DNA of 64,000 nt from Stenotrophomonas maltophilia (GTDB taxonomy: Bacteria > Pseudomonadota > Gammaproteobacteria > Xanthomonadales > Xanthomonadaceae): the NCBI RefSeq assembly GCF_002799245.1, contig NZ_NEQV01000005.1:310001-374000 (forward strand), written 5' to 3'. Under the pieces are notes generated by a model that searched no databases, was not told where the DNA came from, and worked only from the letters and a program-made list of their open reading frames with translations. The first letter of the stretch is position 1. Each line of letters opens with the position of its first letter. A program made the position numbers and the translations under genes. Shown in pieces: positions 1-64,000 of this stretch.

Positions 1-866
1 CACTGCAGTGGCCGGTCCGTGGTTTCCAGCAGTTCACGGGCGAAGGCCACGCGCTCGCGGATCAGCCAGTCGATCGGCGACAGGCCGGTGGCTTCCAGGA
101 ACTGCCGCTGCAGCGTGCGCTGGCTGAGCGCGGCCTGCTCGGCGAGGCTGCCAAGTGAGTGTGGCTCGCGCAGGTTGCGGCGCATCCATTCCATCAGCTT
201 TGCCAGCCGCGTGGGCTCGCCATGGGGAATGGCGCGGCTGACGCGCTGGCTGCGTTCGGCATCGCGCCACGGCGCCAGTACCAGCCGTTCGGCCACCAGG
301 TTGGCCACGCGCGCGCCGTAATCCTTGCGCACCAGGTGCAGCATCATGTCCATGCCGGTGGCCGAGCCGGCCGAGGTGATGATGCTGCCGGTATCCACGT
401 ACAGCGCATCCTCGCGCACATCGATGCGCGGGAAGTCGCGCGCCAGTGCTTCGGTGAGCCGCCAGTGGGTGGTGGCCTGGCGGCCATCGAGCAGCCCGGC
501 CCAGGCCAGCACGAACGCACCGGAGCAGATCGAGGCGATGCGCGCGCCGCGTGCATGGGCACGAATGAGTGCATCGAGCAGCGCCTGCGGCGGGCGCTCG
601 CTGGGTTCGCGCCAACCAGGAATGACGATGGTGTCGGCGTCATCGACGCTGCTGAGATCGTAGGGGAGTTGGACCTGCGTGCCGCCAAGCATGCGCAGCG
701 CACCGGGCTCAGCCGCGCACAGCTGGGTCCGGTACCAGGCCACGCCCAGTTCCGGCCGCACCGGTGCGAACAGGCCCACCGCGCAGCCGAATTCGAACAG
801 CCCCTGGCCGTGGCAGGCAACGATGGCGACGAGCGGCGCGTTGGGATCGGCGGGTGGGCTGGGCAT
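1..866 (-). CDS. GlxA-type AraC family transcriptional regulator (partial, 3' end beyond window)
   Basis: About 288 codons are present; the gene runs off the left edge. The ATG at 866 is preceded by an in-frame TAG four codons upstream, so the start is secure. The N-terminal ~190 residues look like a DJ-1/PfpI (glutamine-amidotransferase-like) domain, with IASICSGAFVLAWAG as the nucleophile-elbow-like segment. The C-terminal part begins an AraC helix-turn-helix (LAEQAALSQRTLQRQFLEAT). Family members are usually 310-330 residues, so only about 30-40 residues are missing. Known family members regulate amino-acid or amine metabolism. The target here cannot be told. It is divergent from the sulfur-type cluster starting at 1206 and could regulate it, but nothing in the sequence proves this. 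Confidence 0.85.
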   Translation of the reverse strand, partial: MPSPPADPNAPLVAIVACHGQGLFEFGCAVGLFAPVRPELGVAWYRTQLCAAEPGALRMLGGTQVQLPYDLSSVDDADTIVIPGWREPSERPPQALLDALIRAHARGARIASICSGAFVLAWAGLLDGRQATTHWRLTEALARDFPRIDVREDALYVDTGSIITSAGSATGMDMMLHLVRKDYGARVANLVAERLVLAPWRDAERSQRVSRAIPHGEPTRLAKLMEWMRRNLREPHSLGSLAEQAALSQRTLQRQFLEATGLSPIDWLIRERVAFARELLETTDRPLQ

Positions 867-959
867 GGGTTGATGCTACGTGGGGCGGTGCGCGGCGCGG
901 CGCACTGCGCAGGCATGAGGTGATGCCTGCGGGGTATATGCGGGGAGCTGTCCATCTCT

Positions 960-1051
960 GTAGAGCCGAGCCCACGCTCGGCTTGATGCTGGCAGAAGTG
1001 GAAGCACGTGATGCTATCGCGAAGTTCAGCCGAGCATGGGCTCGGCTCTAC
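960..1051. repeat. Pair of inverted SMAG (GTAG) REP-like palindromes in the 867-1205 intergenic gap
   Basis: One element runs 960-983 (GTAG, then the arms AGCCGAG and CTCGGCT). A second, inverted copy runs 1028-1051 and ends in CTAC, so the two face each other across 44 bases. This is the form of SMAG elements known from S. maltophilia. They could fold as a long stem-loop in RNA. The rest of the 867-1205 gap holds no gene that I can see. The promoters of the two divergent flanking genes should lie here. Confidence 0.85.
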
Positions 1052-1205
1052 AGGGAGCAGCGCACCGGGACTGCTGCCTAACCTCATTACCAGCGGTCAT
1101 GTGGGTGGCCGGATATGACGGTTGGGTGACGTGATCCCGCCTGTCGCGGCAGGTGAACAGGCCCTTGAATGGAAGCGTGTTTCCGGCCCACCCCCACGAG
1201 CCCCC

Positions 1206-3782
1206 ATGCCTGCCGCCCACGCCCCTGTCCTGAGCACGCTTGCTGTCCTGATCGCCGCTGTTCTCGCCGCATCGCCCAGCCATGCGGCTGAAGCCGATGC
1301 AGACCCCACCACCACAGCGGCGGCGGCCAATGTGGCAGCGTCCACGCTGGACGCGGTGGTTGTTACCGGTTCGCGCACCAGCACGCGCACGGTGAAGAAC
1401 AGCTCCACGCCCATCGATGTGATCTCCGCCGAGGACCTTGCCGCCACCGGGCAGGGCAATCTGCTGGAAGCCCTGCAGCGCAGCCTGCCGTCGCTGAGCC
1501 AGATCGGCGGCTACCAGAGCGATCAGGAGAGCCTGATCCGCGGCTACCAGCTGCGCAACCTGTCGCCGGGCTACACGCTGGTGCTGGTGAACGGCAAACG
1601 CCGCAATGCCAGCGCCTATGTGAGCGGAGCGAATGGCGGTGGCTTTCCCGGCCATGCCTGGGCCGACCTGGCGCTGATTCCTGTCTCGGCCATCGACCAC
1701 GTGGAAGTACTGCGTGATGGCGCGTCGGCCATCTATGGTTCGGATGCGATCACCGGCGTGGTCAACGTGATCCTGAAATCGCAGGCGCACGGTGGCGATC
1801 TGTCGGTGGAGAGCGGGCAGAGCATTGATGGCGATGGCTCGCGTACCAGCGTACGCGCCAATGTCGGCCTGCCGTGGGGCGAGGATGGCTTCGTCAACCT
1901 GTCCGGCGAGACCACCCGCCAGCATCATGCGATCCGCACCCGGCGCTATATCGACGGCTACCTGAGCTATCCGGCGGTGGACGGCAGCGGCAACCGGGTG
2001 GGGCTGCGCCCGAACAACCGGCTGCCGGTGGGAGCGTTGCCGAACCCGGCCGAGGCCGATCGCGATGCCGAGGCCAACACCATCCTCAGCTCGCCGTCGT
2101 ATGCGTTGAAGGCCTTCGCGGTGAATGTGGGCCATGGCCTTGGCGAAAGCGCGCAGTTCTACGCCAATGCCACCGCCAGCGATCGCACCGCGCAGGCGAT
2201 CCAGAACTTCCGCCTGCCGGCCACCATCTTCACCACGTACAAGGCCCCCGGCGTGCTGAGCGTGTTTCCCGATGGCTTCCTGCCGGTGTTGGAAACCAAG
2301 GAGAAGCAGTACACCGGTACTGCAGGTGTGAAAGGCCAGCTGGCAGGCTGGGACTACGACGCCAGCCTGACCGGAAACCGCAGCACGGTACGCACCTACA
2401 CCCGCAACTCGGTGAACTACTCGCTGCCGTACCCCGGTTCGCCCACCGACTTCTACGATGGCAAGCTGGATTACCAGCAGGGCATCGCCAACCTGGATCT
2501 GCGCCGCGGCTTCGAGGTGGCGGCCTTTGCCTCGCCGCTGGAAGTGAGCGCAGGTGCCGAGTACCAGCATGAACAGTACGAGCGTGGGGCGGGGCAGTGG
2601 GAGTCGTACACCGGCTTCGGTGCGGCGGCCTTCGTCGGCTACTCGACCGCCGACGCGGTGAAGGCGACCCGCAACAGCAAGGCGGTCTATGTGGGCGCGG
2701 CCACCAACGTCACCTCGCGCTGGTATCTGGATGCGGCCGCGCGTTGGGAAGACCACTCCGACTTCGGCAGTGTCTCCACCGGCCGCCTGACCACGCGCTT
2801 CGACTTCACCGACGCGCTGGGCGTACGCGCCACGGTCAGCAACGGTTTCCATGCGCCCAGCCTGGGCGCGCAGTTCTACCAGGCAACCGGCAGCTGCCCG
2901 TGCGGCACCACGCTGGTGGCGCAGGTGTCGTCGCCGGCGGCGATCGCGTTGGGTGCCACGGCGCTGAAGCCGGAAAAGGCCACCAACTACAGCCTTGGCG
3001 TGACCTGGGATCCGAGCCCGGCCTTCCATCTGGCCTTGGATGCGTATCAGATCGACATCCGCGGCCAGCTCGGCCAGTCCAGCCAGATCGGCTACAACGC
3101 GCAGGATCCGGCGCGCGTCACCGACAACAGCGGCACGGTGCTGAGTGCGGCGCAGAAGAACACCATCGATGCCCTGCTGGGTTCTGCCGGCATCAGCATC
3201 CTGCCGGGCGATGCGTTCTACGCCAGCTATTTCACCAACGTGGGCAACACCCGCACGCGCGGCGTCGAGCTGACCCTGGAAGCGAACCAGGACACTGCGT
3301 GGGGCAAGCTGCGCTGGAGCTACGCGGCCAACGTCGGCCGCACCACCATCCAGAAAGTGAGCGACATTCCGGCGGCGCTGCAGGGGCTGCCGAACATCAA
3401 CCTGCTGACCAGGACCAGCGAGTACGCGCTGCGCTTCCGCACGCCCAGCTACACCCAGGTGGCCGGGCTGGGCTGGCAGAACGGGCGCTGGCGTTCGAAT
3501 GTCGATTTCACGTACTACGGCCCGATCAAGCGCCTGAACAACGGCGTGGAGTACAAGCAGCCACCGGTGCTGGTGACCAACCTGTCCGGCGCGGTGGAAC
3601 TGGGCGCTGGCTGGAGCGCGGCGCTGGGCATCAACAACGTGTTCGACAAGCGCACCCGCAAGGTGCCCGAGTACGCACGCAGTGCCACCGATGTGGCCAG
3701 CATCGAGACCACCTGGGACAGCGGTGACGTGCTGGGCAACGTAGGCGCGTACTGGTATGGGCGGGTCAGTTACCGGTTCTGA
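1206..3782 (+). CDS. TonB-dependent outer-membrane receptor
   Basis: The protein has 858 residues. ATG 1206 is chosen because it begins a classical signal peptide (basic start, then LSTLAVLIAAVLAASPSHA). A TTG at 1122 in the same frame would place 28 extra residues before it. The plug domain starts near VVVTGSRTS and includes a LLEALQRSLPSLSQ segment. The barrel ends in VSYRF with the terminal Phe expected for outer-membrane insertion. Such receptors import scarce substrates using TonB energy. No Shine-Dalgarno sequence is obvious. It is the first gene of a collinear set of oxidoreductase and ABC transport genes, so it may bring the same organosulfur substrate across the outer membrane (inference). 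A CPC cysteine motif lies in the barrel (around 2900). Confidence 0.9.
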   Translation: MPAAHAPVLSTLAVLIAAVLAASPSHAAEADADPTTTAAAANVAASTLDAVVVTGSRTSTRTVKNSSTPIDVISAEDLAATGQGNLLEALQRSLPSLSQIGGYQSDQESLIRGYQLRNLSPGYTLVLVNGKRRNASAYVSGANGGGFPGHAWADLALIPVSAIDHVEVLRDGASAIYGSDAITGVVNVILKSQAHGGDLSVESGQSIDGDGSRTSVRANVGLPWGEDGFVNLSGETTRQHHAIRTRRYIDGYLSYPAVDGSGNRVGLRPNNRLPVGALPNPAEADRDAEANTILSSPSYALKAFAVNVGHGLGESAQFYANATASDRTAQAIQNFRLPATIFTTYKAPGVLSVFPDGFLPVLETKEKQYTGTAGVKGQLAGWDYDASLTGNRSTVRTYTRNSVNYSLPYPGSPTDFYDGKLDYQQGIANLDLRRGFEVAAFASPLEVSAGAEYQHEQYERGAGQWESYTGFGAAAFVGYSTADAVKATRNSKAVYVGAATNVTSRWYLDAAARWEDHSDFGSVSTGRLTTRFDFTDALGVRATVSNGFHAPSLGAQFYQATGSCPCGTTLVAQVSSPAAIALGATALKPEKATNYSLGVTWDPSPAFHLALDAYQIDIRGQLGQSSQIGYNAQDPARVTDNSGTVLSAAQKNTIDALLGSAGISILPGDAFYASYFTNVGNTRTRGVELTLEANQDTAWGKLRWSYAANVGRTTIQKVSDIPAALQGLPNINLLTRTSEYALRFRTPSYTQVAGLGWQNGRWRSNVDFTYYGPIKRLNNGVEYKQPPVLVTNLSGAVELGAGWSAALGINNVFDKRTRKVPEYARSATDVASIETTWDSGDVLGNVGAYWYGRVSYRF

Positions 3783-3790
3783 GGCGAAAC

Positions 3791-3814
3791 GCCGTCGAGC
3801 ACGCTCGACGCTAC
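3791..3814. repeat. SMAG-type REP palindrome between receptor and FMN reductase genes
   Basis: Inverted repeat with arms CGTCGAG and CTCGACG followed by CTAC, that is a GTAG element read on the minus strand. It starts 9 bases after the receptor stop codon and ends 13 bases before the next ATG, so it is the only thing between the two genes. It may stabilise the receptor mRNA or attenuate read-through. Confidence 0.75.
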
Positions 3815-3827
3815 ATGGGAGCATTTC

Positions 3828-4409
3828 ATGTCTTCTGCATTGAAGGTGGTTGCATTGGTGGGGTCGCCGACCAGCTCGGCGACATCCCGTACGCTGCTGC
3901 TGGTGCGGCATCTGCTGGCATCGTTGCAGCAGCGGGTGCATGCCAGCGTGGACCTGGTGGAGCTGGCGCCGATTGCGCGCTCGCTGGGCCAGTCACTGTC
4001 GCGCGCGGAGGTGGAACCGGCGGTGGAACAGGTGCTGCAGACCATCGAGGCGGCCGAACTGCTGGTGGTGGCTGCGCCGGTGCACCGTGGATCGTATCCG
4101 GGGCTGTTCAAGCACCTGATCGACTTCATCGAGCTCGATGCGCTGGTGGATACGCCAGTGCTGCTGGCGGCGACCGGAGGCAGCGAGCGCCATGCGCTGG
4201 TCATCGATCACCAGTTGCGGCCGTTGTTCAGTTTCCTGCAGGCGCACACGCTGCCGATCGGGGTGTATGCCACCCCGGCCGACTTCGACGGCGAGCACAT
4301 CAACAGTGCGGCGTTGCAGGCGCGCATCGCGCTGGCGAGCGAACGTGCGGCCGGGCACCTGGCTGCGCAGGGGCGGGCGACAGCGGCGCCGCTGCGACGT
4401 ATTGCCTGA
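3828..4409 (+). CDS. NADPH-dependent FMN reductase (SsuE/MsuE-like)
   Basis: 193 residues, the usual length for the family. The flavodoxin-like fold is indicated by the N-terminal phosphate loop GSPTSSATSRT and by the flavin/loop segment APVHRGSYPGLFKHLIDF near residues 85-102. Family members reduce FMN with NADPH and hand the reduced flavin to two-component monooxygenases. The two monooxygenases at 4943 and 5939 are the natural customers. A good ribosome site (GGGAG) precedes the ATG by about 7 bases. Assignment to the reductase class is firm. MsuE versus SsuE cannot be separated by eye. Confidence 0.88.
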   Translation: MSSALKVVALVGSPTSSATSRTLLLVRHLLASLQQRVHASVDLVELAPIARSLGQSLSRAEVEPAVEQVLQTIEAAELLVVAAPVHRGSYPGLFKHLIDFIELDALVDTPVLLAATGGSERHALVIDHQLRPLFSFLQAHTLPIGVYATPADFDGEHINSAALQARIALASERAAGHLAAQGRATAAPLRRIA

Positions 4410-4565
4410 CGCCATAACGGGCGGCGCTTTGCATATGGCCAAGCTGCATCTGCATGGCCGGATCTGACCGCCGATTGTCGCCAGGCATCGCTGCTTCGGC
4501 CGTCGGCATCTCTAGCATCGAAATCGAAGCGGCATCGCATTGCCGCCCCCGATGAGGACGACCCC

Positions 4566-4928
4566 GTGAGCCTGGACGCAACCGATAAACCCATCCTGTT
4601 CCTGCTCGACCGCGAGTTCGAGGACGGCCAGATTCCCGGTCAACGCTTCTTCTGCCGGCACAGCCTGTTACTGGAAGGCGCGCTGTCGAGCATCGACGGC
4701 CTTGATGCGCAGCTGGACGTACGTCGCATCGGTTTCGCACGGCCGCGCCGCGAGGTGATCGCCGAGATCGGCGAACAGGACCAGTCGCTGCCGAAGCTGG
4801 TGCTGCCGCAAGGCGTGCACAGCGAACTGGCCAGTGGCGCGCACCAGGACCGCCAGTACATCTCCGGTGCCGAGCCGATCCTGGCCGCACTGAACGGATT
4901 GCTGGGCATTCCCGTGGCCCACCCTTGA
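4566..4928 (+). CDS. DUF3088 small protein, thioredoxin-like fold suspected
   Basis: 120 residues from a GTG start with a GAGGA site about 9 bases upstream. The sequence opens with PILFLLDREFED and then RFFCRHSLLLEG (residues ~28-39), followed by a hydrophobic, proline-containing core (QSLPKLVLPQG). I recognise this as DUF3088, which has no assigned function. The single Cys in a position like the first Cys of a glutaredoxin/GST N-terminus, followed by a helix, suggests a redox or thiol-binding role. It sits 14 bases before the first monooxygenase gene. In the B. subtilis counterpart operon a small glutaredoxin-like protein (CmoI/YtnI) occupies a comparable role. That equivalence is inference. 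The 156 bases before it could hold a second promoter. Confidence 0.75.
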   Translation: MSLDATDKPILFLLDREFEDGQIPGQRFFCRHSLLLEGALSSIDGLDAQLDVRRIGFARPRREVIAEIGEQDQSLPKLVLPQGVHSELASGAHQDRQYISGAEPILAALNGLLGIPVAHP

Positions 4929-4942
4929 GCGAGGACGCGACC

Positions 4943-5920
4943 ATGAGCTATCAGATCAGCGTGCTGGACAAGAGCCCGGTGGCCGAGGGCGCCTCGCCGG
5001 AACAGGCCCTGCGCAACAGCCTGCAGTTGGCGCAGCGCGCCGAGCAGCTGGGCTACCACCGTTACTGGTTTGCCGAACACCACGCGGCACCGGCCCTGGC
5101 CAGCCCCGCGCCGGAAGTGCTGGCGGCCTGGGTGCTGGCGCAGACCCGGCGCATCCGCATCGGCAGCGGTGGGGTGATGCTGCGCCACTACGCGCCATAC
5201 AAGGTGGCGGAGAACTTCAACCTGCTGGCGGCGTTGGCGCCAGGGCGCGTGGATCTGGGCGTGGGCAAGGCGCCCGGCGGCCTGCCGGCGTCGACCGCCG
5301 CGCTGGCGGCAGGGCGCCCGGCGTTCGCCGACTTCGACCAGCAACTGCGCGATCTGGAGGGCTATCTGTCCGGTGCCGGCACCGAGGTGCAGGCGCGGCC
5401 GGTTCCGCAGCAGGCGCCGGAGCGCTTCCTGCTCGGTGCCAGCCCGCAGAGCGCGCGGCAGGCGGCCGAGCTGGGCTGGCGCTTTGTCTACGCCGCGCAC
5501 TTCGATGGCGACCCGAAGCACATTGAGGCCGCATTCGACGCCTACCGCAGCGTCTCTGCACAGCCCCCGTTGCTGGCCACGGTGGCCTTTGCCGCACCGA
5601 CCGCTGAAGCGGCGGCGCGCCATATCGGCGCACTGCGGGTCTACAAGCTGCACCTTGGCCCCGGGCAGGCGGTGAACCTGCCCAGCGCCGAGGCGGCGGC
5701 CGAGTACGCACGCCAGGTAGGCGTGGCCGATTTCCGCATCGAGGAGACACGCCCGAGCGTGTTGTCCGGTGATGCGCAGCATGTGCGCGGCGAACTGGAC
5801 GCGCTGCATCGGCGTTTCGGCGTGGGCGAATTCATCCTCGATGCGCCGGTGGCCGACCTCGACGCACGCCTGACATCCCTTGAACTGCTGTCGCCCGCGC
5901 CGCGCGCGGCGGTGGCCTGA
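4943..5920 (+). CDS. LLM-class flavin-dependent oxidoreductase (bacterial luciferase family, CmoO/YtmO-like)
   Basis: 325 residues. ATG 4943 is preferred over an in-frame TTG at 4925 because GAGCGAGGA sits at normal spacing before it. The start (YQISVLDKSPVAEG) and the early segment YHRYWFAEHH are typical of the MsnO8/YtmO branch of luciferase-like monooxygenases. IRIGSGGVMLRHYAP and GRVDLGVGKAPGG follow. These enzymes use reduced FMN and oxygen. The neighbouring FMN reductase and the second monooxygenase suggest a two-component oxidation of an S-substituted cysteine derivative. Substrate is inferred from gene order only. Confidence 0.87.
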   Translation: MSYQISVLDKSPVAEGASPEQALRNSLQLAQRAEQLGYHRYWFAEHHAAPALASPAPEVLAAWVLAQTRRIRIGSGGVMLRHYAPYKVAENFNLLAALAPGRVDLGVGKAPGGLPASTAALAAGRPAFADFDQQLRDLEGYLSGAGTEVQARPVPQQAPERFLLGASPQSARQAAELGWRFVYAAHFDGDPKHIEAAFDAYRSVSAQPPLLATVAFAAPTAEAAARHIGALRVYKLHLGPGQAVNLPSAEAAAEYARQVGVADFRIEETRPSVLSGDAQHVRGELDALHRRFGVGEFILDAPVADLDARLTSLELLSPAPRAAVA

Positions 5921-5938
5921 CCTGCAGGAGCGATTCCC

Positions 5939-7282
5939 ATGAGCACGACCCCGCGCCACATTCCGTTCGGCATCATGCTGCAGGGTCCCGGCAGCCACAT
6001 GCATGCCTGGAAGCATCCGTCCAATCCGGCCGATGCCAGCGTCAACCTGCAGTTCTACATCGACATCGCGCGCACCGCCGAGGACAACGGCATCGCCTTC
6101 GGTTTCGTGGCCGACGGCCTCTACATCAACGAAAAATCGATCCCGCATTTCCTCAATCGTTTCGAGCCGATCTCGCTGCTTTCGGCGCTGGCCACGGCAA
6201 CGAAGAAGATCGGTCTGGCTGGCACGCTGTCGACTTCCTACAGCGACCCGTTCACCGTGGCCCGGCAGTTCGCCTCGCTGGATCTGCTCAGCGGTGGCCG
6301 TGCCGGCTGGAACGTGGTGACCTCGCCGCTGGAAGGTTCGGGCCGCAACTATGGCCGGCCGCACCCGGAGCACGCGCTGCGCTACCAGATCGCCGACGAG
6401 TACCTGGAGGTGGTGCAGGGCCTGTGGGATTCATGGGATGACGGTGCCTTCGTTCGCGAGCGCGACAGTGGCACCTTCTTCGCGCCGGAGACGTTCCGCC
6501 GGCTCGACCACAAGGGCCGCTTCTTCCAGGTGGAAGGGCCGCTCAACATCCAGCGCTCACCGCAGGGGCAGCCGGTGATCTTCCAGGCCGGTTCGTCCGA
6601 CGATGGCATCGCGCTGGCCGGCAAGTATGCCGATGCGGTGTTCACCCATTCGCCGTCGCTGGAAGAAACCCGCGCGTTCACCCAGAAGGTGAAGAACTCG
6701 GCGATCGCGCAGGGTCGCAGCGGCAGCGACGTGAAGATCTTCCCGGGCATCGGCCCCATCGTGGGACGTACCGCGGAGGAGGCCGAAGCCAAGTACCAGG
6801 CGATTGCCACGCTGGCCACGCTGGAGGATGCGCTGGCCTATCTCGGCCGCTTCTTCGACCACCACGATTTCAGCCAGTACGATCCGGATGCCCCTTTCCC
6901 GGAGCTGGGTGAGATCGGCAGCAACTCGTTCCGTTCCACCACCGATCGCATCAAGCAGGAGGCGCGTGAGAGGGGCCTGAGCCTGCGCCAGGTGGCATTG
7001 GAGGCGGTCAGCCCGCGACCGAACTTCATCGGGACGGCGGAACATGTGGCCGATGAGCTGATCCGCTGGTTCGATGCCGGCGCCAGCGATGGCTTCATTC
7101 TCGGTTTCGCGGCACAGCGCGAAGGGCTGGACGATTTCGTGACCCAGGTGCTGCCGATCCTGCAGGCACGCGGCTACCACCAGCGCGAGCTGGAAGGGCA
7201 GACCCTGCGCGAGCACCTGGGCCTGCCGTACAAGGCCAGCCGCCATTCGACCGACGCCGAACCGGCGCGGAAGGCGGGATAA
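5939..7282 (+). CDS. NtaA/SnaA/DszA-family flavin-dependent monooxygenase (CmoJ/YtnJ-like)
   Basis: 447 residues, the normal family length. Recognisable blocks are the N-terminal strand IPFGIMLQGPG, a central GRAGWNVVTSP (residues ~120-130), YADAVFTHSP and PNFIGTAEHVADEL near the C-terminus. These match the nitrilotriacetate/dibenzothiophene-sulfone monooxygenase group that accepts FMNH2 from a separate reductase. In B. subtilis the relative CmoJ oxidises N-acetyl S-alkyl-cysteines to release cysteine sulfur. A GGAG site precedes the ATG. Eighteen bases separate it from the upstream LLM gene and four bases from the downstream amidohydrolase gene, so the genes are clearly co-transcribed. Confidence 0.88.
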   Translation: MSTTPRHIPFGIMLQGPGSHMHAWKHPSNPADASVNLQFYIDIARTAEDNGIAFGFVADGLYINEKSIPHFLNRFEPISLLSALATATKKIGLAGTLSTSYSDPFTVARQFASLDLLSGGRAGWNVVTSPLEGSGRNYGRPHPEHALRYQIADEYLEVVQGLWDSWDDGAFVRERDSGTFFAPETFRRLDHKGRFFQVEGPLNIQRSPQGQPVIFQAGSSDDGIALAGKYADAVFTHSPSLEETRAFTQKVKNSAIAQGRSGSDVKIFPGIGPIVGRTAEEAEAKYQAIATLATLEDALAYLGRFFDHHDFSQYDPDAPFPELGEIGSNSFRSTTDRIKQEARERGLSLRQVALEAVSPRPNFIGTAEHVADELIRWFDAGASDGFILGFAAQREGLDDFVTQVLPILQARGYHQRELEGQTLREHLGLPYKASRHSTDAEPARKAG

Positions 7283-7286
7283 GGCG

Positions 7287-8507
7287 ATGAGCGGAGAATC
7301 TTCGGTAGCGCCGGGTGTGGCCCGGCGCAGTCCCGCGCCCCTCGGCGTGCTGCCCGAAATCGCGTCACGGGCCGAGGCCGCCATTGCGATCCGCCACGAC
7401 CTGCACAGGCATCCGGAGCTGGCCTTCCAGGAGCATCGCACCAGCGCCCGTGTGGCCGAGCTGCTGCAGCAGTGGGGCTATGCGGTCACCACCGGCCTTG
7501 GTGGCACCGGCGTGGTCGGCACGCTGCAGCGCGGGCAGGGCCGCCGCCGCCTCGGCCTGCGTGCCGATATGGATGCATTGCCGATCCACGAGGACTCCGG
7601 CCTGGCCTATGCCAGCCAGACCGACGGGCTGATGCATGCCTGTGGCCACGACGGGCATACCGCCATCCTGCTGTCCGCTGCGCATTACCTGGCCCATCAC
7701 GGCGATATCGACGGCACCCTGCAGCTGGTGTTCCAGCCTGCGGAGGAAACGGGTTCGGGTGCATCGAAGATGATTGCCGACGGCCTGTTCGAGCGTTTCC
7801 CGGTGGACGCGATCTACGGGTTGCACAACTGGCCGGGCGTGCCGGTCGGTCACTTCGGCTTTGTCGATGGCCCGGCGATGGCATCGGTGGACTGGGCGCG
7901 GCTGAAGGTGATCGGCAAGGGCGGACATGGTGCCGAGCCGCAAGGGAGTGTCGACCCGATCCTGGCGGCGGCGCACATCGTCACCGCACTGCAGAGCGTG
8001 GTGTCACGCAATGTCGATCCGCGGCAGATGGGTGTGGTGACCGTCGGTTCGATCCACGGCGGGCAGGCCGCCAACGTGATTCCGGACGTGGTCGAGTTGA
8101 AACTGACCGTGCGCGCCTACCTGCCCGAGGTGCGCGACACCCTGCGGCGCCGGGTTGCCGGGATTGCCGAGCAGACCGCTGCCGCGTTCGGCGCACGCGC
8201 CGAGATCGAGTTCCCGCGCGGCTTCCCCAGCGTGATCAATCACGCGCAGCAGACCGCCTACATCCGCGAGGTAGCAGTAAAGGGCTTCGGCACCGGACAG
8301 GTGGTGCCCGGGTTCGCGCCGCGCACCGCCAGCGAGGATTTCGCCTTCCTGTTGCAGGCACGGCCGGGCAGCTTCGTGTTCGTCGGCAACGGCGACAGTG
8401 CACCGCTGCACAGCCCGCGCTACGTGTTCAACGATGCTGCCATTGCACCCGCCGCCAGCCTGTGGGCGCGGCTGGCCGAAGACTATCTGGTGAAGGATGC
8501 GACATGA
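7287..8507 (+). CDS. M20-family amidohydrolase (N-acyl-amino-acid deacylase, SndA-like)
   Basis: 406 residues. M20D hallmarks are present: HRHPELAFQE near residue 35, GLRADMDALPI, HACGHDGHTA (metal ligands), FQPAEET, YGLHNWPG and, near the C-terminus, ASEDFAFL. Enzymes of this group remove acetyl, benzoyl or other acyl groups from amino acids or indole conjugates. Placed between a monooxygenase and an N-acetyltransferase gene, deacetylation of an N-acetylated cysteine derivative is the natural reading (inference from the SnaA/SndA pair of B. subtilis). The stop overlaps the next start (ATGA at 8504). Confidence 0.9.
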   Translation: MSGESSVAPGVARRSPAPLGVLPEIASRAEAAIAIRHDLHRHPELAFQEHRTSARVAELLQQWGYAVTTGLGGTGVVGTLQRGQGRRRLGLRADMDALPIHEDSGLAYASQTDGLMHACGHDGHTAILLSAAHYLAHHGDIDGTLQLVFQPAEETGSGASKMIADGLFERFPVDAIYGLHNWPGVPVGHFGFVDGPAMASVDWARLKVIGKGGHGAEPQGSVDPILAAAHIVTALQSVVSRNVDPRQMGVVTVGSIHGGQAANVIPDVVELKLTVRAYLPEVRDTLRRRVAGIAEQTAAAFGARAEIEFPRGFPSVINHAQQTAYIREVAVKGFGTGQVVPGFAPRTASEDFAFLLQARPGSFVFVGNGDSAPLHSPRYVFNDAAIAPAASLWARLAEDYLVKDAT

Positions 8508-9055
8508 GCAGCGACGAACGCTTCCTCTATACCTCGGTGGATGATCCGCTGGCGCGGCCGCTGTTCGATGGCCTGGAACAGGAGTACGACAGCCGCTACG
8601 CAGACGTGCGCCGACGCATCGGCGGCAGCGCCCGCGAGGAGCTGCAGCGCTATCCGGCGCAGGCCTTTGCTGCCCCGGTAGGTGCCTTCGTGCTGCTGCT
8701 GCGCGACGGTGTGGCGATTTCCGGCGGCGCGTTCATGCCACATCGCGATCCGGACACTGCCGAGTTCAAGCGCATCTGGACGTTGCCGGGGCTGCGCCGG
8801 CAGGGCATCGCGCGGCGCGTGCTGCAGGAACTGGAAGAGCAGGCGGCGCGCCAGGGCTACCTGCGTGTGTTCCTGACGACGGGCTTCCGCCAGCCTGAGG
8901 CGGTCGGCCTGTACCTCAGCCACGGCTATACCGCGCTGTTCGATCTGGATGCCGATCCGGAGGCCATTGCGCATCTGCCGTTCGAGAAGCGCCTGCGGGC
9001 GGCGGCGCCCGTCATCACGCCTGCGCAGCCACAGCTGCAGGGAGCCCACGCATGA
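8504..9055 (+). CDS. GNAT-family N-acetyltransferase (SnaA-like candidate)
   Basis: 183 residues. The acetyl-CoA loop is visible as LPGLRRQGIARRVLQELEEQA (~residues 92-112, Q/RxxGxA/G type), followed by YLRVFLTTGFRQPEAVGLYLSHGY, the usual beta5-alpha4 region. The GNAT call is firm. A role in acetylating S-substituted cysteine before oxidation is inferred from the neighbouring deacetylase and monooxygenases. Both ends overlap neighbours by ATGA (8504 and 9052), which indicates translational coupling. Confidence 0.85.
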   Translation: MSSDERFLYTSVDDPLARPLFDGLEQEYDSRYADVRRRIGGSAREELQRYPAQAFAAPVGAFVLLLRDGVAISGGAFMPHRDPDTAEFKRIWTLPGLRRQGIARRVLQELEEQAARQGYLRVFLTTGFRQPEAVGLYLSHGYTALFDLDADPEAIAHLPFEKRLRAAAPVITPAQPQLQGAHA

Positions 9056-10797
9056 GCACGCCGTCGACCGCACTGGAGGGCATCGCTGCACGGCCGGCGC
9101 CAGCACCGACGTTGAAGATCGTGCCTGCGCGGCACCCGTTGCAGGTGGTCGGTACCGTATTGGCGCTGGCACTGATCCTGATCGCACTGCAATCGGTGCT
9201 GGGCAACCCGCGCTGGGGGTGGAGTACCTTCGCCGAGTGGTTCTTCGCGCGCCCGGTGCTGGAAGGCCTGGGTCGCACGTTGCTGCTGACCGCGCTCGGT
9301 ACCGGCCTTGGTTTCGCGCTGGGTACCTTGCTTGCACTGGCGCGTGTGTCCGGTTCGCCACTGCTGTCGGCGGTGTCGTGGGGCTATGTATGGTTGTTCC
9401 GTTCGATCCCGCTGCTGGTGCTGTTGTTGCTGCTGAACAATCTGGGTTATCTGTACAGCACCATCGAGCTGGGGGTGCCGTTCACCGGCATCAGCCTGTT
9501 CTCGTACCCGACCACGCAGCTGATCGGCGTGTTCACTGCCGCGGTGCTGGGGCTGACCCTGAACCAGGCCGCGTTCTCGGCCGAGGTGATCCGCGGTGGC
9601 ATTCTTTCGGTCGACCACGGCCAGTACGAGGCCGCGGCCGCACTCGGCCTGCCGCGTGGCCGCCAGGTGCGCCGCATCATCCTGCCGCAGGCGATGCGCT
9701 CGATCCTGCCGGCGGCGTTCAACGATGTGATCGGCCTGGCGAAGAGTACCTCGGTGGTCTACGTGCTGGCGCTGCCGGAGCTGTTCTACACCGTGCAGGT
9801 GATCTACCGCCGCAACCTGGAGGTGGTGCCGCTGCTGATGGTGGCCACGGTCTGGTACCTGGTGATCCTGACCGTGCTGTCTCTGCTGCAGCGGCGCGTG
9901 GAGCAGCGCTTTGCGCGCGGCCAGTTGCAGCGCGAGCGCTCGGTGTCGCGGGTCTCGCAGCCGCTGCGTGGACCCGCAGATGCAGCGCCGCGCGTGGCCA
10001 GCCGTCCGCGCATTGCGGCCCCGGTCGAGGCAGGCGAGGGGGCGGCGGTGTCGCTGCATGGCGTGGGCAAGGTGTTCGGTGAACAGCCGGTGCTGGAAGA
10101 CGTGAACCTGGACCTTCGCGCCGGCAGCGTGACCGTGCTGATCGGCCCGTCCGGCGCCGGCAAGTCCACGCTGCTGCGGCTGATCAACCACCTGGAGCGC
10201 GCCGACAGCGGCTACGTGACCGTTGCCGGCCAGCTGATCGGCTACCGTCGCGACGGTGACACCCTGTTCGAGCTGCCGGAGCGCGAGATCCGCCGCCGCC
10301 GTGCCGAAGTGGGCATGGTGTTCCAGGGCTTCAACCTGTTCCCGCATATGACCGCGCTGGAGAACATCATCGAGGCGCCGATCGCGGTGCGCGGCATGCC
10401 ACGCGCTCAGGCCGAGCAGCAGGCGCGGACGCTGCTGGAACGGGTCGGCCTGGCCGGAAAGGCCGATGCCTTCCCGCGCCAGCTGTCCGGTGGCCAGCAG
10501 CAGCGCATCGCGATTGCCCGCGCACTGGCGCTGCAGCCGAAGGTTCTGCTGTTCGACGAGCCGACTTCGGCGCTGGACCCGGAGCTGGTGACCGAAGTGC
10601 TCAGCGTGATCGAAGAGCTGGCCAGCTCCGGCACCACGCTGGTGATCGTCACCCATGAACTGGGCTTCGCCCGCCGCGTGGCCGACCACGTAGTGATGAT
10701 GGACCAGGGACGGGTGATCGAGCAGGGCACGCCCGAGGCCCTGTTCGAGCGCCCGCGCCAGCAACGCACTGCCGATTTCCTGGCCAAGACCCTGTAA
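9052..10797 (+). CDS. Fused amino-acid ABC transporter permease-ATPase
   Basis: 581 residues in one frame with two complete domains. Residues ~30-280 form a HisM/GlnP-type permease with several membrane segments and the EAA loop (YEAAAALGLPRGRQVRRIILPQ). Residues ~320-581 form a GlnQ-type ATPase with Walker A (GPSGAGKST), Q-loop (VFQGFNLFPHMT), signature LSGGQQQRIAIARAL, Walker B (VLLFDEPTSALDPE) and switch His (VTHEL). The subunits are normally separate genes. One fused half-transporter would dimerise. The binding protein follows 16 bases downstream. Cystine/S-substituted-cysteine import (TcyLMN-like) fits the context, while the family alone says only polar amino acid. Confidence 0.92.
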   Translation: MSTPSTALEGIAARPAPAPTLKIVPARHPLQVVGTVLALALILIALQSVLGNPRWGWSTFAEWFFARPVLEGLGRTLLLTALGTGLGFALGTLLALARVSGSPLLSAVSWGYVWLFRSIPLLVLLLLLNNLGYLYSTIELGVPFTGISLFSYPTTQLIGVFTAAVLGLTLNQAAFSAEVIRGGILSVDHGQYEAAAALGLPRGRQVRRIILPQAMRSILPAAFNDVIGLAKSTSVVYVLALPELFYTVQVIYRRNLEVVPLLMVATVWYLVILTVLSLLQRRVEQRFARGQLQRERSVSRVSQPLRGPADAAPRVASRPRIAAPVEAGEGAAVSLHGVGKVFGEQPVLEDVNLDLRAGSVTVLIGPSGAGKSTLLRLINHLERADSGYVTVAGQLIGYRRDGDTLFELPEREIRRRRAEVGMVFQGFNLFPHMTALENIIEAPIAVRGMPRAQAEQQARTLLERVGLAGKADAFPRQLSGGQQQRIAIARALALQPKVLLFDEPTSALDPELVTEVLSVIEELASSGTTLVIVTHELGFARRVADHVVMMDQGRVIEQGTPEALFERPRQQRTADFLAKTL

Positions 10798-10813
10798 CCC
10801 CGGAAGGAACACC

Positions 10814-11791
10814 ATGAGCCCTGCAGCACCGCGTCGAATCTCCCGCAGCACCCTGGTGATCTCAGGCGTTCTGGTCGTCGGTATCGCCGGCATCGTCTAT
10901 TCCCGCGTACGGCAAGCACCGGATGCCGGCGTCGTGGCTGCGACCAGCCTGGCGGGCGCGAACACGGCCGTGCTGAAAGGTACGTTCGATCCGAAGGCAC
11001 AGGCGTTGATTCCCGCCAGCTACCGCTTCGTCACCCCCGGTGCGTTCACGGTAGCCACCCATCCGGGGCAGCTGCCGCTGGCCGACTACGGCGCCGACAG
11101 CAAGGACGTTGTGGGCATCGAGCCCGACATCGCGCGGCTGATTGCCGACGGGCTGGGCCTGAAGCTGGTGATCGTACCGGTGGCATGGGCCGACTGGCCG
11201 CTGGGGCTGGAGTCGGGCAAGTACGATGCCGTGCTGTCGAACGTGACGGTCACCGAGGAGCGCAAGAAGAAGTTCGATTTCTCGAGCTACCGTTACGACC
11301 TGCTCGGCATCTACACGCGCAGCGATGGGCCGATCCAGAAGATTGAAAAGCCGGCCGATGTCGCCGGGCTGAAGGTGGTGGTCGGTGCCAGCACCAACCA
11401 GGACCAGATTCTGCGGCAGTGGGACCAGCAGAACATTGCGGCCGGCTTGAAGCCGGTGCAGTACCAGTACTTCGACGACGCCGTGGTGGGCCGGTTGGCG
11501 GTGATCACCGGCCGCGCCGATGTCTCGTTCGAGCCCAATGCCACCGGCGCGTACTCGGCACGCGACGGCAAGGTGCGGCGTGTAGGCCTGTTCCCCGGTG
11601 GCTGGCCGAACGCCGCGGCGATTTCGGTGACCACGCGCAAGGGCAGTGGCCTGGCCGACGCGGTGACGCAGGCGTTGAACACCCAGATCGGCAGCGGCAC
11701 CTATGCGCAGGCGTTGAAGCGGTGGAATGTGGCCGAGGAAGCGGTGCCGCAGTCGCAGACCAACCCGCCGGGGTTGCCCACGCTGCAATGA
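10814..11791 (+). CDS. Polar amino-acid ABC transporter substrate-binding protein
   Basis: 325 residues, SBP family 3. The N-terminus (RRISRSTLVISGVLVVGIAGIVYS) is a single hydrophobic segment without a lipobox Cys, so the protein is either secreted or membrane-anchored. Typical blocks are FTVATHPGQLPLADY, VGIEPDIARLIADGLG, VAWADWPLGLESGKYDAVLSN and [20 protein letters not shown] site precedes the ATG. As last gene of the 1206-11791 set it should deliver the substrate to the fused permease-ATPase. The protein lacks Cys altogether. Ligand unknown; S-substituted cysteine is a contextual guess. Confidence 0.9.
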   Translation: MSPAAPRRISRSTLVISGVLVVGIAGIVYSRVRQAPDAGVVAATSLAGANTAVLKGTFDPKAQALIPASYRFVTPGAFTVATHPGQLPLADYGADSKDVVGIEPDIARLIADGLGLKLVIVPVAWADWPLGLESGKYDAVLSNVTVTEERKKKFDFSSYRYDLLGIYTRSDGPIQKIEKPADVAGLKVVVGASTNQDQILRQWDQQNIAAGLKPVQYQYFDDAVVGRLAVITGRADVSFEPNATGAYSARDGKVRRVGLFPGGWPNAAAISVTTRKGSGLADAVTQALNTQIGSGTYAQALKRWNVAEEAVPQSQTNPPGLPTLQ

Positions 11792-11824
11792 CGCCGAGCA
11801 TGACCCGGCGCCACCGCCGCTTTT

Positions 11825-11963
11825 GTAGAGCCGAGCCATGCTCGGCTGCAGTTCGCGCGGTGCGCGATGAGTCGAGCATGGCTCGACTCTACAGGAGCAT
11901 CCACGCATGGCGTGGATCTACTCGCGGAGTCTGCTTTCGGTAGAGCCGAGCCACGCTCGGCTG
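11825..11963. repeat. Cluster of four SMAG/REP palindromes after the transporter operon
   Basis: Elements at 11825-11849 (GTAG forward), 11870-11892 (ends in CTAC), 11897-11921 (arms ATCCACGC and GCGTGGAT, ends in CTAC) and 11940-11963 (GTAG forward). They fill the gap between the convergent genes ending at 11791 and 11966. The arms differ between members, so they are not recent copies of one unit. They could serve as bidirectional transcription end or mRNA-stabilising structures. Confidence 0.85.
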
Positions 11964-11965
11964 CT

Positions 11966-14900
11966 CTACCAACGCGCTTCCAGCGTCCGGAACGGCTTCG
12001 CCAAGCGCACGCCCTCGGCATCGAAGCCGGAAACGCTACGCCCATCCACACGCACCGTCTTCGGCAGGGTGCGCTCCGGCCACCAGACCTTCACCGGCGT
12101 TCCGCTGCGCAGCCCCTGGCCAAGCGTCACCGTCAGCACCCCGTCGCGCTGCCGCGCCTGCATCTGCAACGTGCCATACGCGGTTGGCAGACGCTCGACC
12201 GCCAACCCATCGCCAGCCACCCACGACGGCGGCGTGCCCGGCAGCAGCGATAACGCATCATCGTCCTCGCGCATCAGCATGCCGAACAGCGTGCGGCCGT
12301 ACTCGGCGCCGATCCAGGTGTGCGGCATGTCGCCCAGGTAGCGCGGGAAACGCAGGCGTGAGTGCACGACCTCGGCCAGCACCTGCCACTCAAGCGGGCG
12401 CCGGTCATGCAACAGGCCCTGCAGCAGCTCATCGGCTGCCTGCGGCTGGCCCAGGTGCACATAGCTCAGCACGTTGCGGATTTCGTACGGCGTGTAGGCG
12501 TACAGCGCACCGGGCTGGCTGCGCTTGCGGACGTCCTCCAGGTAACGCGCAAAGGTGGTCTTCAACGCCTCGGCGGGCAGCACGCTCTGCGCGCCGGTAG
12601 GGTCCAGCGCGATCGATACGCCAGTGGGATCGCCATCGCCCAGGTCCGCCGAGGACGGAATGAAGTCGATGCCCTTCCACGCCATCGTGGCCCGGATCGA
12701 GGCATGCAGTGCGTCGTACAGCAGTCTGTACTGCTCACGGGCCCAGGCGGCGGTCTCGTGGTCACCCAGTGCTTCGGCCAGCCAGGCGCCGTCGTGCCAC
12801 CCCTTCAGCCCCCAGTAGTCATCCCAATAGCTGTGGGTGGGTGACGGATAGCCCTCATGGCTGATCGATGGCGCAAGAATGCCCGCGAAGCGCTCCGGCG
12901 CTGGCTGGTCGGCCTTGTAGCCAGGTACCAGCGTGCGCTCGCGCAGTTCCTGCAGGAAGCGCAGCGCGGCCTTCACTTTGGGCAGGTAGGCACGCACGGA
13001 TTCTGGTCCGCCATCCAGGCGTGCAACGTCGGCGACCAGCGCCACGTACTGGCCCTGGCTGTCGTACTCGATGTCCGAACCGAAGCCGGTATTGACGCTG
13101 CCATCGTCGTTGAGGATCGGCGAAACCAGGCCGTTGGCATGCACGCCGTGCGCGCTGTACCAGGCCAGGTAGTCGCGCGCGACGCGGGCTTCGCCCATGC
13201 GCAGCAGCACCGCCGAGGTCGCCATGCCATCGCGGATGAAGGAGCGGTTGTAGTTGCGCGGGCCGGGCTGCATGGCCGGGCCGGTCTGGTTGATCAGCAT
13301 GTAGGCAGCCTGCGCGCGCAGCATGTCGACCAGTGACGGATCGGGCAGGCGCAGGCCGACCTGGCCCAGCCGAGCCTGCCAGTCCGCAGACGCCTGCGTG
13401 GCCAGGGAATCGAACGCGGCATTGGCATCGCGGGGCAGCGTGGCCAGATCCAGCGCGGGTGCTTCGGGCAGCACGCCATTGGCATCGGTGGCGGCAGTGC
13501 CCAGCGGGAACGCGACCACGATGGCATCGCTGGCTCCCGGTGCCAACGAGATGCGGTAGTTCAAAGCCGCCGAGGCAAGACCCTGGTCATCACGCGCCCG
13601 CTGCGTGGAAGGCAGTTGACCGGCAGCGATGTCCGCGGTGATTTCGGTAGCGCCGTCCTTGCCGAACGGTGCGGCGGCCGAAGCAGCCACCGACGTGAGC
13701 GACTGCAGCAGCGTGCGCCCATTGATGCGCACGGCCTGTCCTTCGATGGCCACGTCGCGGATCGGTGACAGCCCGCCGTTCTGCCACGGCGGATTCATCT
13801 GCATCGGGCGCACGACCAGGCTGAGCGTGCCGTCGATGCGGGTGCTGCCGGTGTTGTGCAGGCGATGGCGAAGGAAGGTCACCGGCTGGCCATCGCGCTC
13901 GATGGCGAACACTTCACTGCGCAGCTGCAGGCCGGGTTGCGGAGACCAGGTGGTAGAGGGCATCGGCTTCCAGCCGTCGCGCAGGGCATGCTGCACGGCT
14001 TGCCCGGCGGCGCCGGCGGTTTGGCCGTCGGCGTTGCGCCAGATCGGCTGCACCAGCGGCGCGCCCTTGAAGGCCTCCAGATTGCCGTATTCGTCGAAGA
14101 TCGATTTCTGCCGTCCTGCATGCACACCGACGGCCGTCCAGTAGGTCTGCTGCATCTGCAGCGACGCCGGGAACAACGCGCGCTGCGCGCCGCTGGCGGT
14201 GATCTGATACTGCTTCATCGGCGTCATTACGGCTTTTGGGCCGAGCAGGCGCAGGCGAGCCAGCTGCGGTGCAGCGCCGTCCACGCTCAGGCGGAATGCA
14301 CGTAGAGGCTGTGCCGTGCCAGCAGCCAGCCAGCTCTGCCGATGGCTGGCCGCCTGTGCATCGTGTGCGAGGTCCTGCCAGCGGCCCTGTGCATCCTGTG
14401 CCTGCAGTCGGGCGGCGCCGCGCGCGCCATCGGCCCAGTCGACCACCAGGCCAGCCGTCAACTGAGCCTGCGGCAGCGTGATCTCGAGCGTATGCGATCC
14501 ACCTTTTCCGGCCGGAATCGCCACGGTGCCACCGCCTTGCCAGAGCGCCGCTGCCTGCGTTGCATCGACACCGCTGATGCGTGCGCTGAGCGTGTTGTCC
14601 AGCGGCTCCATCTCGAAGATTGACACGCCCCAGTCAGAGGTGCGCTGGGGGCTGGCCAGCCGCAGGTAGCGTGCCTGGCGCGGCGCGAAGTACAGCGTTT
14701 CCACATCGCCCAGCGAATCGGCCATGGTGTACGCGGTCTGCCAGTGCGTGCCGTCCGTTGAGGTCTGCAGTGAATAGCCTTCCGGGTTGGATACATCCCA
14801 GGTGAGGCGCGCGCCGGCCAGCAGTGTTGGTGCGCCAAGATCGATCTGGAACCAGTGGCCGGGGCTGAAGGCGCCGCCGGTGACGGTCTTCGGGTCGCCG

Positions 14901-15085
14901 TCGATCAGATGGCCGATCGCCATTGCCGGCACCTGCTGCGAGGAACTGCCTGCCTGCCATTGGCTGCGCGGTGGAAGAGGCTGCGCCTGCACGGAGTACG
15001 CCAGGGCGGCGAGCAACAGGGCGGCGGCAGATCGGCATGGGGTGGCGGAGCGGGAGACCTTGGAGCGTTCGGCGTGCAACGTCAT
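11966..15085 (-). CDS. Secreted discoidin-domain, six-hairpin glycosidase-like protein
   Basis: 1039 residues. A signal peptide is visible (AAALLLAALAYSVQAQ). Residues ~45-165 form an F5/8 type C (discoidin) carbohydrate-binding domain (HLIDGDPKTVTGGAFSPG, QARYLRLASPQ). The remainder carries features of an (alpha/alpha)6 glycosidase: NYNRSFIRDGMATSAVLL, HGVHANGLVSPI, YWDDYWGLKGWHDGAWLAEALG and a final beta-sandwich. I cannot assign a GH family by eye. It should act in the periplasm or outside on a glycan. A LacI-type operator lies 57-70 bases upstream, so induction by a sugar is likely. Monocistronic. Confidence 0.82.
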   Translation of the reverse strand: MTLHAERSKVSRSATPCRSAAALLLAALAYSVQAQPLPPRSQWQAGSSSQQVPAMAIGHLIDGDPKTVTGGAFSPGHWFQIDLGAPTLLAGARLTWDVSNPEGYSLQTSTDGTHWQTAYTMADSLGDVETLYFAPRQARYLRLASPQRTSDWGVSIFEMEPLDNTLSARISGVDATQAAALWQGGGTVAIPAGKGGSHTLEITLPQAQLTAGLVVDWADGARGAARLQAQDAQGRWQDLAHDAQAASHRQSWLAAGTAQPLRAFRLSVDGAAPQLARLRLLGPKAVMTPMKQYQITASGAQRALFPASLQMQQTYWTAVGVHAGRQKSIFDEYGNLEAFKGAPLVQPIWRNADGQTAGAAGQAVQHALRDGWKPMPSTTWSPQPGLQLRSEVFAIERDGQPVTFLRHRLHNTGSTRIDGTLSLVVRPMQMNPPWQNGGLSPIRDVAIEGQAVRINGRTLLQSLTSVAASAAAPFGKDGATEITADIAAGQLPSTQRARDDQGLASAALNYRISLAPGASDAIVVAFPLGTAATDANGVLPEAPALDLATLPRDANAAFDSLATQASADWQARLGQVGLRLPDPSLVDMLRAQAAYMLINQTGPAMQPGPRNYNRSFIRDGMATSAVLLRMGEARVARDYLAWYSAHGVHANGLVSPILNDDGSVNTGFGSDIEYDSQGQYVALVADVARLDGGPESVRAYLPKVKAALRFLQELRERTLVPGYKADQPAPERFAGILAPSISHEGYPSPTHSYWDDYWGLKGWHDGAWLAEALGDHETAAWAREQYRLLYDALHASIRATMAWKGIDFIPSSADLGDGDPTGVSIALDPTGAQSVLPAEALKTTFARYLEDVRKRSQPGALYAYTPYEIRNVLSYVHLGQPQAADELLQGLLHDRRPLEWQVLAEVVHSRLRFPRYLGDMPHTWIGAEYGRTLFGMLMREDDDALSLLPGTPPSWVAGDGLAVERLPTAYGTLQMQARQRDGVLTVTLGQGLRSGTPVKVWWPERTLPKTVRVDGRSVSGFDAEGVRLAKPFRTLEARW

Positions 15086-15141
15086 TACGGACTGCCTCGC
15101 AGGTTCGACCGGAACAGGGTGAGCGCTACGCTAGCAAGGGA

Positions 15142-15155
15142 TGTAATCGGTTACA
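15142..15155. promoter_or_regulatory. LacI-family type operator upstream of the glycosidase gene
   Basis: TGTAATCGGTTACA is a near-perfect 14-base palindrome with central CG, the form recognised by LacI/GalR family repressors. It lies 57-70 bases before the glycosidase start at 15085 and within its expected promoter. No LacI-family gene is present in the window, so the regulator would act in trans. Confidence 0.55.
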
Positions 15156-15278
15156 TGACGCACTGCAGCGCCGCTCGACGCTGGCGCTGTCATCGCGGGA
15201 GGCGGGAGGGCTGACGGATATGGCTCTGGACGCATAGCCCGGATTGGCCAGGGTCACAACGGGTGTTGTTTCAGTTGG

Positions 15279-15307
15279 GTTGTCATTTGACAACTATCCA
15301 ATATCAT
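15279..15307 (+). promoter_or_regulatory. Promoter with overlapping 16-base palindrome for the 15331 gene pair
   Basis: A perfect inverted repeat GTTGTCATTTGACAAC (15279-15294; 7-base arms, 2-base centre) covers the candidate -35 TTGTCA (15280-15285). TATCAT (15302-15307) follows at 16 bases as -10. Transcription would start about 15314, just before the ATG at 15331. The overlap fits autorepression by the DNA-binding second gene. Confidence 0.5.
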
Positions 15308-15330
15308 GTGCAGACTGCGGAGAGCAGGGA

Positions 15331-15573
15331 ATGCCTCGGGCGCGTCATCCGGACAAGGACATCGAAGCGGCGTTGCAGTTCATGGAGGAGCGTGGGTGGA
15401 GGCTCCGCATGGCGGGCGGTCATGCATGGGGCCGGATGTATTGCCCTTACAACGACACCGATTGCCGATGCGGAGAGTTCTGCATCGTGAGCATCTGGAG
15501 CACGCCGCGTAGTGGCAGCAATCATGCAAGGGCCTTGCGGCGTGTAGTCGAGAACTGCAGCCGTGAACAATGA
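15331..15573 (+). CDS. Small Cys-rich protein, HicA-like toxin candidate
   Basis: 80 residues from ATG 15331, with GCAGGGA just upstream. The order basic N-terminus, then IEAALQFMEERGWRLRM, then GGHAWGRMYCP resembles the dsRBD-like fold of HicA mRNA interferases, in which a His sits in a conserved GSH motif. Four Cys in CPYNDTDCRCGEFC could bind a metal, which HicA does not have. Then IWSTPRSGSNHARALRRVVENC. The next gene, 30 bases downstream, encodes a DNA-binding protein. I recognise this only as a conserved hypothetical pair. Toxin function is inference from size, order and motif. Confidence 0.6.
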   Translation: MPRARHPDKDIEAALQFMEERGWRLRMAGGHAWGRMYCPYNDTDCRCGEFCIVSIWSTPRSGSNHARALRRVVENCSREQ

Positions 15574-15603
15574 AACCAGGCTTCGTCAGAAGCGAGGGGG
15601 GCA

Positions 15604-16104
15604 ATGATGGAATTCAATTTCACCCTGAAGTACCGCGTGCCGGACACATGCGATGAAATCGGTGTCCTCGAGCAGCGCCTGGCCGAGGGCGGCTGTGACG
15701 ATGCGCTTGTGGGCATCGGTCTACCAGGAAGGCTGGCCCTGGCCTTCTGCCGCGAAGCGGACAGTGCGGGGACTGCCCTGCGTTCGGCGCTTGATGATGT
15801 GCAGCGGGCCATTCCCGGCGCCGAGCTGGTTGAAGTGAGCCCCGACCTGGTGGGGCTCACTGATGTCGCGGATCTGCTTGGAATGTCGCGTCAGAACATG
15901 CGGAAGCTCATGCTGGCCAATCCGCAATCGTTTCCGTCCCCGGTGCACGACGGCTCGACCTCGATCTGGCACCTTGCCGACATTCTCGATTGGCTGCGAG
16001 CGCGCGGCAGCGGCAAGGTCACAACGGAAATGACCGAACTCGCCGCCGCCGCGTTGCAGCTCAATCTGGCCCGGGAAGGGCGCAGGCTTCACTCAAAGAG
16101 ATAG
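15604..16104 (+). CDS. HTH protein, candidate antitoxin partner of the 15331 gene
   Basis: 166 residues from ATG 15604; an in-frame ATG at 15607 is an alternative. Residues 1-80 look like a small alpha/beta domain (EFNFTLKYRV, LVGIGLPGRLALAF, LRSALDDVQRAIPGAELVEVS). Residues ~85-130 hold an AlpA/MerR-like helix-turn-helix (LTDVADLLGMSRQNMRKLM) followed by WHLADILDWLRARG. The arrangement, a ligand or toxin-binding N-domain plus DNA-binding C-domain, resembles HicB-type antitoxins with the order reversed on no point. A GAGGGGGGCA site precedes the start. Autoregulation through the palindrome at 15279 is plausible. Confidence 0.6.
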   Translation: MMEFNFTLKYRVPDTCDEIGVLEQRLAEGGCDDALVGIGLPGRLALAFCREADSAGTALRSALDDVQRAIPGAELVEVSPDLVGLTDVADLLGMSRQNMRKLMLANPQSFPSPVHDGSTSIWHLADILDWLRARGSGKVTTEMTELAAAALQLNLAREGRRLHSKR

Positions 16105-16131
16105 TGGTGGCCAGGATCGGAGCCCATCGCA

Positions 16132-17208
16132 TTACAGCTCCACCGTCTCCCACCAGCGTGTACCCGCCTGCGGCGCCTGCATGTCCAGCGCTTCGCCCAT
16201 CATCGGCGTGGCCACCGGCACGTTCTTCGCGGCGGCCAATGCTGTGATGCGCTCGAACGGCTGCTGCCATTCGTGCAGGGCCAGGTCGAAGGTGCCGTTG
16301 TGGATCGGCAGCAGCCACTTGCCACGCAGGTCCAGGTGCGCCTGCAGCGTCTGTTCCGGCTGCATGTGCACGAACGCCCAGCGCGGATCATAGGCGCCGG
16401 TCTCGATCATGGTCAGGTCGAACGGACCGTACTTCTCGCCGATGGCCTTGAAGCCGTCGAAGTAGCCGGTGTCGCCGCTGAAGAAGATGCGGAAGTCACC
16501 GTCCTGGATCACCCATGAGGCCCACAGGCTGCGGTCGCTGTCACCCAGCCCGCGGCCGGAGAAGTGCTGGCCCGGGGTAGCGGTCAGGCGCAGGCCATTG
16601 GCTTCGGTGGATTGCCACCAGTCCAGCTGCTCGACTTTGCGCGCGTCCACCCCCCACGCGATCAGCTGGTCGCCGACGCCGAGCGGTGCAATGAAGCGCG
16701 CGGTCTTGCCGGCCAACTGCATCACCGCGGCATGGTCGAGATGGTCATAGTGGTTGTGCGAGAGGATCACGCCGGTGATCGGTGGCAGTTCGTCGATGCT
16801 GATCGGTGGCGCATGGAAGCGTGCCGGCCCCATCCACTGCACCGGCGATGCGCGCTCGGAAAACACCGGGTCGGTCAGCCAGTACTGGCCACGCAGCTTC
16901 AGCAGGATCGTGGAGTGCCCAAGCCGGAACAGGCTGCGATCCGGTGCGGCGTCCAGCGTGGCGCGGTCCAGTGGCTTCACCGGAATCGGGTGAGCAGGCA
17001 CGGTGCCCTTGGGCTTGTTGAACAGGAACGTCCACCAGATCTCCGCACCATCGCGCAGGCCCATGGCCGGACGGGGCAGGGCATTGCGGAACTTGCCATC
17101 ACGGTACTGCGGCGAATCGGGGAAGTCGGGGAGGGACCAGGACTTGCAGAAGGTGTAGGCGGTCACGGCGAGGATTCCAAGCAAAAGGACAAGGAGCAGG
17201 CGCTTCAT
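16132..17208 (-). CDS. MBL-fold metallohydrolase (NAPE-PLD/UlaG-like), membrane-anchored
   Basis: 358 residues. The chosen ATG (17208) opens with MKRLLLVLLLGILAVTAYTF, a signal anchor. Metal-binding motif HNHYDHLDH is at about residue 150. FRLGHSTILLKLRGQYWLTDPVFSERASP is the typical N-terminal block of the NAPE-hydrolysing phospholipase D/UlaG-like branch. FSGDTGYFDGF and MIETGAYDP follow. Family members hydrolyse phosphodiesters, lactones or similar esters. Substrate unknown. It is divergent from a TetR gene and shares a promoter region with two palindromic operators, so it is very likely that regulator's target. Confidence 0.85.
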   Translation of the reverse strand: MKRLLLVLLLGILAVTAYTFCKSWSLPDFPDSPQYRDGKFRNALPRPAMGLRDGAEIWWTFLFNKPKGTVPAHPIPVKPLDRATLDAAPDRSLFRLGHSTILLKLRGQYWLTDPVFSERASPVQWMGPARFHAPPISIDELPPITGVILSHNHYDHLDHAAVMQLAGKTARFIAPLGVGDQLIAWGVDARKVEQLDWWQSTEANGLRLTATPGQHFSGRGLGDSDRSLWASWVIQDGDFRIFFSGDTGYFDGFKAIGEKYGPFDLTMIETGAYDPRWAFVHMQPEQTLQAHLDLRGKWLLPIHNGTFDLALHEWQQPFERITALAAAKNVPVATPMMGEALDMQAPQAGTRWWETVEL

Positions 17209-17226
17209 GGGGTGATGTCCACGGAG

Positions 17227-17277
17227 TACACTGCACAGTGTAGTTTCGTGTTTTTCAAAAGTACACTGCCGAGTGTA
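17227..17277. promoter_or_regulatory. Twin TetR operators between MBL hydrolase and TetR gene
   Basis: Two 16-base palindromes with the same half-site: TACACTGCACAGTGTA (17227-17242, 7-base arms) and TACACTGCCGAGTGTA (17262-17277, 6-base arms). The 35-base centre spacing places one near each divergent promoter. One repressor could shut both genes. Confidence 0.7.
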
Positions 17278-17313
17278 AAATGGTGGCATCCGTTCAGTTA
17301 TCCGGTTCCCGCC

Positions 17314-17925
17314 ATGTCCGATGCCCCGCAACGCCTGACCGACCGCAAACGCGATGCCATCGTGCGTGCGGCGGTGGAGGAGTTCCGTGCCTCGGGCTAC
17401 GAGGCGACCAGCATGGACCGTATCGCCGAGGCGGCGGAGGTCTCCAAGCGCACCGTCTACAACCACTTCCCGAGCAAGGAAGCGCTGTTCTCGATGATCC
17501 TGGAGGAGCTGTGGGAGCGCAGTGTGGCCAGCGACACACTGCCGTACCGCGCCGACCAGCCGCTGCAGGCGCAGCTGCTGCAGTTGCTGGGCCAGAAGCT
17601 GGAACTGCTCAGTGATGGAAACTTCATCGACCTGGCGCGGGTTGCGATGGCCGAGATCATCCACTCACCCGAGCGCGCGCAGGCCATCGTCTGCCGCATG
17701 GGCGAGAAGGAAAGTGGCGAGAGTGCCTGGATCCGCGCGGCGATCGCCGACGGCCGGCTGCGCGAGGTCGATCCGGAATTTGCCGGCCACCAGCTGCACG
17801 GGCTGGTGAAGAGCTTCGCGTTCTGGCCGCAGGTGACGATGGGGCAGCCTCCGTTGACCGCCCAGGAACGTGCACGCGTGGCGGACTCGGCGGTGGCGAT
17901 GTTCCTGGGGTTCTACGCGGTCTAG
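17314..17925 (+). CDS. TetR/AcrR family transcriptional regulator
   Basis: 203 residues from ATG 17314 (MSDAPQRLTDRKRDAIVRAA). HTH residues ~20-60: YEATSMDRIAEAAEVSKRTVYNHFPSKEALF, a textbook TetR N-terminus. The C-domain resembles the AefR/YbiH-like group (LARVAMAEIIHSPERAQ). It probably binds the two palindromes just upstream and represses itself and the divergent MBL hydrolase. The stop at 17925 overlaps the convergent EAL gene by four bases. Confidence 0.9.
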   Translation: MSDAPQRLTDRKRDAIVRAAVEEFRASGYEATSMDRIAEAAEVSKRTVYNHFPSKEALFSMILEELWERSVASDTLPYRADQPLQAQLLQLLGQKLELLSDGNFIDLARVAMAEIIHSPERAQAIVCRMGEKESGESAWIRAAIADGRLREVDPEFAGHQLHGLVKSFAFWPQVTMGQPPLTAQERARVADSAVAMFLGFYAV

Positions 17926-19868
17926 TTGGCGGCGAAGCGACGGAACTCGTCGGCCGGCAGCGCGGCTGAGTACAGATAGCCCTGGCCGACATCCACCCCC
18001 AGTGCGCGCAGTTGCTGTTCCTGCGCAAGGGTTTCAGTACCTTCGGCCACCACGATCGCGCCGCAGCGGTGCGCGACTTCGACGATGAAGCGCACGATCG
18101 ACTGCGACTTGGCGTCGGACAGCGAAGCGATCAGCGCTTGCTCGATCTTGACCTCGGCGATGGCCAGCTGCGAAAGCAGGATCAGGGTTGAATAGCCCGC
18201 GCCGAAGTCATCCAGCGACAGGGTGACCCCGGCCGCCAGCAGTTGTGCGATGTTGGCATCGACCACGTCACGCTCGACGATCTCGGTCCACTCGACGATT
18301 TCCAGCCGCAGCATCGCACCGGGGATGTCGTGCAGCTGCAGCAGTTCCTGCAGGCGCAGGCCGAAGTCGGGCAGGCGCAGGGATTCCGCTGAAACATTGA
18401 CTGCGATGGTCAGTGCCGTGCCGTCCTGCCGGCAGCGCTGCAGGAAATGCACCGCCGACTGCAGCGTGGCCCATTCCAGGTCTGCCAGCCGGCCCTGCCG
18501 GCGCAGCAGCGAGATCACCCGCATCGGCGCAATCGGCCGGCCTTCGCCATCGCGCATGCGCAGCAGCGCTTCGGCACCCACCAGCCGGCGGTCGCGCAGG
18601 CGATGCTTGGGCTGGTAGCACAGTGGCGCGTCACCCCGCTGCAGCCAGCGCTCGAGTGCGATCTCGATCAGGGTATCGATCTCGCTGTCGCGCTGGATCG
18701 GGGCATCGAAAAACACCACGCCCGACTCGATCGTACTCAGTGCCAGCGTGATGGCACGGAACGGCAGGTGACCTTCGTCGGCGGTGGCCGGAGGTTTCAG
18801 CTCGACCACCGCGCAGCGGAACAGTGGCCGGAAACCTGGCCAGTCGCGGCCGATGCGATCGGCAAGATTGCTGGCCAGCTCGGTGATATGGGCCTGGCTG
18901 CGCAGCTCGATCAATGACATGCCGCGCACCAGGATGGCCAGCGCGGCGTCGCCGAACTGGTAGACCTCCACGTCGTCCGCAGCCAGCGATGGCAGCAGGC
19001 GGTGGACGTCCGCTGGCGTATCGTGATGCCACAGCCCGCTGTCCTGCAGCGGGCCATAGCGCAGGCGCAGGTCGCGCAGGTTGCCCATCTCGACCACCAC
19101 CAGGCAGGCGCTGCCCAGGCCATCGTTGCCGCGCCAGAAATGCTGCAGCCGTTCGCCCAGCGCCCGCATGTTGGGCAGGCCGCTGATCGGATCGATGCGC
19201 AGCCACGCCTGTTCGCGCTGGCGCTGCGCATCGATCTGGGCATCGTTGTAGACCAGCGCGAACACCGCGCCGAGCACCAGCAGCGAGACCGGCAGTGCCA
19301 GCACGCGCTGGATTGCCAGTTCGGCCACCGGCAGTTGATCGGCGCCAATGATCGCCACACCCAGCGCCAGGCCCAACGCGGTCATCCCGATACGCACGGA
19401 CCACGCCTGCAGGATCATGCGCGGTGAGAGTTCGTTGAGCATGCGCGGATGCAGGCGCCTGCGCAGCCAGACGCCGGCCATCATCTGCAACGCCGCCTCA
19501 AGGCTGGCAGGCAGGAAGAACTGGGTGCCGACGAACTGGTAGCGGGCCAGCAGGGCGGCGGCCAGGCAGGCCAGGCCGCCACGCCAGCCACCGAGCAGGC
19601 CGCTGACCAGCAGGATGTCGAAGCCGAGGTGCAGCTTGACCATGCCCTGGGTGTAACGGGCCACGAACCAGGAATTGAACAGGTAGATCAGGCCCAGCGC
19701 CACGCCGACGTACAGGCGACGGCCTTCAATGGCGTGCCCGGCGTGACGGGTGGCGACCAGCAGCACGCCGATCATGCCGATCACCGCGGTGGCCTGCAGC
19801 AGGTACAGCGGCAGGCTGGGCAGGGCGCTGTCCAGGACCTGGGCCGAGACCCTTGAAAGCGCATCCAT
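17922..19868 (-). CDS. Membrane EAL-domain phosphodiesterase with degenerate GGDEF
   Basis: 648 residues. Residues 1-~225 contain about six hydrophobic segments of a membrane sensor resembling 5TM-LYT-type regions. A GGDEF domain follows (starts DPISGLPNMRALGERL) but its active loop reads VYQFGDAALAIL, so cyclase activity is lost. The EAL domain (residues ~395-645) keeps EALLRM, NVSAESLR, EIVEWTE, DDFGAGYS, VKIEQALI and VVAEGTE, which are the metal and catalytic positions. It is therefore probably an active c-di-GMP phosphodiesterase, with the GGDEF relic as a regulatory domain. Input signal unknown. Confidence 0.88.
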   Translation of the reverse strand: MDALSRVSAQVLDSALPSLPLYLLQATAVIGMIGVLLVATRHAGHAIEGRRLYVGVALGLIYLFNSWFVARYTQGMVKLHLGFDILLVSGLLGGWRGGLACLAAALLARYQFVGTQFFLPASLEAALQMMAGVWLRRRLHPRMLNELSPRMILQAWSVRIGMTALGLALGVAIIGADQLPVAELAIQRVLALPVSLLVLGAVFALVYNDAQIDAQRQREQAWLRIDPISGLPNMRALGERLQHFWRGNDGLGSACLVVVEMGNLRDLRLRYGPLQDSGLWHHDTPADVHRLLPSLAADDVEVYQFGDAALAILVRGMSLIELRSQAHITELASNLADRIGRDWPGFRPLFRCAVVELKPPATADEGHLPFRAITLALSTIESGVVFFDAPIQRDSEIDTLIEIALERWLQRGDAPLCYQPKHRLRDRRLVGAEALLRMRDGEGRPIAPMRVISLLRRQGRLADLEWATLQSAVHFLQRCRQDGTALTIAVNVSAESLRLPDFGLRLQELLQLHDIPGAMLRLEIVEWTEIVERDVVDANIAQLLAAGVTLSLDDFGAGYSTLILLSQLAIAEVKIEQALIASLSDAKSQSIVRFIVEVAHRCGAIVVAEGTETLAQEQQLRALGVDVGQGYLYSAALPADEFRRFAAN

Positions 19869-19928
19869 AGCAGGTTCTCGCCTGTGACCGACGGCCAGTG
19901 ACGAGCAGCGTAGTCGCAGCAGCGCGCA

Positions 19929-20200
19929 GGTTCAATTGCAGTGGCCGTTTCCGGGACGGATGTATTCGGCCATGAAACTGACAAACACCCGGGTACGCGG
20001 TTGCTGATGTCGATCATGGCCGCAACCGCGGGCTTCAGCCAGGGACAGCACGCCGATGAAGGCCAGCGCTGGATCAAGATCCCACGGGTACATGCTGCCA
20101 GCGGCCAGCAATTGCTCCCCATCGAAGAGCCGGCACGGGGCAAGGCGCGGTTGCGCAGCCGGGTGGCGCACAGGCTGTTCGGAGCAGGCTTGTATCTCAT
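19929..20200 (-). pseudogene. Probable remnant of a LysR regulator C-terminus
   Basis: Within the 419-base gap 19869-20287, the minus strand reads PRTRVFVSFMAEYI just before a TGA, a signature of the extreme C-terminus of LysR-type regulators. Upstream, in the same frame, only weak similarity is left and no full ORF or HTH exists. This is best read as a decayed gene end. The 5' limit given is a guess. The stretch 20200-20287 contains the promoter and ribosome site of the downstream phosphotransferase. Confidence 0.4.
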
Positions 20201-20287
20201 ATCTCACGGCTCTGCTGTGGGCGACGCTCAACGCACAATGAGTCAGAATCCGTGGGGTCATCAGCAACAGAACAGGATCACCCCGGC

Positions 20288-21091
20288 ATGGATGCAACCC
20301 ACACCAGCCTCGATGGCATGCCGTTGCCCCGGGCGTGGCAGCACGCACTGGCTGCTGCGCGCATCGAGCGGCAGTCGATCGGCGTGTCGCGCGCGGATGT
20401 TGCGCGGGTGCATCGACCGGGACACGCCGACGCTTTCCTGAAATCGGAAGTGATCAATGCCTTCAGTGAGCTGGGCGATGAGATCGCCCGCCTGCGCTGG
20501 CTGCTGGCACAAGGGCAGCCGGCGCCTGCGGTGATCGCCACCGCCGAGGAGACGGGGCGGCGCTGGCTGCTGATGAGTGCCTTGCCCGGCCGCGATCTGG
20601 CCTCGTCACCGGAGCTCGCGCCGCAGCACCTGGTGGAACTGCTGGCCGATGCGCTGCGGGGCCTGCATGCCCTGCCGGTGGCGGCATGCCCGTTCGACCA
20701 GCGGTTGGCCTCGCGCCTGCAGGCCGCGCAGGCACGGGTCGAGGCGGGCCTGGTCGACGCCGATGACTTCGATGACGAGCGCCTGGGGCAGAGCGCGCAG
20801 CAGGTGTTTGCCGAACTGCGCGCCACCCGGCCTGGCCACGAGGATCTGGTGGTCAGCCATGGCGATGCCTGCCTGCCGAACCTGTTGGCAGCAGAGGGCC
20901 GTTTCAGTGGTTTCATCGACTGTGGCCGGCTGGGCGTAGCCGATCGCTACCAGGATCTGGCGCTGGCCGCGCGCAGCCTGGTCCACAACTTCGGCGACAC
21001 GCGCTGGGTCGCGCCGCTGTTCCGGCGTTATGGCGTTGCGGCCGATGAGCGGCGGCTGGCGTTCTACCGTCTGCTCGACGAGTTCTTCTGA
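20288..21091 (+). CDS. aph(3')-IIc: Aminoglycoside 3'-phosphotransferase, APH(3')-IIc type
   Basis: 267 residues, the exact class length. The kinase loop VVSHGDACLPN (HGDxxxxN) and the following FIDCGRLGVADRYQDLAL are diagnostic of APH(3') enzymes. The C-terminus ends LDEFF as in this family. It phosphorylates kanamycin/neomycin-type drugs with ATP in the cytoplasm. APH(3')-IIc is known as a chromosomal S. maltophilia enzyme, which fits the organism. ACAGGA precedes the ATG. No integron or transposon is beside it, so it looks intrinsic. Confidence 0.92.
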   Translation: MDATHTSLDGMPLPRAWQHALAAARIERQSIGVSRADVARVHRPGHADAFLKSEVINAFSELGDEIARLRWLLAQGQPAPAVIATAEETGRRWLLMSALPGRDLASSPELAPQHLVELLADALRGLHALPVAACPFDQRLASRLQAAQARVEAGLVDADDFDDERLGQSAQQVFAELRATRPGHEDLVVSHGDACLPNLLAAEGRFSGFIDCGRLGVADRYQDLALAARSLVHNFGDTRWVAPLFRRYGVAADERRLAFYRLLDEFF

Positions 21092-21152
21092 ATCCCCGCA
21101 GGGCAGGGCTGAACGGTGCCCTGCCGGCGGATCTGTCGACCCTTAAAAATGG

Positions 21153-21164
21153 ACGAACGTTCGT
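21153..21164. promoter_or_regulatory. Palindromic operator at the TetR/DUF418 promoter
   Basis: ACGAACGTTCGT is a perfect 12-base palindrome located 14 bases before the ATG at 21179. Half-site GAACG is common for TetR-type repressors. The position next to the start fits autorepression of the following regulator gene. Confidence 0.55.
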
Positions 21165-21178
21165 TCACTATCTGCGTC

Positions 21179-21769
21179 ATGAACCGAGCCGACCGCAATG
21201 AGCAACGCAGCGCGCAGATCCTGCAGGCGGCCCTGCAGTGTTTCCTGGACAAGGGCTTCCACCTGACCAGCATGCGCGATATCGCGCAGGCGGCCGGCGT
21301 CAGCCTGGGCAATCTCTACAACCACTTCGCGGGCAAGGAGGCGATCATCCTTGCGGTGGCCGTGGCCGAAAGCGAGGAACTGGCGCCGTTGCTGCAACGG
21401 CTGGCCGCAGCCGACGGCGAACGCGCGCAGGTGCTGGCCTTCCTGCACGACTTCCACGCGCTGTGCCGGCAACCGGAATGGGCGTTGCTCAGCGTCGAGG
21501 TGCTGGCCGAGAGTGCGCGCAATGCGGCGGTGGCCGAAGCGTTCGCTGCCAATCGCCGTCGCCTGCAGCAGGCATTGGCCGATGCACTGCAACGCATAGC
21601 CCGCCGCGAACGCCGGCGCCCGGCGTTGACCGCTGGCCTTCAGGCGCAGGTACTGCTGGATGCCATCGAGAGTGATGCGTTGCGCCGGGGGCTGGGCGAG
21701 GGCAGCGACGCTCGCACAGCCGTGCTGGATCCGGCGTTGTTGGCTGCGCTGCTGGGCGCGCGCGCATGA
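21179..21769 (+). CDS. TetR/AcrR family transcriptional regulator
   Basis: 196 residues from ATG 21179. An in-frame ATG at 21149 would add ten residues, but the operator palindrome at 21153 would then be coding, so the later start is preferred. HTH: FHLTSMRDIAQAAGVSLGNLYNHFAGKEAIIL. The C-domain is variable. The stop overlaps the start of the DUF418 gene (ATGA at 21766), so the two form an operon and the membrane protein is the obvious partner. Confidence 0.88.
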   Translation: MNRADRNEQRSAQILQAALQCFLDKGFHLTSMRDIAQAAGVSLGNLYNHFAGKEAIILAVAVAESEELAPLLQRLAAADGERAQVLAFLHDFHALCRQPEWALLSVEVLAESARNAAVAEAFAANRRRLQQALADALQRIARRERRRPALTAGLQAQVLLDAIESDALRRGLGEGSDARTAVLDPALLAALLGARA

Positions 21770-22800
21770 GTGCTGCAGACCGCCGCCTGCACGGGCTGGA
21801 TCTGGCGCGCTACTTCGCATTGGCCGGCATGGTGCTGGTCAACTTCCGCCTGGCGATGGCCGTCGAAGCAGACGGTGAGGGTTGGCTGGCTGGATGCTTC
21901 CATCTGCTGGAGGGCAAGGCCTCGGCGACCTTCGTCACCCTGGCTGGGCTTGGCCTGGTACTGGCCACGCAGCGCTCGGGCTGGGTCCAGGCCAGCGTGC
22001 AGACCTGGCGCCGCGCCGTGTTCCTGCTGGTGCTGGGCCTGCTCAACCTGACCCTGTTCCCGGCCGACATCCTGCACTACTACGCGGTGTACTTCGCGCT
22101 GGCGGTGCTGTGGCTGCGCGTTTCGCCGCAGGTGTTGCTGGCCAGCATCGTCGTCCTGGCGGCCTGCTCGTTCTGGGCCCTGCTGCATTGGGACTACAGC
22201 CAGGGCTGGAACTGGCAGACGCTGCAGTACGCCGGTCTCTGGCAATGGCCGGGTGCCGCGCGCAATCTGCTGTTCAACGGCTTCCATCCCCTGCTGCCCT
22301 GGATGTGCTTCTTCCTGCTGGGCATGCTGCTGGCGCGCCTGCAGTTGTCACAGCCGCGGGTGCAGCGTGCCGTGTTGCTGCTGGGCGTGCTGCTGATCGG
22401 CGCGGGCCAGGCTGTGCAGCAGCTTGCGCAGGGAACGCCCTGGCAGCTGTGGCTGGGGACGCAGCCGATGCCGCCGGGACCGGCCTACGTGTTGACCGGC
22501 GCGGGCGCGGCCTGCAGCGCGATTGCCGTGTGCCTGTGGGTCACCTGCCGGTATCCGGGGGATTGGCTGGAGCCGCTCACTGCGGCAGGGCGAATGACCC
22601 TGACCTTGTATGTTGCCCACATCCTGCTGGGCATGGGTACGCTGGAATGGCTGGGCCTGCTCAATGGCAGTGCTTCGCTGCCGGCCGTGCTGCTGTGGGC
22701 CCTGCTGTTCCTGATGCTGGCCACGGGCGCCGCGTGGCTGTGGTCCTGGCGGTTCGCGCGGGGGCCATTGGAAGCGGTGATGCGGCGCATCGCTGGCTAG
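21766..22800 (+). CDS. DUF418/YeiB-like integral membrane protein
   Basis: 344 residues, with roughly eight to ten hydrophobic helices. The opening RRLHGLDLARYFALAGMVLVNF and the later LTAAGRMTLTLYVAHILLGMG are hallmark segments of the DUF418/acyltransferase-3-like superfamily. Function is unknown in most cases. Some relatives transport or modify surface molecules. Translationally coupled to the preceding TetR gene. Confidence 0.85.
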   Translation: MSAADRRLHGLDLARYFALAGMVLVNFRLAMAVEADGEGWLAGCFHLLEGKASATFVTLAGLGLVLATQRSGWVQASVQTWRRAVFLLVLGLLNLTLFPADILHYYAVYFALAVLWLRVSPQVLLASIVVLAACSFWALLHWDYSQGWNWQTLQYAGLWQWPGAARNLLFNGFHPLLPWMCFFLLGMLLARLQLSQPRVQRAVLLLGVLLIGAGQAVQQLAQGTPWQLWLGTQPMPPGPAYVLTGAGAACSAIAVCLWVTCRYPGDWLEPLTAAGRMTLTLYVAHILLGMGTLEWLGLLNGSASLPAVLLWALLFLMLATGAAWLWSWRFARGPLEAVMRRIAG

Positions 22801-22899
22801 CATGTTGGTCATCCAGGCACGATGTTGTGACGGACATGTCTGTGTCGCGGCGCGCGCATCTGCGATAGTGGCGGCAGGTAATTCTTTCCGCTTGCATCC

Positions 22900-23904
22900 A
22901 TGTCATTCGCTTCGGCGCAGCATCTCGGCGAAGTCCTTCAGCAGTCCTATGGCATCACCGCCACCGCAGTGGTGCCACGCCCTGTGGGCGCCGATGCCAA
23001 CGCCAGTGTGTATCGCATCGATGCACGCCGTGGGCAATGGTGGTTGAAGTGCCGCAGCTACCAGGTGGCCCCTGCTGTCTGGGACACCCTGCATTGGCTG
23101 CGTGGCACGCTGGGCATCGAGGAAATCGTTGCGCCCTGGCCGGCTCTGACCGGTGGCGCGTCGGTGCAGCGCTGGGGCCTGCAGTTCACCCTGTTCCCGT
23201 ATGTGGAAGGCCAGTCCGGCTTCGAGGCGGCGTTGAGTCGCGCGCAGTGGCAACGCTTGGGCGAGGTGCTGCGGCGCCTGCACGAGGCATGCCCGCCACC
23301 GGAGCTGCACGAGGCGCTGCCGAGCCTGCGGATGGAAACCGCAGCGCTTGATACCGTCGGGCAATGGTTGGCCGGCGAAGGTCTGGCGGCCGCCAGGGAT
23401 GGGCTGGGCCGTGCCTTCGTTTCCGTCTGGGACCAGCAACGCGCGCGCATCGCGGCGCTGCATGGGCGGGCATTGCAGCTGCATGCGGCGTTGCAGGATG
23501 TCCCGGTGCAGCTGCACCTTTGCCATACCGACCTGCACGCCGGCAATCTGCTGATGGGCAACGACGGTGGCCTGCACCTGATTGACTGGGATGGCCTGTC
23601 GCTGGCGCCACGCGAGCGTGACCTGATGTTCATCGGTGCCGCTGTCGGTGGGCGCTGGGGGCGCGAGAATCCGCTGGGATTCGAGGAAGGCTATGGCAGT
23701 GACCACGGCGACGCGCGCTGGATCGCCTGGTACCGGCACTGGCGCATCCTGCAGGACCTGATCGAGTTCCAGCAGGTGCTGCTGGGCAGCGATGGAGAGG
23801 ATCGTTCGCCGCAGCTGCGCCGGCAGTCGCTGCATTTCCTCAGCGAACAGTTCGCACCGGGCAATGTGTTCGACGCGGCCGAGCGGGTGTATCGCGCGCT
23901 GTAG
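22900..23904 (+). CDS. APH(9)-like (spectinomycin kinase-type) phosphotransferase
   Basis: 334 residues, the length of APH(9)-Ia. Blocks resembling that enzyme: PVGADANASVYRID near residue 28, the catalytic loop LCHTDLHAGNLLMGNDGG, then LIDWDGLSLAPRERDLMFIG and FEEGYGSDHGDARWIAWYRH. The long APRERDLMFIG stretch is characteristic of the spectinomycin phosphotransferase lineage rather than homoserine kinase-like relatives. Spectinomycin modification is therefore a reasonable but untested inference. Its own promoter must lie in 22801-22899. Confidence 0.78.
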   Translation: MSFASAQHLGEVLQQSYGITATAVVPRPVGADANASVYRIDARRGQWWLKCRSYQVAPAVWDTLHWLRGTLGIEEIVAPWPALTGGASVQRWGLQFTLFPYVEGQSGFEAALSRAQWQRLGEVLRRLHEACPPPELHEALPSLRMETAALDTVGQWLAGEGLAAARDGLGRAFVSVWDQQRARIAALHGRALQLHAALQDVPVQLHLCHTDLHAGNLLMGNDGGLHLIDWDGLSLAPRERDLMFIGAAVGGRWGRENPLGFEEGYGSDHGDARWIAWYRHWRILQDLIEFQQVLLGSDGEDRSPQLRRQSLHFLSEQFAPGNVFDAAERVYRAL

Positions 23905-24030
23905 CGCCACCTGTGGTGTGGATGGCGCTGCGTTGCGCTCTTGTGCAGGGCCGGGCCTGCGCGCGGCTGCTCTTCGCGCCGCCAGCGTTGATCCGGCCGA
24001 TGCGCAGGAATCACCCGCGCAGAGCTGGAT

Positions 24031-24957
24031 CTACTCGGCGGGCTTGGCGGCGGCTGAGGCGGCCGCGCTCGCGGCGCGGCGCGACAGCACGGCTTCGCGG
24101 TGGGCGATATAGGCGTTGGCGGCCAGGATGATGCCGGCACCCATGATCGTCCAGCGGTCCACGCTTTCGTTGAACAACAGCCAGCCACACAGCGTCACCA
24201 GCGGCAGCTGCAGGAAGCTGATCGGGGTCAGGGCGGAAACTTCGCCCAGCCGTAGCGCACGGGTCCACAACAGCTGGCCGATGGTGCCGAGCACGCCGGT
24301 CGCCAGCAGCCAGAGCCAGGCCAACCCGGTCGGCCAGACCCAGACGAACAGCGCCGGGACAAGCGATAGCGGCACCCAGAACACGTAGGTATAGAGCACC
24401 ACGGTATCGGCACTGTCGACGCGGGTCAGCTGCTTGATCTGGATCGCCACCAGCGAGCTGAGCACGGCCGCACCCACCGCGACCAGGCTGCCGGCGGTGA
24501 AGCCGGCCGTGCCGGGACGCACGATCACCAGCACGCCGATGAAGCCGACCACGACCGCGGCCCAGCGGCGCACGCGCACGGTTTCGCCCAGCCACAACAC
24601 GGCGGCAATGGTGACGAACAGCGGCGTGGAGTACGAGAGCGAAACCGCCTGCGCCAACGGCAGATGACCCAATGCCCAGAACGCACACAGCATCGAGCCC
24701 AGGCCGATCGCGCTGCGCACGAAATAGCGCGGCAGCTGCTGTGTCTTCAAGGGAGCACGGCCGGGCCGCAGCAGCATCGGCAGCAGTGCCAGCAGGCCGA
24801 AGGCATTGCGGAAGAACGCCACTTCCTGGGTCGGGACGTAGCGGGTGGCGTAGCGGATGGCCACGGCCATCAGGCCGAACGCCATCGTGCTGCCGAGCAT
24901 CAGCAGCGCCGCCCGCATCGGGGTGGCGCCTGGAGAAAGGGCGGGGTGGTTCACCAC
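24031..24957 (-). CDS. EamA/DMT-family inner-membrane exporter
   Basis: 308 residues with ten predicted helices and two EamA halves (first half from [19 protein letters not shown], second from [22 protein letters not shown]). The start is uncertain: GTG 24957 or 24954 overlaps the murB stop, and ATG 24918 (MRAALLML) gives a more compact protein. DMT proteins export amino acids, purines or drugs. The substrate cannot be told. The Ala-rich C-tail is cytoplasmic. It follows murB in what looks like one minus-strand transcript. Confidence 0.85.
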
Positions 24958-26012
24958 TGTGCGCCGAGCAGGCGGGGCTCCGGTTCGATCGGCACGCCGA
25001 ATTTTTCCAGCACCGAGGCCGAGATGCGGCGCGCCAGTGCCAGCAGTTCAGCACCGCTGGCATTGCCGTGGTTGACCAGCACCAGAGCGTGGCTGGGGGC
25101 CACGCCGGCATCGCCTTCGCGGAAGCCCTTCCAGCCGCAGGACTCGATCATCCACGCCGCAGAGACCTTGCGCTTGTCGTCCTGCTCGGCCGGGAACACC
25201 GGCAGCTCGGGGAAGTGCTGCAGCAGCACGTCGACCTGTTCCAGCGGCAGCACCGGGTTCTTGAAGAAACTGCCGGCGTTGCCGAGTACATCCGGGTCGG
25301 GCAGCTTGCGGCGGCGGATCGCGATCACCGCATTGGCCACGTCCACCGCACCCGGCAGCTCCACACCCTGCGCCTGCAGTTCCTCGCGGATACCGGCGTA
25401 GTCCATGCGCAGGTCGTGCAGCAGCGGCAGCTTCAGTTCGATGGCGGTGATCAGGTAGCGGTCGGGCTGCTGCTTGAACACGCTGTCGCGGTAGGCGAAG
25501 CCGCACTGTTCGTTGTCCAGCCGCACCCAGGCCTGTTCCAGGCAGTCCCAGGCCTCGACGGCCTGGATGAACTCGCCGACCTGCGCGCCATAGGCGCCGA
25601 TGTTCTGGATCGGCGCCGCACCAGCGGTGCCGGGAATCAACGCCAGGTTTTCCAGCCCGGACAGGCCTTCCTGCAGCGACCACATCACCAGGCCGTGCCA
25701 GGGCACGCCGGCGCCGGCGCGGATCACTGCATGGTCGGCGCGGTGTTCAAGGAAACTGATGTCACGGTTGCCGAACACCAGCACGGTACCGGGCAGGTCT
25801 CCGGCGATCAGTACGTTGCTGCCGCTGCCCAGCACCAGCAGCGGGCCGCTGGCCACATCGGGCAATGCCAGCACTTCCGGCAGCAGCGCGGGATCGTGCA
25901 GTTCCAGCAGCTGTGCGGCGCTGGCCTGCACATGGAAGGTATTGAGCGCCTGCAGCGGCGCATTGCGGGTGAGCGTCCAGCGCAGCGGGGCGTTGTTGTC
26001 GAGGGTATCCAT
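24951..26012 (-). CDS. murB: UDP-N-acetylenolpyruvoylglucosamine reductase MurB
   Basis: 353 residues from ATG 26012; a GTG at 26024 overlapping the pyrD stop would add four. FAD-binding motifs: [47 protein letters not shown]. The catalytic Ser/Glu region is [11 protein letters not shown] and [10 protein letters not shown]. It reduces UDP-GlcNAc-enolpyruvate to UDP-MurNAc in peptidoglycan synthesis. The long type I (E. coli-like) form is indicated by the YRDSVFK segment. Confidence 0.95.
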
Positions 26013-26020
26013 GGGCGCGC

Positions 26021-27076
26021 TCACAGCGGTGCCACCGCGCCGCGGCTCGGCGCTTCGCGGCGCCGGCGGATCGCCTCCACGCATTCGGAAACCAGCGCCG
26101 GGCCACGGAAGATCAGGCCGCTGTAGCACTGCACCAGTGCGGCACCGGCCGCCATCTTGGCCACGGCATCGGCGCCGGACAGGATGCCGCCGACGCCGAT
26201 CAGCGGCACCGCTTCGGGCAGGCGCGAGCGCAGGCGACGCAGCACCAGCGTGGACTGCTCCAGCACCGGCGCGCCGGACAGGCCACCGGCCTCGTTGGCC
26301 AGCGGATCGCCGGCCACCTTGCTGTGGTCGATGGTGGTGTTGGTGGCGATCACGCCGTCCACCTGCAGCTCGCCCAGCACGCGGGCGGCGGCATCGATGT
26401 CGCGTTCGCTGAGGTCTGGTGCCACCTTCACCAGCATCGGCACGCGGCGGCCGTGCCGGGCAGCAAGGTCTTCCTGGCGGTCGCGCAGCTGGCTGACCAG
26501 CTGGCGCAGCGCGGTTTCCTCCTGCAGTTCACGCAGGCCGGCGGTGTTGGGCGAGGAGATGTTGACGGTGATGTAATCGGCCAGCGGGTACACCTTGTCC
26601 AGGCAGGCGATGTAATCGTCCACGGCCTGTTCGTTGGGGGTGTCCTTGTTCTTGCCGATGTTGATGCCGAGCAGGCCGCGGCGGTTGCGCGCGCGCTCCA
26701 CGTTGCGCACCAGCGCGTCCACGCCTGCATTGTTGAAGCCCATGCGGTTGATGATCGCGTTGTGCGCCGGCAGCCGGAACAGGCGCGGCTGCGGATTGCC
26801 CGCCTGCGGGCGCGGGGTGATGGTGCCGATCTCGACGAAGCCGAAACCCAGCGCGAACAGCGCATCGATGTGCTCGCCGTTCTTGTCCAGGCCGGCAGCC
26901 AGGCCGACCGGATTGGGGAACGTCAGCCCGAACACGGTGCTCGGCATCGGCGCGATGCGGGCGGCCAGCAGCGGCGTGGTGCCGGTGCGATAGGCCAGGT
27001 CCAGTGCGGACAGGCCGAGGCCGTGGGCGCGCTCGGCGTCGAGCGAGAACAGGAAGGGGCGGGCAAGCGAATACAT
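26021..27076 (-). CDS. pyrD: Dihydroorotate dehydrogenase (quinone), class 2
   Basis: 351 residues. [20 protein letters not shown] forms the class 2 N-terminal membrane-associating helices. FMN site pieces: [40 protein letters not shown] contains the catalytic Ser of class 2 enzymes. The C-terminal [19 protein letters not shown] binds phosphate. It oxidises dihydroorotate to orotate with quinone in pyrimidine synthesis. Its stop sits nine bases before murB ATG. Confidence 0.96.
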
Positions 27077-27084
27077 GCGTCGGT

Positions 27085-27855
27085 TCAGTCCAGCGTGCCG
27101 AGGAAGGCTCGGGTTCGATATTCAAAAGCGACCTGGCCGTCGACCGCGTGGGCGGCGAACAGGTCCTGCAGAGCGTCGATCATCGGCGCGTGGCGAGGAT
27201 GACCGGATTGGGGTGCGTAGGAGGAGGACAGCAGGCGCCCGCGCAGGGCGTCGAAGTCCAGATGCTGCACGTTCGGCAGCTCCACCATGCCACGCAGGCC
27301 AGGGCCGAACCAGGCCTGCATGGTGGCGTCGTCCTGGTAGCGCTCGGCTACGGCGGTGTAGTCGGTACCGTAATCCAGCAGCAGCTGTTCGTAGCCGATC
27401 AGGAACGGGCTGGCATCGAGCAGGCGCGAATTCCAGTAGATCAATGCCTGGCCGCCGGGACGCAGGATGCGCTGCCACTCGGCGCGCACCGCCACGGTGT
27501 CGAACCAGTGGAACGCCTGCGCGACGCTGACCAGGTCGATGCTGGCGCCGTCCAGTCCGGTGGCTTCGGCGCGGCCATCGACGGCGGAGAAGCGCGGGTA
27601 GCGGGGTGCCAGGCAGTGTTCGGCGGCGGCACGCATGGCGGCATTCGGCTCGACCGCCACCAGTGGATGACCGCTGGCGAGAAACTGGCGGCTGGAAATG
27701 CCGGTGCCAGCGCCGATGTCGGCAACGCCGGCATGGTGGCTGACACCCATCGGGCCGTGCAGCCAATCCATAAGGGCCGGCGGGTAGTCGGGCCGGTAGC
27801 GGACGTAGTCGGCGACGCGGCTGCTGAAGCGTTCAGTGCTGTCGGAGGCGGTCAT
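27085..27855 (-). CDS. Class I SAM-dependent methyltransferase
   Basis: 256 residues from ATG 27855. Motif I is [12 protein letters not shown], with [13 protein letters not shown] as acidic strand-2 motif and [15 protein letters not shown] as motif IV/post. This matches small-molecule methyltransferases of the UbiE/Coq5-like type II group. [23 protein letters not shown] is the usual opening of this subgroup. Substrate unknown. It ends nine bases before pyrD start and may be in the same transcript. Confidence 0.85.
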
Positions 27856-27859
27856 GGCG

Positions 27860-28144
27860 TCAGTTCGACATCGCTGCCAGCCAGGCCAGGCCACCGAAGA
27901 ACAGGATGAAGACCGCGATGGCGGCAAGCACGGCGCCGACCATCACCCAGCCCAGCACCAGGCCGGTGATGGCCAGGCCATCGCCTTCCAGTTCGTGCGG
28001 GCGGCGGCGGATTTCAGCGCGGGCCATGTGGCCGGTGATGATGGCGACGATGCTGGCCACGAAGGGCAGGACGGTCCAGCTGGCAATGCCCATGACCAGG
28101 CTGACCACGGCCAGGGCGCTTGTCTGTCGGGGTGCCACGCTCAT
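27860..28144 (-). CDS. DUF4190 small membrane protein
   Basis: 94 residues with two hydrophobic segments (SALAVVSLVMGIASWTVLPF and a second at the C-terminus, VGAVLAAIAVFILFFGGLAW) separated by HMARAEIRRRP, the standard DUF4190 layout. An excellent AGGAGG site precedes the ATG. Four bases separate it from the downstream methyltransferase start. Function unknown. Confidence 0.85.
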   Translation of the reverse strand: MSVAPRQTSALAVVSLVMGIASWTVLPFVASIVAIITGHMARAEIRRRPHELEGDGLAITGLVLGWVMVGAVLAAIAVFILFFGGLAWLAAMSN

Positions 28145-28219
28145 CGGGGTCCTCCTTGGCAGTGTGCACATGATAGTGCCTCCGCCCTGGCAATCCCATG
28201 CCTGCCGGATTCGATGGCG

Positions 28220-28550
28220 GCCGTCGACCCTGGTCGACGAACGGAGTGTCAGCCATGGTAGGCGTCGACCTTGGTCGACGAACGGCATGCCAACCAAGGT
28301 TGGCAGCTACCGGGGCGTTGGTGTCAGCCATGGTAGGCGTCGACCTTGGTCGACGAAGGCATGCCAACCAAGGTTGGCAGCTACCGGGGTGTTGGTGTCA
28401 GCCATGGTAGGCGTCGACCTTGGTCGACGAAGGCATGCCAACCAAGGTTGGCAGCTACCGGGGCGTTGGTGTCAGCCATGGTAGGCGTCGACCTTGGTCG
28501 ACGAAGGCATGCCAACCAAGGTTGGCAGCTACCGGGGTGTTGGTGTCAGC
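28220..28550. repeat. Four-unit 74-bp tandem array of paired REP palindromes
   Basis: Full units begin at 28257, 28332, 28406 and 28480 (spacing 75, 74, 74), preceded by a half unit at ~28220. Each unit has GTAG, then a palindrome GTCGACCTTGGTCGAC, then a second palindrome with arms GCCAACC and GGTTGGC followed by CTAC, so each unit is a head-to-head REP pair. Units differ at only a few bases. The last unit ends inside the SDR stop codon (TGA at 28548-28546), and the same GGCTGACAC segment occurs in every unit. Confidence 0.9.
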
Positions 28551-29385
28551 CCATCAACACCTGGCCGCCATCCACATTGAGCACATGGCCGGTGACCCAG
28601 CGCGCCAGTGGCGAACACAGGAACAGGGCGGCGTCGGCGATCTCGCGCGGGTGGCCGAAGCGGCCGAACGGGATCTTCGCAAGGGTACCGTGGTACAGCG
28701 CTGGATCCTCGACGCGGCGGCGGTCCCAGAGGCCGTCATCGAACTCGATCGAACCCGGTGCGATGGCATTGACCCGGATCCGGTCCTTGGCCAGCGCCAA
28801 CGCCTGCGAGGTGGTGTAGTGCGAAAGCGCAGCCTTGGCGGCGGCGTAGGGCGCGCCACCGGGGCGCGGCTGCTGCGCGGCGATCGACGACAGGTTGAGG
28901 ATGCAGGCATCGCGGGAGGCGCGCAGCCAGGGCAGCGCCAGGCGCGAGGCACGCACGGCCGCCATCAGGTCGATCTGCAGGCTGGCGGCCCAGCCGTCCT
29001 CGTCGTCGGCCATGCCGTAGCCGGTGGCATTGTTGACCAGCACATCGATGCCGCCGAGGCCATCAGCGGCGGCCTGCAGCCAGGCCTGGATCTGGCCGGG
29101 GTCGGCCAGATCAGCGGAAAACGCGTGCAATGGCGTGCCCTGTGCCTGTGCATCGGCGCGCAGGGCATCCAGGCCGGCCTGGCCGCGTGCACAGGCCGAG
29201 ACCTGGGCACCGGCACCGGCAAAGGCCAGTGCCATTTCACGACCAATGCCCTTGCTGCCGCCGGCGATCAGCACCCGGCGGCCGCTGAAATCGAGGGTCG
29301 GAGCCCCGTTGGGGATCCGACCCTGGGCAGGGGTCAGATCCCCGGAGGGGCTCTGACCCACATGCATGGCCGGGCCCGTTGCCAT
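28546..29385 (-). CDS. Short-chain dehydrogenase/reductase with palindrome-encoded N-terminal extension
   Basis: 279 residues from ATG 29385, which overlaps the ALDH stop (TGATG). ATG 29367 is the alternative. The Rossmann core begins only at residue ~31 (LDFSGRRVLIAGGSKGIGREMA), with NNATGYG and the catalytic Ser (LSSIAAQQ) and YAAAK. C-terminal GHVLNVDGGQVLMG is typical. It uses NAD(P)H on an unknown alcohol or ketone. Residues ~9-31 are encoded by two GC-rich hairpins (29295-29359), an inserted element and not part of the SDR fold. Operon with the ALDH gene upstream. Confidence 0.85.
   Translation of the reverse strand: MATGPAMHVGQSPSGDLTPAQGRIPNGAPTLDFSGRRVLIAGGSKGIGREMALAFAGAGAQVSACARGQAGLDALRADAQAQGTPLHAFSADLADPGQIQAWLQAAADGLGGIDVLVNNATGYGMADDEDGWAASLQIDLMAAVRASRLALPWLRASRDACILNLSSIAAQQPRPGGAPYAAAKAALSHYTTSQALALAKDRIRVNAIAPGSIEFDDGLWDRRRVEDPALYHGTLAKIPFGRFGHPREIADAALFLCSPLARWVTGHVLNVDGGQVLMG
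29295..29359. repeat. Two tandem 29-base hairpins inside the SDR coding region
   Basis: Hairpin 1 (29295-29323) has 13-base arms with one mismatch and a GTT loop. Hairpin 2 (29331-29359) has 13-base arms with one mismatch and a GGA loop. Both are related (GGGTC...GACCC), as in a REP-like dimer. They lie in frame in the 5' part of the SDR gene. Confidence 0.8.
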
Positions 29386-30917
29386 CACAGGTCGAACTTG
29401 ATGCCCTGGGCCAGCGGCAGCGAATCGGAGTAGTTGATGGTGTTGGTCTGGCGGCGCATGTAGACCTTCCACGCATCCGAACCGGACTCGCGGCCACCGC
29501 CGGTGTCCTTCTCGCCACCGAAAGCGCCGCCGATCTCCGCACCGGACGTGCCGATGTTGATGTTGGCGATGCCGCAGTCGCTGCCGGCGGCCGACAGGAA
29601 CTTCTCGGCGGTCTTCAGGTTCTGGGTGAAGATCGAGGACGACAGGCCCTGCGGCACGCCGTTCTGCATGTCGATGGCTTCGTCGATGCTGTCGTACGGC
29701 ATCACGTACAGGATCGGTGCGAAGGTCTCGTGCTGGACCACGGCGTCGCTGTTCTTCAGGCCCGAGACGATCGCGGGCAGCACGAAGTTGCCGGCGCGAT
29801 CGATGCGGGTGCCACCGGTTTCGATGGTGCCGCCGGCGGCCTTGGCCTGGGCGATGGCATCGAGGAACTGCTGCACAGCGCCGTCGCTGTTCAGCGGGCC
29901 CATCAGGTTGGCGGCATCGGTCGGGTCGCCGATCTTGCCTTCCACCTGCTTGTAGGCCTTGACCAGGGTGGCCAGCACGTCGGCGTAGATCGAGCGGTGC
30001 ACGATCAGGCGGCGGGTGGTGGTGCAGCGCTGGCCGGCGGTGCCGACGGCGCCGAACACGATGCCCGGCACGGCCAGCTTCAGGTCGGCGGTTTCGTCCA
30101 GGATGATGGCGTTGTTGCCACCGAGTTCCAGCAGGCAGCGGCCGAGGCGGCGCGCGACCTTCTCGTTGACGGTGCGGCCGACCTGGGTCGAGCCGGTGAA
30201 GCTGATCAGCGGCACGCGACGGTCATCGACCATCTTCTCCGACAGCGCGGTGCCGGCATCGTTGATCAGGAAGAAGATGTCCGGGAAGCCGGCTTCGCGC
30301 AGGGCATCGTTGCAGATCTTCAGCGAGGCGATGGCGGTCAGCGGCGTCTTGTTGGACGGCTTCCAGATGCACACGTCGCCACAGATGGCAGCCAGGAACG
30401 AGTTCCAGCTCCACACGGCGACCGGGAAGTTGAAGGCCGAGATGATGCCGACCAGGCCCAGCGGGTGGTACTGCTCGTACATGCGGTGGCCGGGGCGCTC
30501 GGAATGCATGGTGTAGCCGTACAGCATGCGGCTCTGGCCCACGGCGAAATCGGCAATGTCGATCATCTCCTGCACTTCGCCATCGCCTTCCGGCTTGCTC
30601 TTGCCCATTTCCAGGGCAACCAGCGAACCCAGCGCGTCCTTGTGCCTGCGCAGTGCTTCGCCGCACAGGCGCACGGCTTCACCGCGGCGCGGGGCCGGCG
30701 TGGTACGCCAGGCCTTGAAGGCTTCCTGGGCGCGGGCGACGACGGTCTCGTACTCGGCCTCGGTGGTTGCGCGGACCTGCGCGATCGGCTCACCGGTGGT
30801 CGGGTTGACCGGGGTGATCAGCTCACCGCTGGTCGCGCTCGACCACTCCCCGTTGCCCAGGTACGTGCCAGCGTTGATCGCGTCCAGGCCAAGGGACTTG
30901 AGCAGCTCGGAAGACAT
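29385..30917 (-). CDS. ALDH7-type aldehyde dehydrogenase (aminoadipate-semialdehyde/piperideine-6-carboxylate dehydrogenase)
   Basis: 510 residues. Motifs: [27 protein letters not shown] (cofactor site), [22 protein letters not shown] with the catalytic Glu, and [20 protein letters not shown] with the catalytic Cys. These together are the ALDH7 (antiquitin) signature. It oxidises alpha-aminoadipic semialdehyde in lysine breakdown (AmaB) or related aldehydes. [20 protein letters not shown] near the end is also typical. The downstream SDR overlaps its stop. A good AGTCTGC/AGGAG-type site is not seen before the ATG. Confidence 0.88.
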
Positions 30918-31100
30918 GCAGACTCCTGTGTTTCGTTACGTTGTTTGGCGCCATCGCGGGCAGGTGGGGGACGCGATGAACTGAATCGCCGATGGTAGCA
31001 GAGCGGCCTGTCCGGCCATGGTGCAACGCGCCAGCGGAACCGGGCGGAACATGAATGCTTGGAGGGGAGGGCACGTTGCCTGTAAACTTCCCGGCTGCAT

Positions 31101-31177
31101 GGCCCCGTAGCTCAGCTGGATAGAGCGTCCCCCTCCTAAGGGGAAGGTCGCCCGTTCGAATCGGGCCGGGGTCACCA
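31101..31177 (+). tRNA. tRNA-Arg (anticodon CCT)
   Basis: 77 bases with encoded CCA. The acceptor stem GGCCCCG pairs with CGGGGTC (one G-T pair). The D-arm contains AGCTCAGCTGGATAGAGC. The anticodon loop CTCCTAA is closed by TCCCC/GGGGA. The T-arm is CCCGTTCGAATCGGG. CCT reads AGG arginine codons. It stands alone, with no integrase or att-like repeat next to it. Confidence 0.97.
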
Positions 31178-31210
31178 TCCGCAAGCCGCCCGCAGTACCC
31201 TCTGCCCGGG

Positions 31211-32101
31211 CTACAGCAGCCCCAGCCTGCGCAGCACCTGCGCCACGCGCGCGCGATCTTCACCGTGCAGCCCAAGCAGGGGCCGTGGCAGGCAATCTCC
31301 GTCACACAGGCCCATCAGCGCCGCCGCGCATGCCATGACGCGGATGCCACCGAAATGGTCATGCAGCGCCCAGAGCGGAGCCAGTCCCGCCGACACTGCC
31401 TGCGCCGTTGCGATATCGCCGGTGCCGGCTGCGCGGGTGATCTGCTGGGCCACCTTGGGGAACAGCCCGCCGGTCACCGAGTACCAGCCGTCGCAGCCGG
31501 CGGCCAGTCCGTTCACAGCCGCAGCGTCGCCGCTGATGCCCAGCGTGACGTGCGCCGGAAGACGAGCACGCAGCGCGGCGATGCGTGCTGCTGCTTCGGC
31601 AGGATCGTCGGACAGGCGTGGGATCTTGATCGAAGCGATGTTCGGCAGGGCGGCGATGCGCCCGTGCGGTTCATCGCTGAACCGGAAGTGGGTGGTGCCG
31701 GGATTGTCATAGACGCAGATCGGGGTGCGTACCGCCGTGCACACCGATTCAAAGAGCGTGTAGACCTCATGCTCCTTCAATGGCTGGTAGGACACAGGTG
31801 CCAGCAGCAGGCCGGCGGCGCCCGCCTCCTCGGCGTCCCTGGCCAACGCCAGCACGTCGCGGGTGCGCAGCGCACCGATGCCGACGATGACCGGGACCGC
31901 GCCCGAATGAGACAGCGCTTCGCGCAGCACGCGCATGCGCTCGGCGTTTTCCAGGTAGGCGTAGCTGCCGGTGGAGCCGAGCACGCCCATCGAGTCGACG
32001 CCAGCGGCTGCGAGACGCTCGACCAGTGCGGCGAAGGCACGCAGGTCGACGCTCGATTCGGTCATCGGCGTAAGAGGAAAGGCACTGAGGCCGTGGATCA
32101 T
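31211..32101 (-). CDS. DHDPS/NAL-family aldolase (dihydrodipicolinate synthase-like)
   Basis: 296 residues. Family marks: GLSAFPLTPM at the start, GVLGSTGSYAYL (GxxGE position is GSTGS), PVIVGIGALRT, VYDNPGTT with the catalytic Tyr, and ASIKIPR with the Schiff-base Lys. The core is intact. The usual GxxGE Glu is replaced. It is thus a pyruvate-dependent lyase of the superfamily, but probably not the housekeeping DapA. A perfect 14-base palindrome lies 72-85 bases upstream, suggesting substrate-induced control. Confidence 0.85.
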   Translation of the reverse strand: MIHGLSAFPLTPMTESSVDLRAFAALVERLAAAGVDSMGVLGSTGSYAYLENAERMRVLREALSHSGAVPVIVGIGALRTRDVLALARDAEEAGAAGLLLAPVSYQPLKEHEVYTLFESVCTAVRTPICVYDNPGTTHFRFSDEPHGRIAALPNIASIKIPRLSDDPAEAAARIAALRARLPAHVTLGISGDAAAVNGLAAGCDGWYSVTGGLFPKVAQQITRAAGTGDIATAQAVSAGLAPLWALHDHFGGIRVMACAAALMGLCDGDCLPRPLLGLHGEDRARVAQVLRRLGLL

Positions 32102-32172
32102 GGCTACCCCCGGAGGCAGAAGGCGAAAGGAGGCCGTCTGCAGTGGCGACCTTGGACGGCGGGCATTGTTTA

Positions 32173-32186
32173 TTGTCCTAGGACAA
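32173..32186. promoter_or_regulatory. Perfect 14-base palindrome between DHDPS-like and GNAT genes
   Basis: TTGTCCTAGGACAA is an exact dyad in the 134-base divergent gap, 72 bases from the DHDPS-family start and 50 bases from the GNAT start. The half-site form is common for GntR-type regulators of such lyases. No candidate regulator gene is adjacent. Confidence 0.6.
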
Positions 32187-32235
32187 AATTCAAGCGCTGC
32201 CCTGCAAGGTGATCCGTTCGGCGGAATCGCGCACC

Positions 32236-32730
32236 ATGGCGGCCAACCTTCCTCTCACGCATGCCATGACCGAGTGCCTTCACCCCGTGCAGCCCCGGCA
32301 CTACGCCGTCATCGGCGCGTGGCTGGATTCGGCCAGCGCAACCCAGCGCTGGGCCGGTCCCGGCGTGCCGTATCCGCTCGCGCCTGATGCATTCGCGCAG
32401 GCGCTGCAGCTGCCGCAGCGCCCGGGATGGGTGCTGCTGGACGCGCACGGCCACTGCATTGGTTTCGGCCAATACTGGCCGACGAGCCCGGGCACGCTGC
32501 ACCTGGGCCGCATCATCGTTTCACCGCAGGCACGCGGGCGTGGCCTGGGACGTGCATTGATGCAGGCGCTGATGGCGCAGGCGTTGCAGTCCGCCGCGGT
32601 GGAACGGCTGACCCTGCGCGTCTATCGTGACAACGTCGCGGCGGTGACCCTGTACCGCGACCTGGGCTTCCAGCCGATGGAAGACGCTTCGACACCGGAC
32701 CTGCTGTTCATGCAGCACCGTGCCGGCTGA
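32236..32730 (+). CDS. GNAT-family N-acetyltransferase
   Basis: 164 residues from ATG 32236; ATG 32266 (MTECLHPVQPRHY) is equally possible and gives a more typical start. The acetyl-CoA motif is IIVSPQARGRGLGRALMQALMAQA (R-G-x-G-x-G/A), followed by LTLRVYRDNVAAVTLYRDLGFQPM. RimI/YjgM-like proteins of this kind acetylate amino acids, peptides or drugs. Substrate unknown. Confidence 0.8.
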   Translation: MAANLPLTHAMTECLHPVQPRHYAVIGAWLDSASATQRWAGPGVPYPLAPDAFAQALQLPQRPGWVLLDAHGHCIGFGQYWPTSPGTLHLGRIIVSPQARGRGLGRALMQALMAQALQSAAVERLTLRVYRDNVAAVTLYRDLGFQPMEDASTPDLLFMQHRAG

Positions 32731-32737
32731 GTGCTGA

Positions 32738-32902
32738 TCACGTGCGCAGCGGGGCGGCTTGCTGCCATTGCCCGCGCGTAATGCGGCTGATGTGCCCGGT
32801 GCGGTAGTCGGCGCGGAAGCGGTTGGACGCGGTGTGGATGATGTCGGCACGTTCCTCGACGCCGGGGCTCAGGGCGGGATCTTGATGGTTCCGGTACTTT
32901 TC
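32738..32902 (-). pseudogene. Possible C-terminal remnant of an unidentified gene
   Basis: The minus-strand frame ending at TGA 32738 reads a plausible protein end: VEERADIIHTASNRFRADY, then RTGHISRITRGQW. It has strong coding-like composition and no start codon nearby. I do not recognise the family. It may be a decayed gene end or a chance frame. It lies in the gap before the AraC-type gene. Confidence 0.35.
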
Positions 32903-32958
32903 ACAACATCCTCGTCGGCCCGGATATGCTGTGCCCCGGACTCCAGCCGGATCAGCCC

Positions 32959-33852
32959 GTGGACCGCATACCCCAGCTTCTGGATCAGGACGAATCCATG
33001 CGCCTGGAGGTCAGTACCTTGACCGAGGGGCAGGGCATCCCGCTGTCATTCGGGCACGCGTATCTGGCGGTGCTGGTGTGCGTGTCCGGGCGTGCGCGCT
33101 TCGCACTGAACTTTCGTGAGGTAGCGGTGCAGCGGCACGATGTGCTGGTGCTGGCCGAGGACACGCTGGCCTTGCTGCGGCAACGCTCGCGCGGCTTCCT
33201 GGCGGTGGTCTGCCTGGTGCCGAAGGTGCTGGCGTCGGAGGTGGCCTATGTGCTGCCCAATGCACTGTTCAAGTTCCTGCACGAGCATCCCCACTGTGTG
33301 CCGTCGCCGCTGGAAGTGCCACTGCTGCAGGGCTGGTTGCAGCAGCTGATGGACGCGCAGCACAATGGTGGCCGCTATCGGCACGTGATGCTGCGCAATC
33401 TGCTGCAGACGTTCTTCCTGAAGTTCGCCACGCTGTTGCCGGCGCAGAAGCTGGCCGCAGCGCCGGTCAGCCGGCGCGAGCGGCTGGCCTGGAATTTCTG
33501 GGAGCTGGTGGGACAACGCAGTGCCCGCCAGCGCGACGTGCAGTCCTACGCCGACGCGTTGTGCATCACGCCGTTCTATCTTTCGCAGCTCACCCGCGAG
33601 TGCTTCGACGAAACGCCCAAGGCATTGATCGACCGCCAGGTCGTGCTGGAGATCAAGGCATTGCTGAGCTACAGCGAGTTGCCGATCGGGCGCATCGCCG
33701 AGCGATTGTGCTTCGAGGATGCGTCGTACCTGTGCCGCTACTTCCGGCGGCACACCGGGCAGTCGCTGACCGGTTACCGCCGTGCGGGGCAGGGCGGCGC
33801 TAGTGGGATACGAACAGTGGTGCCGGGACTTCAGCCAGCAGATCTTCGGTGA
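32959..33852 (+). CDS. AraC-family transcriptional regulator
   Basis: 297 residues from GTG 32959 (VDRIPQLLDQDESMRLEV). ATG 32926 and ATG 32998 are alternatives. Residues 1-~170 are a cupin-like sensing domain. Residues ~180-285 are the paired HTH of AraC: VQSYADALCITPFYLSQLTREC and PIGRIAERLCFEDASYLCRYFRRHTGQSLTGYR. It probably controls a nearby gene, but no operator is obvious. Its 3' end overlaps the convergent UspA gene by 53 bases (33800-33852). Confidence 0.87.
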   Translation: MDRIPQLLDQDESMRLEVSTLTEGQGIPLSFGHAYLAVLVCVSGRARFALNFREVAVQRHDVLVLAEDTLALLRQRSRGFLAVVCLVPKVLASEVAYVLPNALFKFLHEHPHCVPSPLEVPLLQGWLQQLMDAQHNGGRYRHVMLRNLLQTFFLKFATLLPAQKLAAAPVSRRERLAWNFWELVGQRSARQRDVQSYADALCITPFYLSQLTRECFDETPKALIDRQVVLEIKALLSYSELPIGRIAERLCFEDASYLCRYFRRHTGQSLTGYRRAGQGGASGIRTVVPGLQPADLR

Positions 33853-34630
33853 CTCCGCCGAGCACGCGCTCGACCACCCGGCTGCGGCTGTAGGGGCCCA
33901 GCACCAGCAGGTCGGCCTCGGCATCGAGGACGTGCTGGCGGATGGTTGCGGCAACACCGCCCTGCGTGGAGCTGATCGCCTGGATCTCAACCTCGACACC
34001 GTGTCGGGCCAGATGCTGGGCCATCTCGGCACCGGGCGTGGCCTCGGCCTTGGGCGTGTCGACCATCAGCAGGTGCACCGCCTGCGCCCGCGCCAGCAAC
34101 GGTAGGGCATCGGCCACGGCGCGACGGGCCTGTTTGCTGGCATTCCAGGCCACCACAATGCGCCGGCCGACCTGCTCGCCCTGCCAGTGCGGCGGCACCA
34201 GCAGCATCGGCACGCCGGTCTGGCGCAGCGTGCCCAGCGGATGCCAGCCGGAGGGCGCGCCTGGCGTGTGCGGATAGCCGGCAATGATCAGGTCGCAGTA
34301 CAGCGATTGCAGGGCCAGATCGGCGCCACCGAGATAGTCCGAGACGATGCGCAGTTCGGTGCTGATCTGCAGCGGCTCGGAAGCTGCGCGCAGGTTCTGC
34401 ATGAGCTGCGCGGTACAGGCGGCGTCGGTACGCGCTTCATGGTCGAGTGCGGCGGCGATGCCCGCGCCGCGGGCGAACCCGTTGGCGATGTCGGTGGGAT
34501 GCTGTGCGGTGGATACTGCAACCAGGTGCGCCTGCTGGGCCTGCGCGAGATGCGCGGCGATGTTCAGTACGCGGTTCCCGGTGTCGCTGGCATCGAACAG
34601 CACAGCGATGTCGCGTAGCGGATGCAGCAT
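33800..34630 (-). CDS. Tandem universal stress protein (UspA family)
   Basis: 276 residues from ATG 34630, with AAGGAG at good distance. Two UspA halves: residues 1-~145 (DIAVLFDASDTGNRVLNIAAHLA) and ~150-276 (IVVAWNASKQARRAVADALPLL). The second keeps the nucleotide-binding GPYSRSRVVERVLGGVTEDLLAEVPAPLFVS. It likely responds to stress in the cytoplasm. It is divergent from a TetR gene with shared palindromes. Confidence 0.88.
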   Translation of the reverse strand: MLHPLRDIAVLFDASDTGNRVLNIAAHLAQAQQAHLVAVSTAQHPTDIANGFARGAGIAAALDHEARTDAACTAQLMQNLRAASEPLQISTELRIVSDYLGGADLALQSLYCDLIIAGYPHTPGAPSGWHPLGTLRQTGVPMLLVPPHWQGEQVGRRIVVAWNASKQARRAVADALPLLARAQAVHLLMVDTPKAEATPGAEMAQHLARHGVEVEIQAISSTQGGVAATIRQHVLDAEADLLVLGPYSRSRVVERVLGGVTEDLLAEVPAPLFVSH

Positions 34631-34716
34631 GGCGTTGTCTCCTTCGATGCCTGTGACGCGTTCCCTGCCGTGCACCGACCCGGGTGCACCGGACGCGCCC
34701 CCGTTGTAGCGCATCC

Positions 34717-34745
34717 CTGATTCGACTGAATCATTTTTGATTCAG
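34717..34745. promoter_or_regulatory. Overlapping palindromic operators between UspA and TetR genes
   Basis: TGATTCGACTGAATCA (34717-34732) and CTGAATCATTTTTGATTCAG (34725-34744) share the half-site TGATTCA/TGAATCA and overlap by eight bases. An extra TGATTCA is at 34757-34763. The AT-rich cluster is centred in the 170-base divergent gap, just where both promoters should be. Confidence 0.7.
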
Positions 34746-34800
34746 TTTATTAATTGATGATTCATGCTAGCGTGGTCGGAACCCGCCTCCAGGTCCCTCC

Positions 34801-35367
34801 ATGCGACCCGCCGCAGCCCGTACACGCCGCGACCTGCACCATGCCCTGGCTGCCACCCTGGTCAGCCATCCGCGTTGCACGCTCAGCGAGCTGGCCAGTG
34901 GCGCCGGCATCAGCCGGGCCACCCTGTACCGCTTCGCCCCCACACGCGAAGCGATCGACGAGGCGTTGTTTGCGGCCGGCTTCGAGCGCCTGGAAGCGGC
35001 AGCTACCTGGTTCGACGGGGATGCCGATGCGATGCAGGTGCTGGAACAGGTGACCCATACCCTGCTGGCCGATTGGGAACTGGTGACGCTGGTGTTCGCG
35101 CGCATGATGGAAGAGCAGCAGCGGCAGGGCGACCTGCACCTGCTGCCCGGACGCTGGGCGCCGATCGGCGAGCGTTTCGAGGCGTTTTTCCTGCGGGGAC
35201 AGAACGCCGGCGTGTTCAACGTCGGATTCAGTGCGGTGTGGCTGGCCGACTTCTACTGGACCTGCTTCTACGGCATCACCTGGTCGTTGGCACGTGGCCG
35301 CATGGCACCTGCGATGGCCGCATCAACACTGCTGGCGTCGTTCCGCCACGGTGCGATGAAGGCCTGA
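34801..35367 (+). CDS. TetR-family transcriptional regulator
   Basis: 188 residues from ATG 34801. N-terminal HTH: CTLSELASGAGISRATLYRFAPTREAIDEAL, the TetR type. Residues ~60-188 form the helical ligand domain (FYWTCFYGITWSLARGRM). It probably binds the TGATTCA palindromes just upstream and represses itself and the divergent UspA gene. Confidence 0.87.
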   Translation: MRPAAARTRRDLHHALAATLVSHPRCTLSELASGAGISRATLYRFAPTREAIDEALFAAGFERLEAAATWFDGDADAMQVLEQVTHTLLADWELVTLVFARMMEEQQRQGDLHLLPGRWAPIGERFEAFFLRGQNAGVFNVGFSAVWLADFYWTCFYGITWSLARGRMAPAMAASTLLASFRHGAMKA

Positions 35368-35739
35368 CTGCACTGCTTGCGGCGCGTGTCGCGCCGCGAC
35401 GGATGCGCACTGCAACGTGCGCCGAATTTGCGTGGCGTCTTGCCGGAAAGGGCATTCGTGCTGCCGGAATGGTGCACTGCGCCTCGTCGTCCGGTTGCTA
35501 CAACTGTGATCGTGAAAACGTGCTCTTTCTCGCAAAATTAAATGAGACGTTCATCACACTTTTGTTGCAGTGCGGTATCGTAATCGTAGAACTTTGCACC
35601 TGACCAACGGGGTCCAGGGACGGTTGTAGCAGCCATGGAGCCGGCAGAACGCGTGTTGACGCGTGTCGCCAGGCACATGAGTTCGTCCCAGGTTACCCAC
35701 CGAACTGCGGCCCCGTGCGGGCCGACCGGGGAAATCACC
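35368..35739. other. Intergenic leader of the DUF11 surface module
   Basis: 372 bases without a recognisable gene. It contains an AT-rich stretch (about 35505-35595) unlike the surrounding GC-rich DNA. TTGCAG (35565-35570) and TAGAAC (35587-35592), 16 bases apart, are a weak promoter candidate, giving a leader of roughly 140 bases before the ATG at 35740. I see no terminator and no known riboswitch. Confidence 0.4.
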
Positions 35740-38700
35740 ATGTGGCAGTCGACGACGTCGCGCATTCGCGCGGGCGGTGGATGCGTTCATCCTGAAAAAA
35801 ACCTGCGGCACCTTCACCCTGGTCGCTGGATGGCGATGGTGGTGCTGATGTTGCTGGCGTTGGCGCTGCCAACACTGGCGTCAGCGGCGGCCTATGCGAC
35901 CGGCGGCAGCAGCCCGTACCGCAACACGGTGCTGTGGCTGACCTGGGGCGGGGGGGCGAATGGTGTCGACAACGTCGTGCTCAACGACGGTGCCACCTCG
36001 TCCATCGACATGCCGATCGCCGCCGGGGTGAACCTGCGCGTCGACTGCCGGTTGAACACCGCCGAGACCGGCGTGCTGCGCAGCTATCGGCCCGGCAATT
36101 TTGTCGGGGACAGCCTTGACGATCTGTACAACATCGGCGGCACCGGTACCAGCAATCAGTTGATTGCCGGCATCGCGCGCGCTGGCGGCACCTCCAACTT
36201 CAGCATCAGCTGCACGTCGACCCTGGCCGGCGCGCCCTACCGCCTGCGTGGCGTGGTGATGGCCGACGCCGAATCGATCAACAACAGCGGTGAGTTCGTC
36301 GAAGCCAGTGCCCAGGGCACCTGGAACGTGGTGGAGATCCGCAAGAACCTGGCCAACGCCACGCCCTATCTGGTGAACAAGTCGACCAGTGGCAGCAACC
36401 AGGTGATCCGCTTCGGTCCCGGCAACGACGACAACACGGCCGCGGTCACCTTCCTCAGCTTCGACAACGCCGCGCACGCGCCGGGCAACCTGGCAGTGAA
36501 CATGGGCTTCTCGATGCGCGGCGGCGGCACCACCGCCATTGCGATCGGCCTGCTGGTGCCGTATGCCGACTTCGGTGACGCGCCGCAGAGTTACGGCGAT
36601 GCCATGCATGTGGTGGACGACCTGCAGTTCCGCTCCGATGGAATTCCGCAGGGCAGCAGCAATTTCAACATCAACACCGCTGCCTATACGCCGGGTGGCC
36701 TGGCACCGCCGCTGACCGATTTCCTCGGTAGCCTGGGTCCGGATACCGAACAGAAGAGCAGCTACAGCGCAGATGCGCTGGGCGACGACAACTTCCCGCA
36801 GGTGGGCAGCCGCGAAGAGGACGCCTGGCCGACCAGCTACCGGTTGACGGTGATGCAGGCCGGTACCCAGATCAACCAGCCGGTGGCCTGCGTGGGCAGC
36901 GGCAGCGTGGCCGGTTGGATCGACTTCAACCGCAATGGCACGTTCGATGCCAGCGAACGCAGCACGACGGCGGCCTGCAGTGGTGGCCAGGCCAACCTGA
37001 GCTGGACCGTGCCTACCACGGTCAGTGCAGGTATCAGCTATGTGCGGCTGCGCTACGCCACCAACGCGACGCAGATCCAGCAGCCGACCGGCGTGGCCGA
37101 CGACGGCGAAGTGGAAGACCATCGCATCACCATCACTGCGCCTGCGCTGAAGGTGGTCAAGAGCAACAACGCCAGCGGCGGCATCTGGAACTACGGCCAG
37201 GCGGGTACCGAGTACACGCTGACGGTGAGCAATACCAGTGATGTGCCGACGGGCAATCCACCCAATGTGCCGGCCGGCCCGATCATCGTGCGCGACCAGC
37301 TGCCGGCCGGTATCGTGCCGAACTGGACGGGCGCGCATGTGAGTGGCAGCTGGAGCTGCACGGCCAGCGGCCAGGACATCACCTGCACCAGCAACCAGGT
37401 GATGGCGGCGGCGGGCAGCGCCGGGGCGACCTCGGTGTTCACACTGCCGGTTACCGTGACCGCCACGGCCTCGGGTGTGCTGACCAACCACGCCAGCGTG
37501 GGCGGCGGCCACGATCCCTTCAACAATGGCACGCCGCCGGCACCGGGCAGCAGCTGCACCGATGCCGACCACTGCACGCGCAGTGACGTGACCGTGCCGG
37601 TGACGCGGGTCGGCTACGCCAAGCGTTCAAATACCACTGGCCCGGTCGCGGTGGGCACCACGGTGAGCTACACGGTGGATGTCACCGTGGCCGATGGCAA
37701 CACCCGCGCCGTACTGACCCTGACCGATACCCTGGGCACTGGCCTGGATTTCGCCAGTGTCAGCAGCCCCGGTGCATTCACCTGCAACGCCGCCAACCCG
37801 CTGGTATGCACGTTGCCGGCCGGCACGGTGCCGGGCACCTACAGCCTGAGCTATACGGCCACCGTCAATGCGCAGGCCAGCGGCCAGGTGGTCAACACCG
37901 TGGTCGGCACCGGCACGGACACGCCCACCTGCAGCAGCAACTGCACTACCACCACCCCGGTGGCGGCGCCGCGCATCTCGGTGTCCAAGGCCAGCGGCAC
38001 CGCCGGTCCGGTTGCCGTGGGTGACAGCGTGGCCTATACCGTGACCGTGGTGGTGGCGGATGCGCGCACCACGGCAGCGACCACGCTGACCGATACGCTG
38101 GGCACCGGCCTGGACTTCGGCGGCCTGACCAACGCCGGCGGTTTCAGCTGCGTGCCGGGCAATCCCCTGGTGTGCACGCTGCCGGCCGGAACCGTGCCCG
38201 GCACCTACGCGTTTTCCTACACCGGCATCGTCAACGCGCAGGCCAGCGGCCAGGTGCGCAATGCGGTGGTACCCAGCGGCACCGACAATCCCTCCTGTGT
38301 GGGCAGTTGCGATACCACCACGCCGATGGCCGCGCCACAGGTGGTGTATGCCAAGCAGGCATCCACCGGTGGTCCGGTGCGGGTCGGTGACCGCATCGAC
38401 TACACACTGAACGTGACCGTGGCGCGCGCACGGACCACCGCCGTGGTCACCCTGACCGACACCCTGGGCGGCGGTCTTGATTTCGCCGGCGTGAGCAGCG
38501 CAGGCAGTTTCACCTGCAACGCCGCCAATCCGCTGGTGTGCACGCTGCCGGCGGGCACCCTGCCGGGCACCTACAGCCTCACCTATGGCGCCATCGTCAA
38601 CGCGCAGGCCAACAGCAGCGTGCGCAACGCCGTGCTTGGCAGTGGCACCGACAACCCGTCGTGCAGCGTGAACTGTGATACCACCACGCCGGTGGCCACA

Positions 38701-41700
38701 CCGGGTGTGAGTTATGCCAAGTCGGTGAACAGCACCGGGCCGGTCTCGGTCGGTGACCGCTTGACCTACACCTTGACCACGGTGGTGACCAACTCGCGCA
38801 CCACCGCTGTCGTGACGTTGACCGACACCCTGGGCACCGGCCTGGACTTCGGTGCGGTGACCAGTGCTGGCGCCTACACCTGCAATGCGGCCAACCCGCT
38901 GGTGTGCACCCTGCCTGCCGGCACCGTGCCAGGCAGTTACAGCCTGTCCTATACCGCCGTGGTGAATGCGCAGGCCACCGGCCAGGTCACCAATGCGGTG
39001 CTGGGCAGCGGCACCGACAATCCGTCGTGTACCGCCAACTGCGGTACCACCACGCCGGTGGCCGGAAGCGCGGTCGACTACCGCAAGACTTCGGCGGCAG
39101 CCGGTGCGGTCAAGGTGGGTGACAGCATCGCCTACACACTGACCGCCGTGGTCAGCAACTCGCGCACCACGGCGGTATTCAGCCTTACCGATACCATGGG
39201 CCCCGGCCTGGATTTCGGCGCGGTCACCGCCAGCCAGGGCTTCACCTGCAATGCCGCCAATCCGCTGGTGTGCACGCTGCCGGCCGGCACCGTGCCGGGC
39301 ACCTACACGGTGGACTACACCGCGAAGGTGAACGCACAGGCCAAGGGCAGTGTCAGCAATGCGGTGCTGGGCAGTGGCACCGGCGTCACCGCCTGTACCA
39401 GCAACTGTGGCACCACCACGCCGGTGCTGTCGGCGGTGGTGACCTACCGCAAGCAGTCGACCACCGTCGCCCCGGTCGGCGTGGGCGATGCGGTGGATTA
39501 CAGCGTGGAAGTGACGGTCGCGAACTCGCAGACCCTTGATACGCTGACCCTCACCGACACCCTGGGCACGGGCCTGGACCTGCAGTCGGTCACCCAGCCG
39601 GGGCCGTTCACCTGCAATGCGGGCAATCCGCTGGTCTGCACGCTGCCGGCCGGTACGGCACCGGGTACCTATACGCTGGGCTATCGCGCGCTGGTGAATG
39701 CACAGGCCAGTGGCAGCGTGCGCAATGCCGTGCTTGGCAGTGGCGGTGATACCCCCACCTGCAGTGGCGACTGCAGCACCGAACACGCGCTGGCCGAGCC
39801 GCGCGTGGTGCTGGAGAAGCAGTCGGGCCCGGCCAGCGGTACCGAGGTACGACCTGGCGACCGCCTGCGTTACACGCTGGTGGCTACGGTCGAACGCTCT
39901 GCACTGCGCCGTCCCCTGCAGCTGGTCGATACGCCCGATGCCGGCTTGAGCATCGAGCGCCTGCCGGCCGGGTGCGCCCAGCAGGGGCCGGAGATCGTCT
40001 GCACGGTGCCTGCAGGCACCTCGATCGGTCGCCACGAGTTCGTCTACCAGGCTGTGGTCAACCAGGAGGCCCGCACTGAAGTGCTGAACCGGCTGCGCGG
40101 GCAGTATCCGGACGGCTCGCCGCCACCGGAGTGCACGACCTGCGAGACGCGCCACAAGGTGGTGTCCGACTTCGCCCTGCGCATCAGCAAGACTGCCAGC
40201 CCGCGCCTGGTGAAGGTGGGTGATCTGGTGCGCTACCAGCTGGTGGTCGAGAACGTGGGCAGCAGCCACTGGCGCGATGGCGTGGTGGTCGATACGCCGC
40301 CGCCGGGCTTCAGCTATGTCGATGGTTCGATGCGCGTGGCTGACGATGACGGCGCATTCGCGCTGGCCAGCAGCCAGTCGCCGCTGCGCATCGGTGCGGT
40401 GGACATCGCCGTAGGCCGCAGCGCCACCATTACCTACCTGTTGCGCGTCGGTGCCGGTGTGCGTGCCGGCAACCACGTGAACCAGGCCGTGGCCACGGCC
40501 GACGATGGCAGCCCGCTGTCGAACATTGCCACCGCCGAAGTGGCGATGGATGCCGACCCGCTGCTGGAAGACAGCCTGGTGTTCGGCACCGTGTTCGATG
40601 ATCGCGACGGCGACGGCTGGCAGGACAGCGCCGAACTGAGCGGCGTGCGAGTGCAGGGTGGCTTTGCCGCCGCGGCCTATGTGGCCGGTTCGACCACGCT
40701 GGATCGCGGCGAGGGTCCGCAGCCGCTGGCCGACGCCAGCGCACCGCTGCTGCACGGAGTGCAGATCGGCGTGGTGCAGGGCCGGGCGTCGACGTCAGAC
40801 CCGGTTGAGGCGCACCAGGTGGTGCTGCGCCAGCGCCTGCGCGAGCTGGCCTTCAGTGACGACTTCGTGCTGGAAAGCGCGCAGGGCCATCGCCTGCGGA
40901 TGGACGCGCAGGGCGCCACGCACATGCAGCTCAGTGGCGATGCCGGCAAGGGCCTGACCGCGGCCGCGCCGACCGTGCGCCGCGAGATCTCCCGCGTGGC
41001 CGAGGGGTATGAAGTGGCCTATGTAATCGGCAACGACGGCATCCAGGAGCAGGGTATTCCCGGCGTTCGCCTGGCCACGGTGGAAGGCCTGCTGGTGGAG
41101 ACCGATCCGTTCGGCCGCTACCACCTGGCCGATGTGCACGGTGGCGATGCGCGGCTGGGCCGCAACTTCATCATCAAGCTGGACCCGGCCACGCTGCCGG
41201 CGGGCGCCGAACTGACCACCGAGAACCCGCTGCTGCGGCGGGTGACCCAGGGCCTGCCGACCCGCTTCAGCTTTGGTGTGCGCCTGCCACCGTCGCCGCA
41301 GGCTGCGGCCGAACGCATGGAGCTGGCATTGGGTGAGGTGCTGTTCGCACCGGGCAGCAGCGAGCTGCGTGCCAGCTACCGTCCGGTGCTGGCGAAGATG
41401 GCCGAGGTGGTGGACCGCTACCAGGGCGGTGACGTGGTGATCGCTGCCAATGGCGAGAGCCAGGCGCTGGCCTTCGCTCGCGCCGCCGTGGTACGCGATG
41501 CGCTGCAGGCCGAGGTGGCCGACGGTGCACGCGCTGGTCTGACGGTGCAGCTGCGCACCGATGTGCGCGACCCGCACTCGCTGCTGGCAGGCGTGGATGC
41601 CAGCGGCGCGCTGCTGGGCAACGTGCTGTTCGACACCGACAAGGCCACCGTGCGCGACGAGTTCAAGCCGCTGCTGGCGGCCATCGCCGCACGCCTGGAG

Positions 41701-41913
41701 ACGATGGGCGGTGGCCAGGTCAGCCTGGTCGGGCACACCGATGTTCGCGGCAGCCATGCCTACAACCAGGCGCTGGGCCTGCGCCGTGCCAACGCGGTGT
41801 TCGAGGCATTGCGCAGCCAGCTCAGCCCCGCCGCGCAGCAGCGCCTGCGCGTCCGCAATGAGGAGAGCGCCGCCACCCGTGCGGCAGCCCGCCAACAGGA
41901 GGCCCGCCGATGA
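35740..41913 (+). CDS. Giant DUF11-repeat surface protein with GEVED, SdrD-like and OmpA domains
   Basis: 2057 residues from ATG 35740 (GGGGAA upstream). A long signal region ends MVVLMLLALALPTLASAA. Order: residues ~275-466 GEVED-type domain (WIDFNRNGTFDASE, DDGEVEDHRI); ~470-625 DUF11; from 628 six near-identical DUF11 units of exactly 122 residues (TLTDTLGTGLDF, NPLVCTLPAGT, VNAQASG), a divergent seventh and an eighth; ~1610 SdrD B-like (VFDDRDGDGW); C-terminal OmpA-like peptidoglycan-binding domain (GHTDVRGSHAYNQAL at ~1998). It is likely exported and anchored to the cell wall. The stop overlaps the start of the next barrel gene (ATGA at 41910). Confidence 0.88.
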   Translation: MWQSTTSRIRAGGGCVHPEKNLRHLHPGRWMAMVVLMLLALALPTLASAAAYATGGSSPYRNTVLWLTWGGGANGVDNVVLNDGATSSIDMPIAAGVNLRVDCRLNTAETGVLRSYRPGNFVGDSLDDLYNIGGTGTSNQLIAGIARAGGTSNFSISCTSTLAGAPYRLRGVVMADAESINNSGEFVEASAQGTWNVVEIRKNLANATPYLVNKSTSGSNQVIRFGPGNDDNTAAVTFLSFDNAAHAPGNLAVNMGFSMRGGGTTAIAIGLLVPYADFGDAPQSYGDAMHVVDDLQFRSDGIPQGSSNFNINTAAYTPGGLAPPLTDFLGSLGPDTEQKSSYSADALGDDNFPQVGSREEDAWPTSYRLTVMQAGTQINQPVACVGSGSVAGWIDFNRNGTFDASERSTTAACSGGQANLSWTVPTTVSAGISYVRLRYATNATQIQQPTGVADDGEVEDHRITITAPALKVVKSNNASGGIWNYGQAGTEYTLTVSNTSDVPTGNPPNVPAGPIIVRDQLPAGIVPNWTGAHVSGSWSCTASGQDITCTSNQVMAAAGSAGATSVFTLPVTVTATASGVLTNHASVGGGHDPFNNGTPPAPGSSCTDADHCTRSDVTVPVTRVGYAKRSNTTGPVAVGTTVSYTVDVTVADGNTRAVLTLTDTLGTGLDFASVSSPGAFTCNAANPLVCTLPAGTVPGTYSLSYTATVNAQASGQVVNTVVGTGTDTPTCSSNCTTTTPVAAPRISVSKASGTAGPVAVGDSVAYTVTVVVADARTTAATTLTDTLGTGLDFGGLTNAGGFSCVPGNPLVCTLPAGTVPGTYAFSYTGIVNAQASGQVRNAVVPSGTDNPSCVGSCDTTTPMAAPQVVYAKQASTGGPVRVGDRIDYTLNVTVARARTTAVVTLTDTLGGGLDFAGVSSAGSFTCNAANPLVCTLPAGTLPGTYSLTYGAIVNAQANSSVRNAVLGSGTDNPSCSVNCDTTTPVATPGVSYAKSVNSTGPVSVGDRLTYTLTTVVTNSRTTAVVTLTDTLGTGLDFGAVTSAGAYTCNAANPLVCTLPAGTVPGSYSLSYTAVVNAQATGQVTNAVLGSGTDNPSCTANCGTTTPVAGSAVDYRKTSAAAGAVKVGDSIAYTLTAVVSNSRTTAVFSLTDTMGPGLDFGAVTASQGFTCNAANPLVCTLPAGTVPGTYTVDYTAKVNAQAKGSVSNAVLGSGTGVTACTSNCGTTTPVLSAVVTYRKQSTTVAPVGVGDAVDYSVEVTVANSQTLDTLTLTDTLGTGLDLQSVTQPGPFTCNAGNPLVCTLPAGTAPGTYTLGYRALVNAQASGSVRNAVLGSGGDTPTCSGDCSTEHALAEPRVVLEKQSGPASGTEVRPGDRLRYTLVATVERSALRRPLQLVDTPDAGLSIERLPAGCAQQGPEIVCTVPAGTSIGRHEFVYQAVVNQEARTEVLNRLRGQYPDGSPPPECTTCETRHKVVSDFALRISKTASPRLVKVGDLVRYQLVVENVGSSHWRDGVVVDTPPPGFSYVDGSMRVADDDGAFALASSQSPLRIGAVDIAVGRSATITYLLRVGAGVRAGNHVNQAVATADDGSPLSNIATAEVAMDADPLLEDSLVFGTVFDDRDGDGWQDSAELSGVRVQGGFAAAAYVAGSTTLDRGEGPQPLADASAPLLHGVQIGVVQGRASTSDPVEAHQVVLRQRLRELAFSDDFVLESAQGHRLRMDAQGATHMQLSGDAGKGLTAAAPTVRREISRVAEGYEVAYVIGNDGIQEQGIPGVRLATVEGLLVETDPFGRYHLADVHGGDARLGRNFIIKLDPATLPAGAELTTENPLLRRVTQGLPTRFSFGVRLPPSPQAAAERMELALGEVLFAPGSSELRASYRPVLAKMAEVVDRYQGGDVVIAANGESQALAFARAAVVRDALQAEVADGARAGLTVQLRTDVRDPHSLLAGVDASGALLGNVLFDTDKATVRDEFKPLLAAIAARLETMGGGQVSLVGHTDVRGSHAYNQALGLRRANAVFEALRSQLSPAAQQRLRVRNEESAATRAAARQQEARR
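37612..39807 (+). repeat. Six 366-bp in-frame repeats in the DUF11 gene
   Basis: Conserved Lys codons of successive units fall at 37621, 37987, 38353, 38719, 39085 and 39451, and the divergent seventh at 39817: an exact 366-base period with no indels. The stretch encoding NPLVCTLPAGT is nearly identical in each unit. This is a target for repeat-number change by recombination. Confidence 0.93.
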
Positions 41914-44900
41914 GCGCGCATCACACCGCCGCCCGCCGGGCGCCCCACCTGCCGCGCGCGGCTCTGTACCAGGCGCTGCTGCTCGGCCTGGCCGGTGCCG
42001 TCCAGGCCGCGCCACCTGCCGCAGAGCCGGCACCGATCCGCTGTGACGGCAACCAGTGCAACGCCGAAGGCGAACTGTTGTTCAGCCTGCGCTCGCGCAG
42101 CTACGACGAGCCGGTGACCGAGGGCACCTCGACGCGTTCGTCGTCGCAGATGCTGCAGCCGGACCGCCGGGTCAGCCTGGCGATCGATGATCCGGGCAAA
42201 GCCACGGTCCGCGGCGAGTTCATGATCCGCCTGCCGGAAGGCGGCGCGATCTGGGCCACCGAAGACCCGGCGATGGGCCAACCCGAACTGTCGGTGTCGG
42301 CGCCGGGCCTGGTCGCCTTCGACGAAGGCCGCATTGTGCGACCGGTCGAGTTCTACGTGCGTGGCAACTACACCGCGTTCATCCAGCGGCTGCAGGTAAG
42401 CCTCTACCGTGGCAGCGATACCGACCGGGTAGCGCCACTGGCGCAGTTCGAGCTGCCGGTCGCTGCTGTCGCGCAGGGCCGTTGGGACGGCACGCTGCCG
42501 GCCTCGGCATCGCTGCGTCGCGGTGACCGCCTGGTGTATGTGCTGCGCGCCTTCGATGCCGAGGGCAACGTCGATGAAACCACCGCGCAGTCGATGCAGC
42601 TGGTGAGCCCAGCGGAGTTCGAGCGCGGTAACCAGCAGTTGCGTGACGCTCTGGAAGACCGTCGTGGCACTGCGGTGGATGCCAGCCAGGCGGCGTCGTT
42701 GTCGCTGCTGCAGCAGGTATTTGACAGCAATGGCCTGCGCCAGCAGAACATCCCGGTGTACGGCTCGCGCGTGCGCCTGCGCGGCCGCGACCTGCCGCTG
42801 GGCGCAGCGCTGAAGATCAACGGTGACAGCTATCCATTGGACCAGGACCGCAAGTTCGCCGCCGAGTATCTGATGCCGATCGGCCACCACGCCTTCGACG
42901 TGCGCGTGGAGCGGCCGGACGCACCGATCATTGCGCGCACGCTGGAGGTCGATGTCAGTGGCCAGTACCTGTTCGGTGTCGGCCTGGCCGATATCACCGT
43001 GTACCAGAGCAAGGCCAGTGGGGCAGGGCAGGATCTGGCCCGCGGCGGGCGCAACGACGATGTGCTCAGTGACGGCCGCCTGGCCTTCTACCTGAAGGCC
43101 AAGACCCGCGGCCGCTACCTGCTGACCGCGCAGGCCGACACCCAGAACCGCCCGCTGGACGAGCTGTTCACCGGTTTCACCACCGCCGACCCACGCGATC
43201 TGTTCCGCAGTCTCGACCCGGACCTGTATTACCCCACCTATGGCGATGATTCACTGACCCAGCGTGATGTCGACAGCATGGGGCGCTTCTACCTGCGCAT
43301 GGACTGGGACAAGAACCAGGCGCTGTGGGGCAACTACAACACCGGGCTGACCGGCACCGAGTACGCGCAGTACGTGCGTTCGCTGTACCGCGCAGCACTG
43401 TCGTGGCGGTCGCGTGGCGCCAATGCCTGGGGCGATGCACGCAGCGAACTGCGCCTGTTCGGTGCCCAGGCCGAGACCGCACCGGGCCACAGTGAGTTCA
43501 TCGGTACCGGCGGCAGCCTGTACTACCTGCGCCACGCCAGCATCCTCAGTGGCTCGGAGCAGGTGGTACTGGAGATCCGTGACCGCACGACCGGCCGCGT
43601 CGAGCAGCGCGTGCCGATGGTGCGTGGCGCCGACTACGAGATCGACGCGTTGCAGGGGCGCATCCTGCTGACCCGGCCGCTGGCCCAGCTCAGTCGCGAG
43701 AATCTGCGCCGGATCAGTCGTGACGTGCCACTGGATGGCTACGAGCAGCGCCTGATCGTGGACTACGAATGGGTGCCCACCGGGTTCGACAGCGATGACA
43801 TCACCGCCGGCCTGCGCGGCAAGCACTGGTTCGGCGATCATGTGGCGGTGGGCGCGACCTATGTGGACGAGCAGCGTGCCGGCCAGGACTATTCGCTGAA
43901 GGGGGCGGACCTGACCCTGCAGGCTGGCCGCGGCACCTACCTGAAGGTCGAGCACAGCCGCAGCGAGGCGACCAGTGCCCCGGTGTTCTTCTCCGACAAC
44001 GGCGGGCTCAGTTTCAGTCGCCTGAATCCGGAAGGGCCGCGCGAGGGCGAGGCGACGGCGGTCGAGGCCCGTGTCAACCTGCGCGAGCTGGGCTGGACCC
44101 AGCGCGACTGGAGTGCAGGTGCCTGGTGGCGGCAGGTGGACGGCGGCTACTCGGTGGGCCGCTTCGATAGCGGGCAGCGCGTGCGCGAACAGGGCGCGGA
44201 ACTGCTCGGTTATGTGACCGATGATTTCAGCGTGTATGCGCGTTACAGCGAGGCACGGCGCGGCAGTGAATCACTGATCCAGGCACAGGCCACTGCCGAG
44301 TGGCGGATCGGTGAGAACGACCGCCTGTCGGCTGAACTGCGCCGGGTGCAGGAAGACCGCAACGGCGGTGGCAACGTGGCAGGCGTGCTGGCCGCCGCAC
44401 GCTACACCCACCGCATCGGCACCGCGCTGGACGTGTATGGCGGCGGACAGCTGACGGTGGATGACGACCACGGCCGCTATGCCGGCAACGACGCGGTGTT
44501 GGCGGGTGGCACCTGGACCTTCGCCAATCTGTCCACGGTCGGCGCCGAAGTCAGCGACGGCGATCGCGGCAGTGCCGCACAGGTCAATGCCGAGTACCGC
44601 CTGACCCCGCAACACAGCTTCTATGGTGCGTTCACCCAGTCCACCGACCGCAGCGAGTACGACCCGCTGTTCAGCCCCAATGCGCAGGATGGCTGGACCC
44701 TGGGCCAGCGTTGGCGCTTGTCCGACCAGGTCAACGTGTTCAATGAAAGCCAGTTCCTCAAATCCGGGCAGGACTCCGGGCTGGCGCATACCTTCGGCAT
44801 GGACTTCTATCCGGCGGTGGGCTGGAACGCGGGCTTCACGCTGAGCAACGGCAAGCTCGATGCCAGCAGTGGCCAGGTCGACCGCAAGGCCGTCAGCCTG

Positions 44901-45599
44901 TCGGGTGGCCGCACCTCACCGGGTACCGAATGGCAAAGCAAGCTGGAGTGGCGGCGTGATACCGGCGCGGAGCGGCGCACGCAGTGGGTCAGTACCAACC
45001 GCCTCAGCCATCGGCTCAACGACAGCTGGCGGATTGCCGCGCGCTTCAACTACGCCGACACCGACGATGCGATCAATCCGGTGGCCGGTGCACGCTTCAT
45101 CGAAGGCAACCTCGGCTTCGCGTACCGGCCATGGGACAACGATCGATGGGCGCTGTTCGGCCGCTACAGCTATCTGTATGACCTGTCGAGCATGGGCCAG
45201 GTCAATGGCGTGGACTACGACCAGCGCACCCAGGTGCTTTCGCTGGAAGGCGTCTACCGCATCGACACGCGCTGGGAAGTGGCCGGCAAGCTGGCACGCC
45301 GCGAAGGCGAGGTGCGCTACGGGCGCGGCAGCGGGCCGTGGTTTGATTCGGCCACCAACTTCGCTGCGGGGCAGCTGCGCTACGACCTGTACTACCAGTG
45401 GCATGGCCTGCTGGAGTACCGGTTGCTGGATGTGCGCGACGGCGGTCGCAGGCAGGGCTGGCTGGCGGGTGTCGACCGCGATGTCGGCCGCAACTTCCGG
45501 GTCGGCGTCGGTTACAACTTCACCGACTTCAGTGATGACCTGACGAAGTTCGACTACACCCACCGCGGCTGGTACCTGAACCTGGTGGGGCGCTATTGA
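41910..45599 (+). CDS. Large outer-membrane beta-barrel protein paired with the DUF11 protein
   Basis: 1229 residues. Signal peptide (LYQALLLGLAGAVQAAPP). Residues ~40-560 form a periplasmic region with beta-rich domains (PVYGSRVRLRGRDLPLG, RYLLTAQADTQNRPLDELF). Residues ~560-1229 are alternating-residue strands of a beta-barrel and end LVGRY with a terminal aromatic, as required for BAM insertion. No TonB box or usher motif was found. It overlaps the DUF11 gene by four bases, so the two are made together. The sequence resembles other barrel proteins seen next to DUF11 repeat genes. Function unknown, possibly export or anchoring. Confidence 0.8.
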   Translation: MSAHHTAARRAPHLPRAALYQALLLGLAGAVQAAPPAAEPAPIRCDGNQCNAEGELLFSLRSRSYDEPVTEGTSTRSSSQMLQPDRRVSLAIDDPGKATVRGEFMIRLPEGGAIWATEDPAMGQPELSVSAPGLVAFDEGRIVRPVEFYVRGNYTAFIQRLQVSLYRGSDTDRVAPLAQFELPVAAVAQGRWDGTLPASASLRRGDRLVYVLRAFDAEGNVDETTAQSMQLVSPAEFERGNQQLRDALEDRRGTAVDASQAASLSLLQQVFDSNGLRQQNIPVYGSRVRLRGRDLPLGAALKINGDSYPLDQDRKFAAEYLMPIGHHAFDVRVERPDAPIIARTLEVDVSGQYLFGVGLADITVYQSKASGAGQDLARGGRNDDVLSDGRLAFYLKAKTRGRYLLTAQADTQNRPLDELFTGFTTADPRDLFRSLDPDLYYPTYGDDSLTQRDVDSMGRFYLRMDWDKNQALWGNYNTGLTGTEYAQYVRSLYRAALSWRSRGANAWGDARSELRLFGAQAETAPGHSEFIGTGGSLYYLRHASILSGSEQVVLEIRDRTTGRVEQRVPMVRGADYEIDALQGRILLTRPLAQLSRENLRRISRDVPLDGYEQRLIVDYEWVPTGFDSDDITAGLRGKHWFGDHVAVGATYVDEQRAGQDYSLKGADLTLQAGRGTYLKVEHSRSEATSAPVFFSDNGGLSFSRLNPEGPREGEATAVEARVNLRELGWTQRDWSAGAWWRQVDGGYSVGRFDSGQRVREQGAELLGYVTDDFSVYARYSEARRGSESLIQAQATAEWRIGENDRLSAELRRVQEDRNGGGNVAGVLAAARYTHRIGTALDVYGGGQLTVDDDHGRYAGNDAVLAGGTWTFANLSTVGAEVSDGDRGSAAQVNAEYRLTPQHSFYGAFTQSTDRSEYDPLFSPNAQDGWTLGQRWRLSDQVNVFNESQFLKSGQDSGLAHTFGMDFYPAVGWNAGFTLSNGKLDASSGQVDRKAVSLSGGRTSPGTEWQSKLEWRRDTGAERRTQWVSTNRLSHRLNDSWRIAARFNYADTDDAINPVAGARFIEGNLGFAYRPWDNDRWALFGRYSYLYDLSSMGQVNGVDYDQRTQVLSLEGVYRIDTRWEVAGKLARREGEVRYGRGSGPWFDSATNFAAGQLRYDLYYQWHGLLEYRLLDVRDGGRRQGWLAGVDRDVGRNFRVGVGYNFTDFSDDLTKFDYTHRGWYLNLVGRY

Positions 45600-45607
45600 T
45601 GACGGCA

Positions 45608-45658
45608 GCCGGGCGTGGGCCCGGCGCTGCGGTGCGGACGTGCCGGGCGATGCCCGGC
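45608..45658. terminator. Two GC hairpins between convergent genes
   Basis: GCCGGGC-GTGG-GCCCGGC (45608-45625) and GCCGGGC-GAT-GCCCGGC (45642-45658). They fill the 65-base gap between the barrel gene stop and the response regulator stop. No T-run follows, so Rho-independent termination is uncertain. The same 17-base hairpin recurs at 63864. Confidence 0.5.
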
Positions 45659-45664
45659 GAGCCG

Positions 45665-46024
45665 TCAGTCCTGCTTCAACAACTCCACCAGCTGGCGCAG
45701 GCGATAGGGCTTGGGCAGGAACTCCACCTGCTCCGGCAGCGGCGGCAGCTGCGAGCGTGCATAGCCGGAGGACAGGATCATGCGCGCCTGCGGTTGTTCG
45801 CGGGCGACGTGCTCGCTCAGTTCGATCCCGGACATGCCGTTGGGCATGCTGATATCGCTGAACACCACGTCGAAGCGCGCCTCGCCCTTCAACAACGCAG
45901 CGGCTTCATGTGCATCTGCGGTGGTGGCGACCTCGATGCCGAAATCGCGCAGGGCCAGGCCGATCATCTCGCGCAGATCGTTCTGGTCTTCCACCATCAG
46001 TACGCGGATCGGTTCATCGGTCAT
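45665..46024 (-). CDS. Single-domain response regulator (CheY-like)
   Basis: 119 residues, one receiver domain with no output domain. Acidic pair ED at 12-13, phospho-Asp D57 in FSDISMPNG, Ser/Thr at LSSGYA and Lys at PKPY. It overlaps the PAS kinase gene by 11 bases and follows it, so it should be phosphorylated by that kinase. Similar stand-alone receivers act as phosphate sinks or bind partner proteins. Confidence 0.92.
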   Translation of the reverse strand: MTDEPIRVLMVEDQNDLREMIGLALRDFGIEVATTADAHEAAALLKGEARFDVVFSDISMPNGMSGIELSEHVAREQPQARMILSSGYARSQLPPLPEQVEFLPKPYRLRQLVELLKQD

Positions 46025-47174
46025 GGGCTGGGTCCTCTATTGCGGGTAGCAGCAGGCTGACCGTGGTGCCGACACCGGGCGTGGTGGACACATCGACGAA
46101 GCCGCCGCTCTGGGTAGTGAATCCGAACACCTGGCTCAGGCCCAGGCCGCTGCCCTTGCCGATGTCCTTGGTGGTGAAGAAGGGCTCGGTCGCGCGCTCG
46201 GCGATCTCGGCCGCCATGCCATGGCCTTCGTCACAGACGCTGAGCGTGACATAGCCGCGTTGCAATGCGGTGTCCGCGTCCGGATCCAGGCGATGTTCCA
46301 GGGCCGTGCCGATCAGGATGCGACCTCCCTCAAGCGTGGCCTCCGCTGCATTGGCGACCAGGTTGGCCAGCGCGGTCTGCAGCTGCATCGCATCGGTGCT
46401 CACCTGCGGCAGCCCAGGCGCCAGGCTGGCCTCGAGCACGACGTGTGCCGGGCAGGTGCGCTGCAGGTCCGGCAACCATTGCTGCAGCAGCGTATTGATG
46501 TCCACAGGTTCGCGGATCAGGGTCTGGCCGGTACTGAATGCCAGCAGCTGCCGGGTCAGCAGCGCGCCGCGATCGGTGGCGGCCTGTGCGGCATCCAGCA
46601 GCTCAGACGCGCGTACGTCGCTGGCGACACGCAACGAAAGCAGGTCCAGCGCATTGCCGATGGTGGTCAACAGGTTGTTGAACTCGTGCGACAGGCCGCG
46701 GCTGAGGCGGCCGACGGTCTCGAACTGCTGGGTGTGGCGCAGGGCGCGCTGGGCATCCCGCAGCAACCGCTGGGCCTGCCATTGCTCGGTGATGTCGCGG
46801 GTGATCTTGACGAAGCCGAGCAGTTCGCCGGCCTCCATGACGGGCTCGATGACCACGCTGGCGCGGAATGACGAGCCGTCCCGGCGTACCCGCCAGCCCT
46901 CGCTGGCAACATGGCCATGCTGCGCCGCAAGGCGGAGCAGGCGCAGCGGCTCACCTGCCTCACGGTCGGCCGGCAGGTAGAAGCGCCCAAAGTGCGTTCC
47001 CACAACTTCGTCGGCGGAATAGCCCTTGATGCGCTCGGCGCCTGGGTTCCAGCTGCACACCATGCCTTCCGGATCGAGCAGGTACAGCGCATGGTCGCGC
47101 ACGCTGTCGATCAGCAATCGCAGTTGTCGGGAAGGATCCGTCAGCACGGACGTCGTAGAGGCCGCTGCGTCCAC
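46014..47174 (-). CDS. PAS-domain sensor histidine kinase
   Basis: 386 residues from GTG 47174, with no nearby ATG. Residues ~17-135 are a PAS domain (HALYLLDPEGMVCSWNPGAERIKGYSADEVVGTHF, GYADEVV-type, then WRVRRDGSSFRASVVI). The dimerisation His is in LSHEFNNLLTTI (residue ~165). The ATPase region has LVANAAEAT (N box), CDEGHGM (G1) and GSGLGLSQV (G2). No membrane segment, so it is cytoplasmic. The LSHEFNNLL box is of the HWE/PAS-type kinase group common with CheY-like partners. Divergent from the hybrid kinase at 47326. Confidence 0.9.
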   Translation of the reverse strand: MDAAASTTSVLTDPSRQLRLLIDSVRDHALYLLDPEGMVCSWNPGAERIKGYSADEVVGTHFGRFYLPADREAGEPLRLLRLAAQHGHVASEGWRVRRDGSSFRASVVIEPVMEAGELLGFVKITRDITEQWQAQRLLRDAQRALRHTQQFETVGRLSRGLSHEFNNLLTTIGNALDLLSLRVASDVRASELLDAAQAATDRGALLTRQLLAFSTGQTLIREPVDINTLLQQWLPDLQRTCPAHVVLEASLAPGLPQVSTDAMQLQTALANLVANAAEATLEGGRILIGTALEHRLDPDADTALQRGYVTLSVCDEGHGMAAEIAERATEPFFTTKDIGKGSGLGLSQVFGFTTQSGGFVDVSTTPGVGTTVSLLLPAIEDPAHDR

Positions 47175-47325
47175 GTGGAAATAAGTGTTGCCCCTGTGAG
47201 GGACGTGAAGCTAGGCATTCAAGTGTGAAGGACGCGTGCAGGCGCGGCACGTGCCATTTGTCCTGTGCGGCTGAATACGACTAGGAGTAACATCACCCAC
47301 CCTTTTTCTTCTGGAACCGACCTGC

Positions 47326-50300
47326 ATGCGTCCTGGTGCGACTGCGCGTGACCGCTGGATCTGGATGACCTCTGCCGTGCTGCTGGCCATTACCATCGCG
47401 CTGGAACTGGTGGTGCCGCTGGGATACGCGGTCTGGCTGGCCTATTTCCTGGCCGTGGGCGTCACGGTGTTCCAACGCAGTGCGCGCGCGCCGTTCGTGG
47501 TCGCGGTGATCGCCTGCGTGCTGCTGGTGATCGGCTTCAACGTGGCGCCGGCCAGCAACAATTCGTCGTTCTCGTTCGTCAACCGCACCATTGGTGGCTG
47601 CGCCTTCCTGATGATCGCGCTGATCGTCTCACGCGCGATCCAGGCCCGGCGCCAGGCGATGCGCGCACTCTGGCTGCAGGAGGCCGAGAACGCGGTGGCG
47701 ATGAGCCTGCGCGGCGACCTCGGGCCGGAGCAGATCGCCGAAGCCTCGGCTGCGAGCCTGGCCGGCCAGCTGGATGCCGATGTGGGGGCGGTCTATCGGC
47801 TGGAAGGTGGGCGGTTGCAGTTGACGGGGGGCATGGCGCTGCCCTCTGGCACTCCGGCGTCGCTGGCCCTGCAGGAAGGGCTGGCCGGGCAGGTGGCGCG
47901 TGATGAGCGGATCCGCCACCTGTATGGCGATGACGCAGCCGTCCTGGACCTGCAGACCAGCCTGGGCCGGCTGCCGGTGCGCGAGCGCATCCTGGCGCCG
48001 ATCAGCAGCGACGGCGCCGTGGTCGGTGTGATCGAGCTGGGGCGGGCACGCATCGGCGGGCAGCGCAGTCTCGATGACGAGCTGCTGGAGCGCTGCGCCG
48101 AAACGATCGGCATGGCGCTGCGCGCCTCGTTGCTGCGTGCTCAGCTGGTGGTGCTGCTGGAGGAATCACAGCGGCAGGGCGAGGAGCTGCAGGCCCAGCA
48201 GGAAGAGCTGCGCGTGGCCAATGAGGAGCTGGAGGAACAGAGCCGCAGCCTGATGCAGTCGCAGGGGCACCTGGAGCAGCAGCAGGCCGAGCTGGAACAG
48301 AGCAATGTGCAGCTGGAAGAGCGGACGCACGAGCTTGAGGCGCAGAAGCAGGCGCTGCTGGTCGCACAGAGCCAGCTGGTGCGCAACAGCAACGAACTGG
48401 CCGCGACCTCGCGCTACAAGTCCGAGTTCCTGGCCAACATGTCACACGAGCTGCGCACCCCGCTGAACAGCTCGCTGATCCTGGCCAAGCTGCTGGCCGA
48501 CAACAAGGACGGCACGCTCACTGCGGAACAGGTGAAGTACGCGCGCGCGATCCTGTCGTCCAACAACGACCTGCTGGCGTTGATCAACGACATCCTGGAC
48601 CTGTCGCGCATCGAGGCCGGCCATGTCGAGCTGGCCGATGAAGTGGTGGTGGTGGACAGCGTCCTGCAGCGCCTGCGCGAGACCTTCGAGCCGATGGCGC
48701 GGCAGAAGGGCCTGGTCCTGCAGATCGAAGCCGATGCGCTGGCGCCGGGCCAGATGGTTGCCGACAACCAGCGCCTGCAGCAGATCCTGAAGAACCTGCT
48801 GGCCAACGCGCTGAAGTTCACCGAGCACGGCAAGGTCAGCCTGCACGTGCGGGCGGGCGGCAACGGTCGCATCCGCTTCGAGGTCTGCGACACCGGCATC
48901 GGGATTGCCCGCGAGCAGCTGCAGGTGATCTTCGAGGCGTTCCGCCAGGCCGATGGCAGCACCCGCCGCCGCTACGGTGGCACCGGCCTGGGCCTGTCGA
49001 TCTCGCGTGACCTGGCCGAGCGCATGGGTGGTGGCATCCAGGTCGACAGTGAGCCGGGCCGTGGCAGCTGCTTCATTCTGGAATTGCCGCTGCAGGGTGC
49101 GCCTGCGCTGCAATCGGACCAGGCGCCCGCTGCTGCCATCGCAGCGCCGGCGACCATGCCTGTGGCCGCGCCTGCTGCCGCAGCTCCGGCCATCGCCCCC
49201 GCCGTCGTCGCTGCAGCGGCCAGCGTGGTTGATGATCGTGGCCGGCGCCAGCGTGCAGGCCGGCTGATCCTGGCCGTGGAAGACGACGCCACCTTCGCCG
49301 AAGCGCTGGTGGTGCTGGCCCACGAGCTGGACTTCGACTGCGTGGTGGCCAGCACGGCGGAAGAAGCGCTGGCACTGGCCAGCGAGCTGCGCCCGAACGG
49401 TATCCTGCTCGATATCGGCCTGCCCGATGTGTCCGGCCTGAGCGTGCTGGAGCGCCTGAAGCGCAATCCGGACACCCGCCACATTCCGGTGCACGTGGTT
49501 TCGGCGATGGAACGCGGCCAGGTTGCACGCGAACTGGGCGCGATCGGTTTTGCGATCAAGCCGACCACGCGCGAGCGGCTGGTGACGGCCATCGAGCAGC
49601 TGGAACAGACCAGCCAGCGCGACATGCGGCGCCTGCTGATCGTGGAGGACGACAGCGAGCTGCGCCACAACCTGGAACTGCTGCTGGGCCGCGATCAGCT
49701 GCAGATCGTCGCGGTGGGCACCCTGGCCGGCGCGCTGGAACAGCTCAGTACGGTCACCTTCGACTGCATGGTGATGGACCTGTCGCTGCCCGATGGCAGT
49801 GGCTATGACCTGCTCGAGCACATGGCCGGCAACGATGACGTCGGCTTCCCGCCGGTGATCGTCTACACCGGCCGCGCGCTCAGCCGCGAGGAAGAGCAGC
49901 GCCTGCGCCGCTATTCCAAGAGCATCATCATCAAGGGCGCGCGTTCGCCCGAGCGCCTGCTGGATGAAGTGACCCTGTTCCTGCACAGCGTCGAGGCCAG
50001 CCTGCCAACCGACCAGCAGCGCCTGCTGCGCGAGGCACGCCGCCGTGACACCGTGCTCGATGGCCGTACCGTGCTGCTGGCCGAGGACGATGTGCGCAAC
50101 ATCTTCGCGCTGTCCAGCGTGCTGGAACCCCTCGGTGTGACGCTGGAGATCGCGCGCAATGGCCAGGAAGCGGTTGATCGCCTGGCCGAGCGCGAGGTCG
50201 ATCTGGTGCTGATGGACATCATGATGCCGGAGAAGGACGGCCTGGCCGCGATGCGCGAAATCCGCGCGCAGCGCCACCTGCAGGACCTGCCGATCATCGC

Positions 50301-50430
50301 GCTGACCGCCAAGGCCATGCCGGACGACCGTGAGCGTTGCCTGCAGGCCGGTGCCAACGATTACATCGCCAAGCCCATCGATGTCGACAAGCTGGTCTCG
50401 CTGTGCCGTGTCTGGTGCTCGCGGCAATGA
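47326..50430 (+). CDS. Membrane hybrid histidine kinase with GAF and three receiver domains
   Basis: 1034 residues. Residues ~14-105: four or five membrane helices. ~125-265: GAF-like domain. ~270-365: a Glu/Gln-rich coiled coil ([19 protein letters not shown]). His374 in [10 protein letters not shown]. ATPase: [29 protein letters not shown]. An Ala/Pro linker follows, then receivers with Asp696, Asp818 and Asp964 in LLDIGLP, VMDLSLP and [11 protein letters not shown]. In the second receiver the K region is unusual (IIIKGARSP). It resembles large chemosensory-linked kinases that work with CheR/CheB. The stop overlaps the CheR start. Confidence 0.93.
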
Positions 50431-51251
50431 ACGAGCAGGCGCTGTTCGACCTGGAACTGAAAGTGCTGCTGGAAGCGCTGTACCAGCGCTATCACTATGA
50501 TTTCCGCAGCTACGCGGTGTCGTCGCTGCGGCGGCGCATCCGCCAGGCCATGCAGCGCTATGAGTGCGAGCGGCTGGCCGACCTGCAGCACCGCCTGCTG
50601 CACGAGCCGGACCTGTTCGCGCAGGCGATGCAGTTCTTCACCGTGCAGGTTTCGGAGATGTTCCGTGACCCGGCCTACTTCCGCGAGCTGCGCGAGCAGG
50701 TGGTGCCGGTGCTGCGCACGTACCCGTCGGTGAAGCTGTGGGTGGCCGGCTGCAGTACCGGCGAAGAGGTGTGGTCGCTGGCGATCCTGCTGCACGAGGA
50801 AGGCCTGCTCGAACGCAGCATCGTCTATGCCACCGACATCAATCCGGCAGCGCTGGCCACCGCCGAAGCCGGCGCCTATGGCATCGACCGGATGGCCCAG
50901 TTCAGCCGCAACTACCTGGCGGCCGGTGGCATCGCATCGCTGTCCGACTATTACGCCACGGCCTACGATGGCGCGGTGTTCGATCGCCAGCTGCGCCGCA
51001 ACGTGGTGTTCGCCGACCACAGCCTGGCCACCGACACGGTGTTCTCCGAAGTGCACCTGGTGTCGTGCCGCAACGTGCTGATCTATTTCAACCGCGATCT
51101 GCAGGACCGCGCGGTGGGCCTGTTCCGTGAGGCGCTGGTGCATCGCGGTTTCCTTGGCCTGGGCAGCAAGGAGTCGCTGCAGTTCGGGCAGCACCACGAT
51201 GCCTTCGAGGTCTGCTCGCGTGAGCATCGCCTGTACCGGAAAGTCGCCTGA
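50427..51251 (+). CDS. CheR-type protein-glutamate methyltransferase
   Basis: 274 residues. N-terminal helical domain (YHYDFRSYAVSSLRRRIRQAM), then the SAM-binding core: KLWVAGCSTGEEVWSLAILL, YATDINPAALATA, and VHLVSCRNVLIYFNRDLQDR as motif of CheR. It methylates Glu residues on receptor proteins. No chemoreceptor gene is in the window. Overlap with the kinase gene by four bases and with the CheB-like gene by one base (TGATG). Confidence 0.93.
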   Translation: MNEQALFDLELKVLLEALYQRYHYDFRSYAVSSLRRRIRQAMQRYECERLADLQHRLLHEPDLFAQAMQFFTVQVSEMFRDPAYFRELREQVVPVLRTYPSVKLWVAGCSTGEEVWSLAILLHEEGLLERSIVYATDINPAALATAEAGAYGIDRMAQFSRNYLAAGGIASLSDYYATAYDGAVFDRQLRRNVVFADHSLATDTVFSEVHLVSCRNVLIYFNRDLQDRAVGLFREALVHRGFLGLGSKESLQFGQHHDAFEVCSREHRLYRKVA

Positions 51252-51826
51252 TGAGCCTGCCCCTGCGCCCGGCCGTGCTGGTGATCGGCGCCTCCGCAGG
51301 TGGGGTCGCGGCGTTGCAGGCAGTGCTCGGTGCGCTGCCGGTGACGCTGCCGGCGCCTGTGCTGGCGGTGCTCCACCTGCCGCGCGACCGTACCAGCCGC
51401 ATCGCCGAAGTGCTTGCACCGTACTGCGCGCTGCCGGTACGCGAGGCCGAAGACAAGCAGCCGCTGCAGCGTGGCACGGTGACCTTCGCGCCACCGGACT
51501 ATCACCTGCTGGTGGAAGACGTCGGTTCGCTGGCGCTGTCGGTGGACGCACCGGTGCTGTTTTCGCGCCCGGCCATCGATCCGCTGTTCGAATCGGCTGC
51601 GGCCGTCTTCGGCGCCCAGGTGCTGGCCCTGTTGCTGACCGGTGCCAGCAGCGACGGTAGTGAAGGCGTGGCCGCGGTGCGCGCCGCCGGCGGCCGCGCC
51701 TGGCTGCAGTGTCCCGAGGAAGCCGAGGCATCGATGATGCCGGCCTCCGCCCTGCAGCACGCTGGCGCCGATGCCGTGCTGCCCCTCGCATTGATGTGCC
51801 GTCGCCTGAAGGAGTTGTTTGCATGA
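51251..51826 (+). CDS. CheB-type methylesterase domain protein without receiver
   Basis: 191 residues, only the catalytic domain. Catalytic triad Ser15 in GASAGGV, His in LAVLHLPRD and Asp in LTGASSDGSEG. The CheB receiver domain is missing, which fits CheB-like proteins of alternative cellular-function (ACF/kinase-linked) systems, where activity is set by partner kinases. Overlaps CheR upstream and the next kinase downstream. Confidence 0.92.
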   Translation: MSLPLRPAVLVIGASAGGVAALQAVLGALPVTLPAPVLAVLHLPRDRTSRIAEVLAPYCALPVREAEDKQPLQRGTVTFAPPDYHLLVEDVGSLALSVDAPVLFSRPAIDPLFESAAAVFGAQVLALLLTGASSDGSEGVAAVRAAGGRAWLQCPEEAEASMMPASALQHAGADAVLPLALMCRRLKELFA

Positions 51827-52956
51827 ACCTGCTGCCACCGGACCCTGCGCAGTCGCAGACCCCGGTCAACCTGCTGATCGTCGATGACGTGCCGCAGAAC
51901 CTGGTGGCCATGAACGCGCTGCTGCAGCGCGAGGGCGTGAATCTGCTGCTGGCGGACTCGGGCGCACAGGCGCTGGAGCTGCTGCTGGAGCATGAAGTCG
52001 CACTGGCCCTGCTCGACGTGCACATGCCGGAGATCGATGGCTTCACCCTGGCCGAGCTGATGCGCGGTTCGCATCGCAGCCGGGATGTGCCGATCATCTT
52101 CCTGACCGCCTCGCCGGACGATCCGGTGCGCGCGTTCAAGGGCTACGAAACCGGCGCGGTCGACTTCCTGCACAAGCCGGTGGCACCGCAGGTGATCCTG
52201 GGCAAGGTCAACGTTTTCATCGAGCTCTACCAGCAGCGCCAGCTGCTGAAGGCGCGCAACGAGGCGCTGGAGCGTTCGCTCAAGCTCAACGAAACGATGG
52301 CGGCCGTGCTCACCCACGATCTGCGCACGCCGCTGTCGGCGATCCTGCTGTGTGCCGACAAGCTGGCGCTGGAGCTTCCTGCGGACAATGCCGGTGCGCA
52401 GCAGACCCTGAAGTACCTGGAAGCCAGCACCCTGCGCATGGCGCGCATGGTCGAGCAGCTGCTGGACTTTTCGCGGATCCGCAGCGGCGGCCTGCGCCTG
52501 CAGGCCGGTGCCTGTGATTTGGCGGAGGTCACCCGTGCGGTGGTGGCCGAGGCGGGCAGTGCCCACGGCCACGCACGGGTGCATCTGGACACGCAGGGCG
52601 ATACCCGCCTGCAGGGCGATCTGGATCGGCTGGGCCAGGTCGCCGCGAACCTGGTCGGCAACGCGCTCACCCATGGCAGCGAGGCGAGGGTGGAGGTGGA
52701 CGGCCGTGATCCCCGCAGCGTGCTGTTGCGGGTGAGCAACGCCGGCCGGATCGATGACGCGCTGCTGCCGCGCCTGTTCGAGCCGTTCAAGGCCAGCTTC
52801 CACCCCAGCAATGGCCTGGGGCTGGGCCTGTACATCGTCGATCAGTTCGTCCGCGCCCACGGTGGCCACATCGGCGCGCGCAACGAAGAAGGGCAGGTGG
52901 TGTTCGAAGCGACCTTGCCGCGGCGCGGTGAAAGCCCGGGGAACGCAGCAAACTGA
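51823..52956 (+). CDS. Receiver-histidine kinase hybrid
   Basis: 377 residues. Receiver first (residues ~14-135; Asp65 in LLDVHMPEIDG, Lys in LHKPV), then the kinase: His165 in LTHDLRTPLSA, N box LVGNALTHG, and GLGLGLYIVDQF. No membrane segment. Receiver-first kinases get phosphorylated by another kinase, here probably the hybrid kinase at 47326. Start overlaps the CheB stop (ATGA). Last of the four-gene set. Confidence 0.92.
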   Translation: MNLLPPDPAQSQTPVNLLIVDDVPQNLVAMNALLQREGVNLLLADSGAQALELLLEHEVALALLDVHMPEIDGFTLAELMRGSHRSRDVPIIFLTASPDDPVRAFKGYETGAVDFLHKPVAPQVILGKVNVFIELYQQRQLLKARNEALERSLKLNETMAAVLTHDLRTPLSAILLCADKLALELPADNAGAQQTLKYLEASTLRMARMVEQLLDFSRIRSGGLRLQAGACDLAEVTRAVVAEAGSAHGHARVHLDTQGDTRLQGDLDRLGQVAANLVGNALTHGSEARVEVDGRDPRSVLLRVSNAGRIDDALLPRLFEPFKASFHPSNGLGLGLYIVDQFVRAHGGHIGARNEEGQVVFEATLPRRGESPGNAAN

Positions 52957-53039
52957 ATTCTTCAGCAAACGTGCCGCGGATCTGAGACGGGCTCGTCCGC
53001 AACTGCTACCGTGGCGGCACATATTGCCAAGGAAGCACC

Positions 53040-53468
53040 ATGCCACTGCGTGCGATCGCCTATGTCAGCAGAGCGCTGCCTGACCTGTCCATCGAACGGC
53101 TGCAGGCGCTGGTCGACGATGCGGCCCGCTTCAACAAGATGGCCGGCGTGACCGGCGTGCTGCTGCACGACGGCGGGCGATTCCTGCAGTACATCGAAGG
53201 GCCGCCGGACGGCATCGATTCGGTCTACGAACGCATCCTGCAGGCCGGCAGCCATATCGACATCATCGAACTGGCGCGTGGCCGCCTGGGCCAGCGCCAG
53301 TTTCCGTACTGGTCGATGCGCGCGTTGCCGGTGGAGGGGGCGCTGCTGCGCCAGCTGTCATCCAGCGACTGGTCGGGTTTCACCCGTGCCCTGGAGGGCG
53401 ATCGCTCCGCGCCGACGCCGGTGGATCTGCTCGACAACGTCGTGCAGCCAGTACTGCACGCCGGCTGA
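53040..53468 (+). CDS. BLUF-domain blue-light photoreceptor
   Basis: 142 residues, a stand-alone BLUF domain with a short C-tail. The FAD-site residues are present at exact spacing to AppA (Y21, N45, Q63, W104, M106): Tyr8, Asn32, Gln50, Trp91 and Met93 (spacing 24, 42, 83, 85). AGGVTGVLLHDGGRFLQYIEG-type core is visible. Upon blue light the flavin hydrogen bonding to Gln changes and the protein acts on a partner. AAGGA site upstream, 84 bases after the receiver-kinase gene, so co-transcription is possible. Confidence 0.93.
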   Translation: MPLRAIAYVSRALPDLSIERLQALVDDAARFNKMAGVTGVLLHDGGRFLQYIEGPPDGIDSVYERILQAGSHIDIIELARGRLGQRQFPYWSMRALPVEGALLRQLSSSDWSGFTRALEGDRSAPTPVDLLDNVVQPVLHAG

Positions 53469-53471
53469 GCA

Positions 53472-53795
53472 TCAACGCGAGGTGCCGCCGCCGCAGTAGG
53501 CGGCATGCAGCGCCTGCAGCACGCCCAGTGCCGGCCCCTCAAGCACCCGGTAGTGGATGGCCTGCGCTTCGCGCCGGGTCGCCACGATGTCCAGTTCGCG
53601 CAGCACGGCCAGGTGCTGGGACAGCGCCGATGCGCTCAATCCGGTCAGCGCCTGCAGCTCCGGCACCGGCGCTTCGCCTTCGACCAGGCGGCACAGCACG
53701 CGCAGGCGGGCAGGGTGGGCCAGGCTTTTGAGCAGGGCAGCGGCCTGCGCGGCGTGCTTGGCCATCGCGGCACTGTCGAGTGCGGTGCGTGGCAT
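53472..53795 (-). CDS. ArsR-family repressor, BigR-like (persulfide-responsive)
   Basis: 107 residues. Winged HTH: LAHPARLRVLCRLVEGE, then LTGLSASALSQHLAVLRELDIV. Cysteines are at 35 and 101, 66 residues apart, as are the Cys42 and Cys108 of BigR, which form a disulfide or polysulfide bond when sulfide is high. No metal-site motif ELCVCDL is present. It is divergent from two YeeE/YedE-type genes, with a strong operator between (53822-53843). This is the classic bigR-type layout. Confidence 0.87.
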   Translation of the reverse strand: MPRTALDSAAMAKHAAQAAALLKSLAHPARLRVLCRLVEGEAPVPELQALTGLSASALSQHLAVLRELDIVATRREAQAIHYRVLEGPALGVLQALHAAYCGGGTSR

Positions 53796-53821
53796 GGTTG
53801 AACTTTGTATTTAGAAGGCGC

Positions 53822-53843
53822 TAATTTAGAAAAGTCTAAATTA
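53822..53843. promoter_or_regulatory. BigR-type AT-rich operator
   Basis: Perfect 9-base arms TAATTTAGA and TCTAAATTA around AAAG, in otherwise GC-rich DNA, with an additional half-site TATTTAGAA (53809-53816). Centred in the 86-base divergent gap between the ArsR gene and the transporter genes, so it would control both. Confidence 0.8.
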
Positions 53844-53881
53844 AAAGGCAAGTCGATGGACGCATTGAGCGGAGGCCGGCC

Positions 53882-54319
53882 ATGAGCCTGCCCTGGGCTG
53901 CTGTGGCGGGTGGGGCGCTGATCGGCGCCGCCGTGGTGCTGTTGCTGGCTACCACCGGGCGTGTCGCGGGTATCAGCGGCATCGCTGCCGGCAGCCTGCG
54001 TGCAGGGCTGGGTGAGCGCGGCTGGCGCTGGGCGTTCCTGCTCGGCCTGCTTGCCGCCGCCGCAGCTGTGTTGTGGTGGCAGGCGCCGTCGGGGCAGTCT
54101 CCGCGTGCGTTGCTGCGCGATGCCCTGCCGGCCTGGCAGCTGGTGGGCGCCGGCGTGCTGGTGGGCTTTGGCACACGCCTGGGTAATGGCTGCACCAGTG
54201 GGCATGGCGTGTGCGGCATGGCGCGGGGCTCGAAACGGTCGCTGCTGGCGGTGCTGGTGTTCATGGCCTGCGCAATGCTGGCCACGTTCCTCATCCGCCA
54301 CGGCGGAGGACTGGCGTGA
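53882..54319 (+). CDS. YeeE/YedE (DUF395/PmpA-type) sulfur transport protein, first half
   Basis: 145 residues with about four membrane helices. GRVAGISGIAAG and the conserved Cys motif GFGTRLGNGCTSGHGVCGMAR are diagnostic of the YeeE/YedE thiosulfate/sulfur-compound transporter family. The GTGA overlap (54316) couples it to the second half. Relatives sit in bigR operons for sulfide detoxification. Import or export of thiosulfate or persulfide is inferred. Confidence 0.88.
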   Translation: MSLPWAAVAGGALIGAAVVLLLATTGRVAGISGIAAGSLRAGLGERGWRWAFLLGLLAAAAAVLWWQAPSGQSPRALLRDALPAWQLVGAGVLVGFGTRLGNGCTSGHGVCGMARGSKRSLLAVLVFMACAMLATFLIRHGGGLA

Positions 54320-54729
54320 GCCGCCCGGTTGCGGCCGCCGCGGTGGCCGGGGCACTGTTCGGCGCGGGGCTGGCGCTGTCGGGCATGACCGACGCGCGGC
54401 GGGTGCTCGGCTTCCTCGACATCACGGGTGACTTCGATCCCACGTTGATGTGGGTGCTGGGCTCGGCGCTGCTGGTCAGCGCGGTCGGCCAGCGCTGGGT
54501 GCTGCGACGACGGCAGCCGCTGTACGCGAACCGCTTCCAGTTGCCTGCTGCCCGTGGTGTCGATGTACGCCTGCTGCTGGGCGCGGCGTTGTTCGGCATC
54601 GGTTGGGGCTGGGCAGGCTATTGCCCCGGCCCGGCCATCGCCGGGTTGGCGGTGGCATCGCGTGAAGCGCTGTGGTTCGTACCGGCGATGCTTGCAGGAT
54701 TCTGGCTGCACGACCGCTTCGTCCGCTGA
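54316..54729 (+). CDS. YeeE/YedE (PmpB-type) sulfur transport protein, second half
   Basis: 137 residues from GTG 54316. Three to four membrane helices. GLALSGMTDARRVLGFLDITGDFDPTLMWVLG, then GIGWGWAGYCPGPAIAGLA with the second conserved Cys, the counterpart of the first protein. Full-length YeeE is one chain in many bacteria; here the two halves are separate, overlapping genes. They should form a heterodimer. Confidence 0.88.
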   Translation: MSRPVAAAAVAGALFGAGLALSGMTDARRVLGFLDITGDFDPTLMWVLGSALLVSAVGQRWVLRRRQPLYANRFQLPAARGVDVRLLLGAALFGIGWGWAGYCPGPAIAGLAVASREALWFVPAMLAGFWLHDRFVR

Positions 54730-54796
54730 GGCTTCACCCCTGTGTCACCCCCCTTGGGGTCCTATCCACGCATCACGGGGAAAGGAGCGCAATGAC

Positions 54797-55849
54797 ATGG
54801 CACGGATGAAGTGGATGGGGAGGGCGACGCTGTTGGTTGCGCTGGCGGCGGCGATGGCACCGGTACTGGCCTGCACGCGCGCGGTGTACCTGGGTGACAA
54901 CGGTGATGTGATCACCGCGCGCTCGATGGACTGGAAGGTCGATGTGGCGACCAACCTCTATGTGCTGCCGCGCGGCATCGCACGCACCGGCCAGGCCGGT
55001 CCGAAGTCGCTGGCCTGGACCGCACGTTATGGTTCGGTGGTGGCGACCGGCTACGACGTGTCGACCACCGATGGCATGAACGAGAAAGGCCTGGTGGCCA
55101 ACCTGCTGTGGCTGGTCGAATCGGAATATCCGCAGCAGCGCGGCAACAAGCCGGGCCTGGCCATATCGCTGTGGGCGCAGTACGTGCTGGACAACTTCGC
55201 CACCGTAGACGAGGCGGTCGCAGCGTTGAAGCGCGAGCCGTACTCGATCGTCACCGACAAGGTGCCGGGCGAAGACCGTCAGGCCACGCTGCACCTGTCG
55301 CTGTCCGATGCCAGCGGCGACAGTGCCATCGTCGAGTACATCGGCGGTCGCCAGGTGATCCACCATGACCGGCGCTACCAGGTGATGACCAATTCCCCGA
55401 TCTTCGAACAGCAGCTGGCGCTCAACAGCTACTGGCAACAGATCGGCGGCACGGTGATGCTGCCGGGTACCAACCGCTCCGCCGACCGTTTCGCGCGCGC
55501 CTCGTTCTACATCAACGCCATTCCCAAGGCCGAAGATCCGGTGGTGGCGCTGGCCAGTGTGTTCAGCGTGATCCGCAACACCTCGGTGCCGTATGGCATC
55601 ACCACGCCGGGCGAGCCGAACATCTCATCCACGCGCTGGCGCACGGTGGCCGATCACAAGCGGCGGTTGTACTTCTTCGAATCGGCACTGACCCCGAACA
55701 CCTTCTGGGTCGATCTGAACAAGGTCGATTTCGGCGGCAAGGTGCTCAAGCTCGATCTCGGCCCGGACCAGCGCAATACCTTCGCTGGCGATGCACTGGG
55801 CCACTTCGTGCCCAGCGCACCGTTCGCATTCCTCGGCGTCGACGGTTAG
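54797..55849 (+). CDS. Exported linear-amide C-N hydrolase (choloylglycine hydrolase/penicillin acylase family)
   Basis: 350 residues from ATG 54797 with AAAGGAG upstream. The signal peptide (GRATLLVALAAAMAPVLA) is followed directly by Cys26 in CTRAVYLGDNGDVITARSMDW. That Cys is the N-terminal nucleophile of this Ntn-hydrolase family after cleavage, so the signal peptidase would expose the active site. STTDGMNEKGLVANLLWL and LKREPYSIVTDKV follow the family pattern. Substrates range from bile-acid amides to penicillin V and acyl-homoserine lactones. Periplasmic. The stop overlaps the convergent gene by four bases. Confidence 0.88.
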   Translation: MARMKWMGRATLLVALAAAMAPVLACTRAVYLGDNGDVITARSMDWKVDVATNLYVLPRGIARTGQAGPKSLAWTARYGSVVATGYDVSTTDGMNEKGLVANLLWLVESEYPQQRGNKPGLAISLWAQYVLDNFATVDEAVAALKREPYSIVTDKVPGEDRQATLHLSLSDASGDSAIVEYIGGRQVIHHDRRYQVMTNSPIFEQQLALNSYWQQIGGTVMLPGTNRSADRFARASFYINAIPKAEDPVVALASVFSVIRNTSVPYGITTPGEPNISSTRWRTVADHKRRLYFFESALTPNTFWVDLNKVDFGGKVLKLDLGPDQRNTFAGDALGHFVPSAPFAFLGVDG

Positions 55850-56655
55850 CGCGACGCCTGGTCGGGCAGGTCCTTCGGATAGACGGCCAGCACGCCACAG
55901 CTTGGGCGGGCGAAGCGCGGCGTGCTGGCGCGAAGGTCTTCACCGCCGAATGGAGAGGGCAGCATGACCATGCGGTCACCGGGGTTGCCGCAGATCAGGC
56001 CGTTGCCAAAGCCGGATTCGAAGTTCACTTCCTGCGCACCGGCCAGGATCGAGCAGCTGCCGGCCAGTTCGACCCGGTAGTAGCGGATGCCGCCATTGCG
56101 GCGTGGGTTGGTTTCCACCACCACGCCCTGCGAATCTTCGCTCCAGCTGCGCACATGGCGGGTGGCGAAGCAGAACGCCGGCGAGGTCTGGAAGGTGTGG
56201 CGCGGGCTGTCGCCGCCGCGGGTCGGCTTGCCCTTGGCGGTCACGTCCACGCGCGGCAGGGTGGACGCATACAGGCGGCCGCTCTGGCGTGCGGTGCTTG
56301 CGAACTCGCGGTTGTCGATGGGCGTGACGCTGCCGACATCGCAGCGGCGGCCATCCACCACCACCTGTTCACTGGGCCGCCCGCAGGCCCAGCCTGACGG
56401 TGCCTCCAGGCGCAGGGCGCTGGCTTCGTTGATGCCCGGGCAGGCTGCGGTGAAATCGATGCGGTAGGCCTGGCCCCTGCCATCACGGACCGCCATGGCG
56501 GCAGGCGTCTCCTGCTCGACCTGGCGCACGTCACGCGCATCCAGGCAGTGCTGCGCAGGTGCGATGCGGCCGGTGGCCGGCGCCGTGGTTGGGGCCTGGG
56601 CTTGCGCAGCCAGGGGGAAGACGCTGGCCAGTGCCAGCGGAAGCACTCGGATCAT
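55846..56655 (-). CDS. Secreted double DUF6491-like protein
   Basis: 269 residues from ATG 56655 (AAGGTGA at seven bases); a GTG at 56664 is the alternative. Signal peptide (LALASVFPLAAQAQA). Two similar Cys-containing halves: CLDARDVRQVEQE to CGRPSEQVVVDGRRCDVG, and CFATRHVRSWSEDS to CGNPGDRMVM. These resemble DUF6491, a Xanthomonadaceae-enriched periplasmic domain of unknown role. Cys pairs may form disulfides. Confidence 0.7.
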   Translation of the reverse strand: MIRVLPLALASVFPLAAQAQAPTTAPATGRIAPAQHCLDARDVRQVEQETPAAMAVRDGRGQAYRIDFTAACPGINEASALRLEAPSGWACGRPSEQVVVDGRRCDVGSVTPIDNREFASTARQSGRLYASTLPRVDVTAKGKPTRGGDSPRHTFQTSPAFCFATRHVRSWSEDSQGVVVETNPRRNGGIRYYRVELAGSCSILAGAQEVNFESGFGNGLICGNPGDRMVMLPSPFGGEDLRASTPRFARPSCGVLAVYPKDLPDQASR

Positions 56656-56758
56656 GCTGTTCACCTTGCCATCCCTGCGTCTGGAACTGGCTGGAACATA
56701 GCATGGCTGGCGCGCGGCGCGCGTTGCAGGGAAATGTCAGCACGCGCACACTCGTCAT

Positions 56759-57454
56759 ATGGGCGCGATCTTCCACCTGCGGCACTACAGCCAGGCCACC
56801 GGCCTGGACCGCCACGACTATGCGCAGTGGGTGCTGCCGCTGCAGGGCGAGCTGCAGTTCGAGATGGAAGGCCGCGGTGGCCGCCTGGACCTGCTGCAGG
56901 GGGCGTTCGTCGCGGCTGGTGAAGCGCATGACCAGATGGCCGACGGCCCCAATGGTTTCGTGATCGTGGATTGCGCGCCGGGCGTGCTCGATGACGGCAC
57001 CCAGGAACACCTGTGCCGCCAGCGCTGGCTGCACCTGCCACTGGCGCTGCGGCAGCGCCTGGCCCAGGTGCGTGAGGGCCAGCCTTTGCCACCCCTCCTG
57101 CCACAGCTGCTGCAGGTGTTTGCACCGGCGGGCAGCGGCGCGCGCATGCAGGGCCTGTGCGCGGCGGTGCAGGTCGATCCCGGCCAGGCCTGGCCGGTAG
57201 CGCGCATGGCTGGCTTTGTCGGTGTCAGCGAGAGCCGGTTGCACGCGTTGTTCCAGCGCGAGTTCGGGCTGAGCCCGCAGGCTTGGCTCAGCGCGTGCCG
57301 TCTGCGTTGGGCCAAGCATCAGCTGCGCACCAGCGCCGCGCCGATCAGCGATATTGCGCTGGCCGCAGGCTATTCCGAGCAGAGCGCGCTGACCCGTGCG
57401 CTGCGCCGCGAGTGCGGGCAGACGCCAGCCGCGTGGCGCAGGGGCAGCGACTGA
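56759..57454 (+). CDS. AraC-family regulator with cupin domain
   Basis: 231 residues. An N-terminal cupin-like region (YAQWVLPLQGELQFEMEGRG, LLQGAFVAAGEAHDQ) and the C-terminal HTH pair: MAGFVGVSESRLHALFQREFG and PISDIALAAGYSEQSALTRALRREC. A typical small AraC regulator. The EamA exporter downstream (57815) is the usual target of such a pair, although the REP array between them makes co-transcription uncertain. Confidence 0.88.
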   Translation: MGAIFHLRHYSQATGLDRHDYAQWVLPLQGELQFEMEGRGGRLDLLQGAFVAAGEAHDQMADGPNGFVIVDCAPGVLDDGTQEHLCRQRWLHLPLALRQRLAQVREGQPLPPLLPQLLQVFAPAGSGARMQGLCAAVQVDPGQAWPVARMAGFVGVSESRLHALFQREFGLSPQAWLSACRLRWAKHQLRTSAAPISDIALAAGYSEQSALTRALRRECGQTPAAWRRGSD

Positions 57455-57457
57455 TCT

Positions 57458-57719
57458 GTAGAGCCGAGCCCATGCTCGGCTGCTTTGTGCGTTGCCCTGT
57501 AGAGCCGAGCCCATGCTCGGCTGCTTTGCGCGTCACGCCGTAGAGCCGAGCCCATGCTCGGCTGCTCCCGCAACAAAGAGCAGCCGAGCATGGGCTCGGC
57601 TCTACAAAGGCAATCATGCAGCCGAGCATGGGCTCGGCTCTACAAAGGCAATCGTGCAGCCGAGCATGGGCTCGGCTCTACAAAGGCAATCGTGCAGCCG
57701 AGCATGGGCCCGGCTCCAC
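57458..57719. repeat. Seven-element SMAG array with 41- and 38-bp periods
   Basis: Three forward elements start at 57458, 57499 and 57540 (exact period 41). Four inverted ones start at 57582, 57620, 57658 and 57696 (exact period 38). All share the arms AGCCGAG/CTCGGCT; the last has a CCAC variant in place of CTAC. The array fills the 360-base gap between the AraC and EamA genes. The linkers are also repeated (for example AAAGGCAATCGTGC), showing tandem duplication of element plus linker. Confidence 0.93.
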
Positions 57720-57814
57720 GGATCAGTGGCCGTGCAGGGCAATAGCCTCGGTCAAGAGCGCCGTGCTGCCAGCGCTTACACTGCGCGGCCCGTTCTCTCC
57801 CCCGAACAACCCGA

Positions 57815-58765
57815 ATGCGCAACAATCCGATGGCCCTTGGCATCGCCAATGGCGTTGCCGCCGGTGCGCTGTGGGGCGTGGTCTTCCTCGCGCCCGCCGT
57901 GCTGCACTCGTTCAACGCCCTGCAACTGTCCGCCGGTCGTTATCTGGTTTACGGCCTGATTGCCGTCGCCCTGCTGCTGCCGCGCTGGAAGCGGCTGGCA
58001 CCGCGGCTGGGCCGTGCCGAATGGTTCGGCCTGCTGTGGTTGAGCCTGGCCGGCAACCTGGTGTACTTCCTGTTGCTGGCCACCGCCGTGCAGTGGGCCG
58101 GTGGCGCTGCGGCATCGCTGATCGTGGGCCTGATTCCGGTGGTGGTCACCCTGGTCGGCGTGCGCGAGCAGGGCGCAGTGCCTCTGAAGCAGCTGCTGCC
58201 GGCACTGGGCCTTTGCGTGCTGGGGGTCGCCCTGGTCGGCTGGGAGTCGCTGATGTCTGAACATCTGGCCACGCCGTGGCGCCAGCGGGTGATCGGACTG
58301 CTGTGCGCGTTTGCAGCGCTGTTTTCGTGGGCGCTGTACTCGATCGGCAACAGCCGCTGGCTGGCGCGCAGGCCGGATCTGTCCAGCCATGACTGGTCGC
58401 TGCTGACCGGCGTCACGACCGGCGGCCTGGCCCTGCTGCTGGTGCCGATGGCCTTCATTGGCCACACCGGTAGCCATACGACGGCACAGTGGGGTGGCTT
58501 CTGGGCGATCAGCGCCGGCGTGGCGGTGATCGCCTCGATCCTCGGCAACGCGTTCTGGAACCGCGCCAGCCGCCTGCTGCCGTTGACCCTGACCGGCCAG
58601 ATGATCGTGTTCGAGACGCTGTTCGCGCTGCTGTATGCCTTTGCCTGGCAGCAGCGCTGGCCCTCGCTGCTGGAAGCGCTGGCGATCGTGTTCCTGGTGG
58701 CCGGCGTGATGCTGTGCGCGCATGCCCATCGCACGCCACGGGCGATCTCCGAACATGCCGGCTGA
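57815..58765 (+). CDS. EamA/DMT-family inner-membrane exporter
   Basis: 316 residues, ten helices in two EamA halves (GVAAGALWGVVFLAPAVLHS; the second from QRVIGLLCAFAALFSWALYSI). GNSRWLARRPDLSSHDWSLLTG and WNRASRLLPLTLTGQMIVFETLFALLYAF are characteristic of the amino-acid/metabolite exporter branch. Substrate unknown. ATG 57830 is an alternative start. The terminator may be the dyad near 58880. Confidence 0.87.
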   Translation: MRNNPMALGIANGVAAGALWGVVFLAPAVLHSFNALQLSAGRYLVYGLIAVALLLPRWKRLAPRLGRAEWFGLLWLSLAGNLVYFLLLATAVQWAGGAAASLIVGLIPVVVTLVGVREQGAVPLKQLLPALGLCVLGVALVGWESLMSEHLATPWRQRVIGLLCAFAALFSWALYSIGNSRWLARRPDLSSHDWSLLTGVTTGGLALLLVPMAFIGHTGSHTTAQWGGFWAISAGVAVIASILGNAFWNRASRLLPLTLTGQMIVFETLFALLYAFAWQQRWPSLLEALAIVFLVAGVMLCAHAHRTPRAISEHAG

Positions 58766-58866
58766 TTGCGCCCGTCAAGCGTGCTGATGCCGGCTTGGTC
58801 TCAGTTGCAACCAAATGCCCGCACGTTGGCCGATGATCGCGGCAGCAGATTTTTGCATCGCAGCAC

Positions 58867-58903
58867 TTGACAGCGGCCCGGCGCACAGTGTTTTCTGTGC
58901 GCC
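58867..58903 (+). promoter_or_regulatory. Threonine-operon promoter region with 9-base dyad
   Basis: TTGACA (58867-58872) is a consensus -35. About 17 bases on, the -10 region falls in a perfect dyad (58880-58903; arms GGCGCACAG and CTGTGCGCC, six-base centre TGTTTT). The dyad ends one base before the leader-peptide ATG, so transcription would start close to the ATG. A clear -10 box is lacking. The dyad may instead end transcription of the exporter gene. Confidence 0.45.
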
Positions 58904-59038
58904 ATGGTCCTTGATGCCGCCCACGCCAGCCTGATCGCCCCCGCCACTGCGGGCCGTTCGACTGCGCCGGTCGCCATCACCACCATTACCACCACCACCG
59001 CCACCACTGCCCTGGTGCGGCCCGTCGTCTTCGTGTAA
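58904..59038 (+). CDS. thrL: thr operon leader peptide
   Basis: A 44-residue peptide in which residues 25-35 read ITTITTTTATT, eight Thr and two Ile in eleven codons, then ALVRPVVFV and stop. Ribosome stalling at Thr/Ile codons under starvation is the known mechanism of thr attenuators in gamma-proteobacteria. It lies 85 bases before thrA. No Shine-Dalgarno sequence is in front of the ATG. Confidence 0.92.
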   Translation: MVLDAAHASLIAPATAGRSTAPVAITTITTTTATTALVRPVVFV

Positions 59039-59078
59039 CTCCCGAAAACCACGGCCCCGCACCATCCAGGTGGCGGGG
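59014..59078 (+). terminator. thr attenuator: alternative hairpins after thrL
   Basis: Terminator-like hairpin 59055-59078 (CCCCGCACC ... GGTGGCGGGG, one bulge). The upstream segment GGTGCGGCC within the end of the leader gene (about 59014-59022) can pair with GGCCCCGCACC instead, giving an antiterminator. There is no long T-run after the hairpin, which is common in this GC-rich group. Confidence 0.6.
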
Positions 59079-59122
59079 AAACTCGACACCTGCATGCGAC
59101 GGGGCCTCCTACCGAGGTCTGC

Positions 59123-61627
59123 ATGTCTTCCCACGCCCCCGCCCATCCCATTGCCCCGGCCGATCTGGCTGCGCCGTCCACTGTCGTGCACAAGTTCGGT
59201 GGCACCTCGGTGGCCGATGCCGAACGCTATCGCCATGTTGCCGGCCTGCTGCTGGCCCGCCCCGAATCGCTGCAGGTCACTGTCGTCTCGGCGATGAAGG
59301 GCGTCACCGACGCGCTGATCGAACTGGCGCAGCTGGCAGCGAAGGGCGACGAGGGCTGGCGCGAGGCCTGGCATGCCCTGCGCGCGCGCCATCGTGGTGC
59401 CGCCGTGGCGCTGCTGGGCGAGCAGGTGGGTGAAACCGTGGAGTGGATCGACGCGCGCTTCGAGCAGCTGGCGGAAGTGCTGGCCGCGCTGGCGGTGATC
59501 GGCGAGCTGCCGCGCGAGGTGCTGGACCGCGTGCAGGGCCTGGGCGAAGTGTTTTCCGCACAGCTGCTCGGCACCCACCTGCGTGCACTCGGGGAAGACT
59601 GTGCGGTACTCGATGCCCGCGATGTGCTGGTGGTCGGGCATGGCGAACTGGGTGTGGATGTCGATTGGGAGGCCAGCGCCGACCGCCTCGCCAAGTGGCG
59701 CCTGCAGCATCCGCAGTCGCGACTGGTCGCCACCGGTTTCGTCGCCCGTGACCGCCATGACCGCATCACCACGCTGGGGCGCAACGGCAGCGATTACTCC
59801 GGCGCGATCTTCGCAGCCCTGTTCAACGCCGATGAGCTGCACATCTGGACCGATGTCGATGGCGTGCTGTCGGCCGACCCGCGGCTGGTGCCCGAGGCCG
59901 TGCAGCTGGAGTCGCTGAGCTATGACGAGGCCTGCGAACTGGCGTATTTCGGCGCCAAGGTGGTGCACCCGCAGACCATGTCGCCGGCGATCCGCCTCGG
60001 CCTGCCGATCTTCATCCGCAATACGTTCCAGCCGGCGCATCCGGGTACGCGCATCAGCGCCGAGCGCTCGCCGCGCGGGCCGGTGAAGGGGCTGACCCTG
60101 AGCCCCGGGCTGGCCCTGCTGAACCTGGAAGGCACCGGCCTGATCGGCGTGCCGGGTACCGCCGAGCGCGTATTCGCCGCACTGCGCCAGGCGCAGGTGT
60201 CGGTGGTGATGATCTCGCAGGGCTCGTCGGAGCACTCGATCTGCTGCGTGGTGCGGGCTGCCGAAGCCGCACGTGGGCGCGAGGCGCTGCTGCACGCGTT
60301 CGCGCATGAACTGTCGGTGGGGCAGGTGCAGCGCGTGCAGGTCAGCGAGGGCGTCAGCGTGCTGGCGGCGGTCGGCGATGGCATGGCCGGCCAGCCCGGT
60401 GTTGCGGCGCGCCTGTTCGAGGCGCTCGGGCGTGCGCAGGTGAACATCCTGGCGATTGCGCAGGGTTCCTCTGAACGCAACATCTCGGTGGCGGTCGACA
60501 GCGCCGATGCCACGCGTGCGCTGCGCGCGGCACATGCCGGGTTCTGGCTGTCGCCGCAGACGTTCGCCGTCGGGGTGATCGGGCCGGGCAATGTCGGCGC
60601 CGCGTTGTTGGACCAGCTGCTGGCAGCGCGTCCGCAGCTGCTGGCCAAGGCCAATGTCGATCTGCGCCTGCGTGCGCTGGCATCGCGTTCGCGCATGCGG
60701 CTGGAAGTGGATGGCCTGCACGCCGATTGGCGAGAGGCCTTGCAGGAAGCGGGTGAGTCCAGCGATCTGGACCGGTTCACCGAACACCTGCTGGCCGCGC
60801 ACCTGCCGCATGCGGTGGTGATCGACTGCAGTGGCAGCGCCGACGTGGCCGAGCGTTACGAGGGCTGGCTGGCGGCCGGCATCCACGTGGTCACTCCGAA
60901 CAAGCAGGCCGGTGCCGGGTCGCTGCCACGTTACCAGCGGATCCGTGCCGCCGCGGCGGCCAGCGGCGCGCGCTTCCGCTACGAGGCCACGGTGGGTGCG
61001 GGCCTGCCGGTGATCACCACGCTGCGCGATCTGGTCGATACCGGTGACGAAGTGCTGGCGATTGAAGGCATCTTTTCCGGCACGCTGGCCTGGCTGTTCA
61101 ACCGCTTCGATGGCAGCCAGCCATTCTCTTCGCTGGTCGCGCAGGCGCGGTCGATGGGCTACACCGAGCCGGATCCGCGCGATGACCTGTCCGGCGTGGA
61201 CGTGGCCCGCAAGCTGGTGATCCTGGCGCGCGAGGCCGGCCACGCGCTCAGCCTGGAGCAGGTGCAGGTGGAAAGCCTGGTGCCGGCACTGCTGCGCGAG
61301 GGCAGCGTGGATGACTTCATGGCCCGGTTGGGCGAGTCCGATGCCAGCCTGCTGCAGCGGCTGCAGGACGCGCGGGCACGTGGCGCGGTGCTGCGCTACG
61401 TGGCGCAGCTGGGCGCCGACGGTGCCTCGGTGGGCCTGCAGGAGCTGCCGGCCGACCACGCCTTCGCCAACCTGCGGCTGACCGACAACGTGGTGCAGTT
61501 CCGCACCCGTCGCTACTGTGACAACCCGCTGGTGGTGCAGGGGCCGGGTGCCGGGCCGGAAGTCACGGCGGCGGGCGTGTTCGCGGACCTGCTGAGGGTG
61601 GCCGCCGGTGAAGGAGCGCGCCTGTGA
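59123..61627 (+). CDS. thrA: Bifunctional aspartokinase/homoserine dehydrogenase
   Basis: 834 residues. Aspartokinase: [16 protein letters not shown] (residue ~22), [32 protein letters not shown] domains at ~330-450 ([32 protein letters not shown]). Homoserine dehydrogenase from ~480: [44 protein letters not shown] and [24 protein letters not shown]. It catalyses first and third steps from aspartate to threonine. The ACT domains suggest threonine feedback. Stop overlaps thrB start (GTGA). Confidence 0.97.
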
Positions 61628-62538
61628 TCGCACGTGCGTTCGCGCCCGCCTCGGTGGCCAACGTGGCGGTGGGCTTCGACATTCTGGGTCATGCCATCGC
61701 CGGTGTCGGCGATACCGTGAGCGTGCGCCGCATCGATGAGCCGCTGGTGCGCATCGAGGCGATCCGCGGGAGTGAGGTGCCGCTGCCTCTGGAGGCTGCC
61801 GGGAACACGGCCGGCGCCGCACTGCTGTCGCTGCGCGCAGGGCTGGGCCTGGACTTCGGTTTCGCGGTGGAGATCGACAAGGGCATTCCGTTCGGCTCCG
61901 GCATGGGCGGCTCGGCGGCGTCATGCGTTGCCGCGCTGGTTGCCGCCAACGCGCTGCTGGATGCACCGCTGCCGCGTGAAGCGTTGTACCCGTTTGCGCT
62001 GGATGGCGAGGCGGTGGCCAGTGGTGGTCGCCACGGTGACAACGTGGGGCCGCTGCTACTGGGCGGGTTGGCGCTGTGCACGGCGGACCGCCTGCTGCCG
62101 ATTCCGGTACCGGCCAGCTGGCACAGCCTGCTGGTGCATCCGCACGCGGTGCTGGAGACACGTCGCGCCCGCCAGGCGCTGCAGGGCAGCTATGCGCTGG
62201 CCGAGTTCGTGGCACAGAGCGCGAATCTCGCGCTGGTGCTCAGTGGCTGCCATCGCAGCGACGCCGGGCTGGTCCGCGCCGGCCTGCGTGATGTGCTGGT
62301 GGAGCCGCGACGCGCCGGCCTGATTGCGGGCTTCGGGGCAGCCCGCGATGCGGCGCTGTCCGCCCAGGCGATGGGTGCGGGCATTTCCGGTGCCGGCCCC
62401 AGCGTGTTTGCCTGGTTCGAGGATGCCGATCTCGCCCGTGCCGCTGCCACACCGGTGCAAGCCGCATTCGCGGACGCAGGCTTCGACAGCGACGCCTGGG
62501 TGTCGCCGCTGGATGCACCGGGAGCCCGGCTGTGCTGA
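61624..62538 (+). CDS. thrB: Homoserine kinase (GHMP family)
   Basis: 304 residues from GTG 61624. GHMP motifs: [20 protein letters not shown], the ATP loop [19 protein letters not shown] and [15 protein letters not shown]. It phosphorylates homoserine. The gene overlaps thrA by four bases, so expression is coupled. Confidence 0.96.
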
Positions 62539-62567
62539 ATCCTTCCCCCTTACTGGATACCGAACCC

Positions 62568-63854
62568 ATGCAATTTGTTTCGACCCGCGGCCAGTCCCCG
62601 GCCGTTGGCCTCAGCGCGGCCATCGCTGCAGGATTGGCGCCGGACGGCGGGCTGTATGTACCCGAAGTGCTTCCCGCGGCCCGTGAGCTGCAGGCTGGCG
62701 CAACACTGGCCGACACCGCCGCGGATCTGCTGGCGCCGTTCTTCGCCGGTGATGCGCTGGAGGCCGCGCTGCCTGCGATCTGCCACGAGGCGTTCGATTT
62801 CCCGGTGCCACTGCGTGCACTCGGCGACGGCGACCATGTGCTGGAGCTGTTCCATGGGCCGACGGCGGCGTTCAAGGATATCGGTGCGCGCTTCCTGGCC
62901 GGAACCCTGTCGCGCCTGCAGGCCGGCAAGGACCGCGACCTGACCATTGTCGTCGCCACCTCCGGCGATACCGGCGCTGCCGTGGCGGCCGCGTTCCACC
63001 GCCAGCCGGGTGTACGCGTGGTGGTGCTGTACCCGGATGGACGCGTCTCGCCGCGCCAGGCGCACCAGCTCGGTTGCTTCGGCGACAACATCCAGGCGCT
63101 GCGTGTCGCTGGTGCGTTTGACGATTGCCAGGCCATGGTCAAGCAGGCGCTGGCCGACCGCGAGCTGCAGGCCCAGGTGCCGTTGAGTTCGGCCAACAGC
63201 ATCAGCCTTGGCCGCCTGCTGCCGCAGATGAGCTACTACGCACACGCGGCGTTGACCCACCATGCAACACATCGTCGCAGGCTCAACCTGGTGGTACCGA
63301 CCGGTAACCTTGGCAACGCAATGGCCGCGGTGCTGGCGCGCGCGCTGGGCGTGCCGATCGGGCAGATCGTGCTGGCCACCAATGCCAATGCCGTGCTGCC
63401 GGTGTACTTCAGCGGCGGCGGCTACCAGCCGCAGGCCAGCGTGGCCACGGTGGCCAATGCAATGGACGTGGGTGCGCCCAGCAACTTCGAGCGCCTGCGC
63501 TGGCTTTACCACGGAGATGATGCCGAGCTGCGCGCTGCATTCCGCGCGTTCGCGGTGGATGACGTGACCATCCGCGCGACGATTGCGTCAGCGCATGCCA
63601 GCCGTGGCGAGCTGTTCTGCCCGCACACGGCGACCGCGGTGAAGGTGCTGCAGGACCTGCGCGCGCGTGGTGCCAAGGGTGACTGGGCGGTGGTGGCCAC
63701 TGCGCATCCGGCCAAGTTCGAGGCCGTGGTCGAGCCGTTGATCGGCGGCCCGGTAGCGGTGCCGCCGGCGCTGGATGCGCTGCTGCAGCGGCCGGCGCAC
63801 GCCGAACCACTGGCCGCCGACTATGCGGCGTTGCGTGAGGTGTTGATGCGCTGA
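62568..63854 (+). CDS. thrC: Threonine synthase
   Basis: 428 residues from ATG 62568 (MQFVSTRGQSPAVGLS, the usual start). A GTG at 62532 overlapping the thrB end, with a GGGAG in front, would add 12 residues. PLP-Lys is in HGPTAAFKDIGARF. VVATSGDTGAAVAAAF and LVVPTGNLGNAMAAVLARA are further cofactor-binding blocks. It converts O-phosphohomoserine to threonine, the last step of the operon. Confidence 0.96.
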   Translation: MQFVSTRGQSPAVGLSAAIAAGLAPDGGLYVPEVLPAARELQAGATLADTAADLLAPFFAGDALEAALPAICHEAFDFPVPLRALGDGDHVLELFHGPTAAFKDIGARFLAGTLSRLQAGKDRDLTIVVATSGDTGAAVAAAFHRQPGVRVVVLYPDGRVSPRQAHQLGCFGDNIQALRVAGAFDDCQAMVKQALADRELQAQVPLSSANSISLGRLLPQMSYYAHAALTHHATHRRRLNLVVPTGNLGNAMAAVLARALGVPIGQIVLATNANAVLPVYFSGGGYQPQASVATVANAMDVGAPSNFERLRWLYHGDDAELRAAFRAFAVDDVTIRATIASAHASRGELFCPHTATAVKVLQDLRARGAKGDWAVVATAHPAKFEAVVEPLIGGPVAVPPALDALLQRPAHAEPLAADYAALREVLMR

Positions 63855-63863
63855 CCCGGAGCT

Positions 63864-63957
63864 GCCGGGCGATGCCCGGCGGTTCTCATGTAGAGCCGAG
63901 CCATGCTCGGCTGCTGTTCGAGATCGGCACGATGAGTCGAGCATGGCTCGACTCTAC
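63864..63957. repeat. Hairpin and inverted SMAG pair after thrC
   Basis: A GC hairpin GCCGGGC-GAT-GCCCGGC lies at 63864-63880 (10 bases after the thrC stop, likely transcript end). A forward GTAG element is at 63890-63913 and an inverted element ending CTAC at 63935-63957. A further dyad (GCCGGGC...) begins at 63987 and is cut by the window end. Confidence 0.8.
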
Positions 63958-64000
63958 AGAAGTCGTTTGCGCATGGCGTGGAGTAACGCCGGGCTATGCC

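Follow-up and report, generated by a model that had tools for sequence, protein, structure and literature searches.

The closest described counterpart of the operon considered here is the Cmo system of Bacillus subtilis, in which the proteins YtnJ and YtnI correspond to CmoJ and CmoI. In this pathway, CmoO forms a sulfoxide, from which CmoJ releases N-acetylcysteine sulfenic acid by cleavage; reduction and deacetylation come next (PMC10863075). Reduction of the CmoJ product precedes deacetylation, and the text drawn on from that source names no enzyme for the reduction (PMC10863075). YtnI has been annotated as a putative glutaredoxin (PMC10780176), and YtnL, YhaA and ScmP are N-acetylcysteine deacetylases (PMC12757645). 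The YxeK/ScmK pathway for S-(2-succino)cysteine, encoded by the scm operon, likewise combines acetylation, oxidative cleavage and deacetylation (PMC12757645). A 2010 publication assigned DUF3088, the family of the small protein examined here, to the thioredoxin-like clan, its top matches being glutaredoxin 2 (3ir4) and GST_N (PMC3091736); the idea of a thioredoxin fold for DUF3088 is therefore not new. A computational database lists the family under electron transport, glutathione metabolism and Fe–S biogenesis (PMC12828279). Searches of the open-licence PMC literature found no measured activity of any DUF3088 protein and no paper placing the family in an S-alkylcysteine pathway.

The window, a 64,000-nucleotide stretch of Stenotrophomonas maltophilia contig NZ_NEQV01000005.1, contains an operon with the order FMN reductase, DUF3088, MsnO8, NtaA, M20, GNAT, ABC and SBP, all on the + strand and with small or no gaps between genes (Table 1). 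DUF3088 begins 156 bp past the MsuE-type FMN reductase and ends 14 bp short of the MsnO8 gene, in line with the location between an FMN reductase and the first monooxygenase given in the original prediction. The reading frame starts with GTG and has a GAGGA sequence 7 nt upstream of the start. Compared with six relatives from the genus from codon 8 onward, it has a dN/dS of 0.03–0.14, with differences mostly at codon position 3, which places it under selection. DUF3088 is a real gene.

Table 1. Features of the operon and its upstream neighbour, in window coordinates
Feature	Positions	Strand	Match or comment
TonB-dependent outer-membrane receptor	1122..3782	+	Pfam Plug, TonB_dep_Rec; upstream, same direction as operon
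NAD(P)H:FMN reductase, MsuE type	3828..4409	+	TIGR03566 221 bits (cut-off 212.5); PF03358
DUF3088 protein, proposed glutathione-dependent one-Cys reductase	4566..4928	+	120 aa; PF11287 102.4 bits (cut-off 26.4), profile positions 1–111 of 112
C30 codon, RFFCRHS motif, just ahead of predicted first helix	4653..4655	+	Invariant 64/64; helix 34–41 in model
P76 codon, in QSLP	4791..4793	+	Invariant; thioredoxin-fold cis-proline position, cis state inferred
MsnO8-family FMN-dependent monooxygenase	4943..5920	+	ATG at 4943; TIGR03558 332.7 bits
NtaA/DmoA-family FMN monooxygenase, CmoJ-like	5939..7282	+	TIGR03860 511.9 bits, above cut-off
M20 amidohydrolase, predicted N-acetylcysteine deacetylase	7287..8507	+	Best PDB match YxeP (1ysj), 258.8 bits
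GNAT N-acetyltransferase, predicted S-alkylcysteine acetylase	8504..9055	+	PF00583
Fused amino-acid ABC permease and ATPase	9052..10797	+	Best NCBIfam match TcyN, below its cut-off
Family 3 extracellular solute-binding protein of ABC system	10814..11791	+	PF00497

Among solved structures, the window NtaA protein matches nitrilotriacetate monooxygenase (3sdo) at 627 bits and, next, B. subtilis YtnJ (1tvl) at 523 bits in phmmer searches. The first PDB match of the M20 protein is B. subtilis YxeP. Taken with the Cmo chemistry, these matches indicate that the operon most likely serves S-alkylcysteine salvage, with a predicted substrate. At the gene level, it contains the CmoJ-type C–S monooxygenase of a Cmo cluster, with a TIGR03860 score above the cut-off alongside the match to YtnJ. 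The gene families of the second flavin monooxygenase, the acetylase and the deacetylase are also present, their substrates being predicted. The NtaA/DmoA-family enzyme is predicted to perform C–S cleavage, the MsnO8 protein is CmoO-like by position with a predicted role in thioether S-oxygenation, and the MsuE-type enzyme would supply reduced FMN.

The window operon and the B. subtilis Cmo system share a CmoJ-like NtaA protein, two flavin monooxygenases, an M20 deacetylase, a GNAT enzyme and an amino-acid ABC importer, as well as one small protein whose thioredoxin fold is annotated for YtnI and predicted for DUF3088. The window differs in having its own MsuE-type FMN reductase, an upstream TonB receptor and a fused ABC permease/ATPase. 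Its small protein is DUF3088, encoded ahead of both monooxygenases, whereas that of B. subtilis lies between them. The original prediction had likened the position of DUF3088 to that of cmoI, and this match is rejected because the positions differ. A Glutaredoxin Pfam match is absent from all eight operon ORFs scanned. The scm operon resembles the window in its acetylation, cleavage and deacetylation logic and in YxeP being the nearest PDB relative of the window M20 enzyme; set against the description of the scm pathway rather than the YxeK sequence, the window cluster adds the MsnO8 monooxygenase and DUF3088.

The gene set recurs within the genus. All 25 genus-level loci are labelled with the upstream TonB receptor, MsnO8, NtaA, M20, ABC and SBP, while the FMN reductase is labelled at 24 of the 25, GNAT at 22 and DUF3088 at 23, the remaining two DUF3088 genes having been found by tblastn. 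In two of these loci (L080:8661 and L083:8874), an additional gene with weak similarity to MsnO8 separates DUF3088 from the FMN reductase. The former comes from a record titled Bacillus subtilis subsp. subtilis strain SK7B5 (JAHREJ010000022.1) that carries the Stenotrophomonas operon; it has a single NtaA-type match in its 4.3 Mb, sharing 88% identity with the window NtaA, and the genome is apparently mislabelled.

The window protein has exactly one Cys, C30, within RFFCRHSLLLEG, as originally read. This residue is invariant in the window protein and its 25 genus-level relatives (26/26) and among 28 aligned DUF3088 members (28/28). It is also invariant in a 64-member alignment, comprising the window protein, 55 of 69 trimmed rows (near-copies omitted) and eight plasmid proteins, in which the rows were trimmed around a Cys and the Cys count is less independent than in the 28-member alignment. 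P60, R61, Q73, P76 and L109 are invariant in both alignments, and G38 is invariant among the 28 members only. C30 fits a catalytic-position Cys ahead of the first core helix, a helix taken from a model of middling confidence, and P76 aligns with the Val-Pro of thioredoxin 2l6c in a profile search (E 0.034). The suggestion of a glutaredoxin-like Cys placement is borne out by the invariant C30 before the predicted helix and the invariant P76 in QSLP. The window motif is C-R-H-S, with no CxxC, a pattern present in 26 of 38 tree rows outside the two branches of the family that are linked to NtaA-type monooxygenases (described below). A dithiol thioredoxin or glutaredoxin is ruled out for the window protein, which has C-R-H-S and a single Cys. 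C30 is not specific to salvage, because DUF3088 proteins outside these two branches keep the same Cys in other contexts.

Models and profile searches agree weakly with a thioredoxin-like fold for DUF3088 and, taken with the 2010 assignment, support it, short of proof. Searches of viral contigs (with three other DUF3088 queries) and of phages returned no relatives, so the alignments used for structure prediction were shallow (84–99% identity). Two AlphaFold (AF2) jobs gave best models with pLDDT values of 68.8 and 69.5 and a pTM of 0.65; the other models of the same jobs were poorer, with pLDDT down to 36.7 and 45.0. In the best model of each job, the elements follow the thioredoxin-like order, with additional strands. 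Structures ranked near the models include Omega GSTs, DHARs, CLIC1, SspA, MglA, KaiB, thioredoxins and the GSH-dependent disulfide oxidoreductase 3gx0. The best Foldseek E value is 0.23 and the best VIA Z score 3.9 (4.2 Å over 85 residues), and neither model has a structural match at E 0.001 or Z 5. KaiB and HisRS-type structures rank as high as GSTs, and HisRS, ProRS and phosphatase rows stand among the GST rows at similar Z; Z alone therefore cannot settle the fold.

Profile searches point in the same direction as the models, also weakly. With profile A1, all 16 matches to PDB sequences at E ≤10 are named as thioredoxins or as thiol:disulfide or disulfide oxidoreductases, the best being a thioredoxin at E 0.034. 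A wider family profile gives 17 matches, 16 of the thiol oxidoreductase kind and one "uncharacterized". Neither family profile yields an individually significant PDB sequence match. No significant thioredoxin-clan Pfam match occurs among the 64 members; the best are GST_N_3 (E 0.024) and Thioredoxin_9 (E 0.23), the unrelated Succ_CoA_lig reaches E 0.0085 in the same scan, and Glutaredoxin is not listed. The window protein itself matches only DUF3088 above the Pfam cut-off, with no Glutaredoxin or GST_N match. DUF3088 thus resembles the glutaredoxin 2/GST_N type of the thioredoxin-like clan in its invariant Cys before the first helix, its invariant Pro before a core strand and the element order of its models. 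It differs in lacking a significant match to any Pfam family of the clan, in the absence of CxxC from the window protein, and in the invariant PR and QxxP, which are its own.

The structural comparison also bears on a GST-like enzyme for a substrate or by-product, which would open glutathione S-conjugates or handle the aldehyde released by CmoJ-type cleavage, with C30 acting as in Cys-type GSTs. GST N-terminal domains make up most of the top VIA-aligned structures, the 2010 assignment had GST_N among its top Pfam matches (PMC3091736), and a GST-domain gene adjoins DUF3088 at one locus (L013). That locus lies outside the two linked branches, however, and at 120 aa the window protein is too short to hold a C-terminal GST domain; we consider an enzyme of this kind very unlikely.

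The distribution of DUF3088 was surveyed in 398 Pseudomonadota genomes, the least biased of the samples, and the family is present in 29 of them. A locus was considered linked if an ORF within 10 kb scored at least 100 bits against the window NtaA; flanks were shorter, at contig ends, for four loci (L037, L116, L122 and L128). In the phylum sample, 11 of 30 loci (29 fetched plus the window) have an NtaA-type gene within 10 kb, or 7 of 26 without the window's genus. In a second set, enriched by being centred on or near genomes known as linked, 17 of 43 loci are linked. The chance expectation is 0.67 linked loci (208 TIGR03860 genes in 69 genomes), on the assumption that each genome has a single DUF3088 locus and that NtaA genes are evenly distributed. 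The 72 loci fetched in the two sets (29 and 43) include L078 and L085, both counted as linked and later confirmed as such, and weak matches G764, G1239 and G1246 lie outside the fetched set.

In a 72-row tree, two branches hold all 30 linked rows, with 30 of 34 rows linked inside them and 0 of 38 elsewhere. The tree omits L023, whose copy is broken, L119, in which no intact ORF was found, and L098, which is intact, C-W-H-C, unlinked and outside the two branches, and was left out for having YPR in place of RPR. Of the eight rows in the window branch (support 100/96), six belong to the genus and two to family f51; every one of them is linked and reads C-R-H-S. The second branch (support 99/98) has 26 rows, 21 of them from family f19, of which 22 are linked; its motif is mostly CP[HDG][GS], with CxxC retained in L018, L019, L022, L101 and L121. 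At L018, NtaA and acyl-CoA-dehydrogenase-like genes adjoin DUF3088. Families f9, f19 and f51 are, at a guess, enterics, Burkholderiaceae and rhizobia. HMM and hhalign scans of 1657 neighbouring ORFs gave only weak matches.

A tie to monooxygenases is thus a property of these two branches and not of the whole DUF3088 family. Association with NtaA-type monooxygenases, part of the original prediction, holds strongly for the window's branch and not for the family at large, where 19 of 30 loci lie away from such genes; as a family-wide marker of these enzymes, DUF3088 is rejected, with only 11 of 30 phylum-sample loci linked. As far as our searches reach, the branch-specific linkage is new. Elsewhere in the family, a common non-monooxygenase context is seen in family f48 (L010–L012, L014 and L023), where L010 has an amine oxidase, a RibD_C protein and an aldo/keto reductase. 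A separate FYCGDS branch from family f19 (L026, L111, L115, L116, L118, L120 and L122) has no NtaA-type gene found within 10 kb, and all seven loci have an ABC gene matching the window ABC protein nearby.

Plasmid-borne examples extend this pattern. Eight plasmid records, picked for variety rather than at random, were opened among 44 with a relative, and six of the eight have annotated LLM monooxygenases around DUF3088. A plasmid of Mesorhizobium sp. 131-2-5 carries DUF3088, MsnO8, LLM, M20, GNAT, ABC and SBP genes in the same order as the window. Other gene sets are found in Burkholderia pyrrocinia, Agrobacterium vitis VAT03-9, Mesorhizobium sp. 113-3-3, Variovorax paradoxus and Rhizobium sp. 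C104, and four of these five (L133 and L135–L137) contain acyl-CoA-dehydrogenase-like genes. No annotated LLM monooxygenase surrounds DUF3088 on the plasmids of R. tropici CIAT 899 and A. vitis F2/5; on the first of these (L131), arsK and a Qat anti-phage system are close to the gene. In an 81-row tree, the Mesorhizobium sp. 131-2-5 protein falls in the window branch (9 rows, SH-aLRT 97), the five other linked proteins in the second branch (31 rows, SH-aLRT 98) and the two unlinked proteins outside both. Tree placement therefore predicted the neighbourhood in 8 of 8 cases. The acyl-CoA-dehydrogenase-like fold includes the S-oxygenase MsuC (PMC8234197), and oxidative C–S cleavage would be the common denominator of the second-branch and S-alkylcysteine clusters. 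Linkage to two types of S-oxygenation, MsnO8 and acyl-CoA-dehydrogenase-like, with NtaA shared between them, is consistent with an enzyme that handles oxidised sulfur products.

The same linkage fits equally well a redox helper of the monooxygenase system, which is the main rival explanation. Such a protein would keep a Cys of the flavin enzyme, reductase or deacetylase reduced, or would remove peroxide formed by leaking reduced FMN. Because DUF3088 accompanies NtaA-type enzymes with different predicted substrates, in S-alkylcysteine-type and in acyl-CoA-dehydrogenase-like clusters, a helper of the enzyme class is as consistent with the data as one acting on the product. Absence of DUF3088 from many clusters with the same enzymes counts against this role, and so does the single Cys of the window protein, since a dithiol thioredoxin cycle would require two; we consider this role unlikely.

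Presence and absence patterns define how far the pathway depends on DUF3088. Across 61 genomes of the genus, all 33 with DUF3088 carry a CmoJ-like gene (88–100% identity, on the same contig and about 1 kb from DUF3088), and none of the 28 without it does, although one of these has two paralogs at 35–36%. This co-occurrence indicates that the operon was gained or lost as a unit, from which a need for DUF3088 does not follow. In the phylum sample, 26 genomes have a CmoJ-like gene of at least 50% identity, and DUF3088 lies beside it in eight; of the other 18, 17 have no DUF3088 at all and one has it elsewhere. All CmoJ-like genomes of families f9 (11/11) and f7 (4/4) lack DUF3088. Among 20 CmoJ-like loci without DUF3088 fetched from these 18 genomes, 13 are otherwise complete, with MsnO8, NtaA, M20 and GNAT. 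Ten unlabelled small genes selected near CmoJ-like loci include no thioredoxin-fold Pfam match.

These complete clusters speak against the notion of DUF3088 as the "missing" partner of the pathway, and an essential role is rejected on the same 13 of 20 loci. The sulfur-reduction step does not need DUF3088, since all 11 f9 genomes with a CmoJ-like gene lack it, and the 18 of 26 genomes without it alongside, together with the 13 complete loci, make it accessory. Overall, the original prediction is partly supported. Absence from beside the CmoJ-like gene in these 18 genomes would also suit a thioredoxin-fold protein without redox turnover, whether an adaptor or regulator like SspA or KaiB or a passenger kept by operon linkage, and SspA, MglA, CLIC1 and KaiB are among the nearest-ranked structures. 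An invariant C30 in 64 of 64 members across contexts would be unusual for a non-catalytic adaptor, and purifying selection and linkage in two separate branches also argue against this explanation, which is quite improbable.

The preferred reading, to which we assign a probability of roughly 0.45, sees DUF3088 as an accessory one-Cys reductase that depends on GSH, has a glutaredoxin/Omega-GST-like fold and acts on the CmoJ-type sulfenic acid or its mixed disulfide. It builds on the gene and its operon, the invariant Cys and Pro, the branch linkage and the presence of a gene for glutathione synthetase in the same genome (GshB match, 449 bits). The CmoO and CmoJ chemistry and the sulfenic acid product come from papers on B. 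subtilis, and we infer that glutathione is used, on which substrate and in which direction the reaction would run, as well as any firm assignment of the fold. In the proposed sequence, the operon would import S-alkylcysteines, which the GNAT enzyme would N-acetylate. The MsnO8/CmoO-like enzyme would then oxidise the thioether, and the NtaA/CmoJ-like enzyme would cleave the C–S bond to give N-acetylcysteine sulfenic acid. C30 would most likely attack this sulfenic acid, or the mixed disulfide it forms with glutathione; the resulting protein mixed disulfide would be resolved by glutathione, freeing N-acetylcysteine for deacetylation to cysteine by the M20 enzyme. In clusters lacking DUF3088, housekeeping thiols or glutaredoxins presumably take over the reduction.

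A broader and distinctly more tentative proposal, which we regard as somewhat doubtful, is that DUF3088 holds an unrecognised class of one-Cys reductases for sulfenic acids from flavin-dependent C–S monooxygenases, recruited in two branches. The first branch would correspond to S-alkylcysteine clusters in Stenotrophomonas and Mesorhizobium-type rhizobia, and the second to broad organosulfur clusters, including those of Burkholderia, Variovorax, Rhizobium and Agrobacterium plasmids. As for the preferred reading, the sulfenic acid released by CmoJ is reactive, and a family that keeps to such monooxygenases in two of its branches is a direct candidate for reducing it; this role would give DUF3088 its first testable function. 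If the preferred reading is right, Cmo-type salvage would also operate in Stenotrophomonas and Mesorhizobium, where a different small thiol protein would take the place of CmoI.
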